Assembly (NCBI RefSeq): GCF_013304385.1
Contig: NZ_JAAITU010000004.1
Location: 62,001-126,000 of the forward strand
DNA length: 64,000 bases
Reading direction: 5' to 3'
From: Blautia glucerasea
GTDB lineage: Bacteria; Bacillota; Clostridia; Lachnospirales; Lachnospiraceae
A program made the position numbers and the translations under genes. Under the pieces are notes generated by a model, which was not told the DNA's origin, made no database searches, and was given only the letters and a program-made list of their open reading frames with translations. Shown here one piece after another: positions 1 through 64,000 of this stretch (within the stretch, counting starts at the first letter, position 1; the number at the start of each line of letters is the position of its first letter).

Positions 1-1
1 T

Positions 2-520
2 ACAGCCAGGACAGCCATGCAACAGGGAGCACATCATGTGACCCATCTGTTTAATGCTATGGAGCCTTTGGGGCACAGGGCACCCGGGCTGATCGGCGCA
101 GCCTTTGACGACCCTGAATGTATGGCAGAGCTTATCTGTGACGGGATACATGTACATCCCTCAGTAGTGAGAGCAGCATTTCATATGTTTGGACCTGAGA
201 GGATGATCCTGATCAGCGATTCCATGATGGCAACCGGAATGGAAGACGGTATTTATCATCTGGGTGGCCAGTTGGTACAGGTACAGAATAAAAAGGCGCT
301 TTTGCAGGATGGCACGATTGCCGGCTCTGCGACAGATCTTTTTGACTGTATGAAGAAGGCAGTATCTTTTGGGATTCCGCTGGAGGACGCTGTTTTTGCA
401 GCAACCAGGAATCCGGCAAAGAGTATAGGGATCTATCACAGAACCGGATCAGTAACAATTGGAAAGGAAGCAGATCTTCTTCTGGTAACACCGGAATTGG
501 ATCTTATTCAGGTAATATGA
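2..520 (+). CDS. nagA: N-acetylglucosamine-6-phosphate deacetylase, C-terminal part
   Basis: The gene is cut by the window start; about 173 codons of the 3' end are present. NagA removes the acetyl group from GlcNAc-6-phosphate in the cytoplasm, giving GlcN-6-P for glycolysis or wall synthesis. Visible family motifs are HHVTHLFNAM (metal-site histidines), the ICDGIHVHP segment, ISDSMMATG with the catalytic Asp, and DGTIAGSATDL, followed by the ATRNPAKSIG and GSVTIGKEADLL ends typical of amidohydrolases. The product ends normally. The assignment is secure although the N-terminal metal ligands lie outside the window. Confidence 0.93.
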   Translation, partial: TARTAMQQGAHHVTHLFNAMEPLGHRAPGLIGAAFDDPECMAELICDGIHVHPSVVRAAFHMFGPERMILISDSMMATGMEDGIYHLGGQLVQVQNKKALLQDGTIAGSATDLFDCMKKAVSFGIPLEDAVFAATRNPAKSIGIYHRTGSVTIGKEADLLLVTPELDLIQVI

Positions 521-604
521 ATATAGAAGTGGGATGTTAATCCTGCCATATTCGAATAATTATATAATTGGTTAATCATAGTTAAGAGTGGGGTTATTGG
601 TGAA

Positions 605-1777
605 ATGAACAGAAGAACAGCACGCGAGAGGATGCGCAGGAAAAAGCGCCAGATGAGACGAAGGAAGATCATCAGGCTTGCCACATATTTGGTGGCTATG
701 GTTCTGGCAGTGGTATTTGTAGTAAGAGGGATCATTATTCCAATTGCCAACCGTATCAGTGGAAAGGATGAAAGCAAGTCGGTAGAGGTACAGGCCAATA
801 TATCAATAGATCCGGATGCAGCCATCCGCCAGCCTTTAAAGGGACAGCAGGATACGGCTAAGGTGGCATATGTGGCTCCAGGATGGCATGAAGATGAAAA
901 TGGCAAGTGGTATCAGAATGCTGATGGTACATATTATGCAGGAGGGCTTCAGGATATTTCCGGAACCAAATACTGCTTTAATGATAATGGTTATGTTCAG
1001 ACCGGCTGGGTATCAAAAGGAATAAAGGATTACTATTTTAATGAAGATGGATCTTATGACCCCACACAGAAGCGTAAATTACTTTGCCTTACCTTTGATG
1101 ATGGGCCGGGACAGTATACAGATGATCTGTTGAACTGTTTGGAAGAGAACAATGCACATGCCACGTTTTTTATGCTTGGACAGAATGTGGCCAATTATCC
1201 GGAACAGGTACAGCATATCCTGAAAGCCGGATGTGAGATCGGAAGCCATTCTTATGATCATCCGAATCTGAAAAATCTGGATCTGGATTCTGTAAAGAAA
1301 CAGTTTACAGATACAGATGATCTTCTGATCAAAGCCTGTGGTCAGGCGGCAACGGTAGCCAGGGCACCTTATGGAGAATGGAATCAGGATATCATTGATA
1401 CTGTTGGAAAGCCGTTTTTTACCTGGAGTGTGGATTCCAGGGACTGGGATTATAAGGATGCAGATCTTGATTATAAGTCCGTTATGGAGGGGGATCTGTC
1501 TGATGGAAGTATCATTTTGATGCATGATATTCATCAGCCTACAGTAGAGGCTGCAAAGAGGATCATTCCGGAGCTGGTGGCACAGGGCTACAAGCTGGTC
1601 ACAGTAAGCGAGATGGCTCAGGCCAAAGGAGTGACTCTGCAGATGGCGTCCTATTCCGATTTCTGGCAAAGTTCTTTTGATAAGGGGATCATTGCTGGGG
1701 CTTCTTCTGGTGGAGGAGATACTTCTGGCGAAAGTACTGATGGCAATACGGATGAAAGCGGCGAACAACAGGAATAG
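605..1777 (+). CDS. Membrane-anchored polysaccharide deacetylase (NodB domain)
   Basis: This 390-residue protein probably N-deacetylates peptidoglycan or another wall glycan outside the cell. It starts with a very basic cytoplasmic tail (RRTARERMRRKKRQMRRRK), then one membrane helix at about residues 25-45. A choline-binding-like repeat region (GKWYQNADGTYY, GYVQTGWVSKG) lies at about 95-155, and the NodB domain at about 158-345. All five NodB motifs are visible: TFDDGP, the metal-binding HSYDHP, RAPYGEWN, the DSRDW segment and LMHDIH. The last 30 residues are Ser/Gly/Asp/Glu-rich low complexity. The ribosome binding site before the start is weak. Substrate is not shown by sequence; PgdA-like GlcNAc deacetylase is the most likely role. 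Confidence 0.9.
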   Translation: MNRRTARERMRRKKRQMRRRKIIRLATYLVAMVLAVVFVVRGIIIPIANRISGKDESKSVEVQANISIDPDAAIRQPLKGQQDTAKVAYVAPGWHEDENGKWYQNADGTYYAGGLQDISGTKYCFNDNGYVQTGWVSKGIKDYYFNEDGSYDPTQKRKLLCLTFDDGPGQYTDDLLNCLEENNAHATFFMLGQNVANYPEQVQHILKAGCEIGSHSYDHPNLKNLDLDSVKKQFTDTDDLLIKACGQAATVARAPYGEWNQDIIDTVGKPFFTWSVDSRDWDYKDADLDYKSVMEGDLSDGSIILMHDIHQPTVEAAKRIIPELVAQGYKLVTVSEMAQAKGVTLQMASYSDFWQSSFDKGIIAGASSGGGDTSGESTDGNTDESGEQQE

Positions 1778-1839
1778 TCAGAAATAATAGATTTATGCAT
1801 AAAATACAAGAATGTGGGAGGGTATGTTGTCATTTAACA

Positions 1840-1868
1840 TTGACGCATTGCCCTCCCATTGGTATAAT
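1840..1868 (+). promoter_or_regulatory. Sigma-70 type promoter for the amylase/glgB genes
   Basis: TTGACG and TATAAT are separated by exactly 17 bases. The promoter sits partly inside an inverted repeat: TGGGAGGG at 1815-1822 pairs with CCCTCCCA at 1851-1858, the latter lying in the -35/-10 spacer. This could be an operator or the remains of a terminator for the upstream gene; no T-tract follows. Confidence 0.7.
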
Positions 1869-2023
1869 ATTGACTATGAGGCGGTTCTATAATATGACTT
1901 TTTTGAACAAAGTGCATAGATACAGACAGAAAAGGTATGGGATTGCCTAAATTACGATCCGGCAGATATTACAGAGTGCGAAAATGTCGGATGAGCGGAC
2001 TTAAGAGTAGGAGGCATAAAACA

Positions 2024-3376
2024 TTGAGTAAATGGTATGAAGAAGCAGTATTTTATCACATGTATCCAATCGGTATGACAGGTGCACCCAGGCAGAACAC
2101 ACAGGAGGAAGTAACACACCGTTTTCAGGAGCTTATGGAGTGGCTTCCGTATGTTCAGTCATTAGGCTGCACTGCGATTTATATAGGACCATTATTTGAG
2201 TCTACTTCCCATGGCTATGATACCAGAGACTATAAGCTGGTTGATCGTAGATTGGGGGACAATGAGGATTTTAAAGCTTTTGTTGCAAAAGCGCATGAGC
2301 TGGGGATCAAGATTGTTGTGGATGGAGTATTCAACCACACAGGCAGAGAATTTTTTGCATTTAAAGATATTCAGCAGAATAGGGAAAACTCCCCATACTG
2401 TTCCTGGTTTAAGGGGATCAATTTCGGATGGAATTCCCCGTATAATGACGGATTCGGCTATGAAGCATGGCGGAATTGTTTTGAACTGGTCAATCTGAAT
2501 TACTGGGAGCCAAAGGTCAGGGAGTATATCCTTAGTGTGATCGGCTTCTGGATCGATGAATTTGATATTGATGGTATCCGTCTGGACTGTGCAGACTGTC
2601 TGGAATTCTCCTTTATGGAGGAGATGCGCCGTTATACTAATGAGAAAAAAGCGGATTTCTGGCTGATGGGTGAAGTGATCCATGGGGATTACAGCCGTTA
2701 TGTTAGTGTAGATAAGCTGGACAGCGTAACCAATTATGAACTTCATAAGGGCCTTTATTCTGGTCATAATGATCACAATTATTTTGAGATAGCGCATACC
2801 ATTCGCAGGGAATTTGATGCTAACGGAGGCATTTACAAAGGATTGAAGCTGTATTCCTTTGTAGACAACCATGATGTGGACAGGATTGCTTCCAAGCTGA
2901 ATGTACCAGGACATATTTATCCGGTACATACCCTGTTATATACACTTCCTGGTATTCCATCCTTGTATTATGGTTCAGAGTGGGGCATTCAGGGAAGAAA
3001 AGAAGGGGCAAACGATGATCCTCTTCGTCCTGCAGTAGATCTGAAGGAGGTCCTTGAGCATGTTCCAGACCCAAAGCTTCTTCAGTGGGTAAAAACACTG
3101 GGACGTATCCACAAGGAGCAGCCTGCATTGTCTGAAGGACGGTATCAGGAGCTGCTTCTTACGAACAGACAGTATGCATTTGCAAGGATTCTGGGAGATG
3201 AAGGAGTGATCGTTGCAGTGAATAATGACGATAAAGATGCATACTTAAGCATCCGTGTTCCGATGCAGGGTAAGACATATACCAGTCTTCTGGACGGATC
3301 GGTAATAAAAGAAGAAAACGGTGCTCTTCAGGTGAAGCTTGCACCTAATGAGAGCTTTTTAGCAGCTATGCGCTGA
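2024..3376 (+). CDS. GH13 alpha-amylase family enzyme
   Basis: This cytoplasmic glycoside hydrolase of about 450 residues probably acts on maltodextrin or glycogen-type alpha-glucans. I chose a TTG start because an AGGAGG site at 2009-2014 lies nine bases upstream and the protein then opens with MSKWYEEAVFYHMYP, the usual start of the catalytic barrel; an in-frame ATG at 1937 has no good ribosome site. GH13 motifs are DGVFNHTG, GIRLDCADC (nucleophile Asp), LMGEVIHG (acid/base Glu) and FVDNHDVDR (transition-state Asp). There is no signal peptide. It lies just upstream of glgB with a 34-base gap, so the two are probably one glycogen/maltodextrin unit. Exact specificity (maltogenic, cyclomaltodextrinase-like) cannot be told. 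Confidence 0.88.
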   Translation: MSKWYEEAVFYHMYPIGMTGAPRQNTQEEVTHRFQELMEWLPYVQSLGCTAIYIGPLFESTSHGYDTRDYKLVDRRLGDNEDFKAFVAKAHELGIKIVVDGVFNHTGREFFAFKDIQQNRENSPYCSWFKGINFGWNSPYNDGFGYEAWRNCFELVNLNYWEPKVREYILSVIGFWIDEFDIDGIRLDCADCLEFSFMEEMRRYTNEKKADFWLMGEVIHGDYSRYVSVDKLDSVTNYELHKGLYSGHNDHNYFEIAHTIRREFDANGGIYKGLKLYSFVDNHDVDRIASKLNVPGHIYPVHTLLYTLPGIPSLYYGSEWGIQGRKEGANDDPLRPAVDLKEVLEHVPDPKLLQWVKTLGRIHKEQPALSEGRYQELLLTNRQYAFARILGDEGVIVAVNNDDKDAYLSIRVPMQGKTYTSLLDGSVIKEENGALQVKLAPNESFLAAMR

Positions 3377-3410
3377 TATGCTAATAAATGTTTTCTAGGA
3401 GGTATTCTGT

Positions 3411-5294
3411 ATGGGAGAGAGAATGCAGTTCACAGAGCTGGATCAGTATCTGTTTGGACAGGCAACGCATTATGATATTTACAAGAAGCTGGGAGCCCAT
3501 CCGGTTTCTTATGGCAGACAGAAAGGTGTATATTTTGCTGTATGGGCACCGAATGCACAATATGTATCCGTGATCGGCGAGTTTAATGATTGGAATACCC
3601 AGGCAAATCCTATGGAAAAGGCCGGGCCTATTGGCGTTTTCCAGGTTTTTGTGCCTGGAGCCAGAGAGGGGCAGCTGTATAAGTTTTATATTGTGGGGAT
3701 GCATGGCGAAGAGCTTTATAAGGCGGATCCATATGCAAATGCAGCCGAGATGCGTCCTGGAACTGCCTCCCGCATTACAGATATTTCCTCATATAAATGG
3801 AATGACGGTGTATGGATGAAGAACCGTCCTCGTTTCAACGAAAAAAAGGATGCAATGGCAATTTATGAAGTGCATCCCGGCTCCTGGATGAAGCATCCAA
3901 GCACTGAGGATAACAGAGAAGGCTTTTTCAATTACCGGGAATTTGGTGAGATGTTAGCCAAGTACGTAAAAGAAATGGGATATACCCATGTAGAACTGAT
4001 GGGGATCGCAGAGCACCCGTTTGACGGCTCATGGGGGTATCAGGTTACCGGCTATTATGCACCTACTTCCAGATATGGCACTCCACAGGACTTTAAGTAT
4101 ATGATCGATTATCTGCACAGACAGAAGATCGGTGTGATCCTGGACTGGGTTCCGGCTCATTTCCCCAAGGATGCCCATGGACTGGCCAATTTTGACGGTA
4201 CAGCAGTTTATGAGCATGAAGACCCAAGACAGGGGGAGCATCCGGACTGGGGCACTAAGATCTACAATTACGGACGTCCGGAGGTAAAGAATTTCCTGAT
4301 TGCCAATGCACTTTTCTGGATCGAAGAATGCCATGTGGATGGCCTGCGTGTGGATGCAGTAGCGTCCATGCTTTATCTGGATTATGGCAAAAGTGACGGT
4401 CAGTGGGTAGCCAATAAGTACGGTGGCAATGAGAATCTGGAGGCTATTGAATTTTTTAAGCATTTGAATACGGTTGTCCTTGGAAGAAATCATGGGACGG
4501 TGATGATCGCCGAAGAGTCTACGGCATGGCCTAAGGTAACTGGCAAAGCAGAAGATGGCGGTCTTGGATTTTCCCTGAAATGGAACATGGGATGGATGAA
4601 TGATTTCCTGGAATATATGAAGCTGGATCCTTATTTCCGCAAGGATAATCACAATAAGATGACCTTTGCTATTACATATGCTTACAGTGAGAAATATGTG
4701 CTGGTGCTTTCTCATGATGAGGTGGTTCATCTGAAATGCTCCATGCTCAATAAGATGCCAGGTGAATTGGAGGACAAATTCAAAAACCTGAAAGCCGGAT
4801 ATACATTTATGATGGGGCATCCTGGTAAGAAGCTGCTGTTTATGGGACAAGATTTCGGGCAGCTGCGGGAGTGGAGTGAGGAGCGAGAGCTTGACTGGTT
4901 TCTGCTTCAGGAAAAGGAGCATCGGGATCTGCAGAGCTTTGTTAAGGATCTGTTGTATATTTACAGAAAGTATCCCGCCGTTCATGCCACAGATAATGAT
5001 CCACAGGGATTTGAATGGATTAATGCAGACGATGCCTACAGAAGTATTTTCAGCTTTGTGCGCAAGTCGCCTACCAAGAGAAACAATCTTCTTTTTATAT
5101 GTAATTTTACACCGGTTGCAAGACCGGACTACCGGGTTGGTGTGCCAAGACTTAAGCAATATACACAGCTTATGGACGAGAATGGAAGAACCGGGAAGAA
5201 GGTATTCCGGGCAGTGAAGCAGGAGTGCGACAACAGACCATATTCGTTTGCATATCCGCTGCCTGCATACGGGATCGCTATTTTCCAGTATTAA
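3411..5294 (+). CDS. glgB: 1,4-alpha-glucan branching enzyme
   Basis: GlgB makes alpha-1,6 branches in glycogen. The 627-residue protein has an N-terminal CBM48-like domain (VYFAVWAPNAQYVSVIGEF at about 40-60), a GH13 barrel and a C-terminal beta domain. Diagnostic motifs are DWVPAHFPKD, DGLRVDAVASMLYLDY (nucleophile Asp), MIAEESTAWP (acid/base Glu) and LSHDEVVH, all specific for branching enzymes. A strong AGGAGG site at 3398-3403 supports the start. No ADP-glucose pyrophosphorylase or glycogen synthase gene is nearby, so the rest of the glycogen pathway must lie elsewhere. Confidence 0.96.
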   Translation: MGERMQFTELDQYLFGQATHYDIYKKLGAHPVSYGRQKGVYFAVWAPNAQYVSVIGEFNDWNTQANPMEKAGPIGVFQVFVPGAREGQLYKFYIVGMHGEELYKADPYANAAEMRPGTASRITDISSYKWNDGVWMKNRPRFNEKKDAMAIYEVHPGSWMKHPSTEDNREGFFNYREFGEMLAKYVKEMGYTHVELMGIAEHPFDGSWGYQVTGYYAPTSRYGTPQDFKYMIDYLHRQKIGVILDWVPAHFPKDAHGLANFDGTAVYEHEDPRQGEHPDWGTKIYNYGRPEVKNFLIANALFWIEECHVDGLRVDAVASMLYLDYGKSDGQWVANKYGGNENLEAIEFFKHLNTVVLGRNHGTVMIAEESTAWPKVTGKAEDGGLGFSLKWNMGWMNDFLEYMKLDPYFRKDNHNKMTFAITYAYSEKYVLVLSHDEVVHLKCSMLNKMPGELEDKFKNLKAGYTFMMGHPGKKLLFMGQDFGQLREWSEERELDWFLLQEKEHRDLQSFVKDLLYIYRKYPAVHATDNDPQGFEWINADDAYRSIFSFVRKSPTKRNNLLFICNFTPVARPDYRVGVPRLKQYTQLMDENGRTGKKVFRAVKQECDNRPYSFAYPLPAYGIAIFQY

Positions 5295-5305
5295 GCGGAA
5301 AGAAC

Positions 5306-5325
5306 TTTGCCATACTTATGGCAAA
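5306..5325 (+). terminator. Short perfect hairpin after glgB
   Basis: TTTGCCAT and ATGGCAAA pair perfectly around a 4-base loop just after the glgB stop. There is no run of T after it, so it may be an mRNA 3'-end stabiliser or a weak terminator rather than a classical intrinsic terminator. Confidence 0.45.
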
Positions 5326-5401
5326 ATACATCGAGGGATATTGTCTTTGAATAGTAACGTAACCTTATTGATCTTTTTTTCTGTATTAAGTGAACCTGCT
5401 C

Positions 5402-5430
5402 TTGCTTTTTAGAAAAAGTTAGGGTATAAT
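5402..5430 (+). promoter_or_regulatory. Promoter of the small conserved gene
   Basis: TTGCTT and a consensus TATAAT are 17 bases apart, about 80 bases before the start codon. The -35 is a weak match and the -10 is perfect. Confidence 0.6.
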
Positions 5431-5512
5431 GAGCGCGAAATAGATATAACTGTGAAAGTGCTGAACAGTTATATTAATCAGGAAAGCGTAGAGTTTGAAA
5501 GGAGATATTAGC

Positions 5513-5746
5513 ATGAAAGTATCCAATATTAAAGACGTTGATAAATTTTTTGAAGTAGTTGACAGCTGTGCAGGTAAAGTAGAGCTTGTTACAGGCGAAG
5601 GCGACAGACTGAATCTGAAGTCCAAATTATCTCAGTATGTATCTCTGGCAAACATCTTCTCCAATGGCGAGATTCCGGAGCTTGAGATCGTAGCATATGA
5701 GAAAGAAGACATCGAGAAGCTGATGAACTTCATGATCAACGGCTGA
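5513..5746 (+). CDS. Small conserved protein of unknown function
   Basis: This 77-residue acidic protein begins MKVSNIKDVDKFFEVVD and has no membrane segment. An AAAGGAGAT site sits at the right distance from the ATG; an in-frame TTG 18 bases upstream overlaps that site and is unlikely. The pattern (FFEVVDSCAGKVEL, then a LEIVAYEKEDIEKLMNFM end) resembles a small protein I associate with Clostridia genomes, but I know no experimentally shown role. It has its own promoter and stands alone between glgB and the GTPase pair. A possible alpha/beta fold with a C-terminal helix is inference only. Confidence 0.8.
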   Translation: MKVSNIKDVDKFFEVVDSCAGKVELVTGEGDRLNLKSKLSQYVSLANIFSNGEIPELEIVAYEKEDIEKLMNFMING

Positions 5747-6011
5747 TTTAGAGCGAGCCGCTGTGAACCGTAAGGTAGTGTTTTATTTATTGCGAAGAGA
5801 ACATTTTCTTCGACTTAGATAAAAGAATATCAGGCTGACGTTTCTAAGAGATACAGATACTTTCCGGTGACTGCGAGGATATGGAGCAGTTACGTTTACA
5901 GTATTGTGATCAGGGACGTCGGCCGTCGTTTTATGCATGAACCAGGGGGCGCAAGCGTTTCCTGGTCAAGTTGCGTTCATGGATCAAATCCAGAACAGAA
6001 AGGAAAATAAA

Positions 6012-7208
6012 ATGGTAAAGATTGATATTGTTTCAGGATTTCTTGGAGCTGGAAAAACAACTCTTATAAAAAAGCTGTTGAAGGATGCATTTCAGGGTGA
6101 GCAGGTTGTTTTGATCGAGAATGAATTTGGCGAGATTGGCATTGACGGTGGTTTCTTAAAAGAAGCAGGGATTCAGATCCGTGAAATGAATTCCGGATGT
6201 ATCTGCTGCTCTCTGGTCGGCGATTTTGGAGCATCCTTAAAGGAAGTTGTAGAGAAGTACCATCCGGACCGTATCCTTATTGAGCCATCCGGTGTAGGCA
6301 AGCTGTCTGATGTGATCAAGGCTGTACAGGGTGTGGAAAAAGAAGTTGATATAACACTGAATAGCTATACAACGGTTGTTGATGCAAAGAAATGCAAGAT
6401 GTATATGAGAAATTTTGGCGAGTTTTTCAACAACCAGGTAGAGTATGCCGGGGCTATCATTATGAGCCGTACAGATATTGTGGATGAAGAAAAAGCCACA
6501 AAGGCAATGGAGCTTTTAAGGGAGATTAATAAGAATGCTGCCATCATCACCACACCTATCGAGAAGCTGGAAGGTAAGAAGCTGCTGGAGGTTATGGAGC
6601 ATCCTGTATCTCTGGAAGAAGAGCTTTTGAAAGAGGAGCATGAGCATCATCATCACCATGACCATGATGAAGAATGCGGCTGCGGACACGACCATGACCA
6701 CGACCACGAGCATGAACATCACCATCACCACGACCATGATGAAGAGTGTGGCTGCGGACATGACCATGACCACGAGCATGAACATCACCATGACCACGAT
6801 GAAGAGTGTAGCTGCGGACATGACCATGACCACGAACATGAGCATCACCATCACCACGATCATGATGAGGAATGCAGTTGCGGCTGTGGACATGATCACC
6901 ACCATGATCATCATCACCATCATGCAGATGAAGTATTTACAAGCTGGGGCCGTGAGACTATTAAGAAATATACCAGAGAAGCACTGGAGAAAATGCTGGA
7001 AGCACTGTCAGCATCTGAGGAATATGGTATCATCCTTCGTGCAAAGGGAATGCTGCCTGCAGAAGATGGAACATGGATTTATTTTGACATGGTTCCGGAA
7101 GAAACAGAGATCCGTGAAGGTGCACCTGAATACACCGGTCGTCTCTGCGTGATCGGATCCAAGCTGAATGAAGAGAAACTGGCACAGCTTTTTGGATTGA
7201 ATGCATAA
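6012..7208 (+). CDS. CobW/COG0523 family GTPase with His/Cys-rich metal-binding insert
   Basis: G3E-family P-loop GTPases of the COG0523 group deliver metals, often zinc, to target proteins. Visible are Walker A GFLGAGKTTL, switch region ENEFGEIGID, the metal motif GCICC (CxCC), the Walker B region ILIEPSGVGK, and SRTD in place of NKxD. At about residues 214-305 lies an insert of roughly four His/Asp/Glu/Cys-rich repeats, each containing DHDEEC[G/S]CGHDHDHEHE. A C-terminal CobW_C-like domain follows (TSWGRETIKKY to FGLNA). The ATG was chosen for its AAAGGA site 8 bases upstream. It is followed 15 bases later by a second GTPase, so the two probably act together. The leader (5747-5936) shows no Zur-like box that I recognise. 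Confidence 0.9.
   Translation: MVKIDIVSGFLGAGKTTLIKKLLKDAFQGEQVVLIENEFGEIGIDGGFLKEAGIQIREMNSGCICCSLVGDFGASLKEVVEKYHPDRILIEPSGVGKLSDVIKAVQGVEKEVDITLNSYTTVVDAKKCKMYMRNFGEFFNNQVEYAGAIIMSRTDIVDEEKATKAMELLREINKNAAIITTPIEKLEGKKLLEVMEHPVSLEEELLKEEHEHHHHHDHDEECGCGHDHDHDHEHEHHHHHDHDEECGCGHDHDHEHEHHHDHDEECSCGHDHDHEHEHHHHHDHDEECSCGCGHDHHHDHHHHHADEVFTSWGRETIKKYTREALEKMLEALSASEEYGIILRAKGMLPAEDGTWIYFDMVPEETEIREGAPEYTGRLCVIGSKLNEEKLAQLFGLNA
6641..6935 (+). repeat. In-frame His/Asp/Glu/Cys repeat block
   Basis: About four imperfect copies of a unit of roughly 66-80 bases built on CAT/CAC, GAC/GAT and GAA/GAG codons encode alternating HDHDHEHEHH and EEC[G/S]CG runs. The synonymous drift between copies shows that the repeat is not brand new. 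Such a tract is prone to slippage, so copy number may vary between strains. Confidence 0.85.
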
Positions 7209-7223
7209 GGCGGAGGATAGACC

Positions 7224-8174
7224 ATGGATGAGATCAGGGTTCCCATATATTTGATCACAGGATTTCTGGAAAGCGGTAAAACCACTTTTCTCAGATTTAC
7301 CTTGGATCAGGACTATTTCCAGATCGATGGAAAAACACTTCTCATACTGATGGAAGAGGGAGAAGAGGAATACGATACAAAAGCCCTTGCGAAAAATAAT
7401 ACAGTGGTAGAAGTGATCGAAAAAGAAGAGGATCTGACTACAGAGCGCTTGGAGGCAATGGAGATTATCCATCAGCCGGACAGAGTGATCATTGAATACA
7501 ATGGCATGTGGCTGGTCAGCAGGTTTTATGACATGAAGCTGCCCTTTGGCTGGGGTGTGGAACAGCAGATTACCTGTGTGGACGGAAGTACGTTCCAGGT
7601 ATATATGGCAAATATGAAGTCCATTTTTATGGATATGGTGAAATATACGGACATGGTAGTATTTAACCGGTGCAAGAGAGAAGATCCGCTGGCTAATTAC
7701 CGGAGAAGCATTAAGGTTTCCAATCAGAGTGCAGAGGTGATCTTTGAAGATGAAGAAGGGGAGATTGATGATATTTTCGGGGATCAGATGCCCTTTGACG
7801 TAAATGCTCCTGTGATTGAAATTCCGCCTGAGGATTACGGTATCTGGTTTGTGGATGCAATGGATCATCCGGATACTTATGTTGGAAAAACCGTCCGGTT
7901 TAAGGGACGGGTTATGAAACCCCGCGGAATGGGCAGCAAATTCTTTGTACCTGGAAGGATCGCCATGACCTGTTGTGCAGACGATACCACATTCCTTGGA
8001 TTTGTATGCAAAAGTGCATTTGCACCTAAGCTGAAAGAAAAGGAATGGGTGGAGGTTACTGCAAAAGTGGCTTTTGAAAGACGGATGGAATACCAGGGGG
8101 ATGGCGTGGTTCTTTATGCAGAGAATGTTACGCCATGTGAGCCGCTGGAAGAAGAAATGGTATATTTTAATTAG
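7224..8174 (+). CDS. CobW-like P-loop GTPase fused to a DUF1980/YcgQ-like C-terminal domain
   Basis: The first 150 residues or so look like a COG0523 relative: Walker A GFLESGKTTF, then DRVIIEYNGMW at the Walker B place. The CxCC metal motif found in its neighbour is absent. The C-terminal half (about 205-310) has YVGKTVRFKGRV, FVPGRIAMTCCADD, KEKEWVEVTAKV and similar stretches that match the C-terminal domain of the TIGR03943/DUF1980 (YcgQ) family, whose B. subtilis member belongs to a zinc-related locus. The protein probably works with the upstream His-rich GTPase in metal (zinc) handling; this is inference from family and position. The gene ends 16 bases before pth. Confidence 0.78.
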   Translation: MDEIRVPIYLITGFLESGKTTFLRFTLDQDYFQIDGKTLLILMEEGEEEYDTKALAKNNTVVEVIEKEEDLTTERLEAMEIIHQPDRVIIEYNGMWLVSRFYDMKLPFGWGVEQQITCVDGSTFQVYMANMKSIFMDMVKYTDMVVFNRCKREDPLANYRRSIKVSNQSAEVIFEDEEGEIDDIFGDQMPFDVNAPVIEIPPEDYGIWFVDAMDHPDTYVGKTVRFKGRVMKPRGMGSKFFVPGRIAMTCCADDTTFLGFVCKSAFAPKLKEKEWVEVTAKVAFERRMEYQGDGVVLYAENVTPCEPLEEEMVYFN

Positions 8175-8190
8175 ATAGCATGAGGACAAT

Positions 8191-8766
8191 ATGTATTTAA
8201 TAGTTGGTTTGGGAAATCCAGGAAGACAGTACGAGGCAACCAGGCATAATATGGGGTTTGACACCGTTGATTGCCTGATCGAAAAGCATAATGTACCGCA
8301 GGGCGGCGTAAAATTTAATGCAATGTATGGAAAAGGGATCATAGGCGGAGACAAGGCCATTTTGATGAAGCCTCTTTCCTTTATGAATCTTAGCGGAGGT
8401 CCTGTCCGTGACATGGTGAATTTTTTCAAGATCGATCCTGAAAAGGAGTTGATTGTGATCAGCGATGATATTGATCTGGAGCCGGGGCAGCTGCGAATCC
8501 GTAAGCAGGGCAGCGCAGGCGGTCATAATGGATTAAAAGACATTATCCAGAAGCTGGGCACTCAGAATTTTGTCAGGATCAAAATCGGCGTAGGTGCTAA
8601 GCCCCAAGGCTGGGATCTGGCGGATCATGTGCTGTCCAGATTCCCGGACAGTGAACGTAAGCTGGTGGATGAAGCGATCCGGGAGGCGGCAGACGCTGTT
8701 GAAAAAATTATTGCACAGGGACCGGATGCGGCCATGAATGAATATAATCGGAAAAAGAAAATATGA
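8191..8766 (+). CDS. pth: Peptidyl-tRNA hydrolase
   Basis: Pth cleaves peptidyl-tRNA released from stalled ribosomes. The 191-residue product has all family motifs: VGLGNPGRQYEATRHNMGF with the catalytic His, KPLSFMNLSG, SDDIDLEPG with the catalytic Asp, and GSAGGHNGLKDI. The stop codon overlaps the start of mfd by four bases (ATGA), the common pth-mfd arrangement in Firmicutes. Confidence 0.97.
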   Translation: MYLIVGLGNPGRQYEATRHNMGFDTVDCLIEKHNVPQGGVKFNAMYGKGIIGGDKAILMKPLSFMNLSGGPVRDMVNFFKIDPEKELIVISDDIDLEPGQLRIRKQGSAGGHNGLKDIIQKLGTQNFVRIKIGVGAKPQGWDLADHVLSRFPDSERKLVDEAIREAADAVEKIIAQGPDAAMNEYNRKKKI

Positions 8767-11700
8767 AAACATTTATTCAACCTTTACACAATCTTGCAGA
8801 GTTTGAAGAAATACAGAAATCTATAAAAAATAACAAAGGGGTGTTGCTGTTGACCGGCTGCACCCTTTCTCAAAAAGCGAATATGATCCACGGATTGTCT
8901 GACATGTTCCGTCGTCGTCTTGTGATCTGTGAGGATGAAAAAAGAGCAAAGGAACTATATGAGGACACACGTTTTTATGATAAAACAGTGTTGTATTATC
9001 CAGCCAAGGATCTGCTTTTTTTTCAGGCGGACATCCACGGAAACCTTCTGATCCGTCAGCGGATGCAGGTGATCCAGGCACTTCTTGAGAGGGAAGAGGT
9101 TACGGTTTTTACCAGCATTGACGGCTGCATGGATTATCTGATGCCTCTGGATAAAATACAGAATCGGGTGCTTCATTTTTACAATGACAGTGTGATTGAT
9201 ATGGAGCAGCTGAAAAAATCCCTGGTAGAACTGGGATATGAGCGTGTAGGCCAGGTGGAGATGCCGGGACAGTTTTCAGTCCGTGGAGGCATTGTGGATA
9301 TTTATTCGCTGACAGAAGAAAATCCATGGCGTATAGAGCTATGGGGAGATGAAGTGGATTCTATCCGCAGCTTTGATGCAGAAAGCCAGCGTTCTTTGGA
9401 TAATCTGGAAGAAATCATGATTTATCCGGCAGCAGAAAAAACGCTGGACAAAGGTATGGTATCTTTTCTTGATTACTTTCCGGAGGAGGAAGCTTTGATT
9501 TTCCTGGATGAGCCTAACCGGCTGACAGAAAATGGCCAGGCTGTGGAAGAGGAATATCAGCAGAGCCTGATGCACAGGGAGGAAAAAGGGGAACAGAAGC
9601 TTCCGGGACAGTGGCTGTGCAGGTTTGAGGATGTTAAGAAAAACCTGAACAAAAGAAACTGTATCGCCCTATGTGCTTTGGAACCAAACCGGGAAGGGTG
9701 GAGATTTACGGATAATTTTGGGCTGACGGTCCAATCTGTAAATTCCTACAACAGCAGCTTTGAGCTCCTTGTAAAAGACCTTTTTAAATACAAAAAGCAG
9801 GGATATCAGATCGCTCTATTATCCGGCTCACGTACCAGGGCAGAACGGCTGGCAAAGGATCTGCAGGCTGAAGGCCTGAATGCTTTTTATAGCCAGGATT
9901 ATGACCGGGTGATCCAGCCGGGAGAGATCATGGTGCTGTATGGCCATGCAAGCAGAGGCTTTGAATATCCGTTGGTTAAATTTGCAGTGATGACGGAGAC
10001 GGACATCTTTGGCCAGGAGCAGAAAAAAAAGAAAAAACGAAAAAAATATAATGGCAATCATATCCAGGATTTTTCCGAGCTTTCCATTGGAGATTATGTA
10101 GTCCATGAAAAGCATGGATTGGGGATCTACCGTGGGATTGAGAAGGTAGAAGTGGATAAGATCGTCAAGGACTATATAAAGATTGAGTACAGAGATGGAA
10201 GCAACCTGTATATTCTGGCTACTCAGCTGGATGCCCTACAGAAATACACCGGCGCAGATGCAGACAGGAAGCCTAAGCTGAATAAGCTGGGAACACAGGA
10301 ATGGAACCGTATCAAAACCAAGGTGCGGGGAGCCGTAAAGAATATTGCAAAAGAGCTGGTGGAGCTGTATGCAGCCAGGCAGGAAAAAGAAGGGTATGTA
10401 TGCGGCCCGGATACTGTATGGCAAAGAGAATTTGAGGAAATGTTTCCCTATGAGGAAACGGACGATCAGCTGATGGCCATTGAAGATACCAAGAAAGATA
10501 TGGAAAGCACCAAGATCATGGATCGCCTTGTATGTGGTGATGTAGGGTATGGAAAAACGGAAATTGCCCTGCGGGCTGCCTTTAAGGCTGTACAGGAAAG
10601 CCGTCAGGTGGTGTATCTGGTTCCTACTACAATCTTGGCTCAGCAGCATTACAATACTTTTGTACAAAGGATGAAAGAATTTCCTGTACGTGTGGATCTG
10701 CTGTGTCGGTTCCGCACGCCTGCTCAGCAGAAGAAAACACTGGATGATCTGAAAAAGGGACAGGTGGATATTGTGATAGGTACCCACAGAGTCCTTTCCA
10801 AGGATGTAAAATTTAAAAACCTTGGTCTTCTGATCATTGACGAGGAGCAGCGCTTCGGGGTTGCACATAAAGAGCGGATCAAGCAGATGAAGAAGGATGT
10901 GGATGTGTTGACACTTACCGCCACACCTATTCCAAGAACCCTTCATATGAGTTTGATCGGGATCAGGGATATGAGTGTGCTGGAAGAACCGCCTATGGAT
11001 CGTATGCCTATCCAGACCTATGTGATGGAGTATGATGAAGAGACTGTCCGGGAAGCCATCAAAAGAGAACTGCGCCGTGGCGGACAGGTTTATTATGTAT
11101 ATAATCGGGTGACAGATATTGATGAAGTAGCTGCCAGGATCGGAAAGCTTGTTCCGGAGGCCAGGGTAGATTTTGCCCATGGACAAATGAGCGAGCGGGA
11201 ATTGGAACGGGTGATGTATGGTTTTATAAGCGGTGAGATCGATGTACTGGTTTCCACTACGATCATTGAAACGGGGCTGGATATTTCCAATGTGAATACT
11301 ATGATCATTCATGACTCAGATAAGTATGGGCTTTCTCAGCTTTATCAGTTGCGGGGGCGTATTGGCCGTTCCAACCGGACAGCATATGCATTTTTGATGT
11401 ACAGGCAGAACCGTATGCTGAAAGAAACAGCAGAAAAAAGACTGTCTGCTATACGGGAGTTTACAGACCTGGGAAGCGGGTTCAAGATCGCCATGCGGGA
11501 TCTGGAGATCCGCGGAGCAGGAAACCTTCTTGGAGCGCAGCAGCATGGACATATGAATGCAGTAGGTTATGATCTGTACTGCAAGATGCTTAGTGAAGCA
11601 GTCAAAGAGGCTAAGGGCATTCAGACCATGGACGATTTTGAGACCACTATAGACCTTGTAATGGATGCATTTATCCCGGACACCTATATATCCAATGAGT

Positions 11701-12077
11701 TTCAGAAGCTGGATATTTATAAACGGATCGCAGGGATAGAGTCTCAGCAGGATTATGATGAAATGCTGGAAGAGCTGATCGACCGTTTTGGGGAACCGCC
11801 AAAAGCAGTACTAAATCTTCTGGCCATTGCCCGTCTGAAGGCACTGGCACACCAGGCATATATTACGGAGATCAAACAGACATCCAGGGAGTGCAGGATC
11901 ACTTTATATGAAAATGCAAAGATCAATCCGGCAGGGATTCCGCCGCTTATGGAAAAATACAGACGGTCCCTGCAATTTAAAAACGATCAGACGCCCAAAT
12001 TCCTGTTTGCACCTGTAGGACCTGTGGTTCCTGCACTTACCCGGTTTGCAGAGGAATTGCTGGAACTGGTGGAATAA
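8763..12077 (+). CDS. mfd: Transcription-repair coupling factor
   Basis: Mfd displaces RNA polymerase stalled at DNA lesions and recruits UvrA. At 1104 residues it is of normal length. The order is a UvrB-like domain (GQFSVRGGIVDIYS near 165), the CarD-like RNA-polymerase-interaction domain (SIGDYVVHEKHGLGIYRG near 445), the RecG-like helicase with Walker A GDVGYGKTEIA, DEEQ box and TATPIPRTL, motif VI QLRGRIGRS, then the TRCF C-terminal domain (DAFIPDTYI onward). Translation is probably coupled to pth through the ATGA overlap. Confidence 0.98.
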   Translation: MKTFIQPLHNLAEFEEIQKSIKNNKGVLLLTGCTLSQKANMIHGLSDMFRRRLVICEDEKRAKELYEDTRFYDKTVLYYPAKDLLFFQADIHGNLLIRQRMQVIQALLEREEVTVFTSIDGCMDYLMPLDKIQNRVLHFYNDSVIDMEQLKKSLVELGYERVGQVEMPGQFSVRGGIVDIYSLTEENPWRIELWGDEVDSIRSFDAESQRSLDNLEEIMIYPAAEKTLDKGMVSFLDYFPEEEALIFLDEPNRLTENGQAVEEEYQQSLMHREEKGEQKLPGQWLCRFEDVKKNLNKRNCIALCALEPNREGWRFTDNFGLTVQSVNSYNSSFELLVKDLFKYKKQGYQIALLSGSRTRAERLAKDLQAEGLNAFYSQDYDRVIQPGEIMVLYGHASRGFEYPLVKFAVMTETDIFGQEQKKKKKRKKYNGNHIQDFSELSIGDYVVHEKHGLGIYRGIEKVEVDKIVKDYIKIEYRDGSNLYILATQLDALQKYTGADADRKPKLNKLGTQEWNRIKTKVRGAVKNIAKELVELYAARQEKEGYVCGPDTVWQREFEEMFPYEETDDQLMAIEDTKKDMESTKIMDRLVCGDVGYGKTEIALRAAFKAVQESRQVVYLVPTTILAQQHYNTFVQRMKEFPVRVDLLCRFRTPAQQKKTLDDLKKGQVDIVIGTHRVLSKDVKFKNLGLLIIDEEQRFGVAHKERIKQMKKDVDVLTLTATPIPRTLHMSLIGIRDMSVLEEPPMDRMPIQTYVMEYDEETVREAIKRELRRGGQVYYVYNRVTDIDEVAARIGKLVPEARVDFAHGQMSERELERVMYGFISGEIDVLVSTTIIETGLDISNVNTMIIHDSDKYGLSQLYQLRGRIGRSNRTAYAFLMYRQNRMLKETAEKRLSAIREFTDLGSGFKIAMRDLEIRGAGNLLGAQQHGHMNAVGYDLYCKMLSEAVKEAKGIQTMDDFETTIDLVMDAFIPDTYISNEFQKLDIYKRIAGIESQQDYDEMLEELIDRFGEPPKAVLNLLAIARLKALAHQAYITEIKQTSRECRITLYENAKINPAGIPPLMEKYRRSLQFKNDQTPKFLFAPVGPVVPALTRFAEELLELVE

Positions 12078-12148
12078 GGGGAACAACCAAGCACAGGCGG
12101 TTCCTGGACCTTTTAACCCTGGTATCATCAAAATTCACACAAAAATAG

Positions 12149-12177
12149 TTGCCTGATGAGGAAAAACAGGATATACT
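12149..12177 (+). promoter_or_regulatory. Promoter of the PrsA-like lipoprotein gene
   Basis: TTGCCT and TATACT are separated by 17 bases, with the start codon about 48 bases downstream. Confidence 0.65.
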
Positions 12178-12224
12178 ATAAAAAGTGTAACCTGTGATAC
12201 AGGTGCGTCAGATTGGAGGAAGAT

Positions 12225-13514
12225 ATGAAGGATTTATTGAAAAGAACAACCATCGCAGCCCTGGCCGGAGTGCTGGCAGCAGGGATGTTTACAGGCTGCG
12301 GTGAGAAAAAAGTAGATGGAACAAAGACAGTTGCTACTGTAGATGGTACAGACGTGCCGATGGGTGTATTAAGTCTTTTTGCAAGAGAGCAGCAGGCACA
12401 GACAATTGCTATGTATCAGCAGTTTATGGGTGGCAGTGCTTCCAATATCTGGAGTGGTGTGGCAGATGAGGATACAGGAGAGACTTATGGAGAGAGCGCT
12501 GTAAAGAGTGCCCTGAAGCAGGTAGAGATTCTGTACGTAATGAAAGAGAAGGCTGCAGATTACAATGTGGAGATCACAGAGGATGAGCAGAAAGGCATTG
12601 AAGACGCAGCAGCAGCCTTTATGAAGGATAATGATGAGGATACGATCAAGGAGCTTTCTGTTACAGAGGATCAGGTGAAGACTTTGCTTGAGCTTGAGAC
12701 TTATCAGAAGAAGATGCAGGATCCTATCAAGAAAGAAGGCAATATTGAGGTTTCTGAGGATGATGCACAGCAGTCAGCCTTTACCTATGTTAATATTTCA
12801 TTGTCCGGAGATGATCTGACAGATGACGATATTGCCAAGAGGAAAGAGCAGGCTCAGGAGATCCTTGATAAGGTGAAAGAGGATCCCACAGCAGATATGA
12901 AAGAGATCGCTAAGGGGGTAGATGACAGCTATACCGCATTAAATGGCACATTTACTACCAAAGAATCTGATGATGAGGATTTCCAGTCTACTGCATATCC
13001 GGATGAAGTGCTCACTGCACTTCGTACCCTGAAAGAGGGTGAAGTTTATGACTCTCTTGTAGAGACAGATACAGCTGCTTATATCCTCAGACTGGATTCT
13101 GAGAAGGATGAGGATGCTACTGCTTCCAAGGTTAAATCCGTAACCACTACAAAAGAGAATAAATATTATTCCGAAACAACCGAGAAGTGGCTGGATGATG
13201 CGAAAGTCACAGAGGACGAGAAAGTTCTTAAGACTCTTACATTCTCAGATAATCATACTTTCACCATCAAAGCTACCACATCAGATGCAGCAGGTGACAG
13301 CACAGAAGAGACAGCAGAGGAGGCCGAGGTAACACCTACAGAAGAGGCAGCAGATGAGACCGAGGTAACACCTACAGAAGAAGCTGCAGAGGAGACTGAG
13401 GTAACACCTACAGAAGAAGCCGCAGAGGAGACCGAGGTAACACCTACAGAAGAGGCCGCAGAGGAGACTGAGGTAACACCTACAGAAGAGGCTGCAGACG
13501 ATACAGAAGAATGA
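12225..13514 (+). CDS. PrsA/SurA-like peptidyl-prolyl isomerase lipoprotein with repeat tail
   Basis: This is probably an extracytoplasmic foldase anchored by a lipid. The N-terminus is a lipoprotein signal (MKDLLKRTTIAALAGVLAAG, then MFTGCG), so mature Cys is expected at about residue 26. After it come VATVDGTDVPMGVLSLF, typical of SurA/PrsA N-terminal domains, a helical region, and a region near 255-290 (LRTLKEGEVYDSLVETD, then YILRL) resembling parvulin PpiC. The last 65 residues are five 12-residue repeats of EVTPTEEAA[E/D]ET, probably a wall-spanning acidic stalk. The start was set by the GGAGGAAG site; an upstream in-frame TTG overlaps it. A bidirectional terminator follows. Confidence 0.82.
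   Translation: MKDLLKRTTIAALAGVLAAGMFTGCGEKKVDGTKTVATVDGTDVPMGVLSLFAREQQAQTIAMYQQFMGGSASNIWSGVADEDTGETYGESAVKSALKQVEILYVMKEKAADYNVEITEDEQKGIEDAAAAFMKDNDEDTIKELSVTEDQVKTLLELETYQKKMQDPIKKEGNIEVSEDDAQQSAFTYVNISLSGDDLTDDDIAKRKEQAQEILDKVKEDPTADMKEIAKGVDDSYTALNGTFTTKESDDEDFQSTAYPDEVLTALRTLKEGEVYDSLVETDTAAYILRLDSEKDEDATASKVKSVTTTKENKYYSETTEKWLDDAKVTEDEKVLKTLTFSDNHTFTIKATTSDAAGDSTEETAEEAEVTPTEEAADETEVTPTEEAAEETEVTPTEEAAEETEVTPTEEAAEETEVTPTEEAADDTEE
13326..13505 (+). repeat. 36-bp tandem repeat, five copies
   Basis: Units start at 13326, 13362, 13398, 13434 and 13470, each opening GAGGTAACACCTACAGAAGA and differing at only a few synonymous or E/D positions. Near-identity at DNA level implies recent expansion and likely copy-number variation. 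Confidence 0.95.
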
Positions 13515-13531
13515 TAGACATATCAATCCAT

Positions 13532-13577
13532 AAAAAATGGGTACGTGGCACAGATCAGTGCTGCGTACCCATTTTTT
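13532..13577. terminator. Bidirectional intrinsic terminator
   Basis: AAAAAATGGGTACG pairs with CGTACCCATTTTTT, and the stem continues inward through G-T wobbles to CAC/GTG around a 6-base loop. It has A-tract and T-tract on opposite sides and lies between two convergent genes, so it can end transcription from both. Confidence 0.93.
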
Positions 13578-13595
13578 AATATGAGCAATTTATTT

Positions 13596-14390
13596 TCAAA
13601 TCAGCTGGAAGTGCTTCATTGCATTCCAGATCCCATTGTCTGTAATATCTGTGGTGCGGTAAGTACAAAAAGGAAAGATCTCAGGCATGGAGTTGCCCAT
13701 GGCAATGCTGGTGCCTGCATATTTCAACATAGCCAGGTCATTGGTGCTGTCACCAAAAGCAAAGCTGTCTTCCAGGGACATGCCAAGATGATCCAGCAGG
13801 AACTGGATGCCGGTAGCTTTCGTATATTTGGCAAGAGTAACTTCCCATACATCATGCCCATGATCAAAACAGATCATGTCATTTTCTTTTACATATTTTT
13901 CAAAGCCTGCCCGGTCAGAGTCTGGCCCAATGGATACCAGATATTTGTCGAAGGTATAAGTGGCAGCTTTTTCTCCGGTGTATTCAGCTATGTTCTCCGT
14001 AGGTGCCATTTTCTGGATCATAGGGAAAACAGGATGATGATGTGGCTCACCATCATATAAAATTGCATCACACCGCTCAAAATACGTGGGGATATGGAAT
14101 TGACGCAGCTTTTTTACAATATCCACGCATTGGTCATGGGGGATGGATTTAGAGAAAAGCAGCTGGCCATTCATGTAGATTTGAGTGCCGCAGCCACATA
14201 CATAACCGTCAAAGCCAAGAGTCAGCAGATCTTTAGGGATGATCACACGGGTGCGGCCAGTATTGATAAAGCACAGATGACCATTCTTTCTGGCTTGGGT
14301 AATGGCCTGGGCAGTGCTTTCGGGAATGGTACAGGGTGGTGCTGTGACGAGAGTGCCGTCAATATCAAAAAACAGGATTTTTCTATTCAT
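13596..14390 (-). CDS. Cof-type HAD-IIB family phosphatase
   Basis: The 264-residue cytoplasmic enzyme is a haloacid-dehalogenase superfamily phosphatase. Motif I is LFFDIDGTLV, motif II lies in FINTGR, the catalytic Lys region is near KYTKATGIQFLL, and motif IV is FAFGDSTNDLAMLKYAG. Length and layout fit Cof/YidA-type sugar-phosphate or nucleotide phosphatases; the substrate is unknown. The start overlaps the end of the upstream DUF4317 gene by eight bases, so the pair is one operon. Confidence 0.9.
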   Translation of the reverse strand: MNRKILFFDIDGTLVTAPPCTIPESTAQAITQARKNGHLCFINTGRTRVIIPKDLLTLGFDGYVCGCGTQIYMNGQLLFSKSIPHDQCVDIVKKLRQFHIPTYFERCDAILYDGEPHHHPVFPMIQKMAPTENIAEYTGEKAATYTFDKYLVSIGPDSDRAGFEKYVKENDMICFDHGHDVWEVTLAKYTKATGIQFLLDHLGMSLEDSFAFGDSTNDLAMLKYAGTSIAMGNSMPEIFPFCTYRTTDITDNGIWNAMKHFQLI

Positions 14391-15555
14391 CGTCTACCTC
14401 ATTATCCGGATATTCTGTGTCTTCAGAAAGATTGCCCATGTGTACGCAGATGCCATTAACTTCGATCTCACCTTCCATAGGGATCACCAGACATTTTCGA
14501 CCGTCAATTACTTTGGTCTCGATCAATTCTGCACGCTCAGGATCGATCTTCACTACTACATCCGGTGTTTTGACTTCAAATTTACGGGGGCTGGCAATAT
14601 TGGAGGCCATCAGGGAAGGCTGATCTCCTGCTACAAGTTCATACTGCTGGTCAAAGGTATCCAGCTTTTCTTCTGCCACGCCACAGTCCTCAAGAAGCCT
14701 CTTCACTTCCGGTTTTGTGAGCACTACCGGTTCAGGCTCATCTTTCTGTGCTTCGATCAGTTCGTTCAGCTTCTCATGGATGCTGATCACTGTATTGTAG
14801 TCACAGTCATCTCCAAGGGTTTCTTCTACAAGCATGTTAAAGGAATCCCGCTGTCCACCAGCAGACATGGGAGCTGTGCAGCCCAGAACCTGATCAATAA
14901 ACAGATCATGAAGTGCTTCTGCATTTTTGGAATAGTATAAAAGTCCGTGGATGTCTGTGCTCCGGTCATTAAATACGGGGAAAAGAAAACCGGACTCCGG
15001 CATTTCCACGATCCAGTCGCGGATACGGTCTTCAATCAGATTTGTCTCTGCATTATAACAAAGTCCTGCCTTAGAAAGCTTAACCGGGCAGATGCTGCAA
15101 AGAAGATGCTCATAGATCTCGTCAGATGCATCAAACATGTCAAGACCGTCAGAAGATTTGCCTGGAATATCATATACTGCATGGACAAGGATAATGTAAT
15201 AATTCTCTGGATAATCGTAATTCTCAATGATCCGGTCATAGAACTGTTGGATCAGTTCATCGTCGGTGAGACGGCTGGCTCTAAGACGCATAAGAAATTC
15301 CTGGGTTCCTCCATCTACTTCCTGATTCGTTGGAAATTCCATGTTCAGCAGGTTTTTACCAAGGGTACCGGACAGGGTTTTCTTGAAAATCTCAAAATAT
15401 TTGAACATTTCTTCCTCAGACAGGGAGAGGAAGGCTTCTTTTAATTCTGTTTTCTTATTCTTGTCACCATCCACATAACAGCCGCAGATCCTTGTAATGG
15501 AACAATTGGCTGGTGAAAACTGTTTTTTGATCTCGGAAATTTCTTTTTTGTTCAT
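14383..15555 (-). CDS. DUF4317 family protein
   Basis: This 390-residue protein begins MNKKEISEIKKQFSPANCSI and continues ICGCYVDGDKNKKT; both are hallmarks I associate with DUF4317, a family of unknown function in Firmicutes. No membrane segment or signal peptide is visible. The start is fixed by a GAGGAGGATC site just upstream on the minus strand, and a good promoter (15578-15606) precedes it; a longer in-frame reading would run into that promoter. It is cotranscribed with the Cof-type phosphatase. Confidence 0.88.
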   Translation of the reverse strand: MNKKEISEIKKQFSPANCSITRICGCYVDGDKNKKTELKEAFLSLSEEEMFKYFEIFKKTLSGTLGKNLLNMEFPTNQEVDGGTQEFLMRLRASRLTDDELIQQFYDRIIENYDYPENYYIILVHAVYDIPGKSSDGLDMFDASDEIYEHLLCSICPVKLSKAGLCYNAETNLIEDRIRDWIVEMPESGFLFPVFNDRSTDIHGLLYYSKNAEALHDLFIDQVLGCTAPMSAGGQRDSFNMLVEETLGDDCDYNTVISIHEKLNELIEAQKDEPEPVVLTKPEVKRLLEDCGVAEEKLDTFDQQYELVAGDQPSLMASNIASPRKFEVKTPDVVVKIDPERAELIETKVIDGRKCLVIPMEGEIEVNGICVHMGNLSEDTEYPDNEVDDE

Positions 15556-15577
15556 GGTTGATCCTCCTCGTTTGCTC

Positions 15578-15606
15578 ATTATATCGCAAAATCTTTTGAC
15601 GGGCAA
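15578..15606 (-). promoter_or_regulatory. Promoter of the DUF4317/phosphatase operon
   Basis: On the minus strand TTGCCC and a perfect TATAAT are 17 bases apart, just ahead of the ribosome site of the DUF4317 gene. Confidence 0.75.
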
Positions 15607-15690
15607 GAAAACAAAAAATTATAGATTTCTTTTGATAAATAAGAAAAACCTAATGGGTAATGGTAAAAGTGCATAAAAATGAACACCAAA

Positions 15691-15806
15691 AACTGTTAAA
15701 AACGATTAAATACGTTAAGAAATTTATAGATAGACAAAAAAATATTATATTTATTTCCTAAACAAGGATTGCTAAAATATAAAACATCAAGAGCGGTACG
15801 AACCGC
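15691..15806 (+). promoter_or_regulatory. Control region of mglB
   Basis: The very AT-rich stretch before mglB holds three TTAA blocks spaced 10 and 9 bases (AACTGTTAAA, AACGATTAAA, TACGTTAAGA), which would sit on one DNA face. Near the gene is a small hairpin, GCGGT-ACGA-ACCGC at 15793-15806, just before the AAAGGAGG ribosome site. No -35/-10 pair stands out clearly. The blocks could be sites for the response regulator encoded downstream. Confidence 0.4.
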
Positions 15807-15827
15807 AATAAAAGGAGGACGTTTTCA

Positions 15828-16979
15828 ATGAAGAGAAAAGTACTTGCCAGCTTACTTTGTGTAGCAATGGGAGTAACAATGATCGGATCAACAGCTGTAT
15901 TTGCAGAGGACGTAGCTGAGGAAACTACAGATGAGGCAGCAACAGAGGAAAATGCAGAGGCTGAGGATGCTGATGCAGAAGAAGCAGCAGATGATACAGC
16001 AGAGGCAGCAAGTGATGTTCTTGCAAAACCAGATATGGAAGGCGTTGATGTAGAGAACGCAAAGATCGGTATCAGTATTTATCAGTTTACAGATAACTTC
16101 ATGACACTGTATCGTACAGAGTTAGTTCGTTATCTTACCGAGGATCTTGGATTTAATCCTGACAATGTAATCGTACAGGATGGTAAGAATGACCAGGCAG
16201 AGCAGACCAACCAGATCAACAACTTCATCACAGATCAGGTTGATGTTATGATCCTGAACCTTGTTCAGTCTTCTTCCGCTCCTCAGGTAACAGATATGTG
16301 CAACGAAGCAGGTATTCCTGTAGTATATATCAACCGTCAGCCAGATGAGACAGAGTCTGACAGATGGGCTTCTGATGGACTGAAAGCTACATACATCGGT
16401 GCAGATGCTAGACAGTCCGGTACATTCCAGGGCGAAGAGATCCTTGAGACAGAGAACAAAGGTGATATCAATGGCGACGGCAAAGTTTCCTATATCATGG
16501 TTCAGGGTGATCCGGAGAACATCGATGCTCAGTACAGAACAGAGTACTCCATCAAAGCTCTTACAGATGCTGGTGTAGAAGTTGATGAGCTTCTTCTTCA
16601 GAGAGGTGACTGGGATCAGGCTAAAGGACAGCAGATCGTACAGGATGCTCTTACACAGTACGGCGATGATGTAGAAGTTGTATTCTGCAACAACGATGCT
16701 ATGGCTCTTGGTGCTCTTCAGGCTATCCAGGCAGCTGGCAGAACAGTTGGCAAGGATATCTACCTTGTAGGTGTTGATGCTCTTACAGATGCTGTTCAGA
16801 ATATCGTTGATGGTAACTTCACAGGTACAGTATTCAACGATTACTTCAGCCAGGCTCAGGGTGCTGCTAACCTTGCAGTTAAATTCCTCAAAGGCGAGGA
16901 AGTTGATCCTGTAAACATGGTTGACTATGTAAAAGTTACAGCTGACAACGCACAGGAAATTCTTGACAAAATCAAATAA
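15828..16979 (+). CDS. mglB: Galactose/glucose-type ABC transporter substrate-binding protein
   Basis: The 383-residue exported protein binds a hexose, most likely galactose or glucose, for the MglA/MglC transporter. A signal peptide ends STAVFA-ED (signal peptidase I type, no lipobox). It is followed by a 40-residue acidic Ala/Glu/Asp/Thr linker and a type I periplasmic-binding fold. A calcium-binding loop like that of E. coli galactose-binding protein is visible (DINGDGKVSY). Sugar-site segments such as YQFTDNFM, FCNNDAMALGAL and VGVDALTDA match MglB. The ribosome site is AAAGGAGG. A strong hairpin-T-tract after the gene probably lowers expression of mglA and mglC relative to the binding protein. 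Confidence 0.93.
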   Translation: MKRKVLASLLCVAMGVTMIGSTAVFAEDVAEETTDEAATEENAEAEDADAEEAADDTAEAASDVLAKPDMEGVDVENAKIGISIYQFTDNFMTLYRTELVRYLTEDLGFNPDNVIVQDGKNDQAEQTNQINNFITDQVDVMILNLVQSSSAPQVTDMCNEAGIPVVYINRQPDETESDRWASDGLKATYIGADARQSGTFQGEEILETENKGDINGDGKVSYIMVQGDPENIDAQYRTEYSIKALTDAGVEVDELLLQRGDWDQAKGQQIVQDALTQYGDDVEVVFCNNDAMALGALQAIQAAGRTVGKDIYLVGVDALTDAVQNIVDGNFTGTVFNDYFSQAQGAANLAVKFLKGEEVDPVNMVDYVKVTADNAQEILDKIK

Positions 16980-17013
16980 TTCAGATTCGCATTGACAGTT
17001 GACTGAACATTTC

Positions 17014-17043
17014 GGGTGTGTCTGAAGGACACACCCGATTTTA
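17014..17043 (+). terminator. Intercistronic terminator/attenuator between mglB and mglA
   Basis: CGGGTGTGTC and GACACACCCG form a perfect 10-bp stem with a 5-base loop followed by ATTTT. It lies between the binding-protein gene and the ATPase gene, a usual place for partial termination that gives excess binding protein. Confidence 0.8.
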
Positions 17044-17155
17044 TGAACAGGATGTGACGATTCAGTAGGTAATATGCCAGAAATACTGAACAGTTACAAC
17101 AGGGATTACGATTACAATGGCTGTTCGGCCAATATCCAGGAAAGGAGAGAGTGGG

Positions 17156-18661
17156 ATGGCAGAATATAGATTGGAGATGCGCGGTGTAAGCAAAAGCTTC
17201 CCGGGTGTCAAAGCGCTGGACAAGATAAATCTTAAGGTTCGGCCGGGAACCGTCCACGCCCTTATGGGAGAGAACGGCGCAGGTAAGTCTACACTAATGA
17301 AATGCCTGTTTGGTATCTACCATATGGATGAAGGAGAAGTTTATGTAGACGGTAAGAAGGTCGACATTAACAATCCGGATGAAGCATTACATAACGGACT
17401 GGCAATGGTTCATCAGGAGCTGCAGCCTGTTCCGGAGCGGACGATCGCTGAGAATATGTATCTTGGCCGTTTTCCGACTAAGAAAGTGGGACCACTTCAG
17501 GTGATCGACCACAAAACAATGAATGAAGAGGCAAAGAAATGGCTTGATAATGTTAAGATGCCTTTTGACCCAAAGAAAAGACTTGGGAATTTATCCATTT
17601 CACAGATGCAGTCTGTTGAGATTGCCAAGGCAGTTTCACAGGAGGCAAAATTGATCATTCTTGATGAGCCCACCTCATCTCTGACAGATAATGAGGTAGA
17701 AGCTCTTTTCCGTATTGTACGTGATTTACGTGACAGAGGCGTGTCCTTTGTATTTATTTCCCATAAGATGGCAGAGCTTCGTAAGATCTCTGATGATATT
17801 ACCATCATGCGAGACGGTACTTATGTTGGTACATGGGAAATGAAAAACATCAGTGATGATGATATTGTTAAAAACATGGTAGGCCGTGAGCTTACAAATA
17901 TTTATCCTCCCCTTGATAACACACCGGGAGATGTACTTCTTGAAGTAGACAATTTTACCAGCATTCACAGCAATTCTTTCAAGAACTGTTCCTTTAAGCT
18001 GAGAAGAGGTGAGATCCTTGGATTCGGCGGTCTGGTTGGAGCACAGCGTACAGAGCTGATGGAGGCCATTTTTGGTATCCGCCATACTACCAGCGGCGAA
18101 GTAAAGCTGAATGGAAAGCCACTGAATATCAAGAGCCCGAAAGATGCTATCCGCAATGGTATCGGCATGATCACAGAGGACCGTCGTGGAAGTGGTATTC
18201 TTGGATGCCTGTCTATTGCAGATAATATTTCGATTGCATCCCTTGACCATTATGTAGAGGGCGGCGTGAAGCTGAACAACGGAAAGATTGAAAAGCTGGT
18301 TCAGGATAATATTGGAAAATTAAGTATCAAAACACCAAGCAGCAAGACATTGATCCAGTCTCTGTCAGGTGGTAATCAGCAGAAGGTTATTATTTCCAGA
18401 TGGCTGGCAAATAACCCGGATGTACTGATTATGGATGAGCCTACCCGAGGAATCGATGTAGGAGCAAAATATGAGATCTATCAGATTATGATCAGTCTTG
18501 CAAAGCAGGGAAAAGGAATTATTATGATCTCCTCTGAGATGCCTGAGCTGATCGGTGTATCCAACCGTATCATGGTAATGTGTAACGGTAAGATTACCGG
18601 AGAGGTTTCCGGTGATGAGGCAACTCAGGAAAACATCATGTATTTCGCAACACAGTTCTAA
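17156..18661 (+). CDS. mglA: Galactose-type sugar ABC transporter ATP-binding protein
   Basis: This 501-residue protein carries two fused ABC domains as in MglA/RbsA and powers sugar import. The first domain has GENGAGKST, LSISQMQSVEIAKA and LIILDEPTSSL; the second has LSGGNQQKVIISRWLA and LIMDEPTRGID. The ATG was chosen for the AAAGGAGAG site about 10 bases before it; an in-frame ATG 39 bases upstream would precede that site. mglC follows after 18 bases. Confidence 0.96.
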   Translation: MAEYRLEMRGVSKSFPGVKALDKINLKVRPGTVHALMGENGAGKSTLMKCLFGIYHMDEGEVYVDGKKVDINNPDEALHNGLAMVHQELQPVPERTIAENMYLGRFPTKKVGPLQVIDHKTMNEEAKKWLDNVKMPFDPKKRLGNLSISQMQSVEIAKAVSQEAKLIILDEPTSSLTDNEVEALFRIVRDLRDRGVSFVFISHKMAELRKISDDITIMRDGTYVGTWEMKNISDDDIVKNMVGRELTNIYPPLDNTPGDVLLEVDNFTSIHSNSFKNCSFKLRRGEILGFGGLVGAQRTELMEAIFGIRHTTSGEVKLNGKPLNIKSPKDAIRNGIGMITEDRRGSGILGCLSIADNISIASLDHYVEGGVKLNNGKIEKLVQDNIGKLSIKTPSSKTLIQSLSGGNQQKVIISRWLANNPDVLIMDEPTRGIDVGAKYEIYQIMISLAKQGKGIIMISSEMPELIGVSNRIMVMCNGKITGEVSGDEATQENIMYFATQF

Positions 18662-18679
18662 GCGAAGGAGGATAATAAA

Positions 18680-19672
18680 ATGGATAAGACAAAAAAGTTT
18701 GATCTTAAAAAAGTTTTGTTGGATAACGGTATTATCGTACTTCTGATGCTGCTGGTAATTTATGTAAGTATTACAGAGCCTAACTTCAGAAGCTTCAGAA
18801 ACATTATGAACCTTGCTATCAACGCAGCACCTCGTGTTATCATTGCACTTGGAGTCAGCGCATGTCTGATCACGAAAGGAACAGACCTTTCTGCAGGACG
18901 TATGGTTGGTCTTTCTGCCTGCCTTTCCGGTATCATGCTTCAGAAAGCAGATGCACCTGGTAAAGTATGGCCTGATTTCCCACAGCTGAATGTATGGGTA
19001 GTTCTTCTGATCTGTATGGCGCTCTGTGCAGTATTTGGTCTGATCAATGGTGTTGTTATTTCTTATTTAAGTGTACCTGCATTCATCGGTACTTTGGGTA
19101 TGCAGATGATCGTTTATGGTATTGCGCAGGTTGTTACAAACAACGTGCCCATCGGTGGATACCGTGCAGATTATACAGCTGTTACACAGGGAAAGATCGG
19201 CGGTGTATTCCCGCTTCTGTTCCTGTACCTGATCATTGCAGCAGTAATCTTCTGGTTCGTATTCAACTATACACGTCATGGTAAATACATGTATGCAATT
19301 GGTGGTAATGAGGTTGCAGCTGAGGTTTCCGGTGTTAATGTTAAGAAGACAAAGATCATCATCTATATAACAGCAGCTTGTATGTATGCAATCGCAGGAT
19401 TCCTTCTTGGTGGTAAATCCGGTGGTGCTTCTACTCAGATGGGTAACGGATATGAGCTGGAGGCTATTGCAGCTTGTACAATCGGTGGTGTCTCTGTAAA
19501 CGGTGGTATCGGTAAGATCTCCGGTGTTATCATCGGTGTTGCAGTATTCGAGCTTCTGAAATCTGCTCTGCAGTTCCTGGGACTGAACCCGAACCTGCAG
19601 TACATTGCACAGGGTATCGTTATCGTTGTTGCAATCGCTCTGGATATCAGAAAATACATTGTTAAAAAATAA
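18680..19672 (+). CDS. mglC: Galactose-type sugar ABC transporter permease
   Basis: The 330-residue membrane protein of the BPD_transp_2 family has about ten hydrophobic helices. Segments such as SACLITKGTDLSAGRMVGLSA, KYMYAIGGNEVAAEVSGVN and IGGVSVNGGIGKISG are typical of MglC. It forms the channel for MglA and MglB. The gene ends at a strong terminator. Confidence 0.96.
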   Translation: MDKTKKFDLKKVLLDNGIIVLLMLLVIYVSITEPNFRSFRNIMNLAINAAPRVIIALGVSACLITKGTDLSAGRMVGLSACLSGIMLQKADAPGKVWPDFPQLNVWVVLLICMALCAVFGLINGVVISYLSVPAFIGTLGMQMIVYGIAQVVTNNVPIGGYRADYTAVTQGKIGGVFPLLFLYLIIAAVIFWFVFNYTRHGKYMYAIGGNEVAAEVSGVNVKKTKIIIYITAACMYAIAGFLLGGKSGGASTQMGNGYELEAIAACTIGGVSVNGGIGKISGVIIGVAVFELLKSALQFLGLNPNLQYIAQGIVIVVAIALDIRKYIVKK

Positions 19673-19710
19673 TAAGTGTAAGAGCCAAAAAATGGTTGGA
19701 AGCTTACGTT

Positions 19711-19748
19711 TCCCCACTGGATACCCTTGTATTCAGTGGGGATTTTTT
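19711..19748 (+). terminator. Intrinsic terminator after mglC
   Basis: CCCCACTG pairs with CAGTGGGG (further pairing ATAC/GTAT inside), followed by ATTTTTTAT. Confidence 0.92.
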
Positions 19749-19804
19749 ATACAATAGAAAGTGTTGTATTAGATAAACGAAAAAGACGGATGGGATGAGA
19801 AATT

Positions 19805-21403
19805 ATGGATTTATATAAGATTTTACTGGTAGATGACGAGATGGATGTGCTTCGTGCCATGAAGAAAAAGATTGACTGGGAGGCTATGGGATTCTGCCTG
19901 GCAGGGACTGCGGAAAACGGCCAGGAAGCGTTGGAAATGGCAGAGCAGCTGCATATTGATGTGGTGATGACAGATATCAAAATGCCTTACATGGATGGCT
20001 TGACTCTTTGCAGGAAACTGAAAGAGAATTATCGTAATATCAAGGTGGTCATTTATTCAGGATTTGATGATTTTGAATTTGCCAGAGAGGCTGTGCATCT
20101 GGAGGCAGAGGAGTATCTGCTGAAACCCATCAGTGTAAAGGATATGGAAGAGGTTCTGACCAGGATTCGGCAGAAACTGGATGATGAGATCAATGAACAT
20201 CGGAATATGAACCGGCTATATGAATATTATCAGAAAAGCCTTCCAGCTATGCAGGAACAGCTGGTTATGGGTATCCTGGAAGGAAAGGTGACCGGAGAGC
20301 GGGCGCAGAATATGCTGGAAAACTATGAAATGGATTTCAGGGCACCTTATTATGTGGTATCCCTGCTATATGTAGATACAGGCTCCGGAGAGACGGCAGG
20401 GCAGAACCAGCAGCTGCTAAGTATTTCCCTGAAGGATATGTCCAGGGATTATCTGAATGAGCGGATGCATTTTTACAGTATCAGTTATCTGGACGAAATC
20501 ATTATTATTTTTATGTTGAAAGATAAAAATGAAATGGAGAAAGCACTGTATCATTTGGATCAGATCTGTAAGATGGGGGATCGTGTGCTGAAAGTGCCGG
20601 TAACTGCAGCAGTGGGACAGATCTGCGACCATGTGGATTATCTGACCACTTCTTATCAGGAAGCCAGAAGTGCTATGGAATACAGGACCATTATGGGAGG
20701 CAACCGGGTACTGTACATTCATGATATAGAGCCAAGCCCCAAGGATGCGGTATCATTTCTGGAATATGATTTTCAGAATCTGGTGCGGGCAGTAAAGCTG
20801 GGAAACCGGGATGAGACAGATGGGGCGATCCGGCAGTTTATGGACAGCATCCGCAGTTTTTCCATTACCCCAAATCAATACCAGCTGATATTCATGGAGC
20901 TGATTACGGAACTTATGAAGATCGGAAGATCCTACAAGCTTAAGACAAGGCAGATTTTCGGGGAAATGGATGTACCCTGGCAGGAATTATATAAACACGT
21001 TTCTATAGATGAACTGGAGAACTGGCTGCGGGACGTGTGCACCAATCTGCGGCATACCCTCCGTCATGAGAGGACAGATTCCACCATGAAGCTGACGGAG
21101 CAGGCAAAGGCGTATATTAATGAGCATTACATGGAGAACGATCTGTCAGCGGATACCCTGTGCCGCTATCTGAATGTAAGTGCTGCATATTTTTCTACCA
21201 TTTTCAAGAAAGAAGTGGGACAAAGCTTTGTGGCATACCTGACAAAAGTAAGACTGGAGCATGCAGTGGAATTGCTTCGTACTACAGAGGACAAAACATA
21301 TGTGATCGCAGAAGAAGTAGGCTACACGGAACCAAATTACTTCAGTTATGTATTTAAGAAGGAATACGGGATTTCACCGTCAAAATACAGGGCAAGTCTA
21401 TAA
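19805..21403 (+). CDS. YesN-type response regulator with AraC-family DNA-binding domain
   Basis: The 532-residue protein has an N-terminal receiver domain (ILLVDDEMDV, phosphorylated Asp in VVMTDIKMP, Lys in YLLKPIS), a middle region of about 280 residues, and a C-terminal pair of AraC helix-turn-helix motifs (LCRYLNVSAAYFSTIFKKE and VGYTEPNYFSYVFKKEYG). It probably activates the adjacent mgl operon when phosphorylated by the kinase encoded next. The spacing to the kinase gene is 22 bases. The ribosome site is modest. Confidence 0.93.
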   Translation: MDLYKILLVDDEMDVLRAMKKKIDWEAMGFCLAGTAENGQEALEMAEQLHIDVVMTDIKMPYMDGLTLCRKLKENYRNIKVVIYSGFDDFEFAREAVHLEAEEYLLKPISVKDMEEVLTRIRQKLDDEINEHRNMNRLYEYYQKSLPAMQEQLVMGILEGKVTGERAQNMLENYEMDFRAPYYVVSLLYVDTGSGETAGQNQQLLSISLKDMSRDYLNERMHFYSISYLDEIIIIFMLKDKNEMEKALYHLDQICKMGDRVLKVPVTAAVGQICDHVDYLTTSYQEARSAMEYRTIMGGNRVLYIHDIEPSPKDAVSFLEYDFQNLVRAVKLGNRDETDGAIRQFMDSIRSFSITPNQYQLIFMELITELMKIGRSYKLKTRQIFGEMDVPWQELYKHVSIDELENWLRDVCTNLRHTLRHERTDSTMKLTEQAKAYINEHYMENDLSADTLCRYLNVSAAYFSTIFKKEVGQSFVAYLTKVRLEHAVELLRTTEDKTYVIAEEVGYTEPNYFSYVFKKEYGISPSKYRASL

Positions 21404-21425
21404 CAATAAGTAACAGGAGAGCAGG

Positions 21426-23246
21426 ATGAAACAGATCAGGAAATTATGGAGGAAGCTGACGAATGCTGTAAATAACCGGGGGATGCAGTTTTTGATCTCT
21501 CTTTCATTTACCTTTGTTGCTCTTGTGGGAATGGCATTTATCGGAGTGTTTCTTTATCAAAGCTACGGACGGGCTTCCGAAGATGTAGTGATCCAGGATA
21601 CCCAGCAGCTTCTGGGACAGGTGGAAATGAATTTAAATACTTACCTGCGGAATATGATGCGTATTTCTGATGCGATGTATTACAATGTGATCAAAAATGT
21701 GGATTTTGCAAGGGATGACATTAGTCAGGAATTAAATCTTCTGTATGAAGTAAATAAAGACAATCTGGTGAGTATTTCCTGCTTTACAGAGGAGGGAGAG
21801 CTGATCGGGGCATCGCCTGTGGGTACTATGAAAGATAACGCAGATATCCAGGATCAGACCTGGTTTACCAGCGCAAAGGACAAAATGGAGAATCTGCATT
21901 TTTCCGAACTGCACGTACAGAATATTTTTGAAAACAGCAGCGGCAGGTATTACTGGGTAGTTTCCTTAAGCCGCGGTGTGGAATTGACCAGTGATGGTAA
22001 GCTGTCCGGCGGTATTCTGCTTGTTGATATGGATTTCAGTGGTATCCGCCAGCTTTTTACAAAGGTCAACAGCCAGGAATTAAGTTATGTCTACCTTGTG
22101 GACGGGGATGGCAAGATCATATATCATCCAAGGCAGAACCTGATTTTTTCCAATATGCTGAAAGAAAATAACCAGCAGGCAGTCAGCTATAGTGATGGCC
22201 TTCACAGAGAGAATTTCCAGGGACAGGACCGGATGGTGATGGTAAAAACCGTAGGTTATACCGGATGGAAGATCGTTAGTGTTACGCCTATGACCAATTT
22301 TTATCAGAATTTCAGTCAGACCAGGATCATGGCGGTGATCATAATCATTATTTCTATACTTGTTATGATCTTTGCCAACCAGTTTGTGGCAGTACGTGTG
22401 TCTATGCCTTTGAAGAGCCTGGAGGATTCTCTGCGCGGTATAGGTGTGGAGCAGGAACGACTGGCAGAAGGAGCCGGGGAAGGGATCTACATTGGCGGGC
22501 CGCCGGAGATCCAGCATCTTGGGGAAACCATCAAAAGTATGGTGAAGCAGCTTCGCAAGCTGACGGATGACATTGTAAAAGAGCAGGAAGAGAAAAGGAA
22601 AAGTGAGCTGGATGCCTTACAGTCACAGATCAATCCCCATTTTCTTTATAATACACTGGATTCCATTATGTGGATGATCGAGGCAGAACAGTATGATGAT
22701 GCAGTATCTATGGTACAGGCACTGGGACGGCTTTTCAGGATCAGCCTTTCCAAAGGAAAAAACATCATTACGGTAGGGGATGAACTGCAGCACGCCAGAA
22801 GCTATCTGGATATTCAGAAATACCGATATAAGAATAAATTTGTTTCCTGCTTTGAGATCGAGGAAGGAATTGAAAAGTATAAGACGATCAAGCTGATCAT
22901 TCAGCCATTGATTGAAAATGCGATTTATTATGGCATGGAATATATGGATGGTGACGGAGAGATCACCATTCGTGCCTACACCAGAAGATCAGATCTGTTT
23001 ATCGAGGTGGAAGATAACGGCCTTGGTATGCCAGAGGAGCAGGTGGAAAGGCTTCTTACAGATGATACCCGAATACGAAGTAAAGGATCAGGTATAGGTC
23101 TTCGGAATGTACATCAGAGGATCCAGCTTTATTTCGGCAAAGCATACGGACTGAAGATCATCAGCGAGCCGGATCAGGGAACCATAGTAAGGATCCATCT
23201 GCCAAAGACAGAAGAAGTAAAGGCGCCAGGGGAGGTGGAAGCATGA
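21426..23246 (+). CDS. YesM-type sensor histidine kinase
   Basis: The 606-residue membrane kinase has a first helix near residues 20-40, an extracytoplasmic dCache-like sensor domain to about 300 (QDQTWFTSAKDKMENLHFS, GRYYWVVSLSRGV), a second helix near 302-322, HAMP, then the His_kinase domain with NPHFLYNTLDSI (His near 404) and an ATPase domain with IENAIYYGM, VEDNGLGMP and GSGIGLRNV. It is followed, with a 4-base ATGA overlap, by a sugar-binding protein gene, suggesting that the input ligand is presented by a binding protein. Confidence 0.94.
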   Translation: MKQIRKLWRKLTNAVNNRGMQFLISLSFTFVALVGMAFIGVFLYQSYGRASEDVVIQDTQQLLGQVEMNLNTYLRNMMRISDAMYYNVIKNVDFARDDISQELNLLYEVNKDNLVSISCFTEEGELIGASPVGTMKDNADIQDQTWFTSAKDKMENLHFSELHVQNIFENSSGRYYWVVSLSRGVELTSDGKLSGGILLVDMDFSGIRQLFTKVNSQELSYVYLVDGDGKIIYHPRQNLIFSNMLKENNQQAVSYSDGLHRENFQGQDRMVMVKTVGYTGWKIVSVTPMTNFYQNFSQTRIMAVIIIIISILVMIFANQFVAVRVSMPLKSLEDSLRGIGVEQERLAEGAGEGIYIGGPPEIQHLGETIKSMVKQLRKLTDDIVKEQEEKRKSELDALQSQINPHFLYNTLDSIMWMIEAEQYDDAVSMVQALGRLFRISLSKGKNIITVGDELQHARSYLDIQKYRYKNKFVSCFEIEEGIEKYKTIKLIIQPLIENAIYYGMEYMDGDGEITIRAYTRRSDLFIEVEDNGLGMPEEQVERLLTDDTRIRSKGSGIGLRNVHQRIQLYFGKAYGLKIISEPDQGTIVRIHLPKTEEVKAPGEVEA

Positions 23247-24244
23247 CGCAAAAAAGAAACCATATTGCCATCTGGGCAGTGATCTTTGCGGCGGTGGTGC
23301 TTCTTGCTGTGTCCTATTATTATGGGGCAATTCGCGGCACTTCGGACAGTCCGTCTGTGTATTCCGTTATTTTATATCAGAATACGGACAATGAATGGAC
23401 TACCCTTCTGGAGGGGATCCGTCAGGCTGAGGAAGATTTCGGGCTGAAAGTGAATTATGTGAATATGAGCACAGGAGATACGGCACAGGAGCAGGCAGAA
23501 TTGATACGCCGGGAGATTGATTCCGGAGTTTCAGGGATATTATTTGCAGCGGTGGACAGCAAGGCTTTGGGAGACGCACTGAAAGATGATAATATCCAGA
23601 TACCCCTGGTTGCACTGGAAACCGGGGCTTCAGGCATAAGCAGCAGTAATTATTTCAGCATTACCGGGGATGATTATGGTATGGGCCAGGCACTGGGGCA
23701 AAAGATCCTGAAGGATATGGAAGAACAGGGTAGTCAGCGTGTAGTGACAGTGATCCGTGAATATATGGAACGGGACAGTGTAAGCCAGAGATATGAAGGT
23801 CTTGTGGATCAGCTGAAAAAAGCTGAGCCGCCGGTGGAGATCCAGGATCTTTCCAGGAAGGAAGGGGATTTCAGCCTACGATTGTATATTGGAACCAATT
23901 TCCAGAAATGTGGACAGTATATTGCGGCTCTGGATAAAGTTTCTACAGAAGAAGCTGCAGCTGCATGGCAGGGAGAAGCTTCTTCCAGGGAACAGGAAGG
24001 AAAAACTTTCCGCATTTACGGGATCGGGAATACTCTGCAGACGGTTACAGATCTGGATAATGGGCTGCTGCAGGGGTTTGTATACCAGAATGAGTTTAAC
24101 ATGGGGTATGAGGGAATACAGACATTGGTGGATAAAGAAAAAAAGGGTTATTTTACGGAGCAGGTCAATATAAAGTACAAGCTTGTTACACAGGATACTT
24201 TATATGAGTCAGACAATGAACGTCTGCTTTTCCCAAGCATCTGA
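23243..24244 (+). CDS. Membrane-anchored sugar-binding protein, probable sensory partner of the kinase
   Basis: The 333-residue protein has a short basic N-terminus and one hydrophobic segment (AIWAVIFAAVVLLAVSYYYG) that is probably an uncleaved anchor, then a type I periplasmic-binding fold (SVILYQNTDNEWTTLLEG, GILFAAVDSKAL, ITGDDYGMGQALGQKIL). It resembles Peripla_BP_4 proteins. Translational overlap with the kinase gene, and absence of transporter subunits nearby that lack a binding protein, suggest a sensing rather than a transport role. This parallels the XylFII-LytS type of system known from Clostridia, where a binding protein works with a kinase. Confidence 0.8.
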   Translation: MTQKRNHIAIWAVIFAAVVLLAVSYYYGAIRGTSDSPSVYSVILYQNTDNEWTTLLEGIRQAEEDFGLKVNYVNMSTGDTAQEQAELIRREIDSGVSGILFAAVDSKALGDALKDDNIQIPLVALETGASGISSSNYFSITGDDYGMGQALGQKILKDMEEQGSQRVVTVIREYMERDSVSQRYEGLVDQLKKAEPPVEIQDLSRKEGDFSLRLYIGTNFQKCGQYIAALDKVSTEEAAAAWQGEASSREQEGKTFRIYGIGNTLQTVTDLDNGLLQGFVYQNEFNMGYEGIQTLVDKEKKGYFTEQVNIKYKLVTQDTLYESDNERLLFPSI

Positions 24245-24255
24245 CGGAGGCTTAG

Positions 24256-25329
24256 ATGAAGAAAAAAACAGAAAGAATATACAGGACCATAGGAGTCTTT
24301 ACAACTGCTGCTATTGTGTTTTCCGGATGCGGAACAGGTCAGAGCCGGAAGGAGCAGGATGGGAAAAATCTGAAGATCGGGATCAGTGTGTATGATCAAT
24401 ATGATACGTTTGTGTCAGAGTTGGTTTCTAATTTTCAGGACTATGCAAAGACCAGGGAAAAAGACTGGGGGATTTCCATCACTATGGATGTGGAAAATGC
24501 CAATAAAAGCCAGATGATCCAGAATGATCAGATGGATGATTTTATTAAAGATGGGATGGACGTGGTCTGCATTAATCTGGTGGACCGGACAGATGCGTCC
24601 ACCATTATTGAAAAGGCCCAGGCTAGTGATGTGCCGGTGATCTTTTTTAACAGGGAACTGGTACAGGAAGATCTGGAACGGTGGGACAAGCTGTATTATG
24701 TAGGCGCAGATGCTTTTGAATCAGGAGAACTGCAGGGTGATATTCTGGTAGAAAAATGTAAAAAGGATTTTAACCGTATTGATAAGAATGGTGACGGAGT
24801 ACTTCAGTATATTATGCTGGAAGGAGAAGCCGGTCATAACGATTCTATGGTACGCACCATGTCTGTTATCAATGAGATCACTGGAAGTGGTTATCTGGTA
24901 GAGAAGCTTTCCGATGAGATCGCTAACTGGAACAGGGATCAGGCTGCAAATAAGATGAAGCAGTTCCTGGAGCGGTTCGGAAACAGGATTGAGGTAGTGC
25001 TTGCCAATAATGATGATATGGCACTTGGCGCAGTGGATGCGCTGGAAGCTGCAGGTTATGATCCGGATTCCCAGGACTGGCCCATGGTACTTGGGATCGA
25101 CGGTACAACAGTGGGACTGAACGCAGTCAATGATGGGAAAATGCTGGGAACTGTGCTAAATGATGCAGCGGGACAGGCAGATGGGATGCTGGAATTGGCA
25201 AGATCTATCACGGCAGGGACAAAACTTCCGGAGGAGTATGAGCTTCAGGACGGAAAGTACATCCGTATGCATTACAGGATCGTCACCCAGGAGAACCTGG
25301 GTGAGATCCAGATGCTTCTTATGAAGTAG
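24256..25329 (+). CDS. MglB-like galactose-binding lipoprotein, probable sensory component
   Basis: The 357-residue protein is a second galactose-binding-protein relative. Unlike MglB of this window it has a clear lipobox (AAIVFSGCG), so it is lipid-anchored. It shares with MglB the calcium loop (DKNGDGVLQY), VVLANNDDMALGAVDALEAAG and VLNDAAGQADGM. Position after the kinase and the other binding protein suggests that it senses the same hexose. The last 17 codons are copied 3.5 kb downstream as one arm of the direct repeat bounding the restriction island, so the island was inserted exactly at this 3' end. Confidence 0.88.
   Translation: MKKKTERIYRTIGVFTTAAIVFSGCGTGQSRKEQDGKNLKIGISVYDQYDTFVSELVSNFQDYAKTREKDWGISITMDVENANKSQMIQNDQMDDFIKDGMDVVCINLVDRTDASTIIEKAQASDVPVIFFNRELVQEDLERWDKLYYVGADAFESGELQGDILVEKCKKDFNRIDKNGDGVLQYIMLEGEAGHNDSMVRTMSVINEITGSGYLVEKLSDEIANWNRDQAANKMKQFLERFGNRIEVVLANNDDMALGAVDALEAAGYDPDSQDWPMVLGIDGTTVGLNAVNDGKMLGTVLNDAAGQADGMLELARSITAGTKLPEEYELQDGKYIRMHYRIVTQENLGEIQMLLMK
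25275..25326 (+). repeat. 52-bp direct repeat, left copy
   Basis: This stretch, beginning CAGGATCGTCACCCAGGAGA and ending CTTCTTATGAAG, covers the end of the binding-protein gene. It is repeated at 28760-28811 in the same orientation with a single mismatch (CCTGGG against CCAGGG). Confidence 0.95.
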
Positions 25330-25434
25330 GGAAGCAGCAAAATGTAAGAGAGAGGATGTTTTAGTAAATTTGTTACGTAATCAGAAGAAAATAGCAAATT
25401 TCATAATAATCGTGCAAAGGTATTGTTGAATAAA

Positions 25435-26304
25435 ATGCGGAAAAATGATAGTTTAAAACATAAATCAGCTTTAGATTTTGAATTCCCTAAAGAGATTAAA
25501 ATTCTACATAAAATATTAGATTGTGTTGAATTTCTAAAACAATTGCCGGATAATTCGATCCAGTTAATTTGCATTGATCCACCATATAATCTAAAACTTG
25601 CCGAATGGGATATATATAAGGATTATATTGGATGGGCATCAAAGTGGATTGATGAAGCCTATCGAGTTTTGTCCCAAAATGGAAATATGATTGTTTTTGG
25701 TGGGATACAATTTAGGGATACAAAGTCGGGTGATTTGTTTGATATTATACAGTATATAAGACACTATACGAAGTTTAAACTGATAAATACTATAATATGG
25801 CATTATAAAAATGGTATATCTGCACAGCGCTTTTTTGCCAATAGACATGAAGAGATAATTTGGTTAGCTAAAACAGAAAATTATTATTTTGACTTGGATT
25901 CAGTTAGAGTTCCTTATTCGGAGAAAGATTTGAAAAATGCATTAAAAGACAAAAGACTAAACCCGGAAAATACGAGAAAAGGGAAGAATCCTACCAATGT
26001 CTGGGAGGTTGGACGATTAAATGGAAACAGTAAAGAGCGCGTTGGGCATCCGACACAAAAACCCGTTGAGCTCATTGCACGGTTGGTAAAATCATTATCT
26101 TATCCTGGTGCTGTTGTATTGGATTTTTTTGCTGGTAGCGGAACAGTTGGAAGGGTATGTATAAATGAGGGGAGACATTGTTTAATGTGTGATAGTGATA
26201 AAAAATCACTTGAATACTTTGATAAACATCTTTTGGCGATGAAAGAGTTAGGCCAAAGCACATCATATAAAGCAATTGAAAATATTGATGATTTTTTTGT
26301 ATAA
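25435..26304 (+). CDS. M.RsrI-like DNA adenine methyltransferase (beta class), predicted GAATTC
   Basis: The product of about 290 residues is a beta-class N6-adenine methyltransferase: the catalytic motif IV is ICIDPPYNLKLAEWD near the N-terminus and the AdoMet motif I is VVLDFFAGSGT near the C-terminus. From memory, M.RsrI of Rhodobacter shares long stretches with it: DYIGWA, NGxSAQRFFANRHEEI, KDKRLNPE and GHPTQKP. RsrI is an isoschizomer of EcoRI, so GAATTC is the expected target. The start is uncertain: AAAGG at 25416-25420 is best spaced for TTG at 25426, while the ATG used here is further away. It stands directly before the EcoRI-like nuclease. The gene itself contains a GAATTC site (25480-25485). 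Confidence 0.9.
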   Translation: MRKNDSLKHKSALDFEFPKEIKILHKILDCVEFLKQLPDNSIQLICIDPPYNLKLAEWDIYKDYIGWASKWIDEAYRVLSQNGNMIVFGGIQFRDTKSGDLFDIIQYIRHYTKFKLINTIIWHYKNGISAQRFFANRHEEIIWLAKTENYYFDLDSVRVPYSEKDLKNALKDKRLNPENTRKGKNPTNVWEVGRLNGNSKERVGHPTQKPVELIARLVKSLSYPGAVVLDFFAGSGTVGRVCINEGRHCLMCDSDKKSLEYFDKHLLAMKELGQSTSYKAIENIDDFFV

Positions 26305-26326
26305 AGCACAAAAGGAGTATAAACGA

Positions 26327-27157
26327 ATGAAAAAAGAACAGTCTGATAGACTATCAGAGCAGCAAATAGAAGGACAAGGGCCAATTTCAATTTTTCATGA
26401 GGATGCACAGGTGCATGATAAAGAAGTGTCTAATACATCAATGATTGTAATGAATAGGCTTTCAGAGGAGTTCCCTATGTTGACTTTTCGTTATAGGAAG
26501 GAGCTTTCTAAAAAGGAGATTAATGAGGCTCTTAAGAAAATTGATAACTATTTGGGACAAACATTGTTTGTTGAAAATGCAAAAATTATCCCGGATGGCG
26601 GATTAATTGAAGTGAAGGACGATAATGGAAACTGGAGAGTGGTTGTCGTTTCAGAAGCGAAACATCAAGGAAAAGATATTGAAAATATACAAAGGGGTGT
26701 GTTGGTAGGAAAAAATAGAAATCAGGATACAATGGTTGCAGGTAATGCAATTGAAAGAGCACATAAAAATATTAGTGAAATTGCAAACTTTATGTTGGGA
26801 GAAAACTATTTTCCGTACATTCTTTTTCTTGAGGGCTCAAATTTTCTTACTGAAAATGTAAACGTAACAAGACCGGATGGAAGAGAAGTGATTTTGACAT
26901 ATAATGCGGGAGATTTGAATAGGCTTGATCGTTTAACTGCTTCAAATTACGGAATGCCTATCAATACAAATTTGTGTGAAAACAAGTTTGTTAAGTGTAA
27001 TGGTGTTACTATTATGCTGCAGGCGGCTTCAATCTATACAAAAGGAAAAGGAGGACATTGGAATGATGAAGATATGATCAATGTTATGTTGGATATTGCA
27101 AGAACGTCATTAAAAATGCTTGGAAAGGATTTGTTTATTCAGATTACAAGGAAGTAA
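26327..27157 (+). CDS. EcoRI-type type II restriction endonuclease, predicted GAATTC
   Basis: The 276-residue protein matches EcoRI (277 residues) along its whole length as I recall it: NEALKKID, TLFVENAKI, SEAKHQGKDIENI, AGNAIERAHKNISEIANFML, FLEGSNFLTEN, RLDRLTASNYGMPIN and LQAASIYTKG. The catalytic PD...ExK residues are intact (PDGGLIEVKDD, then SEAKH). The DNA-contact region following AGNAIER is also kept, so G^AATTC cutting is the natural prediction. The ATG was chosen for AAAGGAG ten bases upstream and because the product then aligns with the EcoRI start. It lies between two different methyltransferases. Confidence 0.96.
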   Translation: MKKEQSDRLSEQQIEGQGPISIFHEDAQVHDKEVSNTSMIVMNRLSEEFPMLTFRYRKELSKKEINEALKKIDNYLGQTLFVENAKIIPDGGLIEVKDDNGNWRVVVVSEAKHQGKDIENIQRGVLVGKNRNQDTMVAGNAIERAHKNISEIANFMLGENYFPYILFLEGSNFLTENVNVTRPDGREVILTYNAGDLNRLDRLTASNYGMPINTNLCENKFVKCNGVTIMLQAASIYTKGKGGHWNDEDMINVMLDIARTSLKMLGKDLFIQITRK

Positions 27158-27167
27158 GGTTTGATTT

Positions 27168-28115
27168 ATGAAAAAAAGAGTGGTTGATCATACACTTCTA
27201 GATAAAGCGAAAGTTAATAAAAAGGATGAGTTTTATACTCAGTTAATTGATATTGAAAAAGAAATGATTCATTATACAAAACATTTTAAAAATAAAACAG
27301 TATATTGTAATTGTGATAATCCTGAAATGTCGAATTTTTGGAAATACTTTCACGATCATTTTGTGGAGTTAAAATTAAAAAGACTATATGCAACATATTA
27401 CGGAAAGAGAGCTAGCTTTTATAGTTATGATGGAAAAAATGTAGAGATTACTTTATTGCAAGGAGATGGAGATTTTCGCAGTGATGAATGCGTAAAAATT
27501 TTAGAGCAGAGTGATATAGTTGTGACTAATCCCCCATTTTCGTTATTTAGAGAATATATAAGGCAATTAGACAGTTATAATAAAGATTTTCTTATCATTA
27601 GTAACATTAATGCAATTACTTACAAAGAAGTTTTTCCATTGATCCAGGCTAATAGAGCATGGTTGGGGGTTCGCTTTGGACGAGGAATATCCGGTTTTAT
27701 TGTTCCTGAAAGTTACGAATTGTATGGTACAGAAGCTAGAGTACATGAAAATGGTGACAGAATTATTTCGCCCAATAACTGTATGTGGTTAACTTCATTA
27801 GATAATGAAAAAAGACATCAGCCAATCAAGCTTGTAAAGAAATATGAAGGTAATGAAGAGGCATATCCATTTTATGATAATTACTGTGGAATAAATGTTA
27901 ATAAAACACAAGATATACCTGCCGATTATATGGGAGCGATGGGAGTGCCGATCACTTTTTTGAACAAGTACGATCCAGATCAGTTTGAGATTATTAAGTT
28001 TAGAAAGGGTGATGACGATAAGGATCTACGGGTGAATGGAAAAACTCCATATTTCCGAATTCTTATTAAAAGAAAAGAAGCAAAATGTTCGGGTTATTCC
28101 AGAAAGGTTATATAG
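27168..28115 (+). CDS. M.EcoRI-like adenine methyltransferase, predicted GAATTC
   Basis: The 315-residue protein belongs to the EcoRI methylase family: KKDEFYTQ, VYCNCDNPEMSNFWKYF, GDGDFRSDE, the catalytic TNPPFSLFREY (motif IV), GFIVPESYELYGTEARV and ISPNNCMWLT are all close to M.EcoRI as I recall it. It is unrelated in motif order and sequence to the M.RsrI-like enzyme two genes upstream, yet both should methylate the same site. It starts 11 bases after the nuclease gene, the same R-then-M order as in the EcoRI system. A GAATTC lies within it at 28057-28062. Confidence 0.95.
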   Translation: MKKRVVDHTLLDKAKVNKKDEFYTQLIDIEKEMIHYTKHFKNKTVYCNCDNPEMSNFWKYFHDHFVELKLKRLYATYYGKRASFYSYDGKNVEITLLQGDGDFRSDECVKILEQSDIVVTNPPFSLFREYIRQLDSYNKDFLIISNINAITYKEVFPLIQANRAWLGVRFGRGISGFIVPESYELYGTEARVHENGDRIISPNNCMWLTSLDNEKRHQPIKLVKKYEGNEEAYPFYDNYCGINVNKTQDIPADYMGAMGVPITFLNKYDPDQFEIIKFRKGDDDKDLRVNGKTPYFRILIKRKEAKCSGYSRKVI

Positions 28116-28652
28116 ATGATCATTTGGATAGATGGCTCCAATGGAGTCGGAAAATCATGTGTGGCAGAAGAACTGGCAAAAGTTTTTAAGAATGAGAATG
28201 CTGAATACATAGAATCGGACTTATATTGGATGAAATGGATGGGGGAAAATCCGGCAAAAACTCTTGCAGGAATGTTTCCTTATCATAATAAATATTTTTT
28301 AAAAGAATTTAGAAATGATTTAGAGGTTCAAATTCATTTAGAAAAAATGCTAATAGTATCAATGTCTCTTGTTGATAAATTATGTAAGGCGGAGCTATTA
28401 GATTATTTTGAAGCAAGACAAATTCCAATGATGCATGTAATTCTTGAGGCTTCAAAAGATACAATTAAGTTGCGTATAAAAAATGATGATATACGTAATC
28501 CAGAAATACAAAGGCAACAGATGGAGAAGGTTGGATGGCAAGTAGAATATTTGAATAAAAATTATTTGGAAGCGATTAGAGTTAGTACAGAAAATAAGAA
28601 TATAGAAGAAATCGTTGATGAAATAAAAAATAGTATAGAAAAAATGAGTTGA
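28116..28652 (+). CDS. TmrB-like P-loop protein
   Basis: The 178-residue protein starts MIIWIDGSNGVGKSCVAEEL, a Walker A in the same setting as TmrB (tunicamycin resistance) and related small kinases. A following segment (LIVSMSLVDK, then MHVILEASKDTIKLRI) also fits TmrB-like proteins, and a LID-like Arg/Asn-rich region and a C-terminal IEEIVDEI helix follow. The start codon touches the stop of the methyltransferase (TAGATG), so it is cotranslated with the island. Role is unknown: it may be a resistance or nucleotide/sugar kinase cargo, or have a part in the restriction system. Confidence 0.72.
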   Translation: MIIWIDGSNGVGKSCVAEELAKVFKNENAEYIESDLYWMKWMGENPAKTLAGMFPYHNKYFLKEFRNDLEVQIHLEKMLIVSMSLVDKLCKAELLDYFEARQIPMMHVILEASKDTIKLRIKNDDIRNPEIQRQQMEKVGWQVEYLNKNYLEAIRVSTENKNIEEIVDEIKNSIEKMS

Positions 28653-28759
28653 ACAAGGAAAATGAGAATATGAATATGAAGATAAACATCCTTTTGAACC
28701 ATGTTTGGACAAATATCTATGCTTGAAATTTGATGATTAAAATGAATTATTGTGTCACT

Positions 28760-28811
28760 CAGGATCGTCACCCAGGAGAACCAGGGTGAGATCCAGATGC
28801 TTCTTATGAAG
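28760..28811 (+). repeat. 52-bp direct repeat, right copy
   Basis: This copy of the 3' end of the upstream binding-protein gene has 51 of 52 bases identical. It lies in intergenic DNA 13 bases before the end of the asparaginase gene and marks the right edge of the restriction island. Confidence 0.95.
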
Positions 28812-28824
28812 AAATAGGATATTC

Positions 28825-29826
28825 TTAAACAAACAGCAGGTCATGATTTACAGTTGTGTAGAAAAGCTGACGGCAGGCGTCATAGTCCTGGGTCTGGGCC
28901 AGTGCCCACATCAGCTTTGTTACAGACGCTTCCAGAGTCATATCATAGGATTCCAGGATAGGAAAACGCTCTTTGATCATTTTGCCTACCTGATATACTT
29001 CCAGGTCACTGCCCTCGTGTGTGACCTGGGTAGCCATACAGACGATCTTGCCGGAGGATATCCATGTTTCCAGTGAGGCCTGGAAGCTGGAGTCCCCATA
29101 GTCCGGAAGCCCTCCTACCCCAAAGGATTCTATGATCAATCCGTCATAGGAATCCGCCAGCATATCCAGGATACGTCCGTCAATGCCTGGAACCAGCTTC
29201 AATAAAAAGATCTTTCGGTTCATATCATGATAAAACTGAAGAGGTCTGGTGGATTGGTCTTTATCATCAATATAGAAGATGATCCGTTCATCATGGATAG
29301 AAGCAATATCCGGATAATTAATACTGGAAAAAGCATTATAGCTTTTGGAAAATTCTTTCTTTGCCCGTGTTCCGGCAATGACTTTACCGCCAAATACAAT
29401 AGACACGCCGTGGGCACGGTCATGGGAAGCAAAACGCAGGCTGTCCAGCAGGTTGGAACGGGCATCGGTAATAGCCAGGTCGATAGGCTTTTGTGCACCT
29501 GTGATCACTACAGGACGCCGGTTATTCTGGATCAGATAGGAAAGGGCAGCTGCAGTGTAAGCCATGGTATCTGTGCCATGACAGATCACGAAGCCATCAT
29601 AAAATTCATACTTTTTTTCAATGAGAGCCGCCAGCTGGATCCAGTGCTGGGGGCTTATATTGGTACTGTCCAGAGAAAAGGGCTGCAGTGTGTCAATGGT
29701 GCAGAAGGCGGACGCTGCAGGGATATAGGAGAGAAGTTTCTCTGCAGAGATCTGAGGAGAAAGGCCGTCCTTGGTATATTTGGATGCAATGGTGCCGCCT
29801 GTGGCGATTAGTAAGATTTTCTTCAT
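28825..29826 (-). CDS. ansA: L-asparaginase (type I)
   Basis: The 333-residue cytoplasmic enzyme hydrolyses asparagine to aspartate and ammonia. Visible are ILLIATGGTIASKY with the first catalytic Thr, GFVICHGTDTMAYTAAAL with the second Thr-Asp pair, and ITGAQKPI, with length typical of AnsA. No signal peptide is present. A CGGAGG ribosome site precedes the start on the minus strand. It faces the island that was inserted at the far side of its 3' end. Confidence 0.95.
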   Translation of the reverse strand: MKKILLIATGGTIASKYTKDGLSPQISAEKLLSYIPAASAFCTIDTLQPFSLDSTNISPQHWIQLAALIEKKYEFYDGFVICHGTDTMAYTAAALSYLIQNNRRPVVITGAQKPIDLAITDARSNLLDSLRFASHDRAHGVSIVFGGKVIAGTRAKKEFSKSYNAFSSINYPDIASIHDERIIFYIDDKDQSTRPLQFYHDMNRKIFLLKLVPGIDGRILDMLADSYDGLIIESFGVGGLPDYGDSSFQASLETWISSGKIVCMATQVTHEGSDLEVYQVGKMIKERFPILESYDMTLEASVTKLMWALAQTQDYDACRQLFYTTVNHDLLFV

Positions 29827-29962
29827 GGTACCTCCGAAAAGATCATTTTTGAAAGATCAATAGTTTTATCTGTATAAAAGCTTTATCTGTATATTGTTGT
29901 TTTATCACAGAGCCTATTTTAAGATCATTTTACTTTGTCCGGAAATCCTTTGTCAAGGTGGG

Positions 29963-30061
29963 GTTACCTATCAGAGAAAGCCTGTAAGGCTATATGAGTT
30001 ACCTATCAGAGAAAGTCTGAAAAGCCATATGAGCTACCTATCGGCGAAAGCCATAACCTGC
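29963..30061 (+). repeat. 35-bp tandem repeat upstream of the azl promoter
   Basis: Two full copies and one partial copy start at 29963, 29998 and 30033 with a period of 35. The shared core is TACCTATCAGAGAAAG followed by CC/TC and GGCTATATGA or a variant. The first unit can fold into AGCC-TGTA-GGCT. The array ends four bases before a consensus -35 box, so regulator binding is a reasonable guess. Confidence 0.85.
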
Positions 30062-30064
30062 TTA

Positions 30065-30093
30065 TTGACAAATACAGGGGATAAAACTATCAT
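30065..30093 (+). promoter_or_regulatory. Promoter of the azlCD-like gene
   Basis: A perfect TTGACA and TATCAT are separated by 17 bases, directly after the 35-bp repeats and about 28 bases before the start codon. Confidence 0.8.
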
Positions 30094-30121
30094 AGGAATA
30101 ATAAACGCAGGAGAAGACAGG

Positions 30122-30895
30122 ATGGAACAGACATTGCAGCAGATAAAGACAGACAGAACAAAGAGCAGATACCTGCGGGCCTTTAAAGCCGCATTTCCTT
30201 ACACGATTCCTGTACTCACAGGCTTTGCGGCGCTTGGGATCGCCTATGGGCTTCTGATGGCATCCAATGGCTATGGAGTATTGTGGGCATTTCTTATGAG
30301 CGCCATCGGATTTGGAGGAAGTGTACAGTACGCAATGGTGCCGCTTCTGACCACTGTATTTGATCCCCTCCAGGCGTTTTTACTCAGCTTTATGATCAAT
30401 GCAAGACATCTGTTTTACGGATTATCCATGCTGGGTAAATATAAAGGTCTTGGAAAGAAAAGGTTTTTCCTTATTTTTGCATTGTGCGATGAGACTTTTT
30501 CCGTAGTATCCAGTGTGGAGCCGCCGGAAGATGTGGAAAAGGGATTGTTTTATTTTTTTATCACTTTTCTGGATTACTTTTACTGGTCAGCCGCTACAGT
30601 GGCAGTGGCGCTGGGGACGATGATCACCAGATTTACTCCTTTTCTGTTGTTCCCCGATTCCAAGGAACCGCCGAAGACCGTGCTGTATCTTGGAAGGGTT
30701 CTGCCACCGGCAATGATGGGACTTCTTGTGGTTTATTGCCTGAGAAATGTGTCACTGATAAGATCACCTCACGGTATACCGGAGCTGATTGCCATTGCGG
30801 TGATCGTTGCTTTGCATAAATGGAAGGAAAATGTGTTGTTGAGCATAGGAACAGGAACTGTGGTTTATATGCTTCTTGTACAGCTTGTGTTTTAA
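30122..30895 (+). CDS. Apparent AzlC-AzlD fusion, branched-chain amino acid exporter-like
   Basis: AzlC and AzlD are normally two proteins (about 230 and 105 residues) that together export branched-chain amino acids. This 257-residue product begins as AzlC ([47 protein letters not shown]). Near residue 150-165 it changes to what looks like nearly all of AzlD ([47 protein letters not shown], ending YMLLVQLVF). The C-terminal third of AzlC and the AzlD start seem to be lost in an in-frame deletion near 30580-30610. The AGGAG site supports this start. It may be non-functional or a shortened single-chain transporter. Confidence 0.78.
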
Positions 30896-30917
30896 CAGGG
30901 AAAAGGAGGGGAGTATT

Positions 30918-31829
30918 ATGACATTAACCCAGTTGCGGTATGCAATCACGGTTGCAAATTCTTCTTCTATGAATGAGGCGGCAAGAAAGCTGTATATTTC
31001 CCAGCCTAGCCTGTCTTCTGCCATCAAGGAGCTGGAAGAAGAGATAGGGGTTGAGCTTTTCAGAAGAACCAACCGGGGCATATCCGTTACTCCGGAAGGA
31101 GAAGAATTTATGGGATACGCAAGGCAGGTGGTAGAGCAGTATGCATTGATAGAGTCCAAGTACGTATCCAAAGAAAAAGAAAGAAAAAAATTTAGTGTAT
31201 CCATGCAGCATTATACCTTTGCTGTCAGTGCTTTTGTACAGATGGTCAAGCAGTTTGGTATGGATGAATACGAATTTGCAGTTCATGAAACCAGAACCTA
31301 TGACGTGATCCAGGATGTGAAGAATTTTAAAAGCGAGATCGGCATTTTATATCTGAATGATTTCAACAGAAAAGTGCTTACCAAGCTGTTCCATGAGTCC
31401 AACCTGGAATTCCATAAGATCCTGGAATGTAGTATTTACGTGTATATGTGGAAAGGACATCCGCTGGCAGACAAAGAAGAGATTACCCTGGAAGAATTAA
31501 GGGAATACCCCTGCCTGTCTTTTGAACAGGGAGGATATAATTCCTTTTATTTTGCAGAAGAAGTGCTGAGCACTTATGAATACAAAAGGCTGATCAAGGC
31601 AGATGACCGAGCTACTCTTCTGAACCTTATGGTAGGATTGAATGGCTATACCCTGTGTTCCGGCATCATCTGTGAGGAATTGAATGGATCTGATTACTGT
31701 GCTGTAAAACTGAAGTCCGATGAGGTGATGACCATCGGATATCTGGTACGCCGTGGAGTAACCATAAGTCCGTTAGGGCAGAAGTACCTGGAGGAGATTT
31801 CCAGATATAAGGATAAGGCCCTGCGGTAA
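30918..31829 (+). CDS. LysR-family transcriptional regulator
   Basis: The 303-residue protein has an N-terminal winged helix-turn-helix (MTLTQLRYAITVANSSSMNE, then AARKLYISQPSLSSAIKELE) and a C-terminal LysR substrate-binding domain. An AAGGAGGG site lies just before the ATG. It sits between the azlCD-like gene and the methionine-type transporter, so it may control either; control of the following metNIQ unit or of the repeat-bearing azl promoter cannot be decided from sequence. Confidence 0.92.
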   Translation: MTLTQLRYAITVANSSSMNEAARKLYISQPSLSSAIKELEEEIGVELFRRTNRGISVTPEGEEFMGYARQVVEQYALIESKYVSKEKERKKFSVSMQHYTFAVSAFVQMVKQFGMDEYEFAVHETRTYDVIQDVKNFKSEIGILYLNDFNRKVLTKLFHESNLEFHKILECSIYVYMWKGHPLADKEEITLEELREYPCLSFEQGGYNSFYFAEEVLSTYEYKRLIKADDRATLLNLMVGLNGYTLCSGIICEELNGSDYCAVKLKSDEVMTIGYLVRRGVTISPLGQKYLEEISRYKDKALR

Positions 31830-31851
31830 AGATTATTTGCGTTTGTGCACT

Positions 31852-31995
31852 CTGCATTTATCCATAAGGAGTCAGTAAAAGCTATGGGGTAAATGCCAGT
31901 GACGGACTTTTGTACGTCCCACACGGCTATAGGAACAAGCTATAACTAGCGCTAAAAATTAAGAACTACCACTTTTCATAGAGAGGTGGTATAGT
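31852..31995 (+). promoter_or_regulatory. Structured leader/control region before metN
   Basis: Several inverted repeats are packed here: GCATTTATCCATA with TATGGGGTAAATGC (31852-31899), GGAC/GTCC around 31904-31918, and ACTACCAC (31965-31972) with GTGGTATAGT (31986-31995), whose right arm contains a possible -10 TATAGT. GCTATA is repeated. I do not recognise an S-box or T-box core. Operators for the LysR regulator are possible. Confidence 0.4.
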
Positions 31996-32038
31996 ATCAC
32001 TATCGACGATGAAAGAAAAAGAAAGGGTAACAAGTGAC

Positions 32039-33055
32039 ATGTCCGATATCCTGATTCAAAATGTGTGCAAAACTTTTTCCACAAAAGAGGGAGAGGTTCA
32101 GGCACTGAAAAATGTAAACTTATCAATCGGATCCGGCGATATCTTCGGTATCATTGGAATGTCCGGCGCAGGGAAAAGCACCCTGGTACGCTGTATGAAT
32201 TTCCTGGAGGTACCAAGTGAAGGCCAGGTTCTTATAGATGGGAAATCTCTTGGGGATTTTTCAGAGAAAGAGCTTCGGAAGGAGCGTGAAAAAATCGGAA
32301 TGATTTTCCAGCATTTTAATCTGCTGATGCAGAAAAATGTTCTGGAAAATGTATGCTTTCCCTTATACATACAGGGAAAAAAGAAACCGGAAGCAAGAAA
32401 GAAAGCATTGGAGCTTCTGGAGATCGTAGGGCTGGCAGATAAGGCAAATGCTTATCCGGCACAGCTTTCAGGAGGTCAGAAGCAGAGAGTTGCTATTGCA
32501 AGAGCACTGGCATCGGATCCGCAGATCCTTCTCTGTGATGAGGCTACAAGTGCTCTGGATCCCCAGACCACATCCTCTATCCTGGAGCTTTTAAAGGACA
32601 TCAACCAGAAATTCCAGATCACTATTGTTATCATCACACATCAGATGGCTGTTGTACGTGAGATCTGTACTCATGTAGCGATCATGAAAGACGGCGAAGT
32701 GAAGGAGCAGGGACTGGTGGCTGAGATATTCAATCATCCTAAATCCCAGGTGGCAAAGGAACTGATCAGCCGGGATACAGGCGCAGATGTGGAGCATGTA
32801 GTCACAAAGCCTGAGATCCAGAGCGGCGAGAAGATCCGTATTGTTTTTTCAGAAAATTCCGCTTTCGAGCCAGTGATCGCCAATCTTGTACTTATATTCC
32901 ATGAACCGGTAAATATCCTTAAGGCTGATACCAAGAATGTAGGTGGTGTTGCCAAAGGAGAAATGATACTTCAATTCATGAAAGACAGCAGTAATGTTGC
33001 AGAAATGAAAGAGTATCTGAAAGAGCATGGACTTGAGATAGGGGAGGCGGACTGA
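32039..33055 (+). CDS. metN: Methionine-type ABC transporter ATP-binding protein
   Basis: The protein of about 338 residues has a single ABC domain (GMSGAGKSTLVRCMN, LSGGQKQRVAIARAL, LLCDEATSALDPQ) and a C-terminal NIL domain from about residue 260 (KIRIVFSENSAFEPVIANL), the hallmark of MetN. I chose the second ATG because AAAGGG precedes it and the family starts near ILIQNVCKTF; an ATG 30 bases upstream has no ribosome site. It probably drives import of methionine or a related amino acid. Confidence 0.93.
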   Translation: MSDILIQNVCKTFSTKEGEVQALKNVNLSIGSGDIFGIIGMSGAGKSTLVRCMNFLEVPSEGQVLIDGKSLGDFSEKELRKEREKIGMIFQHFNLLMQKNVLENVCFPLYIQGKKKPEARKKALELLEIVGLADKANAYPAQLSGGQKQRVAIARALASDPQILLCDEATSALDPQTTSSILELLKDINQKFQITIVIITHQMAVVREICTHVAIMKDGEVKEQGLVAEIFNHPKSQVAKELISRDTGADVEHVVTKPEIQSGEKIRIVFSENSAFEPVIANLVLIFHEPVNILKADTKNVGGVAKGEMILQFMKDSSNVAEMKEYLKEHGLEIGEAD

Positions 33056-33056
33056 T

Positions 33057-33716
33057 ATGTGGACAAAAGAAGTAACAGATATGATCATAGCAGGAGTTGG
33101 CGAAACCCTGTATATGACACTGGTATCTACCCTTCTGGGTTATGCCTTCGGACTGCCCCTTGGTGTGCTCTTAAAGGTATCTGACAAAGAAGGACTGAAG
33201 CCAAACAAACTTTTATATAAGATTCTGGATGTGATCGCCAATATTTTCAGAAGTATCCCATTTCTGATCCTTCTGATCCTTCTGATCCCACTTACCAGAT
33301 TCCTGGTAGGGAAAAGCTATGGTACAACGGCTACCATCGTGCCGCTGACCATTGCAGCCATTCCTTTTATCGGACGAATGGTAGAGTCTTCTCTAAATGA
33401 AGTGGACCCGGGAGTGATCGAGGCAGCAAGATCCATGGGAGCAAGCAACTGGCAGATCGTGATCAAGGTTATGCTTGTGGAAGCACGTACTTCACTGATC
33501 TCAGGAGCTACCATAGCAACAGGTACGATCCTTGGATATTCCGCAATGGCCGGTACAGTAGGCGGCGGCGGACTTGGAGACATTGCCATACGATATGGAT
33601 ATCACAGATGGCAGGCTGATATCATGATCGTTACCGTTGTTCTGCTGGTGCTTCTGGTTCAGCTGTTCCAGACCATTGGTATGATGATCGCCAACAGACT
33701 TGATAAGAGAAAATAA
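33057..33716 (+). CDS. metI: Methionine-type ABC transporter permease
   Basis: The 219-residue membrane protein of the MetI family has about five helices and the typical permease loop EVDPGVIEAARSMGASNWQI. The gene begins one base after the metN stop, so the pair is translated together. Confidence 0.95.
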   Translation: MWTKEVTDMIIAGVGETLYMTLVSTLLGYAFGLPLGVLLKVSDKEGLKPNKLLYKILDVIANIFRSIPFLILLILLIPLTRFLVGKSYGTTATIVPLTIAAIPFIGRMVESSLNEVDPGVIEAARSMGASNWQIVIKVMLVEARTSLISGATIATGTILGYSAMAGTVGGGGLGDIAIRYGYHRWQADIMIVTVVLLVLLVQLFQTIGMMIANRLDKRK

Positions 33717-33772
33717 CAAAATAATAAAAGAAATAACAAATAAATAATAAAAGATTAACGGAGGAAAATATT

Positions 33773-34705
33773 ATGAAAAAATTAATCGCAGCAGCTCTTA
33801 CAGGAGCACTTGTACTTGGTACCGTAGGCACAACTGTAGTATTTGCAGATGATGATGACAAGACCATCACAGTGGCAGCTTCCGAGACACCTCATTCTGA
33901 GATCCTGGAGCAGGCAAAGCCAATCCTTGAAAAAGAAGGCTATGATCTGGAGGTTACTGTATTTGATGATTATGTACAGCCAAACGAAGTTGTAGAGAGC
34001 GGTGATTTTGATGCGAACTACTTCCAGCACATCCCATATCTTGACAGCTTTAACGAAGAGAAAGGCACACATCTGGTAAATGCAGGCGGCATCCATTACG
34101 AGCCATTTGGAATTTATCCGGGAACAAAAGACAGCCTGGATGATCTGGAAGACGGAGATACTATTGCAGTACCGAATGACACCACAAATGAAGCAAGAGC
34201 ACTCCTTCTTCTTCAGGATAATGGTATCATCACTCTGAAAGACGGTGTTGGACTGGAAGCTACTGTAAATGATATTGAGGAGAATCCTCACAATGTTGAG
34301 ATCGTTGAGCTGGCAGCAGAGCAGGTTGCACGTGTGGCAGATGAGACAGCATATATCGTATTAAATGGTAACTATGCCCTTCAGGCCGGATACTCTGTAG
34401 CAAAAGACGCTCTTGCATATGAAAAATCCGATTCCGAAGCAGCAAAAACATATGTTAACGTAATCGCAGTAAAAGAAGGAAATGAGAACAGTGACAAGAT
34501 CAAAGCTCTGGTAGCAGCTCTGAAATCCGATGAGATCAAAGACTTTATCAATGAGAAATATGATGGCGCTGTAATTCCTTTCGATGACAGCACAGAGGAT
34601 GCAGCAGCAGAGGATACTGCAGATGCAGCCGATACTGAGGAAGCAGCAGATGCTGACACAGATGCAGCAGCTGATACAGAAGCAGCAGAGGATACTGCAG
34701 AATAA
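33773..34705 (+). CDS. metQ: MetQ/NlpA-type substrate-binding protein with acidic tail
   Basis: The 310-residue exported protein has a signal peptide ending TTVVFA-DD without a lipobox, although NlpA-family proteins are usually lipoproteins. The NlpA core is clear: ITVAASETPHSEIL, DFDANYFQHIPYLDSF, GIYPGTKDSLDDL, VPNDTTNEARALLLLQ. The last 35 residues are a low-complexity Ala/Asp/Glu/Thr tail. It presents the amino acid to MetNI. A terminator lies about 100 bases downstream. Confidence 0.93.
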   Translation: MKKLIAAALTGALVLGTVGTTVVFADDDDKTITVAASETPHSEILEQAKPILEKEGYDLEVTVFDDYVQPNEVVESGDFDANYFQHIPYLDSFNEEKGTHLVNAGGIHYEPFGIYPGTKDSLDDLEDGDTIAVPNDTTNEARALLLLQDNGIITLKDGVGLEATVNDIEENPHNVEIVELAAEQVARVADETAYIVLNGNYALQAGYSVAKDALAYEKSDSEAAKTYVNVIAVKEGNENSDKIKALVAALKSDEIKDFINEKYDGAVIPFDDSTEDAAAEDTADAADTEEAADADTDAAADTEAAEDTAE

Positions 34706-34800
34706 ATAAGATCCTGACATGCAGGTTGTGACGAGACTTATTCAGTGTATGACAGCAGAAATCGGCAGTAATATAGATAAAGGTAATGCAGGATGGACAG

Positions 34801-34847
34801 ATCCCGCAGATCAGGCAAATGTTTGGTCTGCGGGATTTCTTCTTTTT
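34801..34847 (+). terminator. Intrinsic terminator of metNIQ
   Basis: ATCCCGCAGA and TCTGCGGGAT form a perfect 10-bp stem, followed by TTCTTCTTTTT. Confidence 0.92.
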
Positions 34848-34909
34848 GACAAAACATGGCAAATCCTTTATCATAGGAATAAGAATGATAATGTGAGGCA
34901 ATAAAAGAT

Positions 34910-35923
34910 ATGAAGGAAACACCAGACAAGAAGCTTTCCATCATAGATGTGGCAAAGCTGGCAGGAGTATCTACAGCCACTGTTTCCAGGGTACTGAATG
35001 GGAACGGAGGTTATTCCAAGAAAACAGAAGAAAAGGTACTGCGTACAGTTAAGGAATGCGGGTTCACACCCAACGGGAATGCAGTCAGCCTGCGTACCAA
35101 CCGCAGCCATTGTATCGGAGTGATCGTGCCGGATATTACCAATGAATTTTTTGCAAAAATCATCCACGAACTGGATATTTTTTTCCTGGAACATCACTAC
35201 TCCCTGCTGATCTGCGACTCCAACGAAGATTATGAGCTGGAGGATATGTATATCCACAATCTGATCCAGAAGAATGTGGATGGGATCATATATATTTCCG
35301 GGCAGGACGAGATTAAGAATATCAGCAGTGTAGAGACGATCCCTATTGTTTACATTGACCGTTGTCCAAAGAATGCAAAGGTGCTGATCCAGTCGGATAA
35401 TGAAGAAGGGGGATATCTGGCCACTCGGGAGCTTCTGGAGAGTGGCTGCAGGAATATTCTTCTGATGCGGGATCTGCGCTATGCGTCTACCATCCGGCAG
35501 CGTAAAGCAGGATATCTGCGGGCACTGGAAGAGGCAGGAGTGCCTTATAATGGCAAGCTGGAGATCGGGATCTTTCCGGATTACGAGGATGCCAGGATTA
35601 TGATGGAGCGGGTACTTAAGGTGATGGGCTGTTATTTTGATGGTATTTTTGCTACCAATGACCGGATCGCCCTGGCGTGTATCCAGGTACTGATGCAGCA
35701 TGGTTACCGTGTGCCGGAAGACGTAAAGGTGGTAGGCTTTGACAATGTTTCCCTTACAGAATTCTGCAATCCGTCTATCACTACGATCACCCAGGACACC
35801 AGATCTATTGCCCTTGCGGCAGGAAAGTCTGTGTTGGACCTGATCCACCACAAAAAGATAAAAGAAAAAATGACAGTGATTCCGGTAGCCCTGGAGCGAA
35901 GGCATTCTACCGAAACTGTCTGA
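34910..35923 (+). CDS. LacI-family transcriptional regulator
   Basis: The 337-residue regulator has the LacI helix-turn-helix (SIIDVAKLAGVSTATVSRVL, then NGNGGYSKKT) and a sugar-binding core (CIGVIVPDITNEFFAKI, FDGIFATNDRIALACIQVL). It stands immediately before an rbsACB-like transporter operon and probably represses it in the absence of its sugar. A terminator separates it from the operon. Confidence 0.94.
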   Translation: MKETPDKKLSIIDVAKLAGVSTATVSRVLNGNGGYSKKTEEKVLRTVKECGFTPNGNAVSLRTNRSHCIGVIVPDITNEFFAKIIHELDIFFLEHHYSLLICDSNEDYELEDMYIHNLIQKNVDGIIYISGQDEIKNISSVETIPIVYIDRCPKNAKVLIQSDNEEGGYLATRELLESGCRNILLMRDLRYASTIRQRKAGYLRALEEAGVPYNGKLEIGIFPDYEDARIMMERVLKVMGCYFDGIFATNDRIALACIQVLMQHGYRVPEDVKVVGFDNVSLTEFCNPSITTITQDTRSIALAAGKSVLDLIHHKKIKEKMTVIPVALERRHSTETV

Positions 35924-35945
35924 CCTGTATTGCATAATAAGACGG

Positions 35946-35975
35946 CCACCGAAAATACGGTGGTTTTTCTTATTT
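35946..35975 (+). terminator. Intrinsic terminator of the LacI-type gene
   Basis: CCACCG and CGGTGG pair around a 6-base loop, followed by TTTTTCTTATTTTT. Confidence 0.88.
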
Positions 35976-36020
35976 TTAGGAAAATGCTTCTGGAAATGGT
36001 ACTCTCACATAACTGCATAA

Positions 36021-36084
36021 AAAATCCCCCCTAAAGCAAAAGTCCCCCCCTCTTTTCGGATTCGGCAGGTTGGGTTAAGATAAT
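36021..36084 (+). promoter_or_regulatory. C-tract direct repeat and possible promoter before rbsA
   Basis: Two C-runs in related context, AAAATCCCCCCT at 36021 and AAAAGTCCCCCCCT at 36038, lie upstream of a possible -10 GATAAT at 36079-36084 that has no good -35. An activator site next to a poor -35 would fit, for example for the AraC-type regulator encoded at 39.9 kb or the LacI-type regulator. Confidence 0.4.
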
Positions 36085-36124
36085 ATCAACAAAGGAAAGC
36101 AAAACAGATGAGGGAGGGAATGGA

Positions 36125-37636
36125 ATGAATAAGGTCATTGTCTCCATGGACAATATCAGCAAAAGTTTTCCAGGTGTAAAAGCCCTGGATCATGTAAAAT
36201 TTGAGCTGCGTTCTGGAGAAGTTATGGCACTGCTGGGAGAAAATGGTGCAGGTAAATCCACACTGATGAAGATTCTCAGTGGTGTATATACCAGGGATGA
36301 GGGCACAATGGAAATTTTCGGGAAATCCTACGAGGATCTGACACCAAAGCAGGCGCAGGCAGCAGGAGTAGCTATCATCCATCAGGAACTGAATATGTGC
36401 CGTCATCTGACGGTAGCAGAGAACATGTTCCTTGGCAGGGAGATCAAGGGCGGTATTTCACTGAACAACAGCAAGATGCAGAAGGAAGCAAAAAAGATTC
36501 TGGATGATCTTCATATTGATATCAGTCCGGATCAGGTGGTTGGAGACCTTCCGGTATCCAAACAGCAGATGGTGGAGATTGCAAAAGCTCTTTCCATAAA
36601 TGCCAGGATTCTGATCATGGATGAGCCTACGTCTTCTCTTACGGCTAAAGAGATCGATGATCTTTTCAGGATCATCCGGAAGCTGAGGGATGAAGGAAGA
36701 GGAATTGTTTATATTTCCCACAGGCTGGAAGAACTGTCCCATATCGTGGACAGAGTTACTATTATGAGAGATGGTCAGTACATTACCAGCGGTAATTTCA
36801 AAGATATGACCATGGACGAGATCATCCGCAATATGGTTGGTCGTGAGATTAAGGAAAAATTCCCAAGGGTAGAGTGTGAGAAAGGGAAAAAGATCTTTGA
36901 GGTAAAAAATCTGAATGCGGGAAAAATGGTGAGAGACATTAATTTCTCTCTGTATGAAGGCGAGATCGTAGGATTTGCCGGACTGATGGGAGCCGGCAGA
37001 ACAGAGACCACCAGAGCTATCTTCGGGGTAGATCCTAAGGATAGCGGAGAAATCTATGTGGACGGCAAACAGATCCAGATCAGTTGCCCTATGGATGCGA
37101 TCCGTAATGGCGTGGTGCTGGCACCTGAAGACCGTAAAAAGGATGGCCTGTGCACAAAGCTGAGTATCAGACAGAATCTGGCACTTCCCAATCTTGATCT
37201 GGTCTGCAGTAAAATGGGAGTAGTTAATTCTGCAAAGGAAAATGCCTTGTGTGAGAAAGCAGTGAAGGATCTGCAGATCAAAACACCAAATGTAGAAATT
37301 GATTCCGGTAATCTTTCTGGAGGAAACCAGCAGAAAGTAGTAGTTGGAAAATGGCTGGCAAGAGATTCAAGAGTTGTGATTTTTGACGAGCCCACCCGTG
37401 GAATTGATGTAGGAGCAAAGGTTGAGATCTATAATCTGATGAATGACCTGAAAAAACAGGGAATTGCAGTTATGTTTGTATCCTCGGAAATGCCTGAGGT
37501 TATGGGGATCGCAGACAGGATCATTGTTATGTGCGATGGAAGGATCACAGGAGAGGTTATGGCAAAAGAGGCCAGCCAGGATGAGATCCTGACAATGGCA
37601 ACAGCATTTGAAAATAAGGGAATCCAGAGTAACTGA
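36125..37636 (+). CDS. rbsA: Ribose-type sugar ABC transporter ATP-binding protein
   Basis: The 503-residue protein has two fused ABC domains: GENGAGKSTLMKILSG and LIMDEPTSSLT in the first, LSGGNQQKVVVGKWLA and FDEPTRGID in the second. It is close to RbsA/XylG-type proteins. A GGGAGGG site precedes the start. Substrate is not certain: with a YihS-like isomerase and rpiB downstream, a pentose or unusual hexose is as likely as ribose. Confidence 0.93.
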   Translation: MNKVIVSMDNISKSFPGVKALDHVKFELRSGEVMALLGENGAGKSTLMKILSGVYTRDEGTMEIFGKSYEDLTPKQAQAAGVAIIHQELNMCRHLTVAENMFLGREIKGGISLNNSKMQKEAKKILDDLHIDISPDQVVGDLPVSKQQMVEIAKALSINARILIMDEPTSSLTAKEIDDLFRIIRKLRDEGRGIVYISHRLEELSHIVDRVTIMRDGQYITSGNFKDMTMDEIIRNMVGREIKEKFPRVECEKGKKIFEVKNLNAGKMVRDINFSLYEGEIVGFAGLMGAGRTETTRAIFGVDPKDSGEIYVDGKQIQISCPMDAIRNGVVLAPEDRKKDGLCTKLSIRQNLALPNLDLVCSKMGVVNSAKENALCEKAVKDLQIKTPNVEIDSGNLSGGNQQKVVVGKWLARDSRVVIFDEPTRGIDVGAKVEIYNLMNDLKKQGIAVMFVSSEMPEVMGIADRIIVMCDGRITGEVMAKEASQDEILTMATAFENKGIQSN

Positions 37637-37658
37637 CGATGGATGGGAGGAAAGAAAG

Positions 37659-38675
37659 ATGAACAATAAACAACAAAGTCCCTTCAAGAAATTTGTGGGA
37701 ATCAGGGGAATGGGGGCAGCACTCACTGCATTTGTGGGACTGATCATTATCTATATTGCGTTTGGTATCATTAATCCGGCAGTATTTTCCGGACAGAACA
37801 TATTGAATCTGCTGCGCTCCATGTCAAAATACCTGCTGATCGGTATTGCACAGAGTTATGTACTGATCACAGGAAACATTGACCTATCCATTGGATCTAT
37901 GGTAGGTATGAGTGCTATGATCACAGCAACACTGATGACAGGTGGAATGAATCCCATACTTGCAATTGTGATTGCACTGGTTGCATGTCTGGCAGTTGGT
38001 GTAGTAAACGGATATTTGGTAGGAAAATTCAAGCTTCCGCCATTTATCGCAACACTTGGCACCATGTTTGTGGCAAGAGGTATTGCTTACATGGTAAACG
38101 GCAACCGTAACACAGATGCCATTGCGACAGGAGTTGGAAAAGATACAGCAGATACATTCCAGAACTGCTTCTACTATGGAAAGACCCTGGGAATCTACAA
38201 CACATTCTGGATCGCACTGATCATTTTCGTAGTATTCTTCTTTATTCTTTCCAAAACACGTACAGGCCGTCATATTTATGCCATCGGATCCAACGTGGAT
38301 GCAGCAAAGCTTTCCGGTGTAAATGTAGTTTCCACCACAGTGAAAACATATCTGGTAAGCTCTGTGTGTTCCTGTGTTGTAGGTCTTATCCTTTGTGCAC
38401 AGGCAGGTATGGGAAATATGGAAGCCGGAAACATGTATGAGATGTACGGCGTAGCAGCTGGTGTGATCGGCGGTGTTTCACCACTTGGAGGTACAGGTAT
38501 CCTTCTTGGAACCTTTGCAGGAGCTGCGGTATGGCAGACACTGGAAAACGGACTGAATATGATCGGCGCACAGGTAGGTATCCAGAGGGTAGTGATCGGT
38601 GTGATCGTTGTAGCAGCTGTTCTTCTGGATGTAGTGGTAAGAAGCGGACAGTTCGGAAGACATAAGAAAAAATAA
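37659..38675 (+). CDS. rbsC: Ribose-type sugar ABC transporter permease
   Basis: The 338-residue membrane protein of the BPD_transp_2 family has about ten helices and the signatures LITGNIDLSIGSMVGMSAMI, GRHIYAIGSNVDAAKLSGVN and GVAAGVIGGVSPLGGTG. The ATG was chosen for the GGGAGGAAAG site; an in-frame upstream start lies inside rbsA. Confidence 0.94.
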   Translation: MNNKQQSPFKKFVGIRGMGAALTAFVGLIIIYIAFGIINPAVFSGQNILNLLRSMSKYLLIGIAQSYVLITGNIDLSIGSMVGMSAMITATLMTGGMNPILAIVIALVACLAVGVVNGYLVGKFKLPPFIATLGTMFVARGIAYMVNGNRNTDAIATGVGKDTADTFQNCFYYGKTLGIYNTFWIALIIFVVFFFILSKTRTGRHIYAIGSNVDAAKLSGVNVVSTTVKTYLVSSVCSCVVGLILCAQAGMGNMEAGNMYEMYGVAAGVIGGVSPLGGTGILLGTFAGAAVWQTLENGLNMIGAQVGIQRVVIGVIVVAAVLLDVVVRSGQFGRHKKK

Positions 38676-38763
38676 TAAAATAAAAAGGAATTTCATAACA
38701 GGAACTAAACCGCAGATGAGAAGGCGGATAGTTATATAAAAATATTACAGGAGGGTTTTTACA

Positions 38764-39693
38764 ATGAAAAGAAAACTTTTGGCAATGGTATGTGCAGTAT
38801 CTATGATCACTTCTATGGGTGCAGTTGTTTATGCAGAAGATGATGTAAAAGCAACTGGCGATGAGAAGATCGCGCTGATCACTATGGATTCAATTGACCA
38901 GCATTGGATCACCTTAAATGAAGGCGCTCAGGAAGAAGCAAAGGAATTGGGAGTAACGGTTGATTTCATGTCCCCAAATACCAAGGATGATGCACAGCAG
39001 ATCGAGTGTGTAAACAATGCAGTTGCAGGCGGCTATGATGCCATCATGGTAGCAGCAAACGGACCAGATGCTATTTCCTCTGCACTTCAGGAAGCAAAAG
39101 ATCAGGACGTTAAGATCATTTATGTGGATTCGCCTGCAAATGTAGATGCGGAAGCAACATTTTCAACTGATAATAAGGCTGCAGGAAAAACAGCCGGTGA
39201 AGAAATGAAGAAAGCGCTGGAAGCAGCCGGCGTAACTTCCGGAAAGATTGGTGTGATCAATGTAAATGCTGCAACAGATTCCTGCGTAAATCGTGAAGAA
39301 GGCTTCAGAGAAGCATTTGATGGATCTGACTTTGAGATCATGGAAACACAGTATGGCGAAGGTGATGCTGCAAAATCCCAGAGTATTGCAGAGAACTATA
39401 TTACACAGGGTGTTGTAGGTATCTTCGGATGCAACGAAGGCTCCACCACAGGTGCCGGAAATGCAATCAAGGCTTCCGGAAATACAGATATTATCGGCGT
39501 TGGTTTTGATAAATCTGATGCGATCCTGAATCTGATCGATGATGGCTACCTTCTTTGCACAATGGCACAGAATCCGGATGTTATGGGTTCCGAAGGCGTG
39601 AAAGCAGCTGTAAGAGCAATCGGCGGCGAGGATCTTGGTGGCGAAGTTACAGACACAGGCGTATCTGTACTTACAAAGGATTCTGATAAATAA
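38764..39693 (+). CDS. rbsB: Ribose-type sugar substrate-binding protein
   Basis: The 309-residue exported protein has a signal peptide ending AVVYA-ED with no lipobox and a type I periplasmic-binding core (IALITMDSIDQHWITLNEGA, YDAIMVAANGPDAISSAL, GIFGCNEGSTTGAGNAIK, DIIGVGFDKSDAI). The W in DQHW and the Asn/Asp pattern fit ribose/allose-type pockets only loosely, so the exact sugar is open. Ribosome site AGGAGG. Confidence 0.9.
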   Translation: MKRKLLAMVCAVSMITSMGAVVYAEDDVKATGDEKIALITMDSIDQHWITLNEGAQEEAKELGVTVDFMSPNTKDDAQQIECVNNAVAGGYDAIMVAANGPDAISSALQEAKDQDVKIIYVDSPANVDAEATFSTDNKAAGKTAGEEMKKALEAAGVTSGKIGVINVNAATDSCVNREEGFREAFDGSDFEIMETQYGEGDAAKSQSIAENYITQGVVGIFGCNEGSTTGAGNAIKASGNTDIIGVGFDKSDAILNLIDDGYLLCTMAQNPDVMGSEGVKAAVRAIGGEDLGGEVTDTGVSVLTKDSDK

Positions 39694-39722
39694 TAAGGAC
39701 AGAAATGATCCTGACCAATACC

Positions 39723-39755
39723 GGGGGTGCTGCCAGAGGGCAACATCCCCTTCTT
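39723..39755 (+). terminator. Probable terminator after rbsB
   Basis: GGGGGTGCTGCC pairs with GGGCAACATCCCC (12 pairs, one mismatch) and is followed by the weak T-tract TTCTT. Confidence 0.6.
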
Positions 39756-39782
39756 GCCTGCTGAAAGAAAAGGTATTATTAT
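39754..39782 (+). promoter_or_regulatory. Promoter of the second two-component operon
   Basis: TTGCCT and TATTAT are 17 bases apart. An imperfect 26-base palindrome running GTAAC...GTTAC lies between this promoter and the gene (near 39800-39825) and may be an autoregulatory site. Confidence 0.55.
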
Positions 39783-39863
39783 AAGAATAATAGTAATAGT
39801 AACTGTAAGGTACGGTACTGTTACAAAGATCAAAGATATAGTTTTAAAGGGGACGGGAAGACT

Positions 39864-41456
39864 ATGGAAATCTTAAAGGTTGTGATCGCTGACGATGAGG
39901 TAAGGATCTGTCAGCTGATCCAGGCGCTGGTGGATTGGGATTCACTGGGGATGAAGGTTGTTGGAGTGGCTCACAACGGGGAAGAAGCTTGTGAGACAGT
40001 ACAGAATTGTCAGCCGGATATTCTGATCACAGATATCCGCATGCCTGGATGCAGCGGTCTGGAGCTGGTACAGAGGGTAAAGGATGCAGATCCGGATCTG
40101 GAAGTGGTGATCATCAGCGGATATGCACATTTTGAATATGCCCAGCAGGCCATCAGCTATGGAGTTGGATACTATCTTTTAAAGCCTGTGAATAAAGGTG
40201 AACTTACAGAGACTTTACAGAAGCTTCAGAAGAGAATCCGTGAGCGTAAGGAATCCCGGCAGTCTCATCAGGAACTGGTGAACAGAAGCAGAAGGGATGA
40301 TGACCACTTAAGAGCTAACCTGCTCCACCGTCTTTTGGATCAGCCAGAACAGGCTGTGTCGGAGGAAGCTCTTACAGGGATCTACCACTTACAGGTCAGC
40401 CCCGGAGTTTTCCAGGCCTTTTGTGTGAAAGCAGATTACGGACGGGAAAATCGTGGAACTCATACGGATGTGCTGATGGAGAAGGTAGAGGAAGTACTGG
40501 AAAGGAATCTGAAAGCACAGGGACGGGAATTGGTGCTTCTTACCAGGGAAGACTATTGTTATGGGATTCTGAATTATCCTGAAAAAGAAAAGGAACAGAT
40601 TCGCAGAAGCCTGAAAAGCAGTCTGACACAACTGGATATTCAGAAAAATATGTTCCAGAGGGTCAGCTTTTCCATTGCGGCAGGAGCGGCTTATAAGGAG
40701 GCTTGCCGCCTGGGTGAATCTATGCAGGAGACAAGAAAGCTTATTCAGGAGCGGCTGGTAAGAGGCAATGGAAGGCTTTTGGAGCATTTAGGACAGCCGT
40801 CAGATCTTCCGGAAAGCCAGCTCCTGAACGATTATCTCAGGAAGATCAGCCATGCAGTGGAGATTTTCAGTATTCCCAATGGGACCGAGGCAGTAAGAGA
40901 GCTGCAGGAAGCTGTGAATCATCAGCCTGGTGTGCAGGGATGGCAGATCCTGGAGCTTATATATGGTGCTGCGGATATTTTTGCTGCCAGCATCCAGATC
41001 CAGAGTCGGACAGAAGTGCTTGACGATTTTCGGAAACAGTGTGGACAGTGTGGAAAAGCAGAAGAGATTTTCGGATGCCTTGTGGATTTCCAGGAAAAAT
41101 ACCTGAAGGAGCAGGCTGAAAGATATGAAAATGACACAATACGTCCTGTACGAAAGGCAAAGGAATATATACAGAATCATTATAGTGATCCCATCACCCT
41201 TGAGGAAGTAAGTGAGCAGGTAGGCCTGAGTTCGGCTTATTTTAGTGTTTTGTTTAAGAAAACGGAGGGAGAAGGCTTTGCAAAATATCTGATCAATATC
41301 CGGATGGAACAGGCAAAACTTTTGCTGCGTGAAACCAATCTTCCGGTAACGGAGATCTGCCGTAAGGTAGGATATAATGATCTGAAGCACTTTACACATA
41401 CCTTTGAAAAAGCGGCAGGGGTAAAGCCATCTACATATAGAAAACTTTATGGATAA
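39864..41456 (+). CDS. YesN-type response regulator with AraC-family DNA-binding domain
   Basis: The 530-residue protein has a receiver domain (VVIADDEVRICQLI, Asp in DILITDIRMPG, YYLLKPVNKGEL), a middle region, and two C-terminal AraC helix-turn-helix motifs (VSEQVGLSSAYFSVLFKKTE and EICRKVGYNDLKHFTHTFEK). It heads an operon with a sensor kinase and a degenerate ABC ATPase and probably controls the upstream rbsACB-like genes and the downstream isomerase. Confidence 0.93.
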   Translation: MEILKVVIADDEVRICQLIQALVDWDSLGMKVVGVAHNGEEACETVQNCQPDILITDIRMPGCSGLELVQRVKDADPDLEVVIISGYAHFEYAQQAISYGVGYYLLKPVNKGELTETLQKLQKRIRERKESRQSHQELVNRSRRDDDHLRANLLHRLLDQPEQAVSEEALTGIYHLQVSPGVFQAFCVKADYGRENRGTHTDVLMEKVEEVLERNLKAQGRELVLLTREDYCYGILNYPEKEKEQIRRSLKSSLTQLDIQKNMFQRVSFSIAAGAAYKEACRLGESMQETRKLIQERLVRGNGRLLEHLGQPSDLPESQLLNDYLRKISHAVEIFSIPNGTEAVRELQEAVNHQPGVQGWQILELIYGAADIFAASIQIQSRTEVLDDFRKQCGQCGKAEEIFGCLVDFQEKYLKEQAERYENDTIRPVRKAKEYIQNHYSDPITLEEVSEQVGLSSAYFSVLFKKTEGEGFAKYLINIRMEQAKLLLRETNLPVTEICRKVGYNDLKHFTHTFEKAAGVKPSTYRKLYG

Positions 41457-41471
41457 AGGCAGGATGCGAAT

Positions 41472-42521
41472 ATGAAGCTTCGGGACAAACTGAAATATCT
41501 TTCAAATCGGGCACTGGCAGCCGGGACCATCATATCTGCCCTGCTGACATTGTTTGCGTGTATTTTGATTTTACTGGCAAATAAAGAGCAGGTGCCTTGG
41601 TGGTGTGCCGGCCTTCTTACAGCTGTGGCAGTACTGTTTCCGGTAACCTGCTGGTTCTGGCTGGTACGGCCTTATTTTCGGTGCGAACAGATGATGAATC
41701 GCTTTTTGGAGGGGTATCTCTTTTCTGAAAAAGATGATATGGAGCTTCTGAACCTGACACCTGCCACCAGACAGCAGATGCAGATGGTAGATCAGATCTT
41801 GCGTTCTCCGCAGTATATGGATTTGAATAAAAGACAGGCTCAGTACCTGGCTCTTCAGAATCAGATCAATCCCCACTTTTTGTATAATACATTGGAGAGT
41901 ATTCGCGGGGAAGCCATTATTGCAGGTCTTGACGGAGTTGCGGATATGACGGAGGCTCTTGCACGATTTTTTCGTTACACGATCACGAAGGTCGAAAATC
42001 TGGTATCTGTAGAAGAAGAACTGGATAACTGCGAAACTTATTTCGGGATTCAGAAATATCGTTTTGGGGACAGACTGAAGCTGCATATCCAGTATGACGT
42101 GGAAGAATATGAGCGGATCATGAACTGCAGGATTCCAAAGCTTACCCTGCAGCCTATCCTGGAAAACAGTATCATCCACGGGATAGAATTGAAAATCGAA
42201 GGCGGTAATTTGTACATTCGTTTTCAGTGCACCGGGGATCGTCTGATCATCCGTATCTCCGATGACGGGGTCGGTATGGATGAAATGACTCTTGCACGGC
42301 TGAATCAGAAGCTTGGAAAATCTACAAAAACCATTCATGATGAGGAAGAGAAGCAGGGGGGGATCGCTTTGGTGAATGTAAATAACCGGATTCATCTGCT
42401 TTTTGGAGATGAATATGGAATGCATGTATATTCTGTGGCTGGTGAAGGAACAGATGTGGAGATCACTATTCCTATTTTAAACGATGACAGACAGATCAAA
42501 AACAGGAGTGTGTTTGCATGA
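41472..42521 (+). CDS. YesM-like histidine kinase without an extracytoplasmic sensor domain
   Basis: The 349-residue kinase has two membrane helices (about residues 16-37 and 43-65) joined by only a few residues (ANKEQVPWW), so there is no outside ligand domain. The His_kinase motif NQINPHFLYNTLESIRGEA (His near 133) and ATPase motifs LENSIIHGIEL, ISDDGVGMDE and GGIALVNVNNRI are intact. Its stop overlaps the start of the next gene by four bases, pointing to a physical partnership with that ABC-like protein as the source of the signal. Confidence 0.91.
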   Translation: MKLRDKLKYLSNRALAAGTIISALLTLFACILILLANKEQVPWWCAGLLTAVAVLFPVTCWFWLVRPYFRCEQMMNRFLEGYLFSEKDDMELLNLTPATRQQMQMVDQILRSPQYMDLNKRQAQYLALQNQINPHFLYNTLESIRGEAIIAGLDGVADMTEALARFFRYTITKVENLVSVEEELDNCETYFGIQKYRFGDRLKLHIQYDVEEYERIMNCRIPKLTLQPILENSIIHGIELKIEGGNLYIRFQCTGDRLIIRISDDGVGMDEMTLARLNQKLGKSTKTIHDEEEKQGGIALVNVNNRIHLLFGDEYGMHVYSVAGEGTDVEITIPILNDDRQIKNRSVFA

Positions 42522-44023
42522 GAAATGAAATCCTCAGAATGGAAAGGGTCACTTATATTGAAGATGAAGTGGTGAAACTGAAGGATTTCAATCTGCAAAT
42601 CTATCAGGGAGAGGTAATGGGACTTCTTACTGTGACTAGCCATGGAAAATCTTCAGTCCTTAAGATTCTGGCAAGAAATTTGCCATTGTATGACGGATAT
42701 GTATATTACGGGGGCGAAAAGGTAAATACCTGGAAAGATAGCCGCAGGACAGCTAACCGGCTTAGTATTATACAGGAGAAAAGTTCCCTGGCAGACAATC
42801 TGAACATAGCAGATAATATTTTTGTGTTAAGACCTGGGTTCCGGCAGTGGGTGATACATTCCCGGATCCTGAACCGGCAGCTGGAGCCTTTTTTTAAAGA
42901 CATCGGACTGGACATACCAACCGATAAAGAAGTGGCGGAGCTGTCTGCATTTGAGAGGATTGTAGTGGAAATCCTGCGAGCCGTGATTATGGGGTATCGG
43001 CTGATCGTTTTGGATGAGGTGGGAGCACTGGTCAGTAACCATGAACTGGAAAAGCTTCATGCCATTATACGTCATTATGCAGACAAGGGATTTTCCTTCC
43101 TGTATGTATGTTCTCATCTGGAGGAGATCGTCAGTATCTGTGACAGATGTGCCTTGTTTTCCAATGGCCGGATCCTGAAGGTGATGGGACTGGAGGAAAT
43201 GCAGCATGATCCGCCGGTGACTTATATGTCCGAATACAATGATATGGTGCGGTTTCATGCCAAGAAAAGGGAAGCGGATCATGAGGAAAAAGAAATTCTT
43301 TTTCAATGGGATGGGTATGGAGAAAGCCATGCAGACAGCTTTCATTTTCAGGTGCATAAAGGAGAATGCATTGCCGTGCAGATCCTGGATGCAGGCGCTA
43401 TGGAAGAGATGCGCCAGATTCTTACCGGGGATTTGCTTCCGGAAAAAGGACAGATCCGTCTTCGTGGGAAAAAAAGCCGGATCTGTGGCAATCAGGGAAT
43501 CGCAGTGGTACAGGAGCGTGCCACGAAAACCATGATCTTCCCGGAGTTGGATTATATGAATAATCTTTGCATCTGTCTGGCTGAGAAAGTGCCCTCAATC
43601 TGGCATGACCACCGATTAAGAAACAGCATTTTCAGGGAGTATGCATCGGTTTTGGGCGAAGAAGTTTTTTACATGCCTGTGGAAAATTTAAGCGAAAAAC
43701 AGAAGTATCAGCTGGTATACACAAGAATACTTTTACAAAAGCCGGAGATTCTTTTTTGCATACAGCCCTTTATGGGGGCAGATCTGGTGCACCGTATGTA
43801 TATCTGGAGTATGCTGGAGAAATTCCTGGACAAAGGGATCTCTGTTGTGATCTTGTCTTTGAATCTGTCCGATTCTCTGGCAATGGCAGATCGGCTGTTG
43901 ATCCTGGATAAAGGCGGCAGAGGCGGAGAACTTCAGAGAGAAGAGTTTTCCGGAATTATGCCTCCGCTTCCCTGGTCACATTCTTATCCTGCGATAAGAA
44001 AGCAGCCGGAGGGGAACAGGTGA
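42518..44023 (+). CDS. Degenerate tandem ABC ATPase of the sugar-transporter type, probably regulatory
   Basis: The 501-residue protein follows the RbsA layout but has lost most catalytic motifs. In domain 1 the Walker A is TVTSHGKSS (first Gly lost, GKS kept), the signature is LSAFERIVVEI, Walker B is LIVLDEVGALV, and the H-loop His (CSHLEEI) remains. In domain 2 the Walker A is gone (QILDAGAMEEM), the signature is LSEKQKYQL, and Walker B lacks the Asp-Glu pair (LFCIQPFMGAD). It is translationally coupled to a sensor-poor kinase and no permease is adjacent. I infer a signalling role, for example reporting transporter state to the kinase. It is not a simple pseudogene because the reading frame is intact. 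Confidence 0.85.
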   Translation: MRNEILRMERVTYIEDEVVKLKDFNLQIYQGEVMGLLTVTSHGKSSVLKILARNLPLYDGYVYYGGEKVNTWKDSRRTANRLSIIQEKSSLADNLNIADNIFVLRPGFRQWVIHSRILNRQLEPFFKDIGLDIPTDKEVAELSAFERIVVEILRAVIMGYRLIVLDEVGALVSNHELEKLHAIIRHYADKGFSFLYVCSHLEEIVSICDRCALFSNGRILKVMGLEEMQHDPPVTYMSEYNDMVRFHAKKREADHEEKEILFQWDGYGESHADSFHFQVHKGECIAVQILDAGAMEEMRQILTGDLLPEKGQIRLRGKKSRICGNQGIAVVQERATKTMIFPELDYMNNLCICLAEKVPSIWHDHRLRNSIFREYASVLGEEVFYMPVENLSEKQKYQLVYTRILLQKPEILFCIQPFMGADLVHRMYIWSMLEKFLDKGISVVILSLNLSDSLAMADRLLILDKGGRGGELQREEFSGIMPPLPWSHSYPAIRKQPEGNR

Positions 44024-44109
44024 CTGAGCAGCTGCATAATCTAGCAGATCGTATTTACGAAGTACTTTGAAATTGATAATTTTGATATAAGGAGAATAGA
44101 GAGTTAAAT

Positions 44110-45348
44110 ATGGAAAACAGAAAATATATGCTTGGGACAGAGGAAAACAAACAGTTTCTGAAAGAAATGCGGGAAGGGCTGTTGCAGTTTGGACATCAGT
44201 TCCCTTCACCGGGAGGAAGTTCATATTATCTGGGAGATGATGGAACGCCCTGGAAGGACAGAAATCGTGAAACCTGGATCACCGCACGTATGGCTCATGT
44301 ATACAGCATTGGAAGCATGCTGGGACATGAAGGAAGTGAAGCTCTTGCAGATGCTGCCTTAAAAGGCCTTAAGGGAGAACTTCATGATGATGTAAATGGC
44401 GGCTGGTATGCAGGACTTACAAGCTGCGGTGAAATTGTTCCGTCTAAGCAGTGCTATGCTCATGCATTTGTGATTCTGGCAGCTACATCTGGGATCCTGG
44501 CGGGAAGAAATGGCGCACAGGAATTGTTGGAAGACGCACTGGCTGTATATGACCTCCGTTTCTGGAATGAGGAGCAGGGTCTTTCCTGCGATACCTGGAA
44601 TACAGAGTTTACACAGTTGGATCCTTACAGAGGCATAAATGCAAATATGCATACCGTGGAGGCATTTCTGGCAGTTGCAGATGCAATCGGAGATGAGAAA
44701 TACCGTACACGGGCAGGCCGTATTATCGACCATGTAGTTGGCTGGGCAAAAAATAACAGTTGGCGGATCCCGGAGCATTTTACCAGTGACTGGCAGCCGG
44801 ATCTGGAATGCAATAAAGAACGGCCGGATGATCAGTTTAAGCCCTATGGTGCCACCCCAGGGCATGGGATCGAATGGGCAAGGCTGATTACCCAGTGGGC
44901 ACTTTCTACATACAAAGAGGACAAGACAGGAGCAGAGCCGTATATCCTGGCAGCAGAGAAGCTGTACAATCAGGCAGTGACAGATGGATGGGCAGCCGAT
45001 AGTGCACCGGGGATCGTATATACTACAGACTGGGAAGGACATCCGGTGGTACATGACAGGATGCACTGGACTCTGGCAGAAGCGCTGAATACTTCCTCGG
45101 TTCTTTATCATGTAACCGGAAAAGAAAAATATGCTGCAGACTATCAGGCATTTATGAGATATCTGGATGAGAAAGTGTTGGATCATGTGAATGGTTCCTG
45201 GTTCCATCAGCTTGACAGGGAAAATCATTTGCTGGAAACTGTATGGCCCGGAAAATCCGATATTTACCATGCTTTGCAGGCAACTCTGATTCCTATCCAT
45301 ACTCCTTCTTTGTCTATTGCGGCAACTGTGAAAGCAGAAACAAAATAG
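44110..45348 (+). CDS. AGE-family aldose-ketose isomerase, YihS-like
   Basis: The 412-residue protein is an (alpha/alpha)6-barrel isomerase close to YihS (sulfoquinovose/mannose isomerase) along its length. Shared stretches as I recall them include WITARM, GGWYA, the NANMH...VEAFL pair, the ATPGHGIEW segment, DGIVYTxDWEG-like DWEGHPVV, and the C-terminal KSDIYHALQ. The three catalytic-type histidines (NANMH, TPGHG, DIYH) and the Arg in WITAR are kept. It would convert a hexose such as mannose, or a related sugar, to its ketose. Position after the rbs-like transporter and two-component genes suggests that it handles the imported sugar. Specificity between mannose, sulfoquinovose or another sugar is open. 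Confidence 0.87.
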   Translation: MENRKYMLGTEENKQFLKEMREGLLQFGHQFPSPGGSSYYLGDDGTPWKDRNRETWITARMAHVYSIGSMLGHEGSEALADAALKGLKGELHDDVNGGWYAGLTSCGEIVPSKQCYAHAFVILAATSGILAGRNGAQELLEDALAVYDLRFWNEEQGLSCDTWNTEFTQLDPYRGINANMHTVEAFLAVADAIGDEKYRTRAGRIIDHVVGWAKNNSWRIPEHFTSDWQPDLECNKERPDDQFKPYGATPGHGIEWARLITQWALSTYKEDKTGAEPYILAAEKLYNQAVTDGWAADSAPGIVYTTDWEGHPVVHDRMHWTLAEALNTSSVLYHVTGKEKYAADYQAFMRYLDEKVLDHVNGSWFHQLDRENHLLETVWPGKSDIYHALQATLIPIHTPSLSIAATVKAETK

Positions 45349-45362
45349 AGATTTGGATATCA

Positions 45363-45406
45363 TTCCCTCACCCTTGTGCAGACATAGGTGGGGGAATTTT
45401 GTTTTG
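45363..45406 (+). terminator. Intrinsic terminator after the isomerase gene
   Basis: TTCCCTCACC pairs with GGTGGGGGAA (one G-T pair) and is followed by TTTTGTTTTG. Confidence 0.85.
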
Positions 45407-45442
45407 AACCTGGTATCATAAAATTATCTGTACTTTTGAAAA

Positions 45443-45456
45443 TGGTATAGTATAAT
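45443..45456 (+). promoter_or_regulatory. Possible extended -10 promoter of rpiB
   Basis: TGGTATAGT matches an extended -10 (TGn plus TATAGT) and overlaps a second candidate, TATAAT at 45451-45456. No good -35 is seen. Confidence 0.4.
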
Positions 45457-45534
45457 AAGGCTGAATCAATTATTTTGGGAAGTTTAGCAGGAAAAGCGAA
45501 AAAGTATTTCTTCCCGATGACGAAAGGAGAAAAT

Positions 45535-45999
45535 ATGAAGGTAGGATTTGGATGCGACCATGTTGCCATCGAACTGAAAAACATTCTGAAGGAGCACTTG
45601 GAGGAAAAAGGATATGAATGCGTGGATTACGGTGCATACGATCCAAATGTAAAGGTGAATTATCCGGAGCCGGGTCTGAAAGTGGCAGAAGCAATTATGC
45701 GTGGAGAAGTAGAGAAAGGTGTATTGATCTGTGGTACAGGTATTGGTATTTCCCTGGCTGCCAACAAGGTTCCCGGGATCCGTGCAGCTGTGTGCAGCGA
45801 ACCATATTCCGCAAAGCTTACAGTAGAGCACAATAATGCCAATATTATTGCTATGGGTGCACGTGTAGTAGGACCGGAGCTGGCTAAAATGATCGTTGAT
45901 GAGTTCTTTGGCGCCAAGTTTGAGGGAGGACGCCATGCAGTGCGTGTCCAGATGATCTCTGATATTGAAGAAAAATACGGAGCAAAATGGCACGAATAA
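45535..45999 (+). CDS. rpiB: Ribose-5-phosphate isomerase B / LacAB-type sugar-phosphate isomerase
   Basis: The 154-residue enzyme has the RpiB signatures MKVGFGCDHV, VLICGTGIGISLAANK with the catalytic Cys, RAAVCSEPYSAKL and NIIAMGARVVG. It interconverts ribose-5-P and ribulose-5-P, or allose-6-P and allulose-6-P. The start was set by the AAAGGAG site; the longer upstream reading includes that site. It has its own transcription unit after a terminator. Confidence 0.93.
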   Translation: MKVGFGCDHVAIELKNILKEHLEEKGYECVDYGAYDPNVKVNYPEPGLKVAEAIMRGEVEKGVLICGTGIGISLAANKVPGIRAAVCSEPYSAKLTVEHNNANIIAMGARVVGPELAKMIVDEFFGAKFEGGRHAVRVQMISDIEEKYGAKWHE

Positions 46000-46013
46000 T
46001 TAACTTGGCTACG

Positions 46014-46046
46014 TTACTGTGAACGGAGTGAACAGTAATGTAAAAG
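46014..46046 (+). repeat. Intergenic inverted repeat after rpiB
   Basis: TACGTTACTGT and ACAGTAATGTA pair around GAACGGAGTGA, with one mismatch. No T-tract follows. It looks like a dispersed palindromic element, but only one copy occurs in this window. Confidence 0.5.
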
Positions 46047-46070
46047 TGACTGGCCAGACATATATTTGAC

Positions 46071-46100
46071 TGGACAGGGAAACTGAAAATGCGTTATACT
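46071..46100 (+). promoter_or_regulatory. Promoter of the BMP-type transporter operon
   Basis: TGGACA and TATACT are 18 bases apart, about 65 bases before the start codon. Confidence 0.5.
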
Positions 46101-46164
46101 TATAGAGTAATCAATATACAGATGCCCAGACAGGGCGTATACGCAAAGCATAAGGAGGATATTC

Positions 46165-47289
46165 ATGAAAAAAGCATTAAGTATTCTGTTAAGTGCGGCA
46201 ACAGCTGTGACAATGCTTACCGGTTTTGGTACTTCCGTTTTTGCAGAGGATTCCAGTGCTGCTCTGAAGATTGCCATTGTCAGCTCTCCATCAGGTGTAG
46301 ATGATGGATCTTTCAACCAGAACAACTACGAAGGGATTCTGGACTTTATTGATGCGAACCCGGATTCTACGGTAACACCTGTCAAAGAAGAAACAGGTGA
46401 TACTGCAGCAGCTGTACAGGCAGTGGCAGATATCGTAGCAGATTATGATGTGATCGTATGCTGCGGATTCCAGTTTGCAGGGATCGGCACCATCGCAGAA
46501 GAGAATCCTGAGGTGGATTTTGTTCTTGTTGATTCTTATCCTACCAATGAGGATGGAGAAGAGACTGCTTACGACAATGTATATGCAATGCAGTTCAAAG
46601 AGCAGGAGAGCGGTTTCTGTGCAGGTATTGCAGCAGCCCTGGAAACAAAGACAGGTAAGGTTGCAGTTGTAAATGGTATCGCTTATCCTTCCAACGTTAA
46701 CTATCAGTACGGATTTATGTCCGGTGTGAACTATGCTGTGAAGAATTATGATGCCAAAGCTGAGATCGTTGAGCTTCCTTCCTACGCAGGTACAGATGTA
46801 ACAGGCGCAAACGTAGGCGGTAACTATATCGGTACCTTCTCTGATGAGGCAACTGGTAAGGTTGTTGGAAAAGCCCTGATCGATGAGGGTGTAGACATTA
46901 TGTTTGTTGCAGCTGGTGCATCCGGCAACGGTGTATTCACAGCAGCAAAAGAGGCAGAGGGCGTTTATGTGATCGGCTGTGATGTTGACCAGTACAATGA
47001 TGGTGTGAACGGAGATTCCAATATCATCCTTACTTCCGGTCTGAAGATCATGGACAAGAACGTAGAGCTTCAGCTGAACAACGTAAAAGACGGCAGCTTC
47101 AAGGGTGAGAATGCCCTTCTTGGCGCAGATACAGATTCTACAGGATATGTAAGCGATCCAGAGAGATGCCAGCTTTCCGAGGATACAATTTCCAAGATCG
47201 ATGAAGCTTTTGCAAAAGTAAAGAGTGGAGAGATCGTACCGGCAGCTAACTTTAACGAGATGACTCCGGACAACTTTACCGGATTATAA
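46165..47289 (+). CDS. BMP-family (nucleoside-type) substrate-binding protein
   Basis: The 374-residue exported protein belongs to the BmpA/PnrA family that binds purine nucleosides. A signal peptide ending TSVFA-ED lacks a lipobox. Core segments are DDGSFNQNNYEGILDF, DVIVCCGFQFAGIGTIAEEN, YAMQFKEQESGFCAGIAAAL and FVAAGASGNGVFTAAKE, with the usual internal binding Asp/Asn. It is followed by a terminator-like hairpin and then the ATPase and two permease genes. Confidence 0.92.
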   Translation: MKKALSILLSAATAVTMLTGFGTSVFAEDSSAALKIAIVSSPSGVDDGSFNQNNYEGILDFIDANPDSTVTPVKEETGDTAAAVQAVADIVADYDVIVCCGFQFAGIGTIAEENPEVDFVLVDSYPTNEDGEETAYDNVYAMQFKEQESGFCAGIAAALETKTGKVAVVNGIAYPSNVNYQYGFMSGVNYAVKNYDAKAEIVELPSYAGTDVTGANVGGNYIGTFSDEATGKVVGKALIDEGVDIMFVAAGASGNGVFTAAKEAEGVYVIGCDVDQYNDGVNGDSNIILTSGLKIMDKNVELQLNNVKDGSFKGENALLGADTDSTGYVSDPERCQLSEDTISKIDEAFAKVKSGEIVPAANFNEMTPDNFTGL

Positions 47290-47348
47290 GATCTGAAGGA
47301 AGAAAGAGAGACTGCATGCCGGTCTTTCTGAGTTTCCATGAAATAAGA

Positions 47349-47378
47349 GGGGTGTTGTATTATACAACGCCCCTTTTT
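47349..47378 (+). terminator. Intercistronic terminator in the BMP-type operon
   Basis: GGGGTGTTGTA and TACAACGCCCC form an 11-bp stem with a 3-base loop and a TTTTT tail, between the binding-protein gene and the ATPase gene. Partial readthrough would keep the binding protein in excess. Confidence 0.85.
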
Positions 47379-47395
47379 CAGAAGGAGGAAGAAGC

Positions 47396-48958
47396 ATGGC
47401 AGATTACATTGTGGAAATGCGGCATATTACCAAGCGTTTTCCCGGGATCGTTGCCAATAAGGATGTGACCATTCAGATCAAAAAGGGAGAGATCTATGCG
47501 ATCCTTGGTGAGAATGGTGCAGGGAAGTCTACGTTGATGAGCATGCTTTTCGGCATGTATGAACCAGACGAAGGGGAGATCTATATCCGGGGAAAGAAAG
47601 AGATCATCAGTTCCCCAAGATATGCTACCCAGCTGAATATCGGGATGGTACATCAGCATTTTAAACTGGTTTCCAATTATACGATTGCAGAGAATATTAT
47701 CATGGGGATCGAGCCGGTAAAAAAAGCATTGGGGATTTTTCCATATGTTGACATTAAAGGGGCAAATGAGAAGATTGCCCGCCTTTCCAGACAGTACGGA
47801 CTTGAAGTAGATCCAAAGAAAGTGATCTCGGATATTAATGTTTCTGTTCAGCAAAGGGTGGAGATCCTGAAGATGCTGTACCGTGAAGCTGAAATCCTGA
47901 TTTTCGATGAGCCTACCGCATTGCTTACCCCACAGGAGATCGAGTTCCTTCTGAAGATCATCAAAGGTCTTCGTGATGGAGGAAAGACGATCATCCTGAT
48001 CACGCATAAGCTGGAGGAAATTAAGAAAGTAGCTGACAGATGTGCCATTCTCCGCAGAGGTGAGTTGATCGATGTTCTGGATGTGCAGTCTACCAGTACG
48101 AAAGAGATGGCCAGCAAAATGGTTGGACGAGAGGTGTCCTTTACCCTGGACAAAACTCCTGCAAAGTTCCGTGATGTTGTTCTTGATGTTAAGAATCTTA
48201 CGGTTACAAATGAGGACAAATTCCAGGTAGTAAAGAATGTGTCGTTCTCTGTTCATGGAGGAGAGATCTTTGCCATTGCAGGAGTATCCGGCAACGGACA
48301 GGTAGAGATCGCAGATGCCATTGCAGGGCTGATGAAAGCTCACAGCGGGCAGATCCTGCTGAATGGGAAGGATATTACAGAATATTCCATCCGGAAGCGT
48401 ACTCTTGAAGGGATTGCCTATATCCCGGAAGACCGTCAGACCTATGGGCTGATCCTGGATTTTACCCTGGAGGACAATCTGGCACTGAAGAACTATTTCA
48501 AAGAGCCTTTTTCCAGAAAAGGCATCCTGAACAAAAAAGAATTTGAGACTTACGGGGAAAAGCTGATACAGGCATATGATGTGCGAAGTGGACAGGGGAA
48601 CCGTACACAGGTGCGCTCCATGAGCGGTGGTAATCAGCAGAAAGCCATTATTGCCCGTGAGATCCAGCAGGATACCCCGCTTCTGATCTTTGTGCAGCCC
48701 ACCAGAGGACTGGATATCGGAGCTATTGAGAATATCCACAAGCAGATCCTGGCAGAGCGTGACAAAGGCAAGGCGATTCTTCTGATCTCCCTGGAACTGG
48801 ACGAGATCATGAATCTGGCAGATACCATCGGGGTTATCTACAACGGACAGATCCAGAAGATCGCAGATGCCAGCACCCTGACCACCAAAGAGGTTGGACA
48901 GTTTATGATGGGTGTAAAGAATGAGAATGATAAAGATGGCAGGGAGGTGAAGGACTGA
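47396..48958 (+). CDS. Nucleoside-type ABC transporter ATP-binding protein (YufO/NupO-like)
   Basis: The 520-residue protein has tandem ABC domains: GENGAGKSTLMSMLFGM and LIFDEPTALLTPQE in the first; GVSGNGQVEIADAIAG, MSGGNQQKAIIAREI and LIFVQPTRGLDIGA in the second. The loss of Asp-Glu in the second Walker B (VQ instead) is normal for the BMP-transporter family. It is translated together with the next permease through a TGATG overlap. Confidence 0.94.
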   Translation: MADYIVEMRHITKRFPGIVANKDVTIQIKKGEIYAILGENGAGKSTLMSMLFGMYEPDEGEIYIRGKKEIISSPRYATQLNIGMVHQHFKLVSNYTIAENIIMGIEPVKKALGIFPYVDIKGANEKIARLSRQYGLEVDPKKVISDINVSVQQRVEILKMLYREAEILIFDEPTALLTPQEIEFLLKIIKGLRDGGKTIILITHKLEEIKKVADRCAILRRGELIDVLDVQSTSTKEMASKMVGREVSFTLDKTPAKFRDVVLDVKNLTVTNEDKFQVVKNVSFSVHGGEIFAIAGVSGNGQVEIADAIAGLMKAHSGQILLNGKDITEYSIRKRTLEGIAYIPEDRQTYGLILDFTLEDNLALKNYFKEPFSRKGILNKKEFETYGEKLIQAYDVRSGQGNRTQVRSMSGGNQQKAIIAREIQQDTPLLIFVQPTRGLDIGAIENIHKQILAERDKGKAILLISLELDEIMNLADTIGVIYNGQIQKIADASTLTTKEVGQFMMGVKNENDKDGREVKD

Positions 48959-50109
48959 TGCAGGAAAAAAAGAAAAAGGGAAATCTATTGGTAAGATTTC
49001 TGGGAAATGAAAAATATCAGTTTCTTACGATCCCGTTATTTGCCATACTGATCAGTCTTCTGGTGGGGGCAGTGGTACTGCTTTTGCTTGGCAAGAACCC
49101 TCTTGATGCATATGTGAACCTTCTCCAGGGCTCCGGGATCCTGCCGAAGGCCAAATATGCAGGCGGCAAGAGTATGCTTACAGACTTTTTCAGCTTTATG
49201 GACTGCTGGACTCCTATGATCTTTGCATCATTGTCTGTGGCAGTTGCCTTGAAAACCGGGCTTTTTAATATTGGTGTGTCCGGACAGATGCTGGCAGCAG
49301 GTTTTATCACTACGATCACGGTTGGATACAGCACCTTAAGTGCACCCATCGCCAAACCTCTGGTGATCCTGGTGGCAGCTGTTGTGGGGGCGTTGGTAGG
49401 AGGCCTGATTGGCTTTCTCAAATATAGATTTAACATTAATGAAGTTGTTTCCTCCATTATGCTGAATTATATTATTGAGTATGTGGTAGGTTTCTTTATT
49501 AACACAAGATACGTAAATCCTATTTCCCGTCAGTCTCAGACCGTGAGCAGTGAAGCCAGGCTTACACTTTCCGGTACAAAGATCGGAGATCTGAAATTTG
49601 ACATTCCGCTGGGAATTATTCTGGCGGTGATCGTTGTTATCATTGTGAAATATATTTTTGACAGAACGGTTCTTGGTTATGAACTGAAGGCAGTTGGATC
49701 CAATCAGAAGGCTTCCAGATATGCAGGTATTCCGGTTGGCAAGAATATGATTCTTGCCATGATGATTTCCGGACTTTTGGCAGGCCTTGCAGGAGCGTCT
49801 TATTACCTTGGCTATTATGCGTCCATACAGCCCAAGGTGCTGTCAAGCACAGGCTTTGATGCCATTGCTGTGGCGATCCTGGGACATTCAAACCCGGTTG
49901 GGATCCTGGGCTCTTCCTTCCTGATCAATATTATCAGCAAAGGAAGTACCTATATGAGTTCCTCTCTTGGGGTAGATGCGGAGATCGCATCTGTTATCAC
50001 CGGACTGATCCTGCTTTTTGCAGCTTGTGATATGTATATCCGGTACAGAGTGGATAAAGCCAAAGAGAACCTTGACAAGAAGAGCGAAAGGAGGGAGTCT
50101 CATGAATAA
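48958..50109 (+). CDS. Nucleoside-type ABC transporter permease (YufP/NupP-like)
   Basis: The 383-residue membrane protein of the BPD_transp_2 family has a first helix near residue 22-45 and eight or more others. LKTGLFNIGVSGQMLAAGF and ELKAVGSNQKASRYAGIPVG are typical. The gene overlaps the following permease gene by eight bases. Confidence 0.93.
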   Translation: MQEKKKKGNLLVRFLGNEKYQFLTIPLFAILISLLVGAVVLLLLGKNPLDAYVNLLQGSGILPKAKYAGGKSMLTDFFSFMDCWTPMIFASLSVAVALKTGLFNIGVSGQMLAAGFITTITVGYSTLSAPIAKPLVILVAAVVGALVGGLIGFLKYRFNINEVVSSIMLNYIIEYVVGFFINTRYVNPISRQSQTVSSEARLTLSGTKIGDLKFDIPLGIILAVIVVIIVKYIFDRTVLGYELKAVGSNQKASRYAGIPVGKNMILAMMISGLLAGLAGASYYLGYYASIQPKVLSSTGFDAIAVAILGHSNPVGILGSSFLINIISKGSTYMSSSLGVDAEIASVITGLILLFAACDMYIRYRVDKAKENLDKKSERRESHE

Positions 50110-51061
50110 TGTAATTATAGATGGTCTTTCTTTTGCACTTCCGCTGTTTATTATGGCAATCGGCGGTATTTACAGTGAGCGAAGCGGTGTGACCAACCTG
50201 GCACTGGAGGGACTGCAGGGCTTTGGGGCTTTTACAGGCGCGCTGGTGGCATATATGCTGATGCAGTTTACCAGTGTGGATTCTTCTGCTGTTTATTATG
50301 TGGCACTTTTGTTTGCCATGATCGGCGGTATGATTTTTTCTTTGCTTCATGCCTTGCTTTGTGTACGCTTCAAGGCAAATCAGGTGATCAGCGGTGTTGT
50401 GATCAATATTCTGGCCATGGCACTTACTGCATTCCTTACAAAGGTGATCAACCGATCTGTATTTGGGACACCTTCTGACAAATTCGATCTGGGTGTTTCT
50501 GCCAGATGGACGGTTCCGGGGCTTTCAAAGATTCCGGTTCTGGGAGCGGTTTTTACCAATATTTATCCCTTTGAGGTTGTGATCCTTGTGCTTGCCTTTG
50601 TGGCATGGTACCTGCTGTATAAGACCCGGTTTGGCCTGCATGTACGTGCCTGTGGGGATAACCCTCATGCTGTGGATGCGGCTGGTATTGATGTGGCAAA
50701 AGTGCGGGTAAAAGCAGTTATGATGTCCGGGGCATTGTCCGGGCTGGCGGGTATTTCCTTTGCTTATTCCATTTCTGCTAAATTTTCTTCCAGCATTTAT
50801 GTAGGATATGGATATCTGGCCATTGCAGGGCTGATCTTCGGTAACTGGAAGATCCTTCCCACTTTGGGAGCCTGCCTTTTGTTTGGCTTTGCCAAGTCTG
50901 GGGGATATCAGATCGTGCAGAACCTGGGACTGCCCAGCAGTTATTCAGATTTGATCATGATCCTTCCTTATGTAGCAACCTTGCTGCTGCTTATGCTGTT
51001 TTCCAAGCATAATCAGGCTCCGCGGGCACTTGGAGAGATCTACGATAAAGGTAAACGTTAA
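50102..51061 (+). CDS. Nucleoside-type ABC transporter permease (YufQ/NupQ-like)
   Basis: The 319-residue membrane protein is the partner permease: GGIYSERSGVTNLALEGLQG, GLHVRACGDNPHAVDAAGID and GYGYLAIAGLIFGNWK are signatures of the family. The ATG was chosen for the AAAGGAGGG site; a longer in-frame reading lies inside the upstream permease gene. Confidence 0.93.
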   Translation: MNNVIIDGLSFALPLFIMAIGGIYSERSGVTNLALEGLQGFGAFTGALVAYMLMQFTSVDSSAVYYVALLFAMIGGMIFSLLHALLCVRFKANQVISGVVINILAMALTAFLTKVINRSVFGTPSDKFDLGVSARWTVPGLSKIPVLGAVFTNIYPFEVVILVLAFVAWYLLYKTRFGLHVRACGDNPHAVDAAGIDVAKVRVKAVMMSGALSGLAGISFAYSISAKFSSSIYVGYGYLAIAGLIFGNWKILPTLGACLLFGFAKSGGYQIVQNLGLPSSYSDLIMILPYVATLLLLMLFSKHNQAPRALGEIYDKGKR

Positions 51062-51070
51062 GTTTTATAT

Positions 51071-51143
51071 AAGATTTACAGATAAGATTTACAGGCAGAC
51101 GCTAAGTTTTATAGATAAGTTTTAAAGGCAAACGCTAAGTTTC
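51071..51143 (+). repeat. 33-bp tandem repeat after the nucleoside transporter operon
   Basis: Two copies start at 51071 and 51104 (AAGATTTACAGATAAGATTT and AAGTTTTATAGATAAGTTTT, each ending CGCT), and a third begins at 51137. Each unit itself contains a half-repeat AAGNTTTANAG. They are untranslated; function is unknown. Confidence 0.75.
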
Positions 51144-51148
51144 CTTGC

Positions 51149-51177
51149 TTTACAAAACAGAATACCTCTGGTATTAT
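51149..51177 (+). promoter_or_regulatory. Promoter of the small membrane protein gene
   Basis: TTTACA and TATTAT are 17 bases apart; transcription would start just before AGAGGTG, which then serves as ribosome site seven bases from the ATG. Confidence 0.5.
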
Positions 51178-51197
51178 GATGCCAGAGGTGTTTTTTT
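51164..51197 (+). terminator. Intrinsic terminator overlapping the next gene's ribosome site
   Basis: ACCTCTGG and CCAGAGGT form a perfect 8-bp stem with a 10-base loop, followed by GTTTTTTT. The ATG of the next gene comes directly after the T-tract, so the 3' arm of the terminator doubles as its Shine-Dalgarno region. Confidence 0.85.
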
Positions 51198-51650
51198 ATG
51201 GAAAGAAACAGGATCGTAAGACATTTTATCTGCATCTGCATGATCATGATCGTATTATTATCAGGGATGTGTATTCAGAAACATGAGACAGATTCCGCAC
51301 TTTCTTATGCGAATTTTCAGATCAGACGGCTGCATGAGAAGAGTCCTCGATCCATGGCTGGCAATCCTCCGTCCAGCACAATTGTTTCTCCGGTAAAGAC
51401 AGCACCAGAAGAGTATTATACTGAAGAAGGCGCTCCTGTACGTTTGATGAACATGATGCGTATAGGGTCAGCAGTACGTCAGGGTGTGCGTTACAGCATT
51501 CGTCTGATAGCAGCGGCGCTTCTGGCAGTATTAGCAGCCGTGTATATTAGTTATTGCTCCAAAGCTCGCAGGATGGAACGCAGTTACTGCACAGACAGGC
51601 GCAGCGTGATCATCCAATACATACAGCATCAGGATGGGAGCAAAGGCTGA
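51198..51650 (+). CDS. Small membrane protein of unknown function
   Basis: I do not recognise this 150-residue protein. It has an N-terminal hydrophobic stretch (FICICMIMIVLLSGMCIQ), a polar middle of about 65 residues, and a second helix (LIAAALLAVLAAVYISYC) followed by a basic, Arg/Lys/Tyr-rich tail. The first segment could be a signal peptide or anchor; a loosely lipobox-like LSGMC is present. It is followed 66 bases later by a 30-codon membrane peptide gene. Confidence 0.7.
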   Translation: MERNRIVRHFICICMIMIVLLSGMCIQKHETDSALSYANFQIRRLHEKSPRSMAGNPPSSTIVSPVKTAPEEYYTEEGAPVRLMNMMRIGSAVRQGVRYSIRLIAAALLAVLAAVYISYCSKARRMERSYCTDRRSVIIQYIQHQDGSKG

Positions 51651-51716
51651 TTCCCCGAAAACATGCCATCAACTGGTACATCACCTATTTCATAGTAAAA
51701 ACGGAGGAATACGTCC

Positions 51717-51809
51717 ATGGTAGATGTTTTTGTAGGGATCATGATCGTGGCGGCAATCGGCGTAGGAGGCTGGCTGGCCTGGTACGAGAGCCGCAGCACT
51801 AAGAAATAA
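51717..51809 (+). CDS. 30-residue single-helix membrane peptide
   Basis: A short open frame with a good GGAGG site 11 bases before its ATG encodes MVDVFVGIMIVAAIGVGGWL and then AWYESRSTKK. It is one membrane helix ending in an aromatic belt and a short basic tail. Such peptides often modulate a larger membrane protein; nothing in the sequence says which. Its neighbour upstream is also a small membrane protein. Confidence 0.6.
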   Translation: MVDVFVGIMIVAAIGVGGWLAWYESRSTKK

Positions 51810-51920
51810 ATATCCCGGATTTAATTATGCATAAAAGGATAAAATCATAAAAATAAAAAGTTATAAGTTTTGTCTCAAATAAAAAGTCTCAAATATAGTT
51901 TTAATTTTTTAAAAGGACGA

Positions 51921-51959
51921 GTGTCATGCAGGTAAGTTGGCGACCTGCATGGCACTTTT
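51921..51959 (+). terminator. Terminator-like hairpin
   Basis: GTGTCATGCAGGT pairs with ACCTGCATGGCAC (one G-T pair) around a 9-base loop and is followed by TTTT. It could terminate the small membrane protein transcript. Confidence 0.75.
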
Positions 51960-52139
51960 GCTATATCAGCTGGGAGATGCCTCCCACCTCTATAGGTGGT
52001 GAGTAACAAGCTGGTATCAGTGGTGGGAGTCAATCCCCCAGCTGATATAGCCTCCGGCAGGATTGCAGAGGTGCGCAGGAGAAGTATGTCATGCAATTGC
52101 ATGACGCGCACCTCGCAGCAAGAATGCCGAGGCATTCTT
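51960..52139 (+). ncRNA. Candidate structured RNA or palindromic element remnant
   Basis: An outer 15-bp perfect stem (GCTATATCAGCTGGG at 51960-51974 with CCCAGCTGATATAGC at 52037-52051) encloses CTCCCACC/GGTGGGAG and an alternative inner pairing CCACCTCTATAGGTGG. It is followed by GAGGTGCGC/GCGCACCTC (52068-52114) around an 18-base palindrome GTCATGCAATTGCATGAC, and by AAGAATGCC-GA-GGCATTCTT (52120-52139). I do not recognise a named RNA family. An IS200/IS605-type end, a palindromic non-autonomous element or a regulatory RNA are all possible. Confidence 0.5.
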
Positions 52140-52253
52140 GAATGGAAAGATGGACGAGGTTTCCGCCCGGTGAAATAAAGTGAAGAAAATTCAATTATGT
52201 CATTTGTAATTTCAATTTAGTCAAATGAAAAGCAAATGACTAAATTAAAATGG

Positions 52254-52282
52254 TTGACGACGAAATTAAAATATAGTAGACT
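52254..52282 (+). promoter_or_regulatory. Promoter of the Fic gene/type I restriction locus
   Basis: TTGACG and TAGACT are 17 bases apart. The -35 is flanked by the direct repeat GAC[T/G]AAATTAAAAT, and an inverted repeat lies just upstream, so a repressor site is likely. Confidence 0.5.
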
Positions 52283-52345
52283 AAAGATGGTTAATTAAAC
52301 AATAAAGGTCAAATAGAGAAAATAAGTGATTGATGAGGGTGTTGA

Positions 52346-53395
52346 ATGAGAACTTATGATTTTTTGGAAAAATGGGATGAGCTGTTGATTCCGGAAATAG
52401 TGAAGAAACTTACTCTGATCAATGAATATAAGGGTGAGCAAAGACTATTTATTGAAGCCCACAAAGATGAACTGAGCCAGTTGGTGGAAATCGCAAAAAT
52501 ACAAAGTACAGAGGCTTCAAACCGGATTGAGGGCATTTCAACAGCGGATGACAGGCTGAAGAATCTGGTACAGGCGAAAACAACACCGAGAAATCGTGAT
52601 GAGTCGGAGATAGCCGGATACAGAGATGTATTGAATACGATTCATGAGAATTATGATTATATTCCAATAAATGCAAGTTTCATTTTACAATTGCATAGAG
52701 ATTTATATAAATTTCTTGGAAATATAAATGGCGGTATATTTAAAACTTCGGATAATATTATTCGGGAAACGGATAGAGATGGAAACGAGAGAGTTCGGTT
52801 CAGGCCGGTAGCTGCCTGGGAAACATCTGCTTCGATAGACCAACTTTGTGAGGCGTTTTATAAGGCAAAAGATGAAGTGGATCCGTTATTGCTAGACATG
52901 ATGTTTATTTTGGATTTTCTGTGTATCCATCCATTTAATGACGGAAATGGGAGAATGAGCCGATTGCTTACATTGCTTCTGCTGTATCAATCAGGTTTTA
53001 TCGTGGGAAAATATATTAGCATAGAAAAAATAATAGAGGACTCGAAGGAAACATACTATGAAGCTCTTATGGATAGTTCTGCAAACTGGCATGAGAATAA
53101 AAATGATTACAGGTCTTTTGTAAACTATATGCTTGGGGTGATTATAAGAGCTTATAAGGAATTTGAGTCCAGAGTGAGATTATTGACGGATCCGGGTATA
53201 TCAAAAGCAGAGCGTATTTGTGAAATGATAAAAGGGCATATAGGTACGATTACAAAAGCCGAATTAATGGAAATGAATCCAGACATAAGTGATACAACCA
53301 TACAAAGGACGCTGGCAGATTTGGTGAAAAACGGAAAAATAAGAAAAATCGGCGGAGGCCGTTACACAAGGTATGTGTGGAAATTGGAGGATTAG
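52346..53395 (+). CDS. Fic-domain protein with N-terminal inhibitory helix and C-terminal winged helix
   Basis: Fic enzymes usually transfer AMP to target proteins. The 349-residue product has an inhibitory-helix motif (SNRIEG, form S/TxxxEG) near residue 57, which marks the autoinhibited class II, the Fic active site HPFNDGNGRMSR near residue 195, and a C-terminal winged-helix-like segment (TKAELMEMNPDISDTTIQRT). The next gene, hsdM, starts right at its stop (TTAGATGATT region), so it is part of the type I restriction operon. It may regulate the operon through its C-terminal DNA-binding-like domain. Confidence 0.92.
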   Translation: MRTYDFLEKWDELLIPEIVKKLTLINEYKGEQRLFIEAHKDELSQLVEIAKIQSTEASNRIEGISTADDRLKNLVQAKTTPRNRDESEIAGYRDVLNTIHENYDYIPINASFILQLHRDLYKFLGNINGGIFKTSDNIIRETDRDGNERVRFRPVAAWETSASIDQLCEAFYKAKDEVDPLLLDMMFILDFLCIHPFNDGNGRMSRLLTLLLLYQSGFIVGKYISIEKIIEDSKETYYEALMDSSANWHENKNDYRSFVNYMLGVIIRAYKEFESRVRLLTDPGISKAERICEMIKGHIGTITKAELMEMNPDISDTTIQRTLADLVKNGKIRKIGGGRYTRYVWKLED

Positions 53396-54898
53396 ATGAT
53401 TACAGGTGAATTAAAAAATAAAATTGATAGTTTATGGGACATTTTTGCAGCGGGTGGGTTGGTTAATCCACTTGAAGTAATTGAGCAGATTACATATCTG
53501 ATGTTTATCCATGATTTGGACGAATCAGATAATTTAAGGGCGAAGGAAAGCGCGATGCTTGGTCTTCCTTATGAGAGTATTTTTGCAGATGAAGTAAAAA
53601 TTGGAGAAAGAACGATTTCCGGTTCACAGCTTAAGTGGTCTGTCTTCCATGACTTTCCTGCTGACAGAATGTACTCCGTACTGCAGGAATGGGTATTTCC
53701 ATTCATTAAAACACTGCATAGAGACAAAAACAGTGCCTATTCTAAATATATGGATGATGCTATTTTCAAATTGCCCACACCGCTTGTCTTATCAAAGGTG
53801 GTTGATTCATTAGACGAGATTTATAAGATGATGAATGAGATACAAACGGTGGATGTGAGAGGAGATGTATATGAGTATCTTTTGTCTAAAATTGCACAAT
53901 CCGGACGCAATGGACAATTCAGAACACCAAGACACATTATCCGCATGATGGTAGAAATGATGGATCCGTCAAGTGATGAGGTAATTTGCGATCCGGCCTG
54001 CGGAACTTCAGGATTTTTAGTTGTATCCGGTGAATACCTGAAAGAAAAGAAAAAAGAAGAAATATTTTTTAACAGACAGAAAAAGGATCATTATATGAAT
54101 CACATGTTCCATGGATATGATATGGATCGCACCATGCTTCGCATCGGGGCTATGAATATGATGACACATGGAATTGATAATCCATTTATTGAATATAGAG
54201 ATAGCTTATCGGATCAAAACTCAGATAAAGACAAATATTCTCTGGTACTTGCAAATCCCCCCTTTAAAGGAAGTCTGGATGCAGAATCAGTTTCAGGAGA
54301 TTTGCTGAAAATCTGCAAAACAAAGAAAACGGAATTGCTGTTTCTTGCACTGTTTCTTAGAATCCTGAAAATTGGTGGAAGATGTGCCTGTATTGTTCCA
54401 GATGGTGTGCTGTTTGGATCTTCAAAGGCACACAAGGATATCCGAAAAGAAATTGTTGAAAATCAAAGATTAGAGGCAGTTATTTCCATGCCTTCCGGCG
54501 TATTTAAGCCATATGCCGGGGTATCAACAGCTATTCTCATATTTACAAAAACAGAACATGGCGGGACGGATCAGGTTTGGTTTTATGATATGACAGCGGA
54601 TGGATTGAGCTTGGATGATAAACGATCTCCAGTTGCAGAAAATGATATTCCGGACATTATTGAAAGATTTAAGCATCTTGATATGGAAGCCGACAGAAAA
54701 CGCACAGATAAATCATTTATGGTTCCAAAGCAGGATATTGTTGATAATGGATATGATCTTAGTATTAATAAATACAAAGAGATAGAGTATGTTGCTGTCC
54801 AGTATCCACCAACATCCGAAATTATGACCAATATTCGTGAAATTGAGATGGAAATCGGGAAGGAAATGGATGAATTGGAAAGGCTGTTAAATTTGTAA
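53396..54898 (+). CDS. hsdM: Type I restriction-modification system DNA methyltransferase subunit
   Basis: The 500-residue HsdM has an N-terminal helical domain (HsdM_N), the FRTPRHIIRMMVEMMDP entry segment, AdoMet motif CDPACGTSGFLV and catalytic NPPF (LVLANPPFKGSL). It methylates adenine in the site chosen by HsdS. It is preceded directly by fic and followed eight bases later by hsdS. Confidence 0.97.
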   Translation: MITGELKNKIDSLWDIFAAGGLVNPLEVIEQITYLMFIHDLDESDNLRAKESAMLGLPYESIFADEVKIGERTISGSQLKWSVFHDFPADRMYSVLQEWVFPFIKTLHRDKNSAYSKYMDDAIFKLPTPLVLSKVVDSLDEIYKMMNEIQTVDVRGDVYEYLLSKIAQSGRNGQFRTPRHIIRMMVEMMDPSSDEVICDPACGTSGFLVVSGEYLKEKKKEEIFFNRQKKDHYMNHMFHGYDMDRTMLRIGAMNMMTHGIDNPFIEYRDSLSDQNSDKDKYSLVLANPPFKGSLDAESVSGDLLKICKTKKTELLFLALFLRILKIGGRCACIVPDGVLFGSSKAHKDIRKEIVENQRLEAVISMPSGVFKPYAGVSTAILIFTKTEHGGTDQVWFYDMTADGLSLDDKRSPVAENDIPDIIERFKHLDMEADRKRTDKSFMVPKQDIVDNGYDLSINKYKEIEYVAVQYPPTSEIMTNIREIEMEIGKEMDELERLLNL

Positions 54899-54906
54899 GG
54901 AAAGGT

Positions 54907-56100
54907 ATGCAAAACGATCAATTCGGATTTGCAGGGATGAATATGAAATATAAGCTTAAAGATATATTTGATTTGCAGATGGGAAAGACGCCATCTCGCA
55001 ATAATACAGAATATTGGAATACAAAAGAACATAAATGGATTTCAATAGCGGATCTTACTAAAACTGGAAAGTATATTTCAGAAACTAAAGAGTGCCTTTC
55101 GGATTGTGCCATTGATGACAGTGGGATAAAAGTTATCCCAGCTAATACTGTAGTGATGAGTTTTAAACTATCAATTGGTAAAACGGCAATTACTGCTGAA
55201 GATATGTATTCTAATGAAGCGATAATGGCATTTCATGACAAACATGTAGTTGAAATCCTTCCTGAGTATATATATTACATGTTTAAATATAAAAATTGGG
55301 ATGAAGGTAGTAATAAAGCTGTTATGGGTAAGACTTTAAACAAAGCTACTTTATCAGAAGTTGAGATAGATATTTGTTCATTAGAAGAACAAAGGGAGAT
55401 TGTTAAGGTTCTTGATAAAATGATGACTGTTCTAGGAAGTAGAGAGACAGAATTATCATTGTTAGATGACCTCATCAAAGCCCGATTTGTCGAATTGTTT
55501 GGTGATGAGAATAATTCAAAAAAATGGGATGTTGTAAACGTTGAAGATGTGGCTGATGTACAGGTTGGAGTAGTTATTAAACCTTCTCAATATTATACAG
55601 ACGAAGAGAATGGAATAAGAGCATTTCGTTCTCTTAATATTGGGGCTGGATATATTAAGGATACTGAGTGGGTATATTTTACAGAAGAAGGACATCAGAA
55701 GAATTCAAAATCTATTCTCAAGGTTAATGATTTGCTGATTGTGCGGTCAGGAGCGCCTGGTACTGCGTGTGTTGTTACTGAAGAGTACGCAGGATATAAC
55801 GCAATTGACATCATTATCGCTCATCCAAATTGTGAAAAAATAAATCCATATTACTTGTGTACATTTACAAATATGCCTCATGGAAAAAAGCAAATTGAAG
55901 AAGGCACAGGTGGAGCAGCTCAACAACATTTCAATGTTGGCAAATATAATAAGTTACAAGTGATGTTACCGCCTAAAGAGTTGCAAGATGAATTTGTGGA
56001 TTTCGTCACTCAAGTCGACAAATCAAAAGTTGCAGTGCAAAAAGCTTTAGACGAAACACAAACTTTATTTGATTCCCTGATGCAGGAGTATTTCGGATGA
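54907..56100 (+). CDS. hsdS: Type I restriction system specificity subunit (first copy)
   Basis: The 397-residue HsdS has two target-recognition domains, each followed by a conserved helix (SLEEQREIVKVLDKMMTVLG near 160-180 and PPKELQDEFVDFVTQVDKSK near 355). The junction DDLIKARFVELFGD between them is repeated in the second hsdS. AAGGAAAGG before the ATG supports this start, although ATG codons 30 and 36 bases inside are possible. The 5' end (54921-54940) and 3' end are repeated elsewhere in the locus. Confidence 0.94.
   Translation: MQNDQFGFAGMNMKYKLKDIFDLQMGKTPSRNNTEYWNTKEHKWISIADLTKTGKYISETKECLSDCAIDDSGIKVIPANTVVMSFKLSIGKTAITAEDMYSNEAIMAFHDKHVVEILPEYIYYMFKYKNWDEGSNKAVMGKTLNKATLSEVEIDICSLEEQREIVKVLDKMMTVLGSRETELSLLDDLIKARFVELFGDENNSKKWDVVNVEDVADVQVGVVIKPSQYYTDEENGIRAFRSLNIGAGYIKDTEWVYFTEEGHQKNSKSILKVNDLLIVRSGAPGTACVVTEEYAGYNAIDIIIAHPNCEKINPYYLCTFTNMPHGKKQIEEGTGGAAQQHFNVGKYNKLQVMLPPKELQDEFVDFVTQVDKSKVAVQKALDETQTLFDSLMQEYFG
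54921..54940 (+). repeat. 20-bp repeat at the start of the first hsdS
   Basis: ATTCGGATTTGCAGGGATGA is repeated exactly at 59209-59228, just before the second hsdS, where it lies in a 9-codon frame (MKFGFAGMM) that ends one base before that gene's ATG. Confidence 0.95.
56011..56031 (+). repeat. 21-bp direct repeat near the hsdS 3' ends
   Basis: AAGTCGACAAATCAAAAGTT plus its preceding C occurs identically at 60320-60340 in the second hsdS. After it the two genes diverge: the first continues for 22 codons, the second stops after four. Confidence 0.93.
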
Positions 56101-56104
56101 GGAG
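56020..56104 (+). repeat. 85-bp direct repeat, left copy (hsdS 3' end)
   Basis: The end of the first hsdS, including its stop and the following GGAG, is repeated at 57153-57238 with few differences. The two copies bracket the DinD-like gene. Confidence 0.9.
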
Positions 56105-56114
56105 GTTGAAGCAC

Positions 56115-56993
56115 ATGGACAAAAATAATTCCATCCAGCTTTTTGAAGATAGAAAAATACGCACCGCATGGGACGAAGAACAGGAAGAATGGTATTTTTC
56201 TGTTCAAGATGTAGTTGCAGTTTTGGTGGAAAGTTCAGATCCGAAACAGTACATAAAGAAAATGCGTGCTCGTGATCCGGAACTGTCTGCCAACTGGGGT
56301 ACAATTTGTACCCCAGTTCAAATGCCAACCGCAGATGGTAAAATGCGAAAAATCCAAGCAGCCAATACCGAAGGATTGTTAAGAATTATCCAGTCAATTC
56401 CTTCTCCAAAGGCAGAACCTTTTAAGCGTTGGTTGGCTCAGGTTGGCCGTGAACGCATTGAAGAAACGATTGATCCGGAACAGGCAATTGACCGCGCATT
56501 AGAGACCTATCAAAAAAAAGGATACGATACAGACTGGATTCATCAGAGACTTCTTTCTATCCGAGTCCGTAATGAGCTTACCACTGAATGGCAGGAGCGC
56601 GGAGTGCAGCAAGGCAAAGAGTATGCCATTCTCACCGATGAGATCACGAAAGCATGGTCTGGCATGACTACTCGGCAATATAAGAATCTGAAAGGTTTGA
56701 AAAAAGAAAATCTTCGAGATAACATGAGTACGATGGAAATTGTTCTGAATATGCTGGCAGAGGCAACAACCACAGAATTGTCAAAAGCACATCAGCCGGA
56801 AGGTTTTTCAGAAAGTCAGAATATTGCCCGTCGTGGTGGCAGCTATGCCGGTCAGGTTCGAAAAGATATAGAGAAGGATACCGGGCGACCGGTCATTACA
56901 TCACAGAACGCCGCACAGATTAATGCTGTAGTCATTGACACGATAGAAAGTGTAGCAGAAACGGAAAAGCCTGAAAATGACGAAAATAAATAA
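56115..56993 (+). CDS. DinD-like protein with Bro-N domain
   Basis: The 292-residue protein has an N-terminal Bro-N domain (IQLFEDRKIRTAWDEEQEEW, FSVQDVVAVLVESSDP) and a C-terminal part close to the DNA-damage-inducible protein D family (EYAILTDEITKAWSGMTTRQ, then YKNLKGLKKENLRDNMS). Such genes are common in phages and mobile islands. It starts 14 bases after the hsdS stop with a GGAGG site and is bracketed by duplicated hsdS 3' ends, so it was probably inserted into the locus as a cassette. Confidence 0.88.
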   Translation: MDKNNSIQLFEDRKIRTAWDEEQEEWYFSVQDVVAVLVESSDPKQYIKKMRARDPELSANWGTICTPVQMPTADGKMRKIQAANTEGLLRIIQSIPSPKAEPFKRWLAQVGRERIEETIDPEQAIDRALETYQKKGYDTDWIHQRLLSIRVRNELTTEWQERGVQQGKEYAILTDEITKAWSGMTTRQYKNLKGLKKENLRDNMSTMEIVLNMLAEATTTELSKAHQPEGFSESQNIARRGGSYAGQVRKDIEKDTGRPVITSQNAAQINAVVIDTIESVAETEKPENDENK

Positions 56994-57000
56994 AAAAAGT

Positions 57001-57045
57001 GGGAGTACAACCAATCGGACGAACCGAAAAACGGTACTCCCGTTT
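57001..57045 (+). terminator. Hairpin after the DinD-like gene
   Basis: GGGAGTAC and GTACTCCC form an 8-bp stem followed by GTTTT. Loop is long (25 bases) but contains a small inner stem. Confidence 0.65.
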
Positions 57046-57152
57046 TGGGTGATAAAAAGTGTTTGAAATTGAGAGCTTTTCTATCGTTTGAGTACAAAGG
57101 ATGGACTGAATCTGAAAAATACGGTAAAATCAGCATTAGAAATGATGGTGGG

Positions 57153-57238
57153 AAATCGGAAAGTTGTAGTGAAAAAAGCATTAGACGAAACACAAACATT
57201 ATTTGATTCCATGATGCAGGAGTATTTCGGATGAGGAG
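57153..57238 (+). pseudogene. Remnant of an hsdS 3' end
   Basis: Read in frame this encodes VVVKKALDETQTLFDSMMQE and YFG then stop, nearly the same as the last residues of the first hsdS (VAVQKALDETQTLFDSLMQE, YFG). Upstream of it no recognition domain remains. It is the second copy of the 85-bp repeat and leads directly into the DUF3990 gene. Confidence 0.9.
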
Positions 57239-57246
57239 ACAATATT

Positions 57247-57705
57247 ATGGCAATGATGACAGTATATCATGGTGGATATGAACCAGTGGAAAAACCTGAA
57301 ATCCGAAAGGGAAGAAATACGAAAGACTTTGGAACAGGTTTTTACTGCACAGTTATTAAAGAACAGGCACAAAGATGGGCGAGGCGATATAACACAAAAG
57401 TGGTATCTATTTATGATGTCAGATTAAATACCGATTTACGAATTAAAGAGTTTCGGGAAATGACAGAAGAGTGGTTGGATTTCATTGTTGCTTGCAGAAC
57501 GGGGAAAGAACACAGCTATGATATTGTGATTGGTGCCATGGCAGATGATCAAATATATAATTTTGTGTCTGATTATATGGATGGAACCATCACAAGAGAA
57601 CAGTTCTGGGCATTGGCAAAGTTTAAATATCCTACACATCAAATTGTTTTTTGTACAAAAGAAGCATTAAAATGTCTGCAATATAGAGGATGCGAGGAAG
57701 TGTGA
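57247..57705 (+). CDS. DUF3990 family protein, probable toxin-like partner
   Basis: The 152-residue protein opens MAMMTVYHGGYEPVEKPEIR and has NTKDFGTGFYCT, IVIGAMADDQIYNFVSDYMD and HQIVFCTKEALKCL, the pattern of DUF3990. This family has a predicted ADP-ribosyltransferase-like fold and is usually paired with DUF3791. A GGAG site precedes the start. The partner gene follows after two bases, which suggests a toxin-antitoxin-like pair; toxicity is inference. Confidence 0.82.
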   Translation: MAMMTVYHGGYEPVEKPEIRKGRNTKDFGTGFYCTVIKEQAQRWARRYNTKVVSIYDVRLNTDLRIKEFREMTEEWLDFIVACRTGKEHSYDIVIGAMADDQIYNFVSDYMDGTITREQFWALAKFKYPTHQIVFCTKEALKCLQYRGCEEV

Positions 57706-57707
57706 GT

Positions 57708-58169
57708 ATGATTGGCGAGGGTAGAGAACCGAAAAAAGATAATGATTTGTTTTATATTTGTGGTTTGATTGATTATATTGCACGAAAGACCAAAAACAAA
57801 AGATCTTATATTGTGAATCAATTAGGGAAGAAACGTCTGGAAAAAATATATGATCTGGCGGATGTTTATCATTGTGATAATATTGATCAGGTAAGCGAAG
57901 AATTTATAGAGGATGCAGATATAAAAAATGGATCTTTTGATAATGTTGGAGAATGTAAATATTCGATTCCATCACATTGGGATATTGGAAAAGTGTATAA
58001 ACGTCTGATAATACGCATATCTGAAGAAGAGCAGAAAGACAGGATAGATGCACTGATGGAAGCTTATAATTCATTTATCAGTTTGAAAATCGATGATTAT
58101 AACAGCAGTGTTTATTATGAAAACCCAGAATATATTTTCCAATGCTATAAAGAAAATAAAATGTTATAA
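57708..58169 (+). CDS. DUF3791-like protein with extra C-terminal region
   Basis: The first 70 residues (CGLIDYIARKTKNKRSYIVN, QLGKKRLEKIYDLADVYH) fit DUF3791, the usual partner of DUF3990. The remaining 80 residues (FDNVGECKYSIPSHWDIGKV and on) are not part of the short DUF3791 proteins I know and may be a second small domain. The gene is coupled to the upstream DUF3990 gene. It probably neutralises or is modified by its partner. Confidence 0.72.
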   Translation: MIGEGREPKKDNDLFYICGLIDYIARKTKNKRSYIVNQLGKKRLEKIYDLADVYHCDNIDQVSEEFIEDADIKNGSFDNVGECKYSIPSHWDIGKVYKRLIIRISEEEQKDRIDALMEAYNSFISLKIDDYNSSVYYENPEYIFQCYKENKML

Positions 58170-58229
58170 AGAAAATAAAATGGCTATTGCAGGTGAAGGA
58201 TGTTGGTATCTTTGAAAGGAGATATCAAC

Positions 58230-59198
58230 ATGGAAGAAAAAATCGTAAGGGTATTAAATGAGATGTCGGAGTATCTTTCTATTTCACAGATGAAAAAACT
58301 GCAAGAAGTTATTTTGAAAGCTTTTTCTGAAAATGAGGCAGATAAGCAACAGATTTCAAATCTGGAATTTTTGAAAATGTTTTTAGATGCCAAAAAGATA
58401 GAAGGGTGTTCCGAACGGACCATTCAATATTATAAAGTGACTGTCGAACATTTATTTTCCATAATAGACACTGAGGTGAGAAAAATCACCACGGAAGAAA
58501 TCAGAAGATATCTGGCAGAGTATCAGAAAATTAATGGTTGTTCTAATGTGACAGTTGATAATATCCGGAGAAATATTTCAAGCTTCTTTTCCTGGCTGGA
58601 AGAAGAGGACTATATCTTAAAAAGTCCGATGAAAAGAATCCATAAAATTAAAACCAAAACAGTGGTGAAAAATGTAATTACAGATGAAGGAATAGAAAAA
58701 CTTCGGGATAACTGTTCAGAAATTCGTGATTTGGCAATGATAGATTTATTGTATTCTACAGGTATAAGAGTGGGAGAGTTAGTAAATCTGAATATTGATG
58801 ATATTGATTTGGATGGACGAGAATGTGTTGTGTATGGTAAAGGGGATAAAGAACGCAGAGTATATTTTGATGCAAAGGCAAAAGTCCATTTAAAGAGGTA
58901 TATAGAAAGCAGGTGCGACGATAATGGAGCATTATTTGTCACGCTAGATTCACCTTATGCCAGACTAAAAATCAGTGGTGTAGAAATACGATTGCGCCAA
59001 CTTGGAAGAAGACTAGACTTAGATCGAATCCATCCGCACAAATTTCGGAGAACGATGGCAACCAGAGCCATTGATAAGGGAATGCCTATAGAGCAAGTGC
59101 AGAGAATACTGGGGCATTCTCAAATTGATACAACTATGCAATATGCAATGGTAAATCAAAGCAATGTAAAATCATCCCATCAGAAATATATGTCCTGA
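58230..59198 (+). CDS. Tyrosine recombinase (phage-integrase family)
   Basis: The 322-residue recombinase has an N-terminal SAM-like core-binding domain (CSERTIQYYKVTVEHLFSII) and a catalytic domain with Arg in STGIRVGELVNL, HPHKFRRTMA (HxxR), LGHSQIDTTMQY (His and the Tyr nucleophile at about 307). It begins after an AAAGGAGAT site. Lying between two hsdS genes, it is probably the enzyme that reshuffles specificity segments, as in other type I loci with a dedicated recombinase, rather than a phage integrase. Confidence 0.94.
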   Translation: MEEKIVRVLNEMSEYLSISQMKKLQEVILKAFSENEADKQQISNLEFLKMFLDAKKIEGCSERTIQYYKVTVEHLFSIIDTEVRKITTEEIRRYLAEYQKINGCSNVTVDNIRRNISSFFSWLEEEDYILKSPMKRIHKIKTKTVVKNVITDEGIEKLRDNCSEIRDLAMIDLLYSTGIRVGELVNLNIDDIDLDGRECVVYGKGDKERRVYFDAKAKVHLKRYIESRCDDNGALFVTLDSPYARLKISGVEIRLRQLGRRLDLDRIHPHKFRRTMATRAIDKGMPIEQVQRILGHSQIDTTMQYAMVNQSNVKSSHQKYMS

Positions 59199-59203
59199 AA
59201 AAA

Positions 59204-59233
59204 ATGAAATTCGGATTTGCAGGGATGATGTAG
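59204..59233 (+). other. Nine-codon leader carrying the hsdS 5' repeat
   Basis: ATG-initiated frame MKFGFAGMM ends with TAG touching the ATG of the second hsdS. Its DNA is the 20-bp repeat shared with the first hsdS, where the same bases encode QFGFAGM. It looks like a remnant of an older hsdS start rather than a working peptide. Confidence 0.6.
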
Positions 59234-60355
59234 ATGGAAAAAAAATGGCAATATAGAAAATTAGGGGATGTATGTATAGTAGAACGCGGTGGATCTCCTC
59301 GACCTATTGATCAATATATTACTGATGATGAAAATGGAATAAATTGGATAAAGATTGGTGATACTACAGAGTCTATGTTTATTACAGAGACTGCACAGAA
59401 AATTAAATCAGAAGGGATGAAAAAATCACGTTATGTACAGCCTGGTGATTTCTTGCTTTCTAATTCGATGAGTTTTGGAAGGCCGTATATTCTTAAAATA
59501 GATGGTTGTATTCACGATGGTTGGCTTGTTTTACGTGATAAAGAGGAACTGTTTGACAAGAGATTTTTATATTACTATCTGAGCTCCAAAACAACTTATC
59601 ATAAATTTAAAGGAATGGCAGTTGGAGGAGTAGTTAACAACTTAAATAGCGACATGGTAAGAAAAGTCGAGGTTCCAGTTCCTTCTAAGGTAGAACAGGC
59701 TGAAATAGCAGATTTGCTGGATAAATTGAACTCGGTAATTCTGATGCGACAGCAGGAACTTGAGAAACTAGATGACTTGATTAAAGCCCGATTTGTTGAG
59801 ATGTTTGAGGATAAAGAAAAAGCCTGGCCGGTTGTTACCATCGCAGATATTTGTAAGGATTCGAGAACTGGACCTTTTGGCAGTGCATTGCATCATGATG
59901 AGTTTGTTAACGAAGGAATTTTTGTTTTAGGAATTGATAACGCTGTCGAAAATAAATTTTCCTATAATCGTATGCGATACATAACTGAGGATAAATACCA
60001 GCAACTAAAACGATATACCGTTTATCCTGGAGATGTGATAATAACAATAATGGGCACTGTTGGTCGTTCTGCTGTTATACCAAAAGATATGCCTAAAGCA
60101 ATAAATACCAAGCATTTGGCATGTTTAACTCCTAATGCGGGAGTTGTCGATTCCTATTTCCTTTGTAATGCCTTTCAAATCCATCCGGATATAAAACAAC
60201 AACTTAGAGGACAAACAAAAGGTGCAATTATGGATGGATTAAACCTTACAATCATAAAAGGTCTGAAGTTCAGATTACCACCACTTGAATTGCAGAAACA
60301 GTTTTTGGAATTCTATAACCAAGTCGACAAATCAAAAGTTATGAATGTAATCTAA
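59234..60355 (+). CDS. hsdS: Type I restriction system specificity subunit (second copy, shortened)
   Basis: The 373-residue HsdS has different recognition domains (WQYRKLGDVCIVERGGSPRP; WPVVTIADICKDSRTGPFGS) but the same linker (DDLIKARFVEMFED) and the same NQVDKSKV near the end. It then stops after MNVI, lacking about 20 C-terminal residues present in the first copy. It may be silent stock for recombination or an active alternate specificity. It lies next to the recombinase and before hsdR. Confidence 0.92.
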   Translation: MEKKWQYRKLGDVCIVERGGSPRPIDQYITDDENGINWIKIGDTTESMFITETAQKIKSEGMKKSRYVQPGDFLLSNSMSFGRPYILKIDGCIHDGWLVLRDKEELFDKRFLYYYLSSKTTYHKFKGMAVGGVVNNLNSDMVRKVEVPVPSKVEQAEIADLLDKLNSVILMRQQELEKLDDLIKARFVEMFEDKEKAWPVVTIADICKDSRTGPFGSALHHDEFVNEGIFVLGIDNAVENKFSYNRMRYITEDKYQQLKRYTVYPGDVIITIMGTVGRSAVIPKDMPKAINTKHLACLTPNAGVVDSYFLCNAFQIHPDIKQQLRGQTKGAIMDGLNLTIIKGLKFRLPPLELQKQFLEFYNQVDKSKVMNVI

Positions 60356-60370
60356 AACCTAATTTTTACG

Positions 60371-60457
60371 GTGCCAATAGAAGATGAAACAGTTTGGCTC
60401 ACACAAGCGTAGATGACAGAAGTATTTGATAGAGACGTACCTGTCATTTTAAAATAA
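60371..60457 (+). pseudogene. Tiny remnant of a RhuM-type gene
   Basis: Translation gives VPIEDETVWLTQA, stop, MTEVFDRDVPVILK, stop. This matches the N-terminal region of virulence RhuM-type proteins, which as I recall carry EDETVWLTQ followed by QMAELF-type residues. The internal TAG replaces an expected CAG. Only about 28 codons remain, just upstream of hsdR. Confidence 0.65.
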
Positions 60458-60520
60458 AAACGTAGATACAGCAATTAGCAGCAGCGGACACACTGCCTGG
60501 AACAGAAGGGAGGCTTTCAC

Positions 60521-63500
60521 ATGAGAACCAATTTTGATTATTTAAAAGCGGAATCAAAATTCTCAAGCTTTGCAGATGTGGCTATATCGGCAGAAAAAAT
60601 TATATTAATGGATCCGGAAGCAAGTATTCTCAATTGCCGCAGGGCGATGGAATTTGCGATTAAGTGGATGTATTCTGTAGATGCGGAACTGGAAAAGCCC
60701 TATCAGGATAATCTGCAAAATCTGATGAATGCAGAAGAGTATAGACAGATTATAGGATCTGACTTGTGGAAGCGTATGGATTATATCCGCAGAAGTGGAA
60801 ACAATGTTGCACATAGTAATAAAAAATTAGGCAGAGATGAAGCAATGCTTTGTCTGGAGAATCTGTTTATTTATTTGGATTATATTGCATATTGTTATGC
60901 AGATCAGTACGAGGAACATTCATTTGATAAAACAATCATAACATCCAGAATTAAGAAGGCTAAGGAATCAACGGAAGCGGCAAAAACAGCAAGAATAGAA
61001 TTAGAAAAAGAGCAGGAAAAATTTGCCAGACAAGAACTTGACTTACAGAAATTAATGGAAGAAAATGCCTCTCTTAAAGAAAAACTGTCTGCCCGCAGGC
61101 TGGAACAGCAGCAGACGTATGTGCCGAAGCCACTTGATCTATCTGAATATAAAACCCGGAAGCTTTATATTGATTCTATGTTAATGGATGCAGGGTGGAT
61201 AGAAGGCAAGGACTGGATGAATGAAGTTGAACTTTTCGGGATGCCAAATAAGTCAGAAACTGGACGTGCAGATTATGTTCTTTATGATGATATGCATCGA
61301 CCATTGGCAATTGTAGAAGCCAAAAGAACTTGTGTTGATATTTCAAAAGGAAGACAACAGGCAAAACTTTATGCTGATATACTGGAACAACAATATAAAA
61401 GAAGACCGGTTGTTTTTCTTACCAATGGATTCGAGACGCATATTATTGATGGTCAATATCCGGAAAGAAAATGTTCAGTTATTTATTCTAAAAGAGATTT
61501 GGAAAAGTGGTTTAATTTACTGACCATAAGAACCAGCCTGAAACATGTGACAGTGGACAAAGCGATTGCAGGAAGATATTATCAGGAAGCTGCGGTTAAA
61601 GCAGTATGCAGCAGTTTTGATGAGAAGAACCGGAGAAAGGCCTTACTCGTTATGGCAACAGGTTCAGGAAAAACAAGAACAGCCATTGCATTATGCAAGT
61701 GCCTGCTGGATGCCGGCTGGGTAAAGAATATTCTTTTTCTGGCAGACAGAAATTCATTGGTGACACAGGCTAAAAGAAGTTTTGTGAATGCATTTTCAGA
61801 CAGATTATCTTGTACAAATCTTGTTGAGGAAAAAGATAATTACAATGCACAGTGTGTTTTCTCAACTTATCAAACCATGATAAACTGTATTGATGTAGTA
61901 AATGATAATTGTGGAAAGCTGTTTACGTGCGGGCATTTTGATCTTGTAATCTGTGATGAAGCACATAGATCAATTTACAATAAATATAGAGATATATTTA
62001 CATACTTCGATGCACCACTGGTGGGACTTACCGCTACCCCCAAGGATGAAATTGATAAGAATACTTACGAAGTGTTTGAACTGGAAAATGGTGTTCCTAC
62101 ATATGGTTATGATTTGGCGCAGGCTGTAAAAGACGGATATCTTGTAGATTATATTTCTGTTGAATCAAAGCTTAAGTTTATTGAACAGGGTATTGTGTAT
62201 GATGAATTATCAGAAGAAGATAAGGAAGCATATGAGCGAACTTTTGAGGGGGAACATGGTAATCTGCCGGAAGCTATTAGTTCATCAGCGTTGAATACGT
62301 GGATATTTAACGAGGATACGATAAAACAGGTACTGAATATCCTGATGACAGAAGGGCTGCGAGTGGATTATGGTCAAAAACTGGGCAAGACGATTATTTT
62401 TGCCAAGAATCATGATCATGCAGAAAAAATACTTGAAGTTTTTAATAAAGAATATCCACATCTGCCTGATTTTTCAAAGGTTATAGATAACTATATAACC
62501 TATGCACAGAGTGCGATCGATGAGTTTTCCGATCCCAAGAAGATGCCTCAGATAGCTATTTCTGTAGATATGCTGGATACAGGCATTGATGTGCCAGAGG
62601 TTTTGAATCTGGTGTTTTTCAAAAAAGTGATGAGCAAAGCAAAATTCTGGCAAATGATAGGAAGAGGAACAAGGCTTTGTCCAGGTTTGCTTGATGGAGA
62701 AGACAAGCAGAAGTTTTATATTTTTGATTTCTGTGGAAATTTTGAATTTTTCCGTATGAATAAAGGGAAAGCTACCGCCAATATGATTGCGCTTCAGGGA
62801 GCGATTTTTAATCTGAAGTTTGAAATTTCCTATAAGCTTCAGAATATTGAGTACCAAATTGACCGATTAATTGCATATCGCAAAGCGTTGGTGAAACAAA
62901 TGAGTGAAAAAGTACAGGAATTACCAAGAGATAACTTTGCTGTGCGGCAACACTTGAAATATGTGGAACTATATTCTTCAGAAAAGAATTATAATACACT
63001 TACATATGAAGACACTTTAATTATTAGGGAAGAAGTTGCACCTTTGATATTGCCAGACGGAGACGATGCAAGTGCAGTGCGGTTTGATGCGCTTATATAT
63101 GGAATTGAACTGGCTTACTTAGTGGGGAAAAAGTATTTAAAGGCCCGAACCGATTTACATAAAAAAGTGGATCAGGTTGCAGGTGTGGCTAATATTCCGG
63201 AAATTCAGGCACAATCTGATTTGATTCATAAGATTTTGAATACCGACTATTTGGATCATGCCGGGATTAATGAGTTTGAGGAAATCAGAGAAAGACTTCG
63301 TGGTTTAATGAAGTATATTCCAAAAGGCAATGTGAAATATGTTACCAATTTTGCAGATGAACTTCTTTCAACAGAGTGGAAAGAAGCGGAACTTGAAAAT
63401 GATGAATTGACGAATTATAAAGCAAAGGCAGAGTATTATATCAGGCAGCATCAGGATAATATAGTGATTGCGAAGTTAAAGACAAATAAGCCTTTGACAT

Positions 63501-63865
63501 CAGCAGATCTGGTATCTTTGGAAGAGATTCTGTGGCGTGAAGTTGGCACCAAACGGGATTATGAATCTGAATTTGGAACAAAGCCACTTGGCGAATTTGT
63601 CAGAGAGATTGTTGGGTTAGACATGAATGCGGCGAAAGAAGCATTTTCTGAATATCTTACAAATACAAGTCTTGACAGCAGGCAGATTTATTTTGTAAAC
63701 CAGATAGTGGAATATATTGTTCATAATGGTATGATGAAAGACCTTTCCGTACTTCAGGAATCGCCATTTACCGACCAGGGAAGTATTGTTGAAATATTCA
63801 CGGATCTGACGGTATGGACGGGAATCAAAAAGGTTATAGATACAATCAACGCCAATGCAGCATAA
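60521..63865 (+). CDS. hsdR: Type I restriction endonuclease subunit R
   Basis: The 1114-residue motor/nuclease has an N-terminal DUF4145 domain (about 1-130), a coiled-coil of Glu/Lys/Leu (145-195), an HsdR-type nuclease core (GRADYVLYDD, then IVEAKRTCVD), a superfamily 2 helicase with Walker A MATGSGKTRTA, DEAH box (VICDEAHRS), GLTATP, and motif VI QMIGRGTRLCPG, then an EcoEI-type C-terminal domain. It cuts unmodified DNA after translocation with HsdM and HsdS. Frame is intact, so the system is probably active. An AGGGAGG site precedes the start. Confidence 0.96.
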   Translation: MRTNFDYLKAESKFSSFADVAISAEKIILMDPEASILNCRRAMEFAIKWMYSVDAELEKPYQDNLQNLMNAEEYRQIIGSDLWKRMDYIRRSGNNVAHSNKKLGRDEAMLCLENLFIYLDYIAYCYADQYEEHSFDKTIITSRIKKAKESTEAAKTARIELEKEQEKFARQELDLQKLMEENASLKEKLSARRLEQQQTYVPKPLDLSEYKTRKLYIDSMLMDAGWIEGKDWMNEVELFGMPNKSETGRADYVLYDDMHRPLAIVEAKRTCVDISKGRQQAKLYADILEQQYKRRPVVFLTNGFETHIIDGQYPERKCSVIYSKRDLEKWFNLLTIRTSLKHVTVDKAIAGRYYQEAAVKAVCSSFDEKNRRKALLVMATGSGKTRTAIALCKCLLDAGWVKNILFLADRNSLVTQAKRSFVNAFSDRLSCTNLVEEKDNYNAQCVFSTYQTMINCIDVVNDNCGKLFTCGHFDLVICDEAHRSIYNKYRDIFTYFDAPLVGLTATPKDEIDKNTYEVFELENGVPTYGYDLAQAVKDGYLVDYISVESKLKFIEQGIVYDELSEEDKEAYERTFEGEHGNLPEAISSSALNTWIFNEDTIKQVLNILMTEGLRVDYGQKLGKTIIFAKNHDHAEKILEVFNKEYPHLPDFSKVIDNYITYAQSAIDEFSDPKKMPQIAISVDMLDTGIDVPEVLNLVFFKKVMSKAKFWQMIGRGTRLCPGLLDGEDKQKFYIFDFCGNFEFFRMNKGKATANMIALQGAIFNLKFEISYKLQNIEYQIDRLIAYRKALVKQMSEKVQELPRDNFAVRQHLKYVELYSSEKNYNTLTYEDTLIIREEVAPLILPDGDDASAVRFDALIYGIELAYLVGKKYLKARTDLHKKVDQVAGVANIPEIQAQSDLIHKILNTDYLDHAGINEFEEIRERLRGLMKYIPKGNVKYVTNFADELLSTEWKEAELENDELTNYKAKAEYYIRQHQDNIVIAKLKTNKPLTSADLVSLEEILWREVGTKRDYESEFGTKPLGEFVREIVGLDMNAAKEAFSEYLTNTSLDSRQIYFVNQIVEYIVHNGMMKDLSVLQESPFTDQGSIVEIFTDLTVWTGIKKVIDTINANAA

Positions 63866-63892
63866 GTGGCTTTATACGAGAGGAGAATCAAG

Positions 63893-64000
63893 ATGGATCA
63901 GGGATTTCAGAAGCTGGAACGCAGCTTAATCGATGTGATCAAGGAAGAGCAGGCAAAGCTGGGCTACCAGAAAGAAAAAATACAGCTGTATTACCCGCTG
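63893..64000 (+). CDS. DUF3877 family protein, N-terminal part
   Basis: Thirty-six codons are present before the window ends: MDQGFQKLERSLIDVIKEEQ, then AKLGYQKEKIQLYYPL. The KEEQAKLGY-x-KE-x-I-x-LYYPL pattern is that of DUF3877, a Firmicutes family of unknown function. GAGAGGAGA precedes the ATG. It probably marks return to host DNA after the type I restriction island. Confidence 0.75.
   Translation, partial: MDQGFQKLERSLIDVIKEEQAKLGYQKEKIQLYYPL

Follow-up and report, generated by a model that had tools for sequence, protein, structure and literature searches.

The restriction endonucleases EcoRI and RsrI are related but their methyltransferases are not, a long-known puzzle, and M.EcoRI alone protects against EcoRI. 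Some type II systems are already known to possess two isospecific methyltransferases. DpnII (with DpnM and DpnA) and BcnI each combine one nuclease with two methyltransferases, one of which is reported to act on single-stranded DNA (PMC5974420, PMC3573125). An EcoRI-type nuclease together with both the M.RsrI and the M.EcoRI kind of methyltransferase would be a new variant of such systems; in the open-licence literature, as far as its accessible portions go and including those of PMC4081073, PMC5896346 and PMC12707154, no report of this combination was found.

The window analyzed here is the whole stretch of 64,000 nucleotides from a contig of Blautia glucerasea (NZ_JAAITU010000004.1, positions 62,001 to 126,000). 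It harbors three adjacent open reading frames on the plus strand that encode, in this order, an M.RsrI-like methyltransferase (M1), an EcoRI-type nuclease (R) and an M.EcoRI-like methyltransferase (M2). The same order had been proposed in an earlier note on this DNA and was borne out by the reading frames, Pfam and matches to the PDB. The locus resembles DpnII and BcnI in that two methyltransferase genes, predicted here to be isospecific, stand beside a single type II nuclease gene, but the nuclease and its site are different. Furthermore, one methyltransferase of those systems is reported to work on single-stranded DNA, and the present doubling arose independently in two groups and from opposite halves. 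We consider it probable that the locus is a GAATTC-specific type II system, in which R is guarded by two unrelated isospecific methyltransferases and which would be passing through a slow, buffered exchange of partners.

Organization of the locus

The features of the locus and its flanks are the following.

24256-25329: periplasmic binding protein gene, left neighbour of the four-gene stretch
25381..25422, plus strand: eroded remnant of the N-terminal arm of M1 (from DNA comparison with loci L010, L030, L012 and L023)
25423..26304 (or from 25435), plus strand: M1, M.RsrI-like beta-class adenine methyltransferase, DPPY first (PF01555, 1eg2)
26327..27157, plus strand: R, EcoRI-type restriction endonuclease, predicted to cut G/AATTC (PF02963, 2oxv)
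27168..28115, plus strand: M2, M.EcoRI-like adenine methyltransferase with NPPF (PF13651)
28116..28652, plus strand: P-loop kinase-like gene (weak PF13671 and VakA matches)
28825-29826, minus strand: asparaginase gene, right neighbour of the four-gene stretch

The four plus-strand genes M1, R, M2 and the kinase-like gene lie in a stretch of low G+C content (0.32-0.37 per kb across 25001-29000; surroundings mostly 0.43-0.48). The match scores exclude chance for the identities of M1 (PF01555, E 1.4e-56; best PDB match M.RsrI, 1eg2, E 8.4e-99), R (PF02963, E 2.7e-139, 462.9 bits against a cut-off of 22; EcoRI, 2oxv, E 1.8e-113) and M2 (PF13651, E 1.9e-115, 386.3 bits against a cut-off of 26.4, in two stretches). 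The host genome (4.0 Mb, 175 contigs) contains one EcoRI-family gene. A genome-wide search revealed no second M.EcoRI-family gene, and the M1 profile gave only weak partial matches apart from M1 itself. The kinase-like gene begins on the base directly after the stop codon of M2. Its membership in the system was considered and rejected, as no relative occurs beside R in the other loci scanned; it probably lies outside the system. A relative of the asparaginase gene is present in genome G398 (74%), where the adjoining DNA looked different on reading, and a search from the asparaginase side showed no clean empty site in the genus.

Distribution of EcoRI-type loci

The genome collection yielded 283 relatives of R, of which the best 80, ranked by closeness to the window, were used. 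Further relatives came from viral contigs (11), plasmids (19 records) and phages (1), and eight of the plasmid or phage records were examined. A duplicate (L001) and three weak R matches (L007, L099 and L100) were dropped. In total, 97 loci with a good R match, including the window, were classified; since the best 80 of 283 were chosen by closeness, the proportions of the classes are biased towards the kin of the window. M1 is the only methyltransferase at 46 loci (upstream of R in 34, downstream in 12) and M2 at 39 (downstream of R in 38, upstream in one), while eight loci harbor both and four harbor neither in full. The earlier note had suggested searching other genomes for the three-gene order, and it recurs at seven further loci, which makes 8 of 97 with the window. 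All eight carry M1 upstream and M2 downstream of R. Two of them, L010 and L030, are Lachnospiraceae metagenome assemblies and the nearest to the window at this locus; together with the window they are referred to as the trio. The other five belong to Bacteroidota, namely L055, L082, L083 and L088 (Prevotella or Prevotellaceae) and L075 (Flavobacteriaceae). Within the family of the window, an EcoRI-family match occurs in 3 of 397 genomes, its own genome included.

The window thereby shares features with both classical systems. With EcoRI it has in common a nuclease of about 64% identity and an M.EcoRI-family methyltransferase directly downstream of it, but the E. coli plasmid examined has no M.RsrI-like gene beside the nuclease, whereas the window has one upstream. 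With RsrI-type systems it shares an M1 that is close to M.RsrI and precedes R, as at the 34 of 97 loci with M1 upstream and no M2; in contrast to the window, the RsrI-type loci in the census have no M.EcoRI-type gene beside them.

Four of the five Bacteroidota doubles (L055, L082, L083 and L088) carry an additional methyltransferase gene of about 400 residues (PF01555) between M1 and R, which brings the number of methyltransferase genes beside the EcoRI-type nuclease to three. The best PDB match of this third enzyme in L083 is CcrM. L046 combines M1, the methyltransferase of about 400 residues and R, with no M2. L101 (genome G146), from the same family as the window, shows the opposite of the usual order, with an M.EcoRI-like gene upstream of an EcoRI-like gene that is truncated where the contig ends.

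Predicted specificity of the nuclease and the methyltransferases

The earlier note had described both methyltransferases as intact. For the catalytic motifs this applies to all three proteins: M1 keeps DPPY and FAGSGT, in the order typical of the beta class with DPPY first, M2 has a complete core with NPPF, and R retains the PDGG and EAKHQG motifs. R, whose start at ATG 26327 was chosen by homology, aligns with EcoRI over its length. It possesses the active-site residues D91, E111 and K113 as well as the recognition residues M137, G140, N141, E144, R145, R200 and R203 of EcoRI, all with roles that we assume from the EcoRI literature. Because both catalytic and recognition residues are kept, cleavage of GAATTC by R is strongly predicted. 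Position A138 of EcoRI is a valine in R. The idea that this substitution marks a relaxed specificity of double systems was rejected, since the position also varies in loci with a single methyltransferase (V, I, S, P, E, D and others).

M2 has no solved relative in the PDB. Its predicted structure comprises a confident Rossmann-like first half and a poor later part, with a pLDDT under 50 in several stretches, and a fold search with this model returned nothing at or below E 0.001. In the M2 tree with viral relatives, the trio M2s lie within the clade holding the R-linked M2s, which favours EcoRI specificity, and their sister comes from an R-M2 system on a Rhodococcus plasmid (support 100/99). 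Among the viral relatives of M2, 72 of the best 80 of 278 lack R in the DNA examined; 20 such R-less viral M2s were included in the tree, 14 of which fall outside and six inside the R-linked clade. An origin of M2 as a captured orphan phage methyltransferase is disfavoured by the position of the trio among R-linked M2s. A nuclease of the EcoRI type is also absent from the DNA examined at 6 of 14 viral M1 loci.

The earlier note had also raised the possibility that one of the methyltransferases has shifted its specificity or acts as a regulator, a suggestion that gained little here and that we regard as very improbable. It could draw on the long stem branch of the trio in the M2 tree (0.66), on a shortened hairpin loop, whose span is 44 in the window, L010 and L030 compared to 51-87 in 33 other measurable M2s, and on changes at conserved positions. 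At the 116 columns that 40 other M2s conserve, the window shows five alterations, L010 five and L030 four, compared to leave-one-out alterations in the other M2s with a median of 1 and a maximum of 11 (in the sister, L005). However, 111 of the 116 columns are kept in the window, the M1 type alone serves related nucleases, and Pfam detects no added DNA-binding domain in M1 or M2.

Origins of the double arrangement

Trees and conservation counts were computed with truncated or very divergent rows left out. In the M1 tree the trio forms a single clade (98-99) nested within the M1-R group, and the Bacteroidota M1s constitute a separate clade (98) with L046 and the Acinetobacter plasmid locus L006. 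The trio is likewise a single clade (99) in the M2 tree, away from the Bacteroidota doubles. In the nuclease tree, a quick tree with many open forks, R of the window and L010 belongs to the M1-R group, outside of which, among R-M2 rows, the five Bacteroidota doubles are found. A single clade of all eight doubles, a group defined by gene content and not by a tree, is rejected for M1 (p-AU 1.5e-11) and for M2 (p-AU 1.1e-73). This shows at least two origins of the M1-R-M2 order. The simplest course is that M2 was added to an M1-R system in the group of the window and M1 was added to an R-M2 system in Bacteroidota.

Partners have changed repeatedly along the nuclease tree. In Fibrobacter, nuclease and methylase are reported to fall into different branches (PMC5896346), a mismatch that fits partner exchange. 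Acquisition of M2 by a crossover inside R was also considered and finds no support, as R of the window agrees with M1-R nucleases at 11 of 12 diagnostic columns, among them the two closest to the C-terminus; ambiguity is confined to the last few residues. R of L030 is placed elsewhere in the M1-R group, apart from window and L010, and forcing the R proteins of the trio together is not rejected (p-AU 0.077). The L030 gene (L030:5968-6837) looks mosaic, with an M1-R-like body and the last 27 residues identical to L010, and a part of this R may have been exchanged.

A broader reading connects these origins into a convergent assembly, from opposite halves, of a stable M1-R-M2 system, the two isospecific methyltransferases of which would have different jobs and which, being buffered, would provide the nuclease lineage with a route for swapping its methyltransferase. 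We hold this only as a tentative possibility.

Constraint on the three genes and loss of the M1 arm

Between window and L010, dN/dS is 0.084 for M1, 0.051 for R and 0.052 for M2 with dS at 1.2-1.3. Synonymous sites have reached saturation in most comparisons involving L030 (pS 0.74-0.89), where pN is still 0.08-0.15. These values indicate that M1, R and M2 were kept functional for most of the divergence time. Such long constraint on all three genes speaks against a fleeting intermediate.

The claim that both methyltransferases are intact does not extend to the 5' end of M1, where the ancestral start codon has been lost together with the N[KR]SH arm of the N-terminus. The M1 of relatives starts with M-A-I-H-N-K-S-H or similar, whereas the aligned codons of the window read S-E-E-N-S-K-F-H and directly follow an in-frame TAA (25378-25380). 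The arm remnant precedes every possible ATG, GTG or TTG start. The earliest usable starts are TTG 25423, TTG 25426 and ATG 25435, and reading by eye revealed an SD-like AAAGG at 25416-25420, ahead of the TTG starts. M.RsrI itself differs from M1 of the window in carrying the arm, as N-R-S-H. The arm was scored in 53 of the 54 M1 genes near an R, all except that of L017, which is truncated at a contig end. It is found in 51 and missing in the window and in the divergent L015. M1 of the window thus lacks this mark of the M.RsrI type, but its body still lies within the family. At L015 a close relative of R is paired with an M.RsrI-like enzyme that is also arm-less, so the arm may be dispensable. 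In the predicted structure of L030 M1 the first nine residues are disordered and are followed by a helix of middling confidence (residues 11-21).

Changes found only in the window affect 8 of 16 columns of the arm compared to 24 of the 291 body columns (Fisher p 4e-5), the pattern that would result if translation still covered the body but had ceased in the arm. A plain decay of M1, by which it would be an early pseudogene left without a role after replacement by M2, would account for this loss of start codon and arm. It would also agree with the window-only changes of the M1 body, which exceed those of R (10/287, p 0.02), and with changes at 111 columns that are conserved across 48 other M1s: the window differs at five of them, three in the arm and two in the body (M146I and I210V), L010 and L030 at none. 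However, the body shows no excess over M2 (18/306, p 0.27), its catalytic motifs are intact, about 290 codons still form an open frame that is constrained relative to L010, and possible starts with an SD-like stretch remain. We therefore consider plain decay unlikely. The window also leads L010 in lineage-specific changes, with 24 versus 16 in the M1 body and 18 versus 8 in M2. All five relative-rate tests of M1 exceed 3.84, but they are not independent and include the arm; M2 gives 3.85, and R reaches 4.0 with one of five outgroups, leaning like M1. Since M2 and R lean likewise and the tests include the arm, a gene-wide relaxation of M1 finds no clear support.

Proposed redundant protection and partner exchange

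The M.EcoRI family was searched for in 20 genomes, two of which are the doubles L010 and L030 and 18 of which contain M1-R only, with an R that is 69-81% identical to R of the window. In 16 of these 18 no PF13651 match was found anywhere, although such absences are soft, as most relatives are metagenome assemblies. M1 of this kind therefore seems to protect relatives of R on its own. Of the two others, the genome of L038 contains a fragment at a contig end and that of L014 a copy with three stops. A broken M.EcoRI-like gene (L109, L113) is located about 25 kb from the M1-R genes of L014 on the same contig and is perhaps the lost M2 of an M1-R genome.

The double protection proposed in the earlier note thereby receives indirect backing from M1 standing alone beside related nucleases and from the nesting of M2 among R-linked methyltransferases. 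For the preferred reading of two isospecific guards, the following course is suggested by the gene comparisons. An ancestral M1-R system would have gained M2 downstream of R from an R-M2 lineage. Either methyltransferase should suffice for methylation of GAATTC, so the host DNA would be protected twice over, and the system would tolerate that one of them is lost or weakly expressed. The double arrangement appears to have lasted while the three loci of the trio diverged, with all three genes constrained. In the lineage of the window M1 then lost its start codon and arm, which probably lowered its dose or activity. We infer that M2 probably bears more of the protection, as would be expected of a slow partner exchange in a buffered state. 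Concerning the exchange intermediate that the earlier note had envisaged, the partner changes in the nuclease tree and the lost 5' end of M1 agree indirectly with exchange, whereas three diverged double loci, the constraint and the independent second origin speak against a fleeting state. The double system is thus probably long-lived, and the copy in the window may be drifting towards dependence on M2.

A stable division of labour was also weighed, in which one methyltransferase would act on double-stranded host DNA and the other on another substrate or at another time, for instance on DNA that is single-stranded or entering the cell, or while the system becomes established in a new host. Opposite starting points led to the double state on at least two occasions, both methyltransferases are retained under constraint, and DpnM/DpnA and BcnI offer precedents (PMC5974420, PMC3573125). 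The identical gene order of all eight doubles suggests a benefit, and its recurrence hints that this benefit goes beyond chance. On the other hand, 85 of 97 loci manage with one kind of methyltransferase only, a promoter scan gave 12 sites compared to 17.2 in shuffles, and M1 of the window has lost conserved residues. A division of labour thus appears rather unlikely. Under the preferred reading of redundant protection, the double loci suggest how a restriction enzyme could replace its antidote while the cell stays protected throughout. The group of the window and the Bacteroidota set represent natural replicates for one of the best-known enzymes, which makes the swap testable with single-gene constructs.

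GAATTC content

GAATTC occurs nine times in the window, compared to an expectation of 26.7 (sd 5.0). With 188 sites per Mb the host genome has the lowest density of 13 in the genus, the others ranging from 276 to 437 (their genome sizes are rounded). The controls CTTAAG, CTATAG, GTATAC and CATATG, which have the same composition, are within the range of the genus. However, the density of GATATC, the fifth control of this kind, is also lowest in the host genome (G000; 419 per Mb, next 446), and the deficit of GAATTC is thus only partly specific. The scarcity of GAATTC offers fair though not strong backing for a long-resident, active system. The two sites reported in the earlier note within the methyltransferase genes, at 25480-25485 and 28057-28062, are present. 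They have little meaning, as across the loci 8 of 54 genes for M1 and 8 of 47 for M2 contain a GAATTC; the methyltransferase genes of L010 and L030 contain none.
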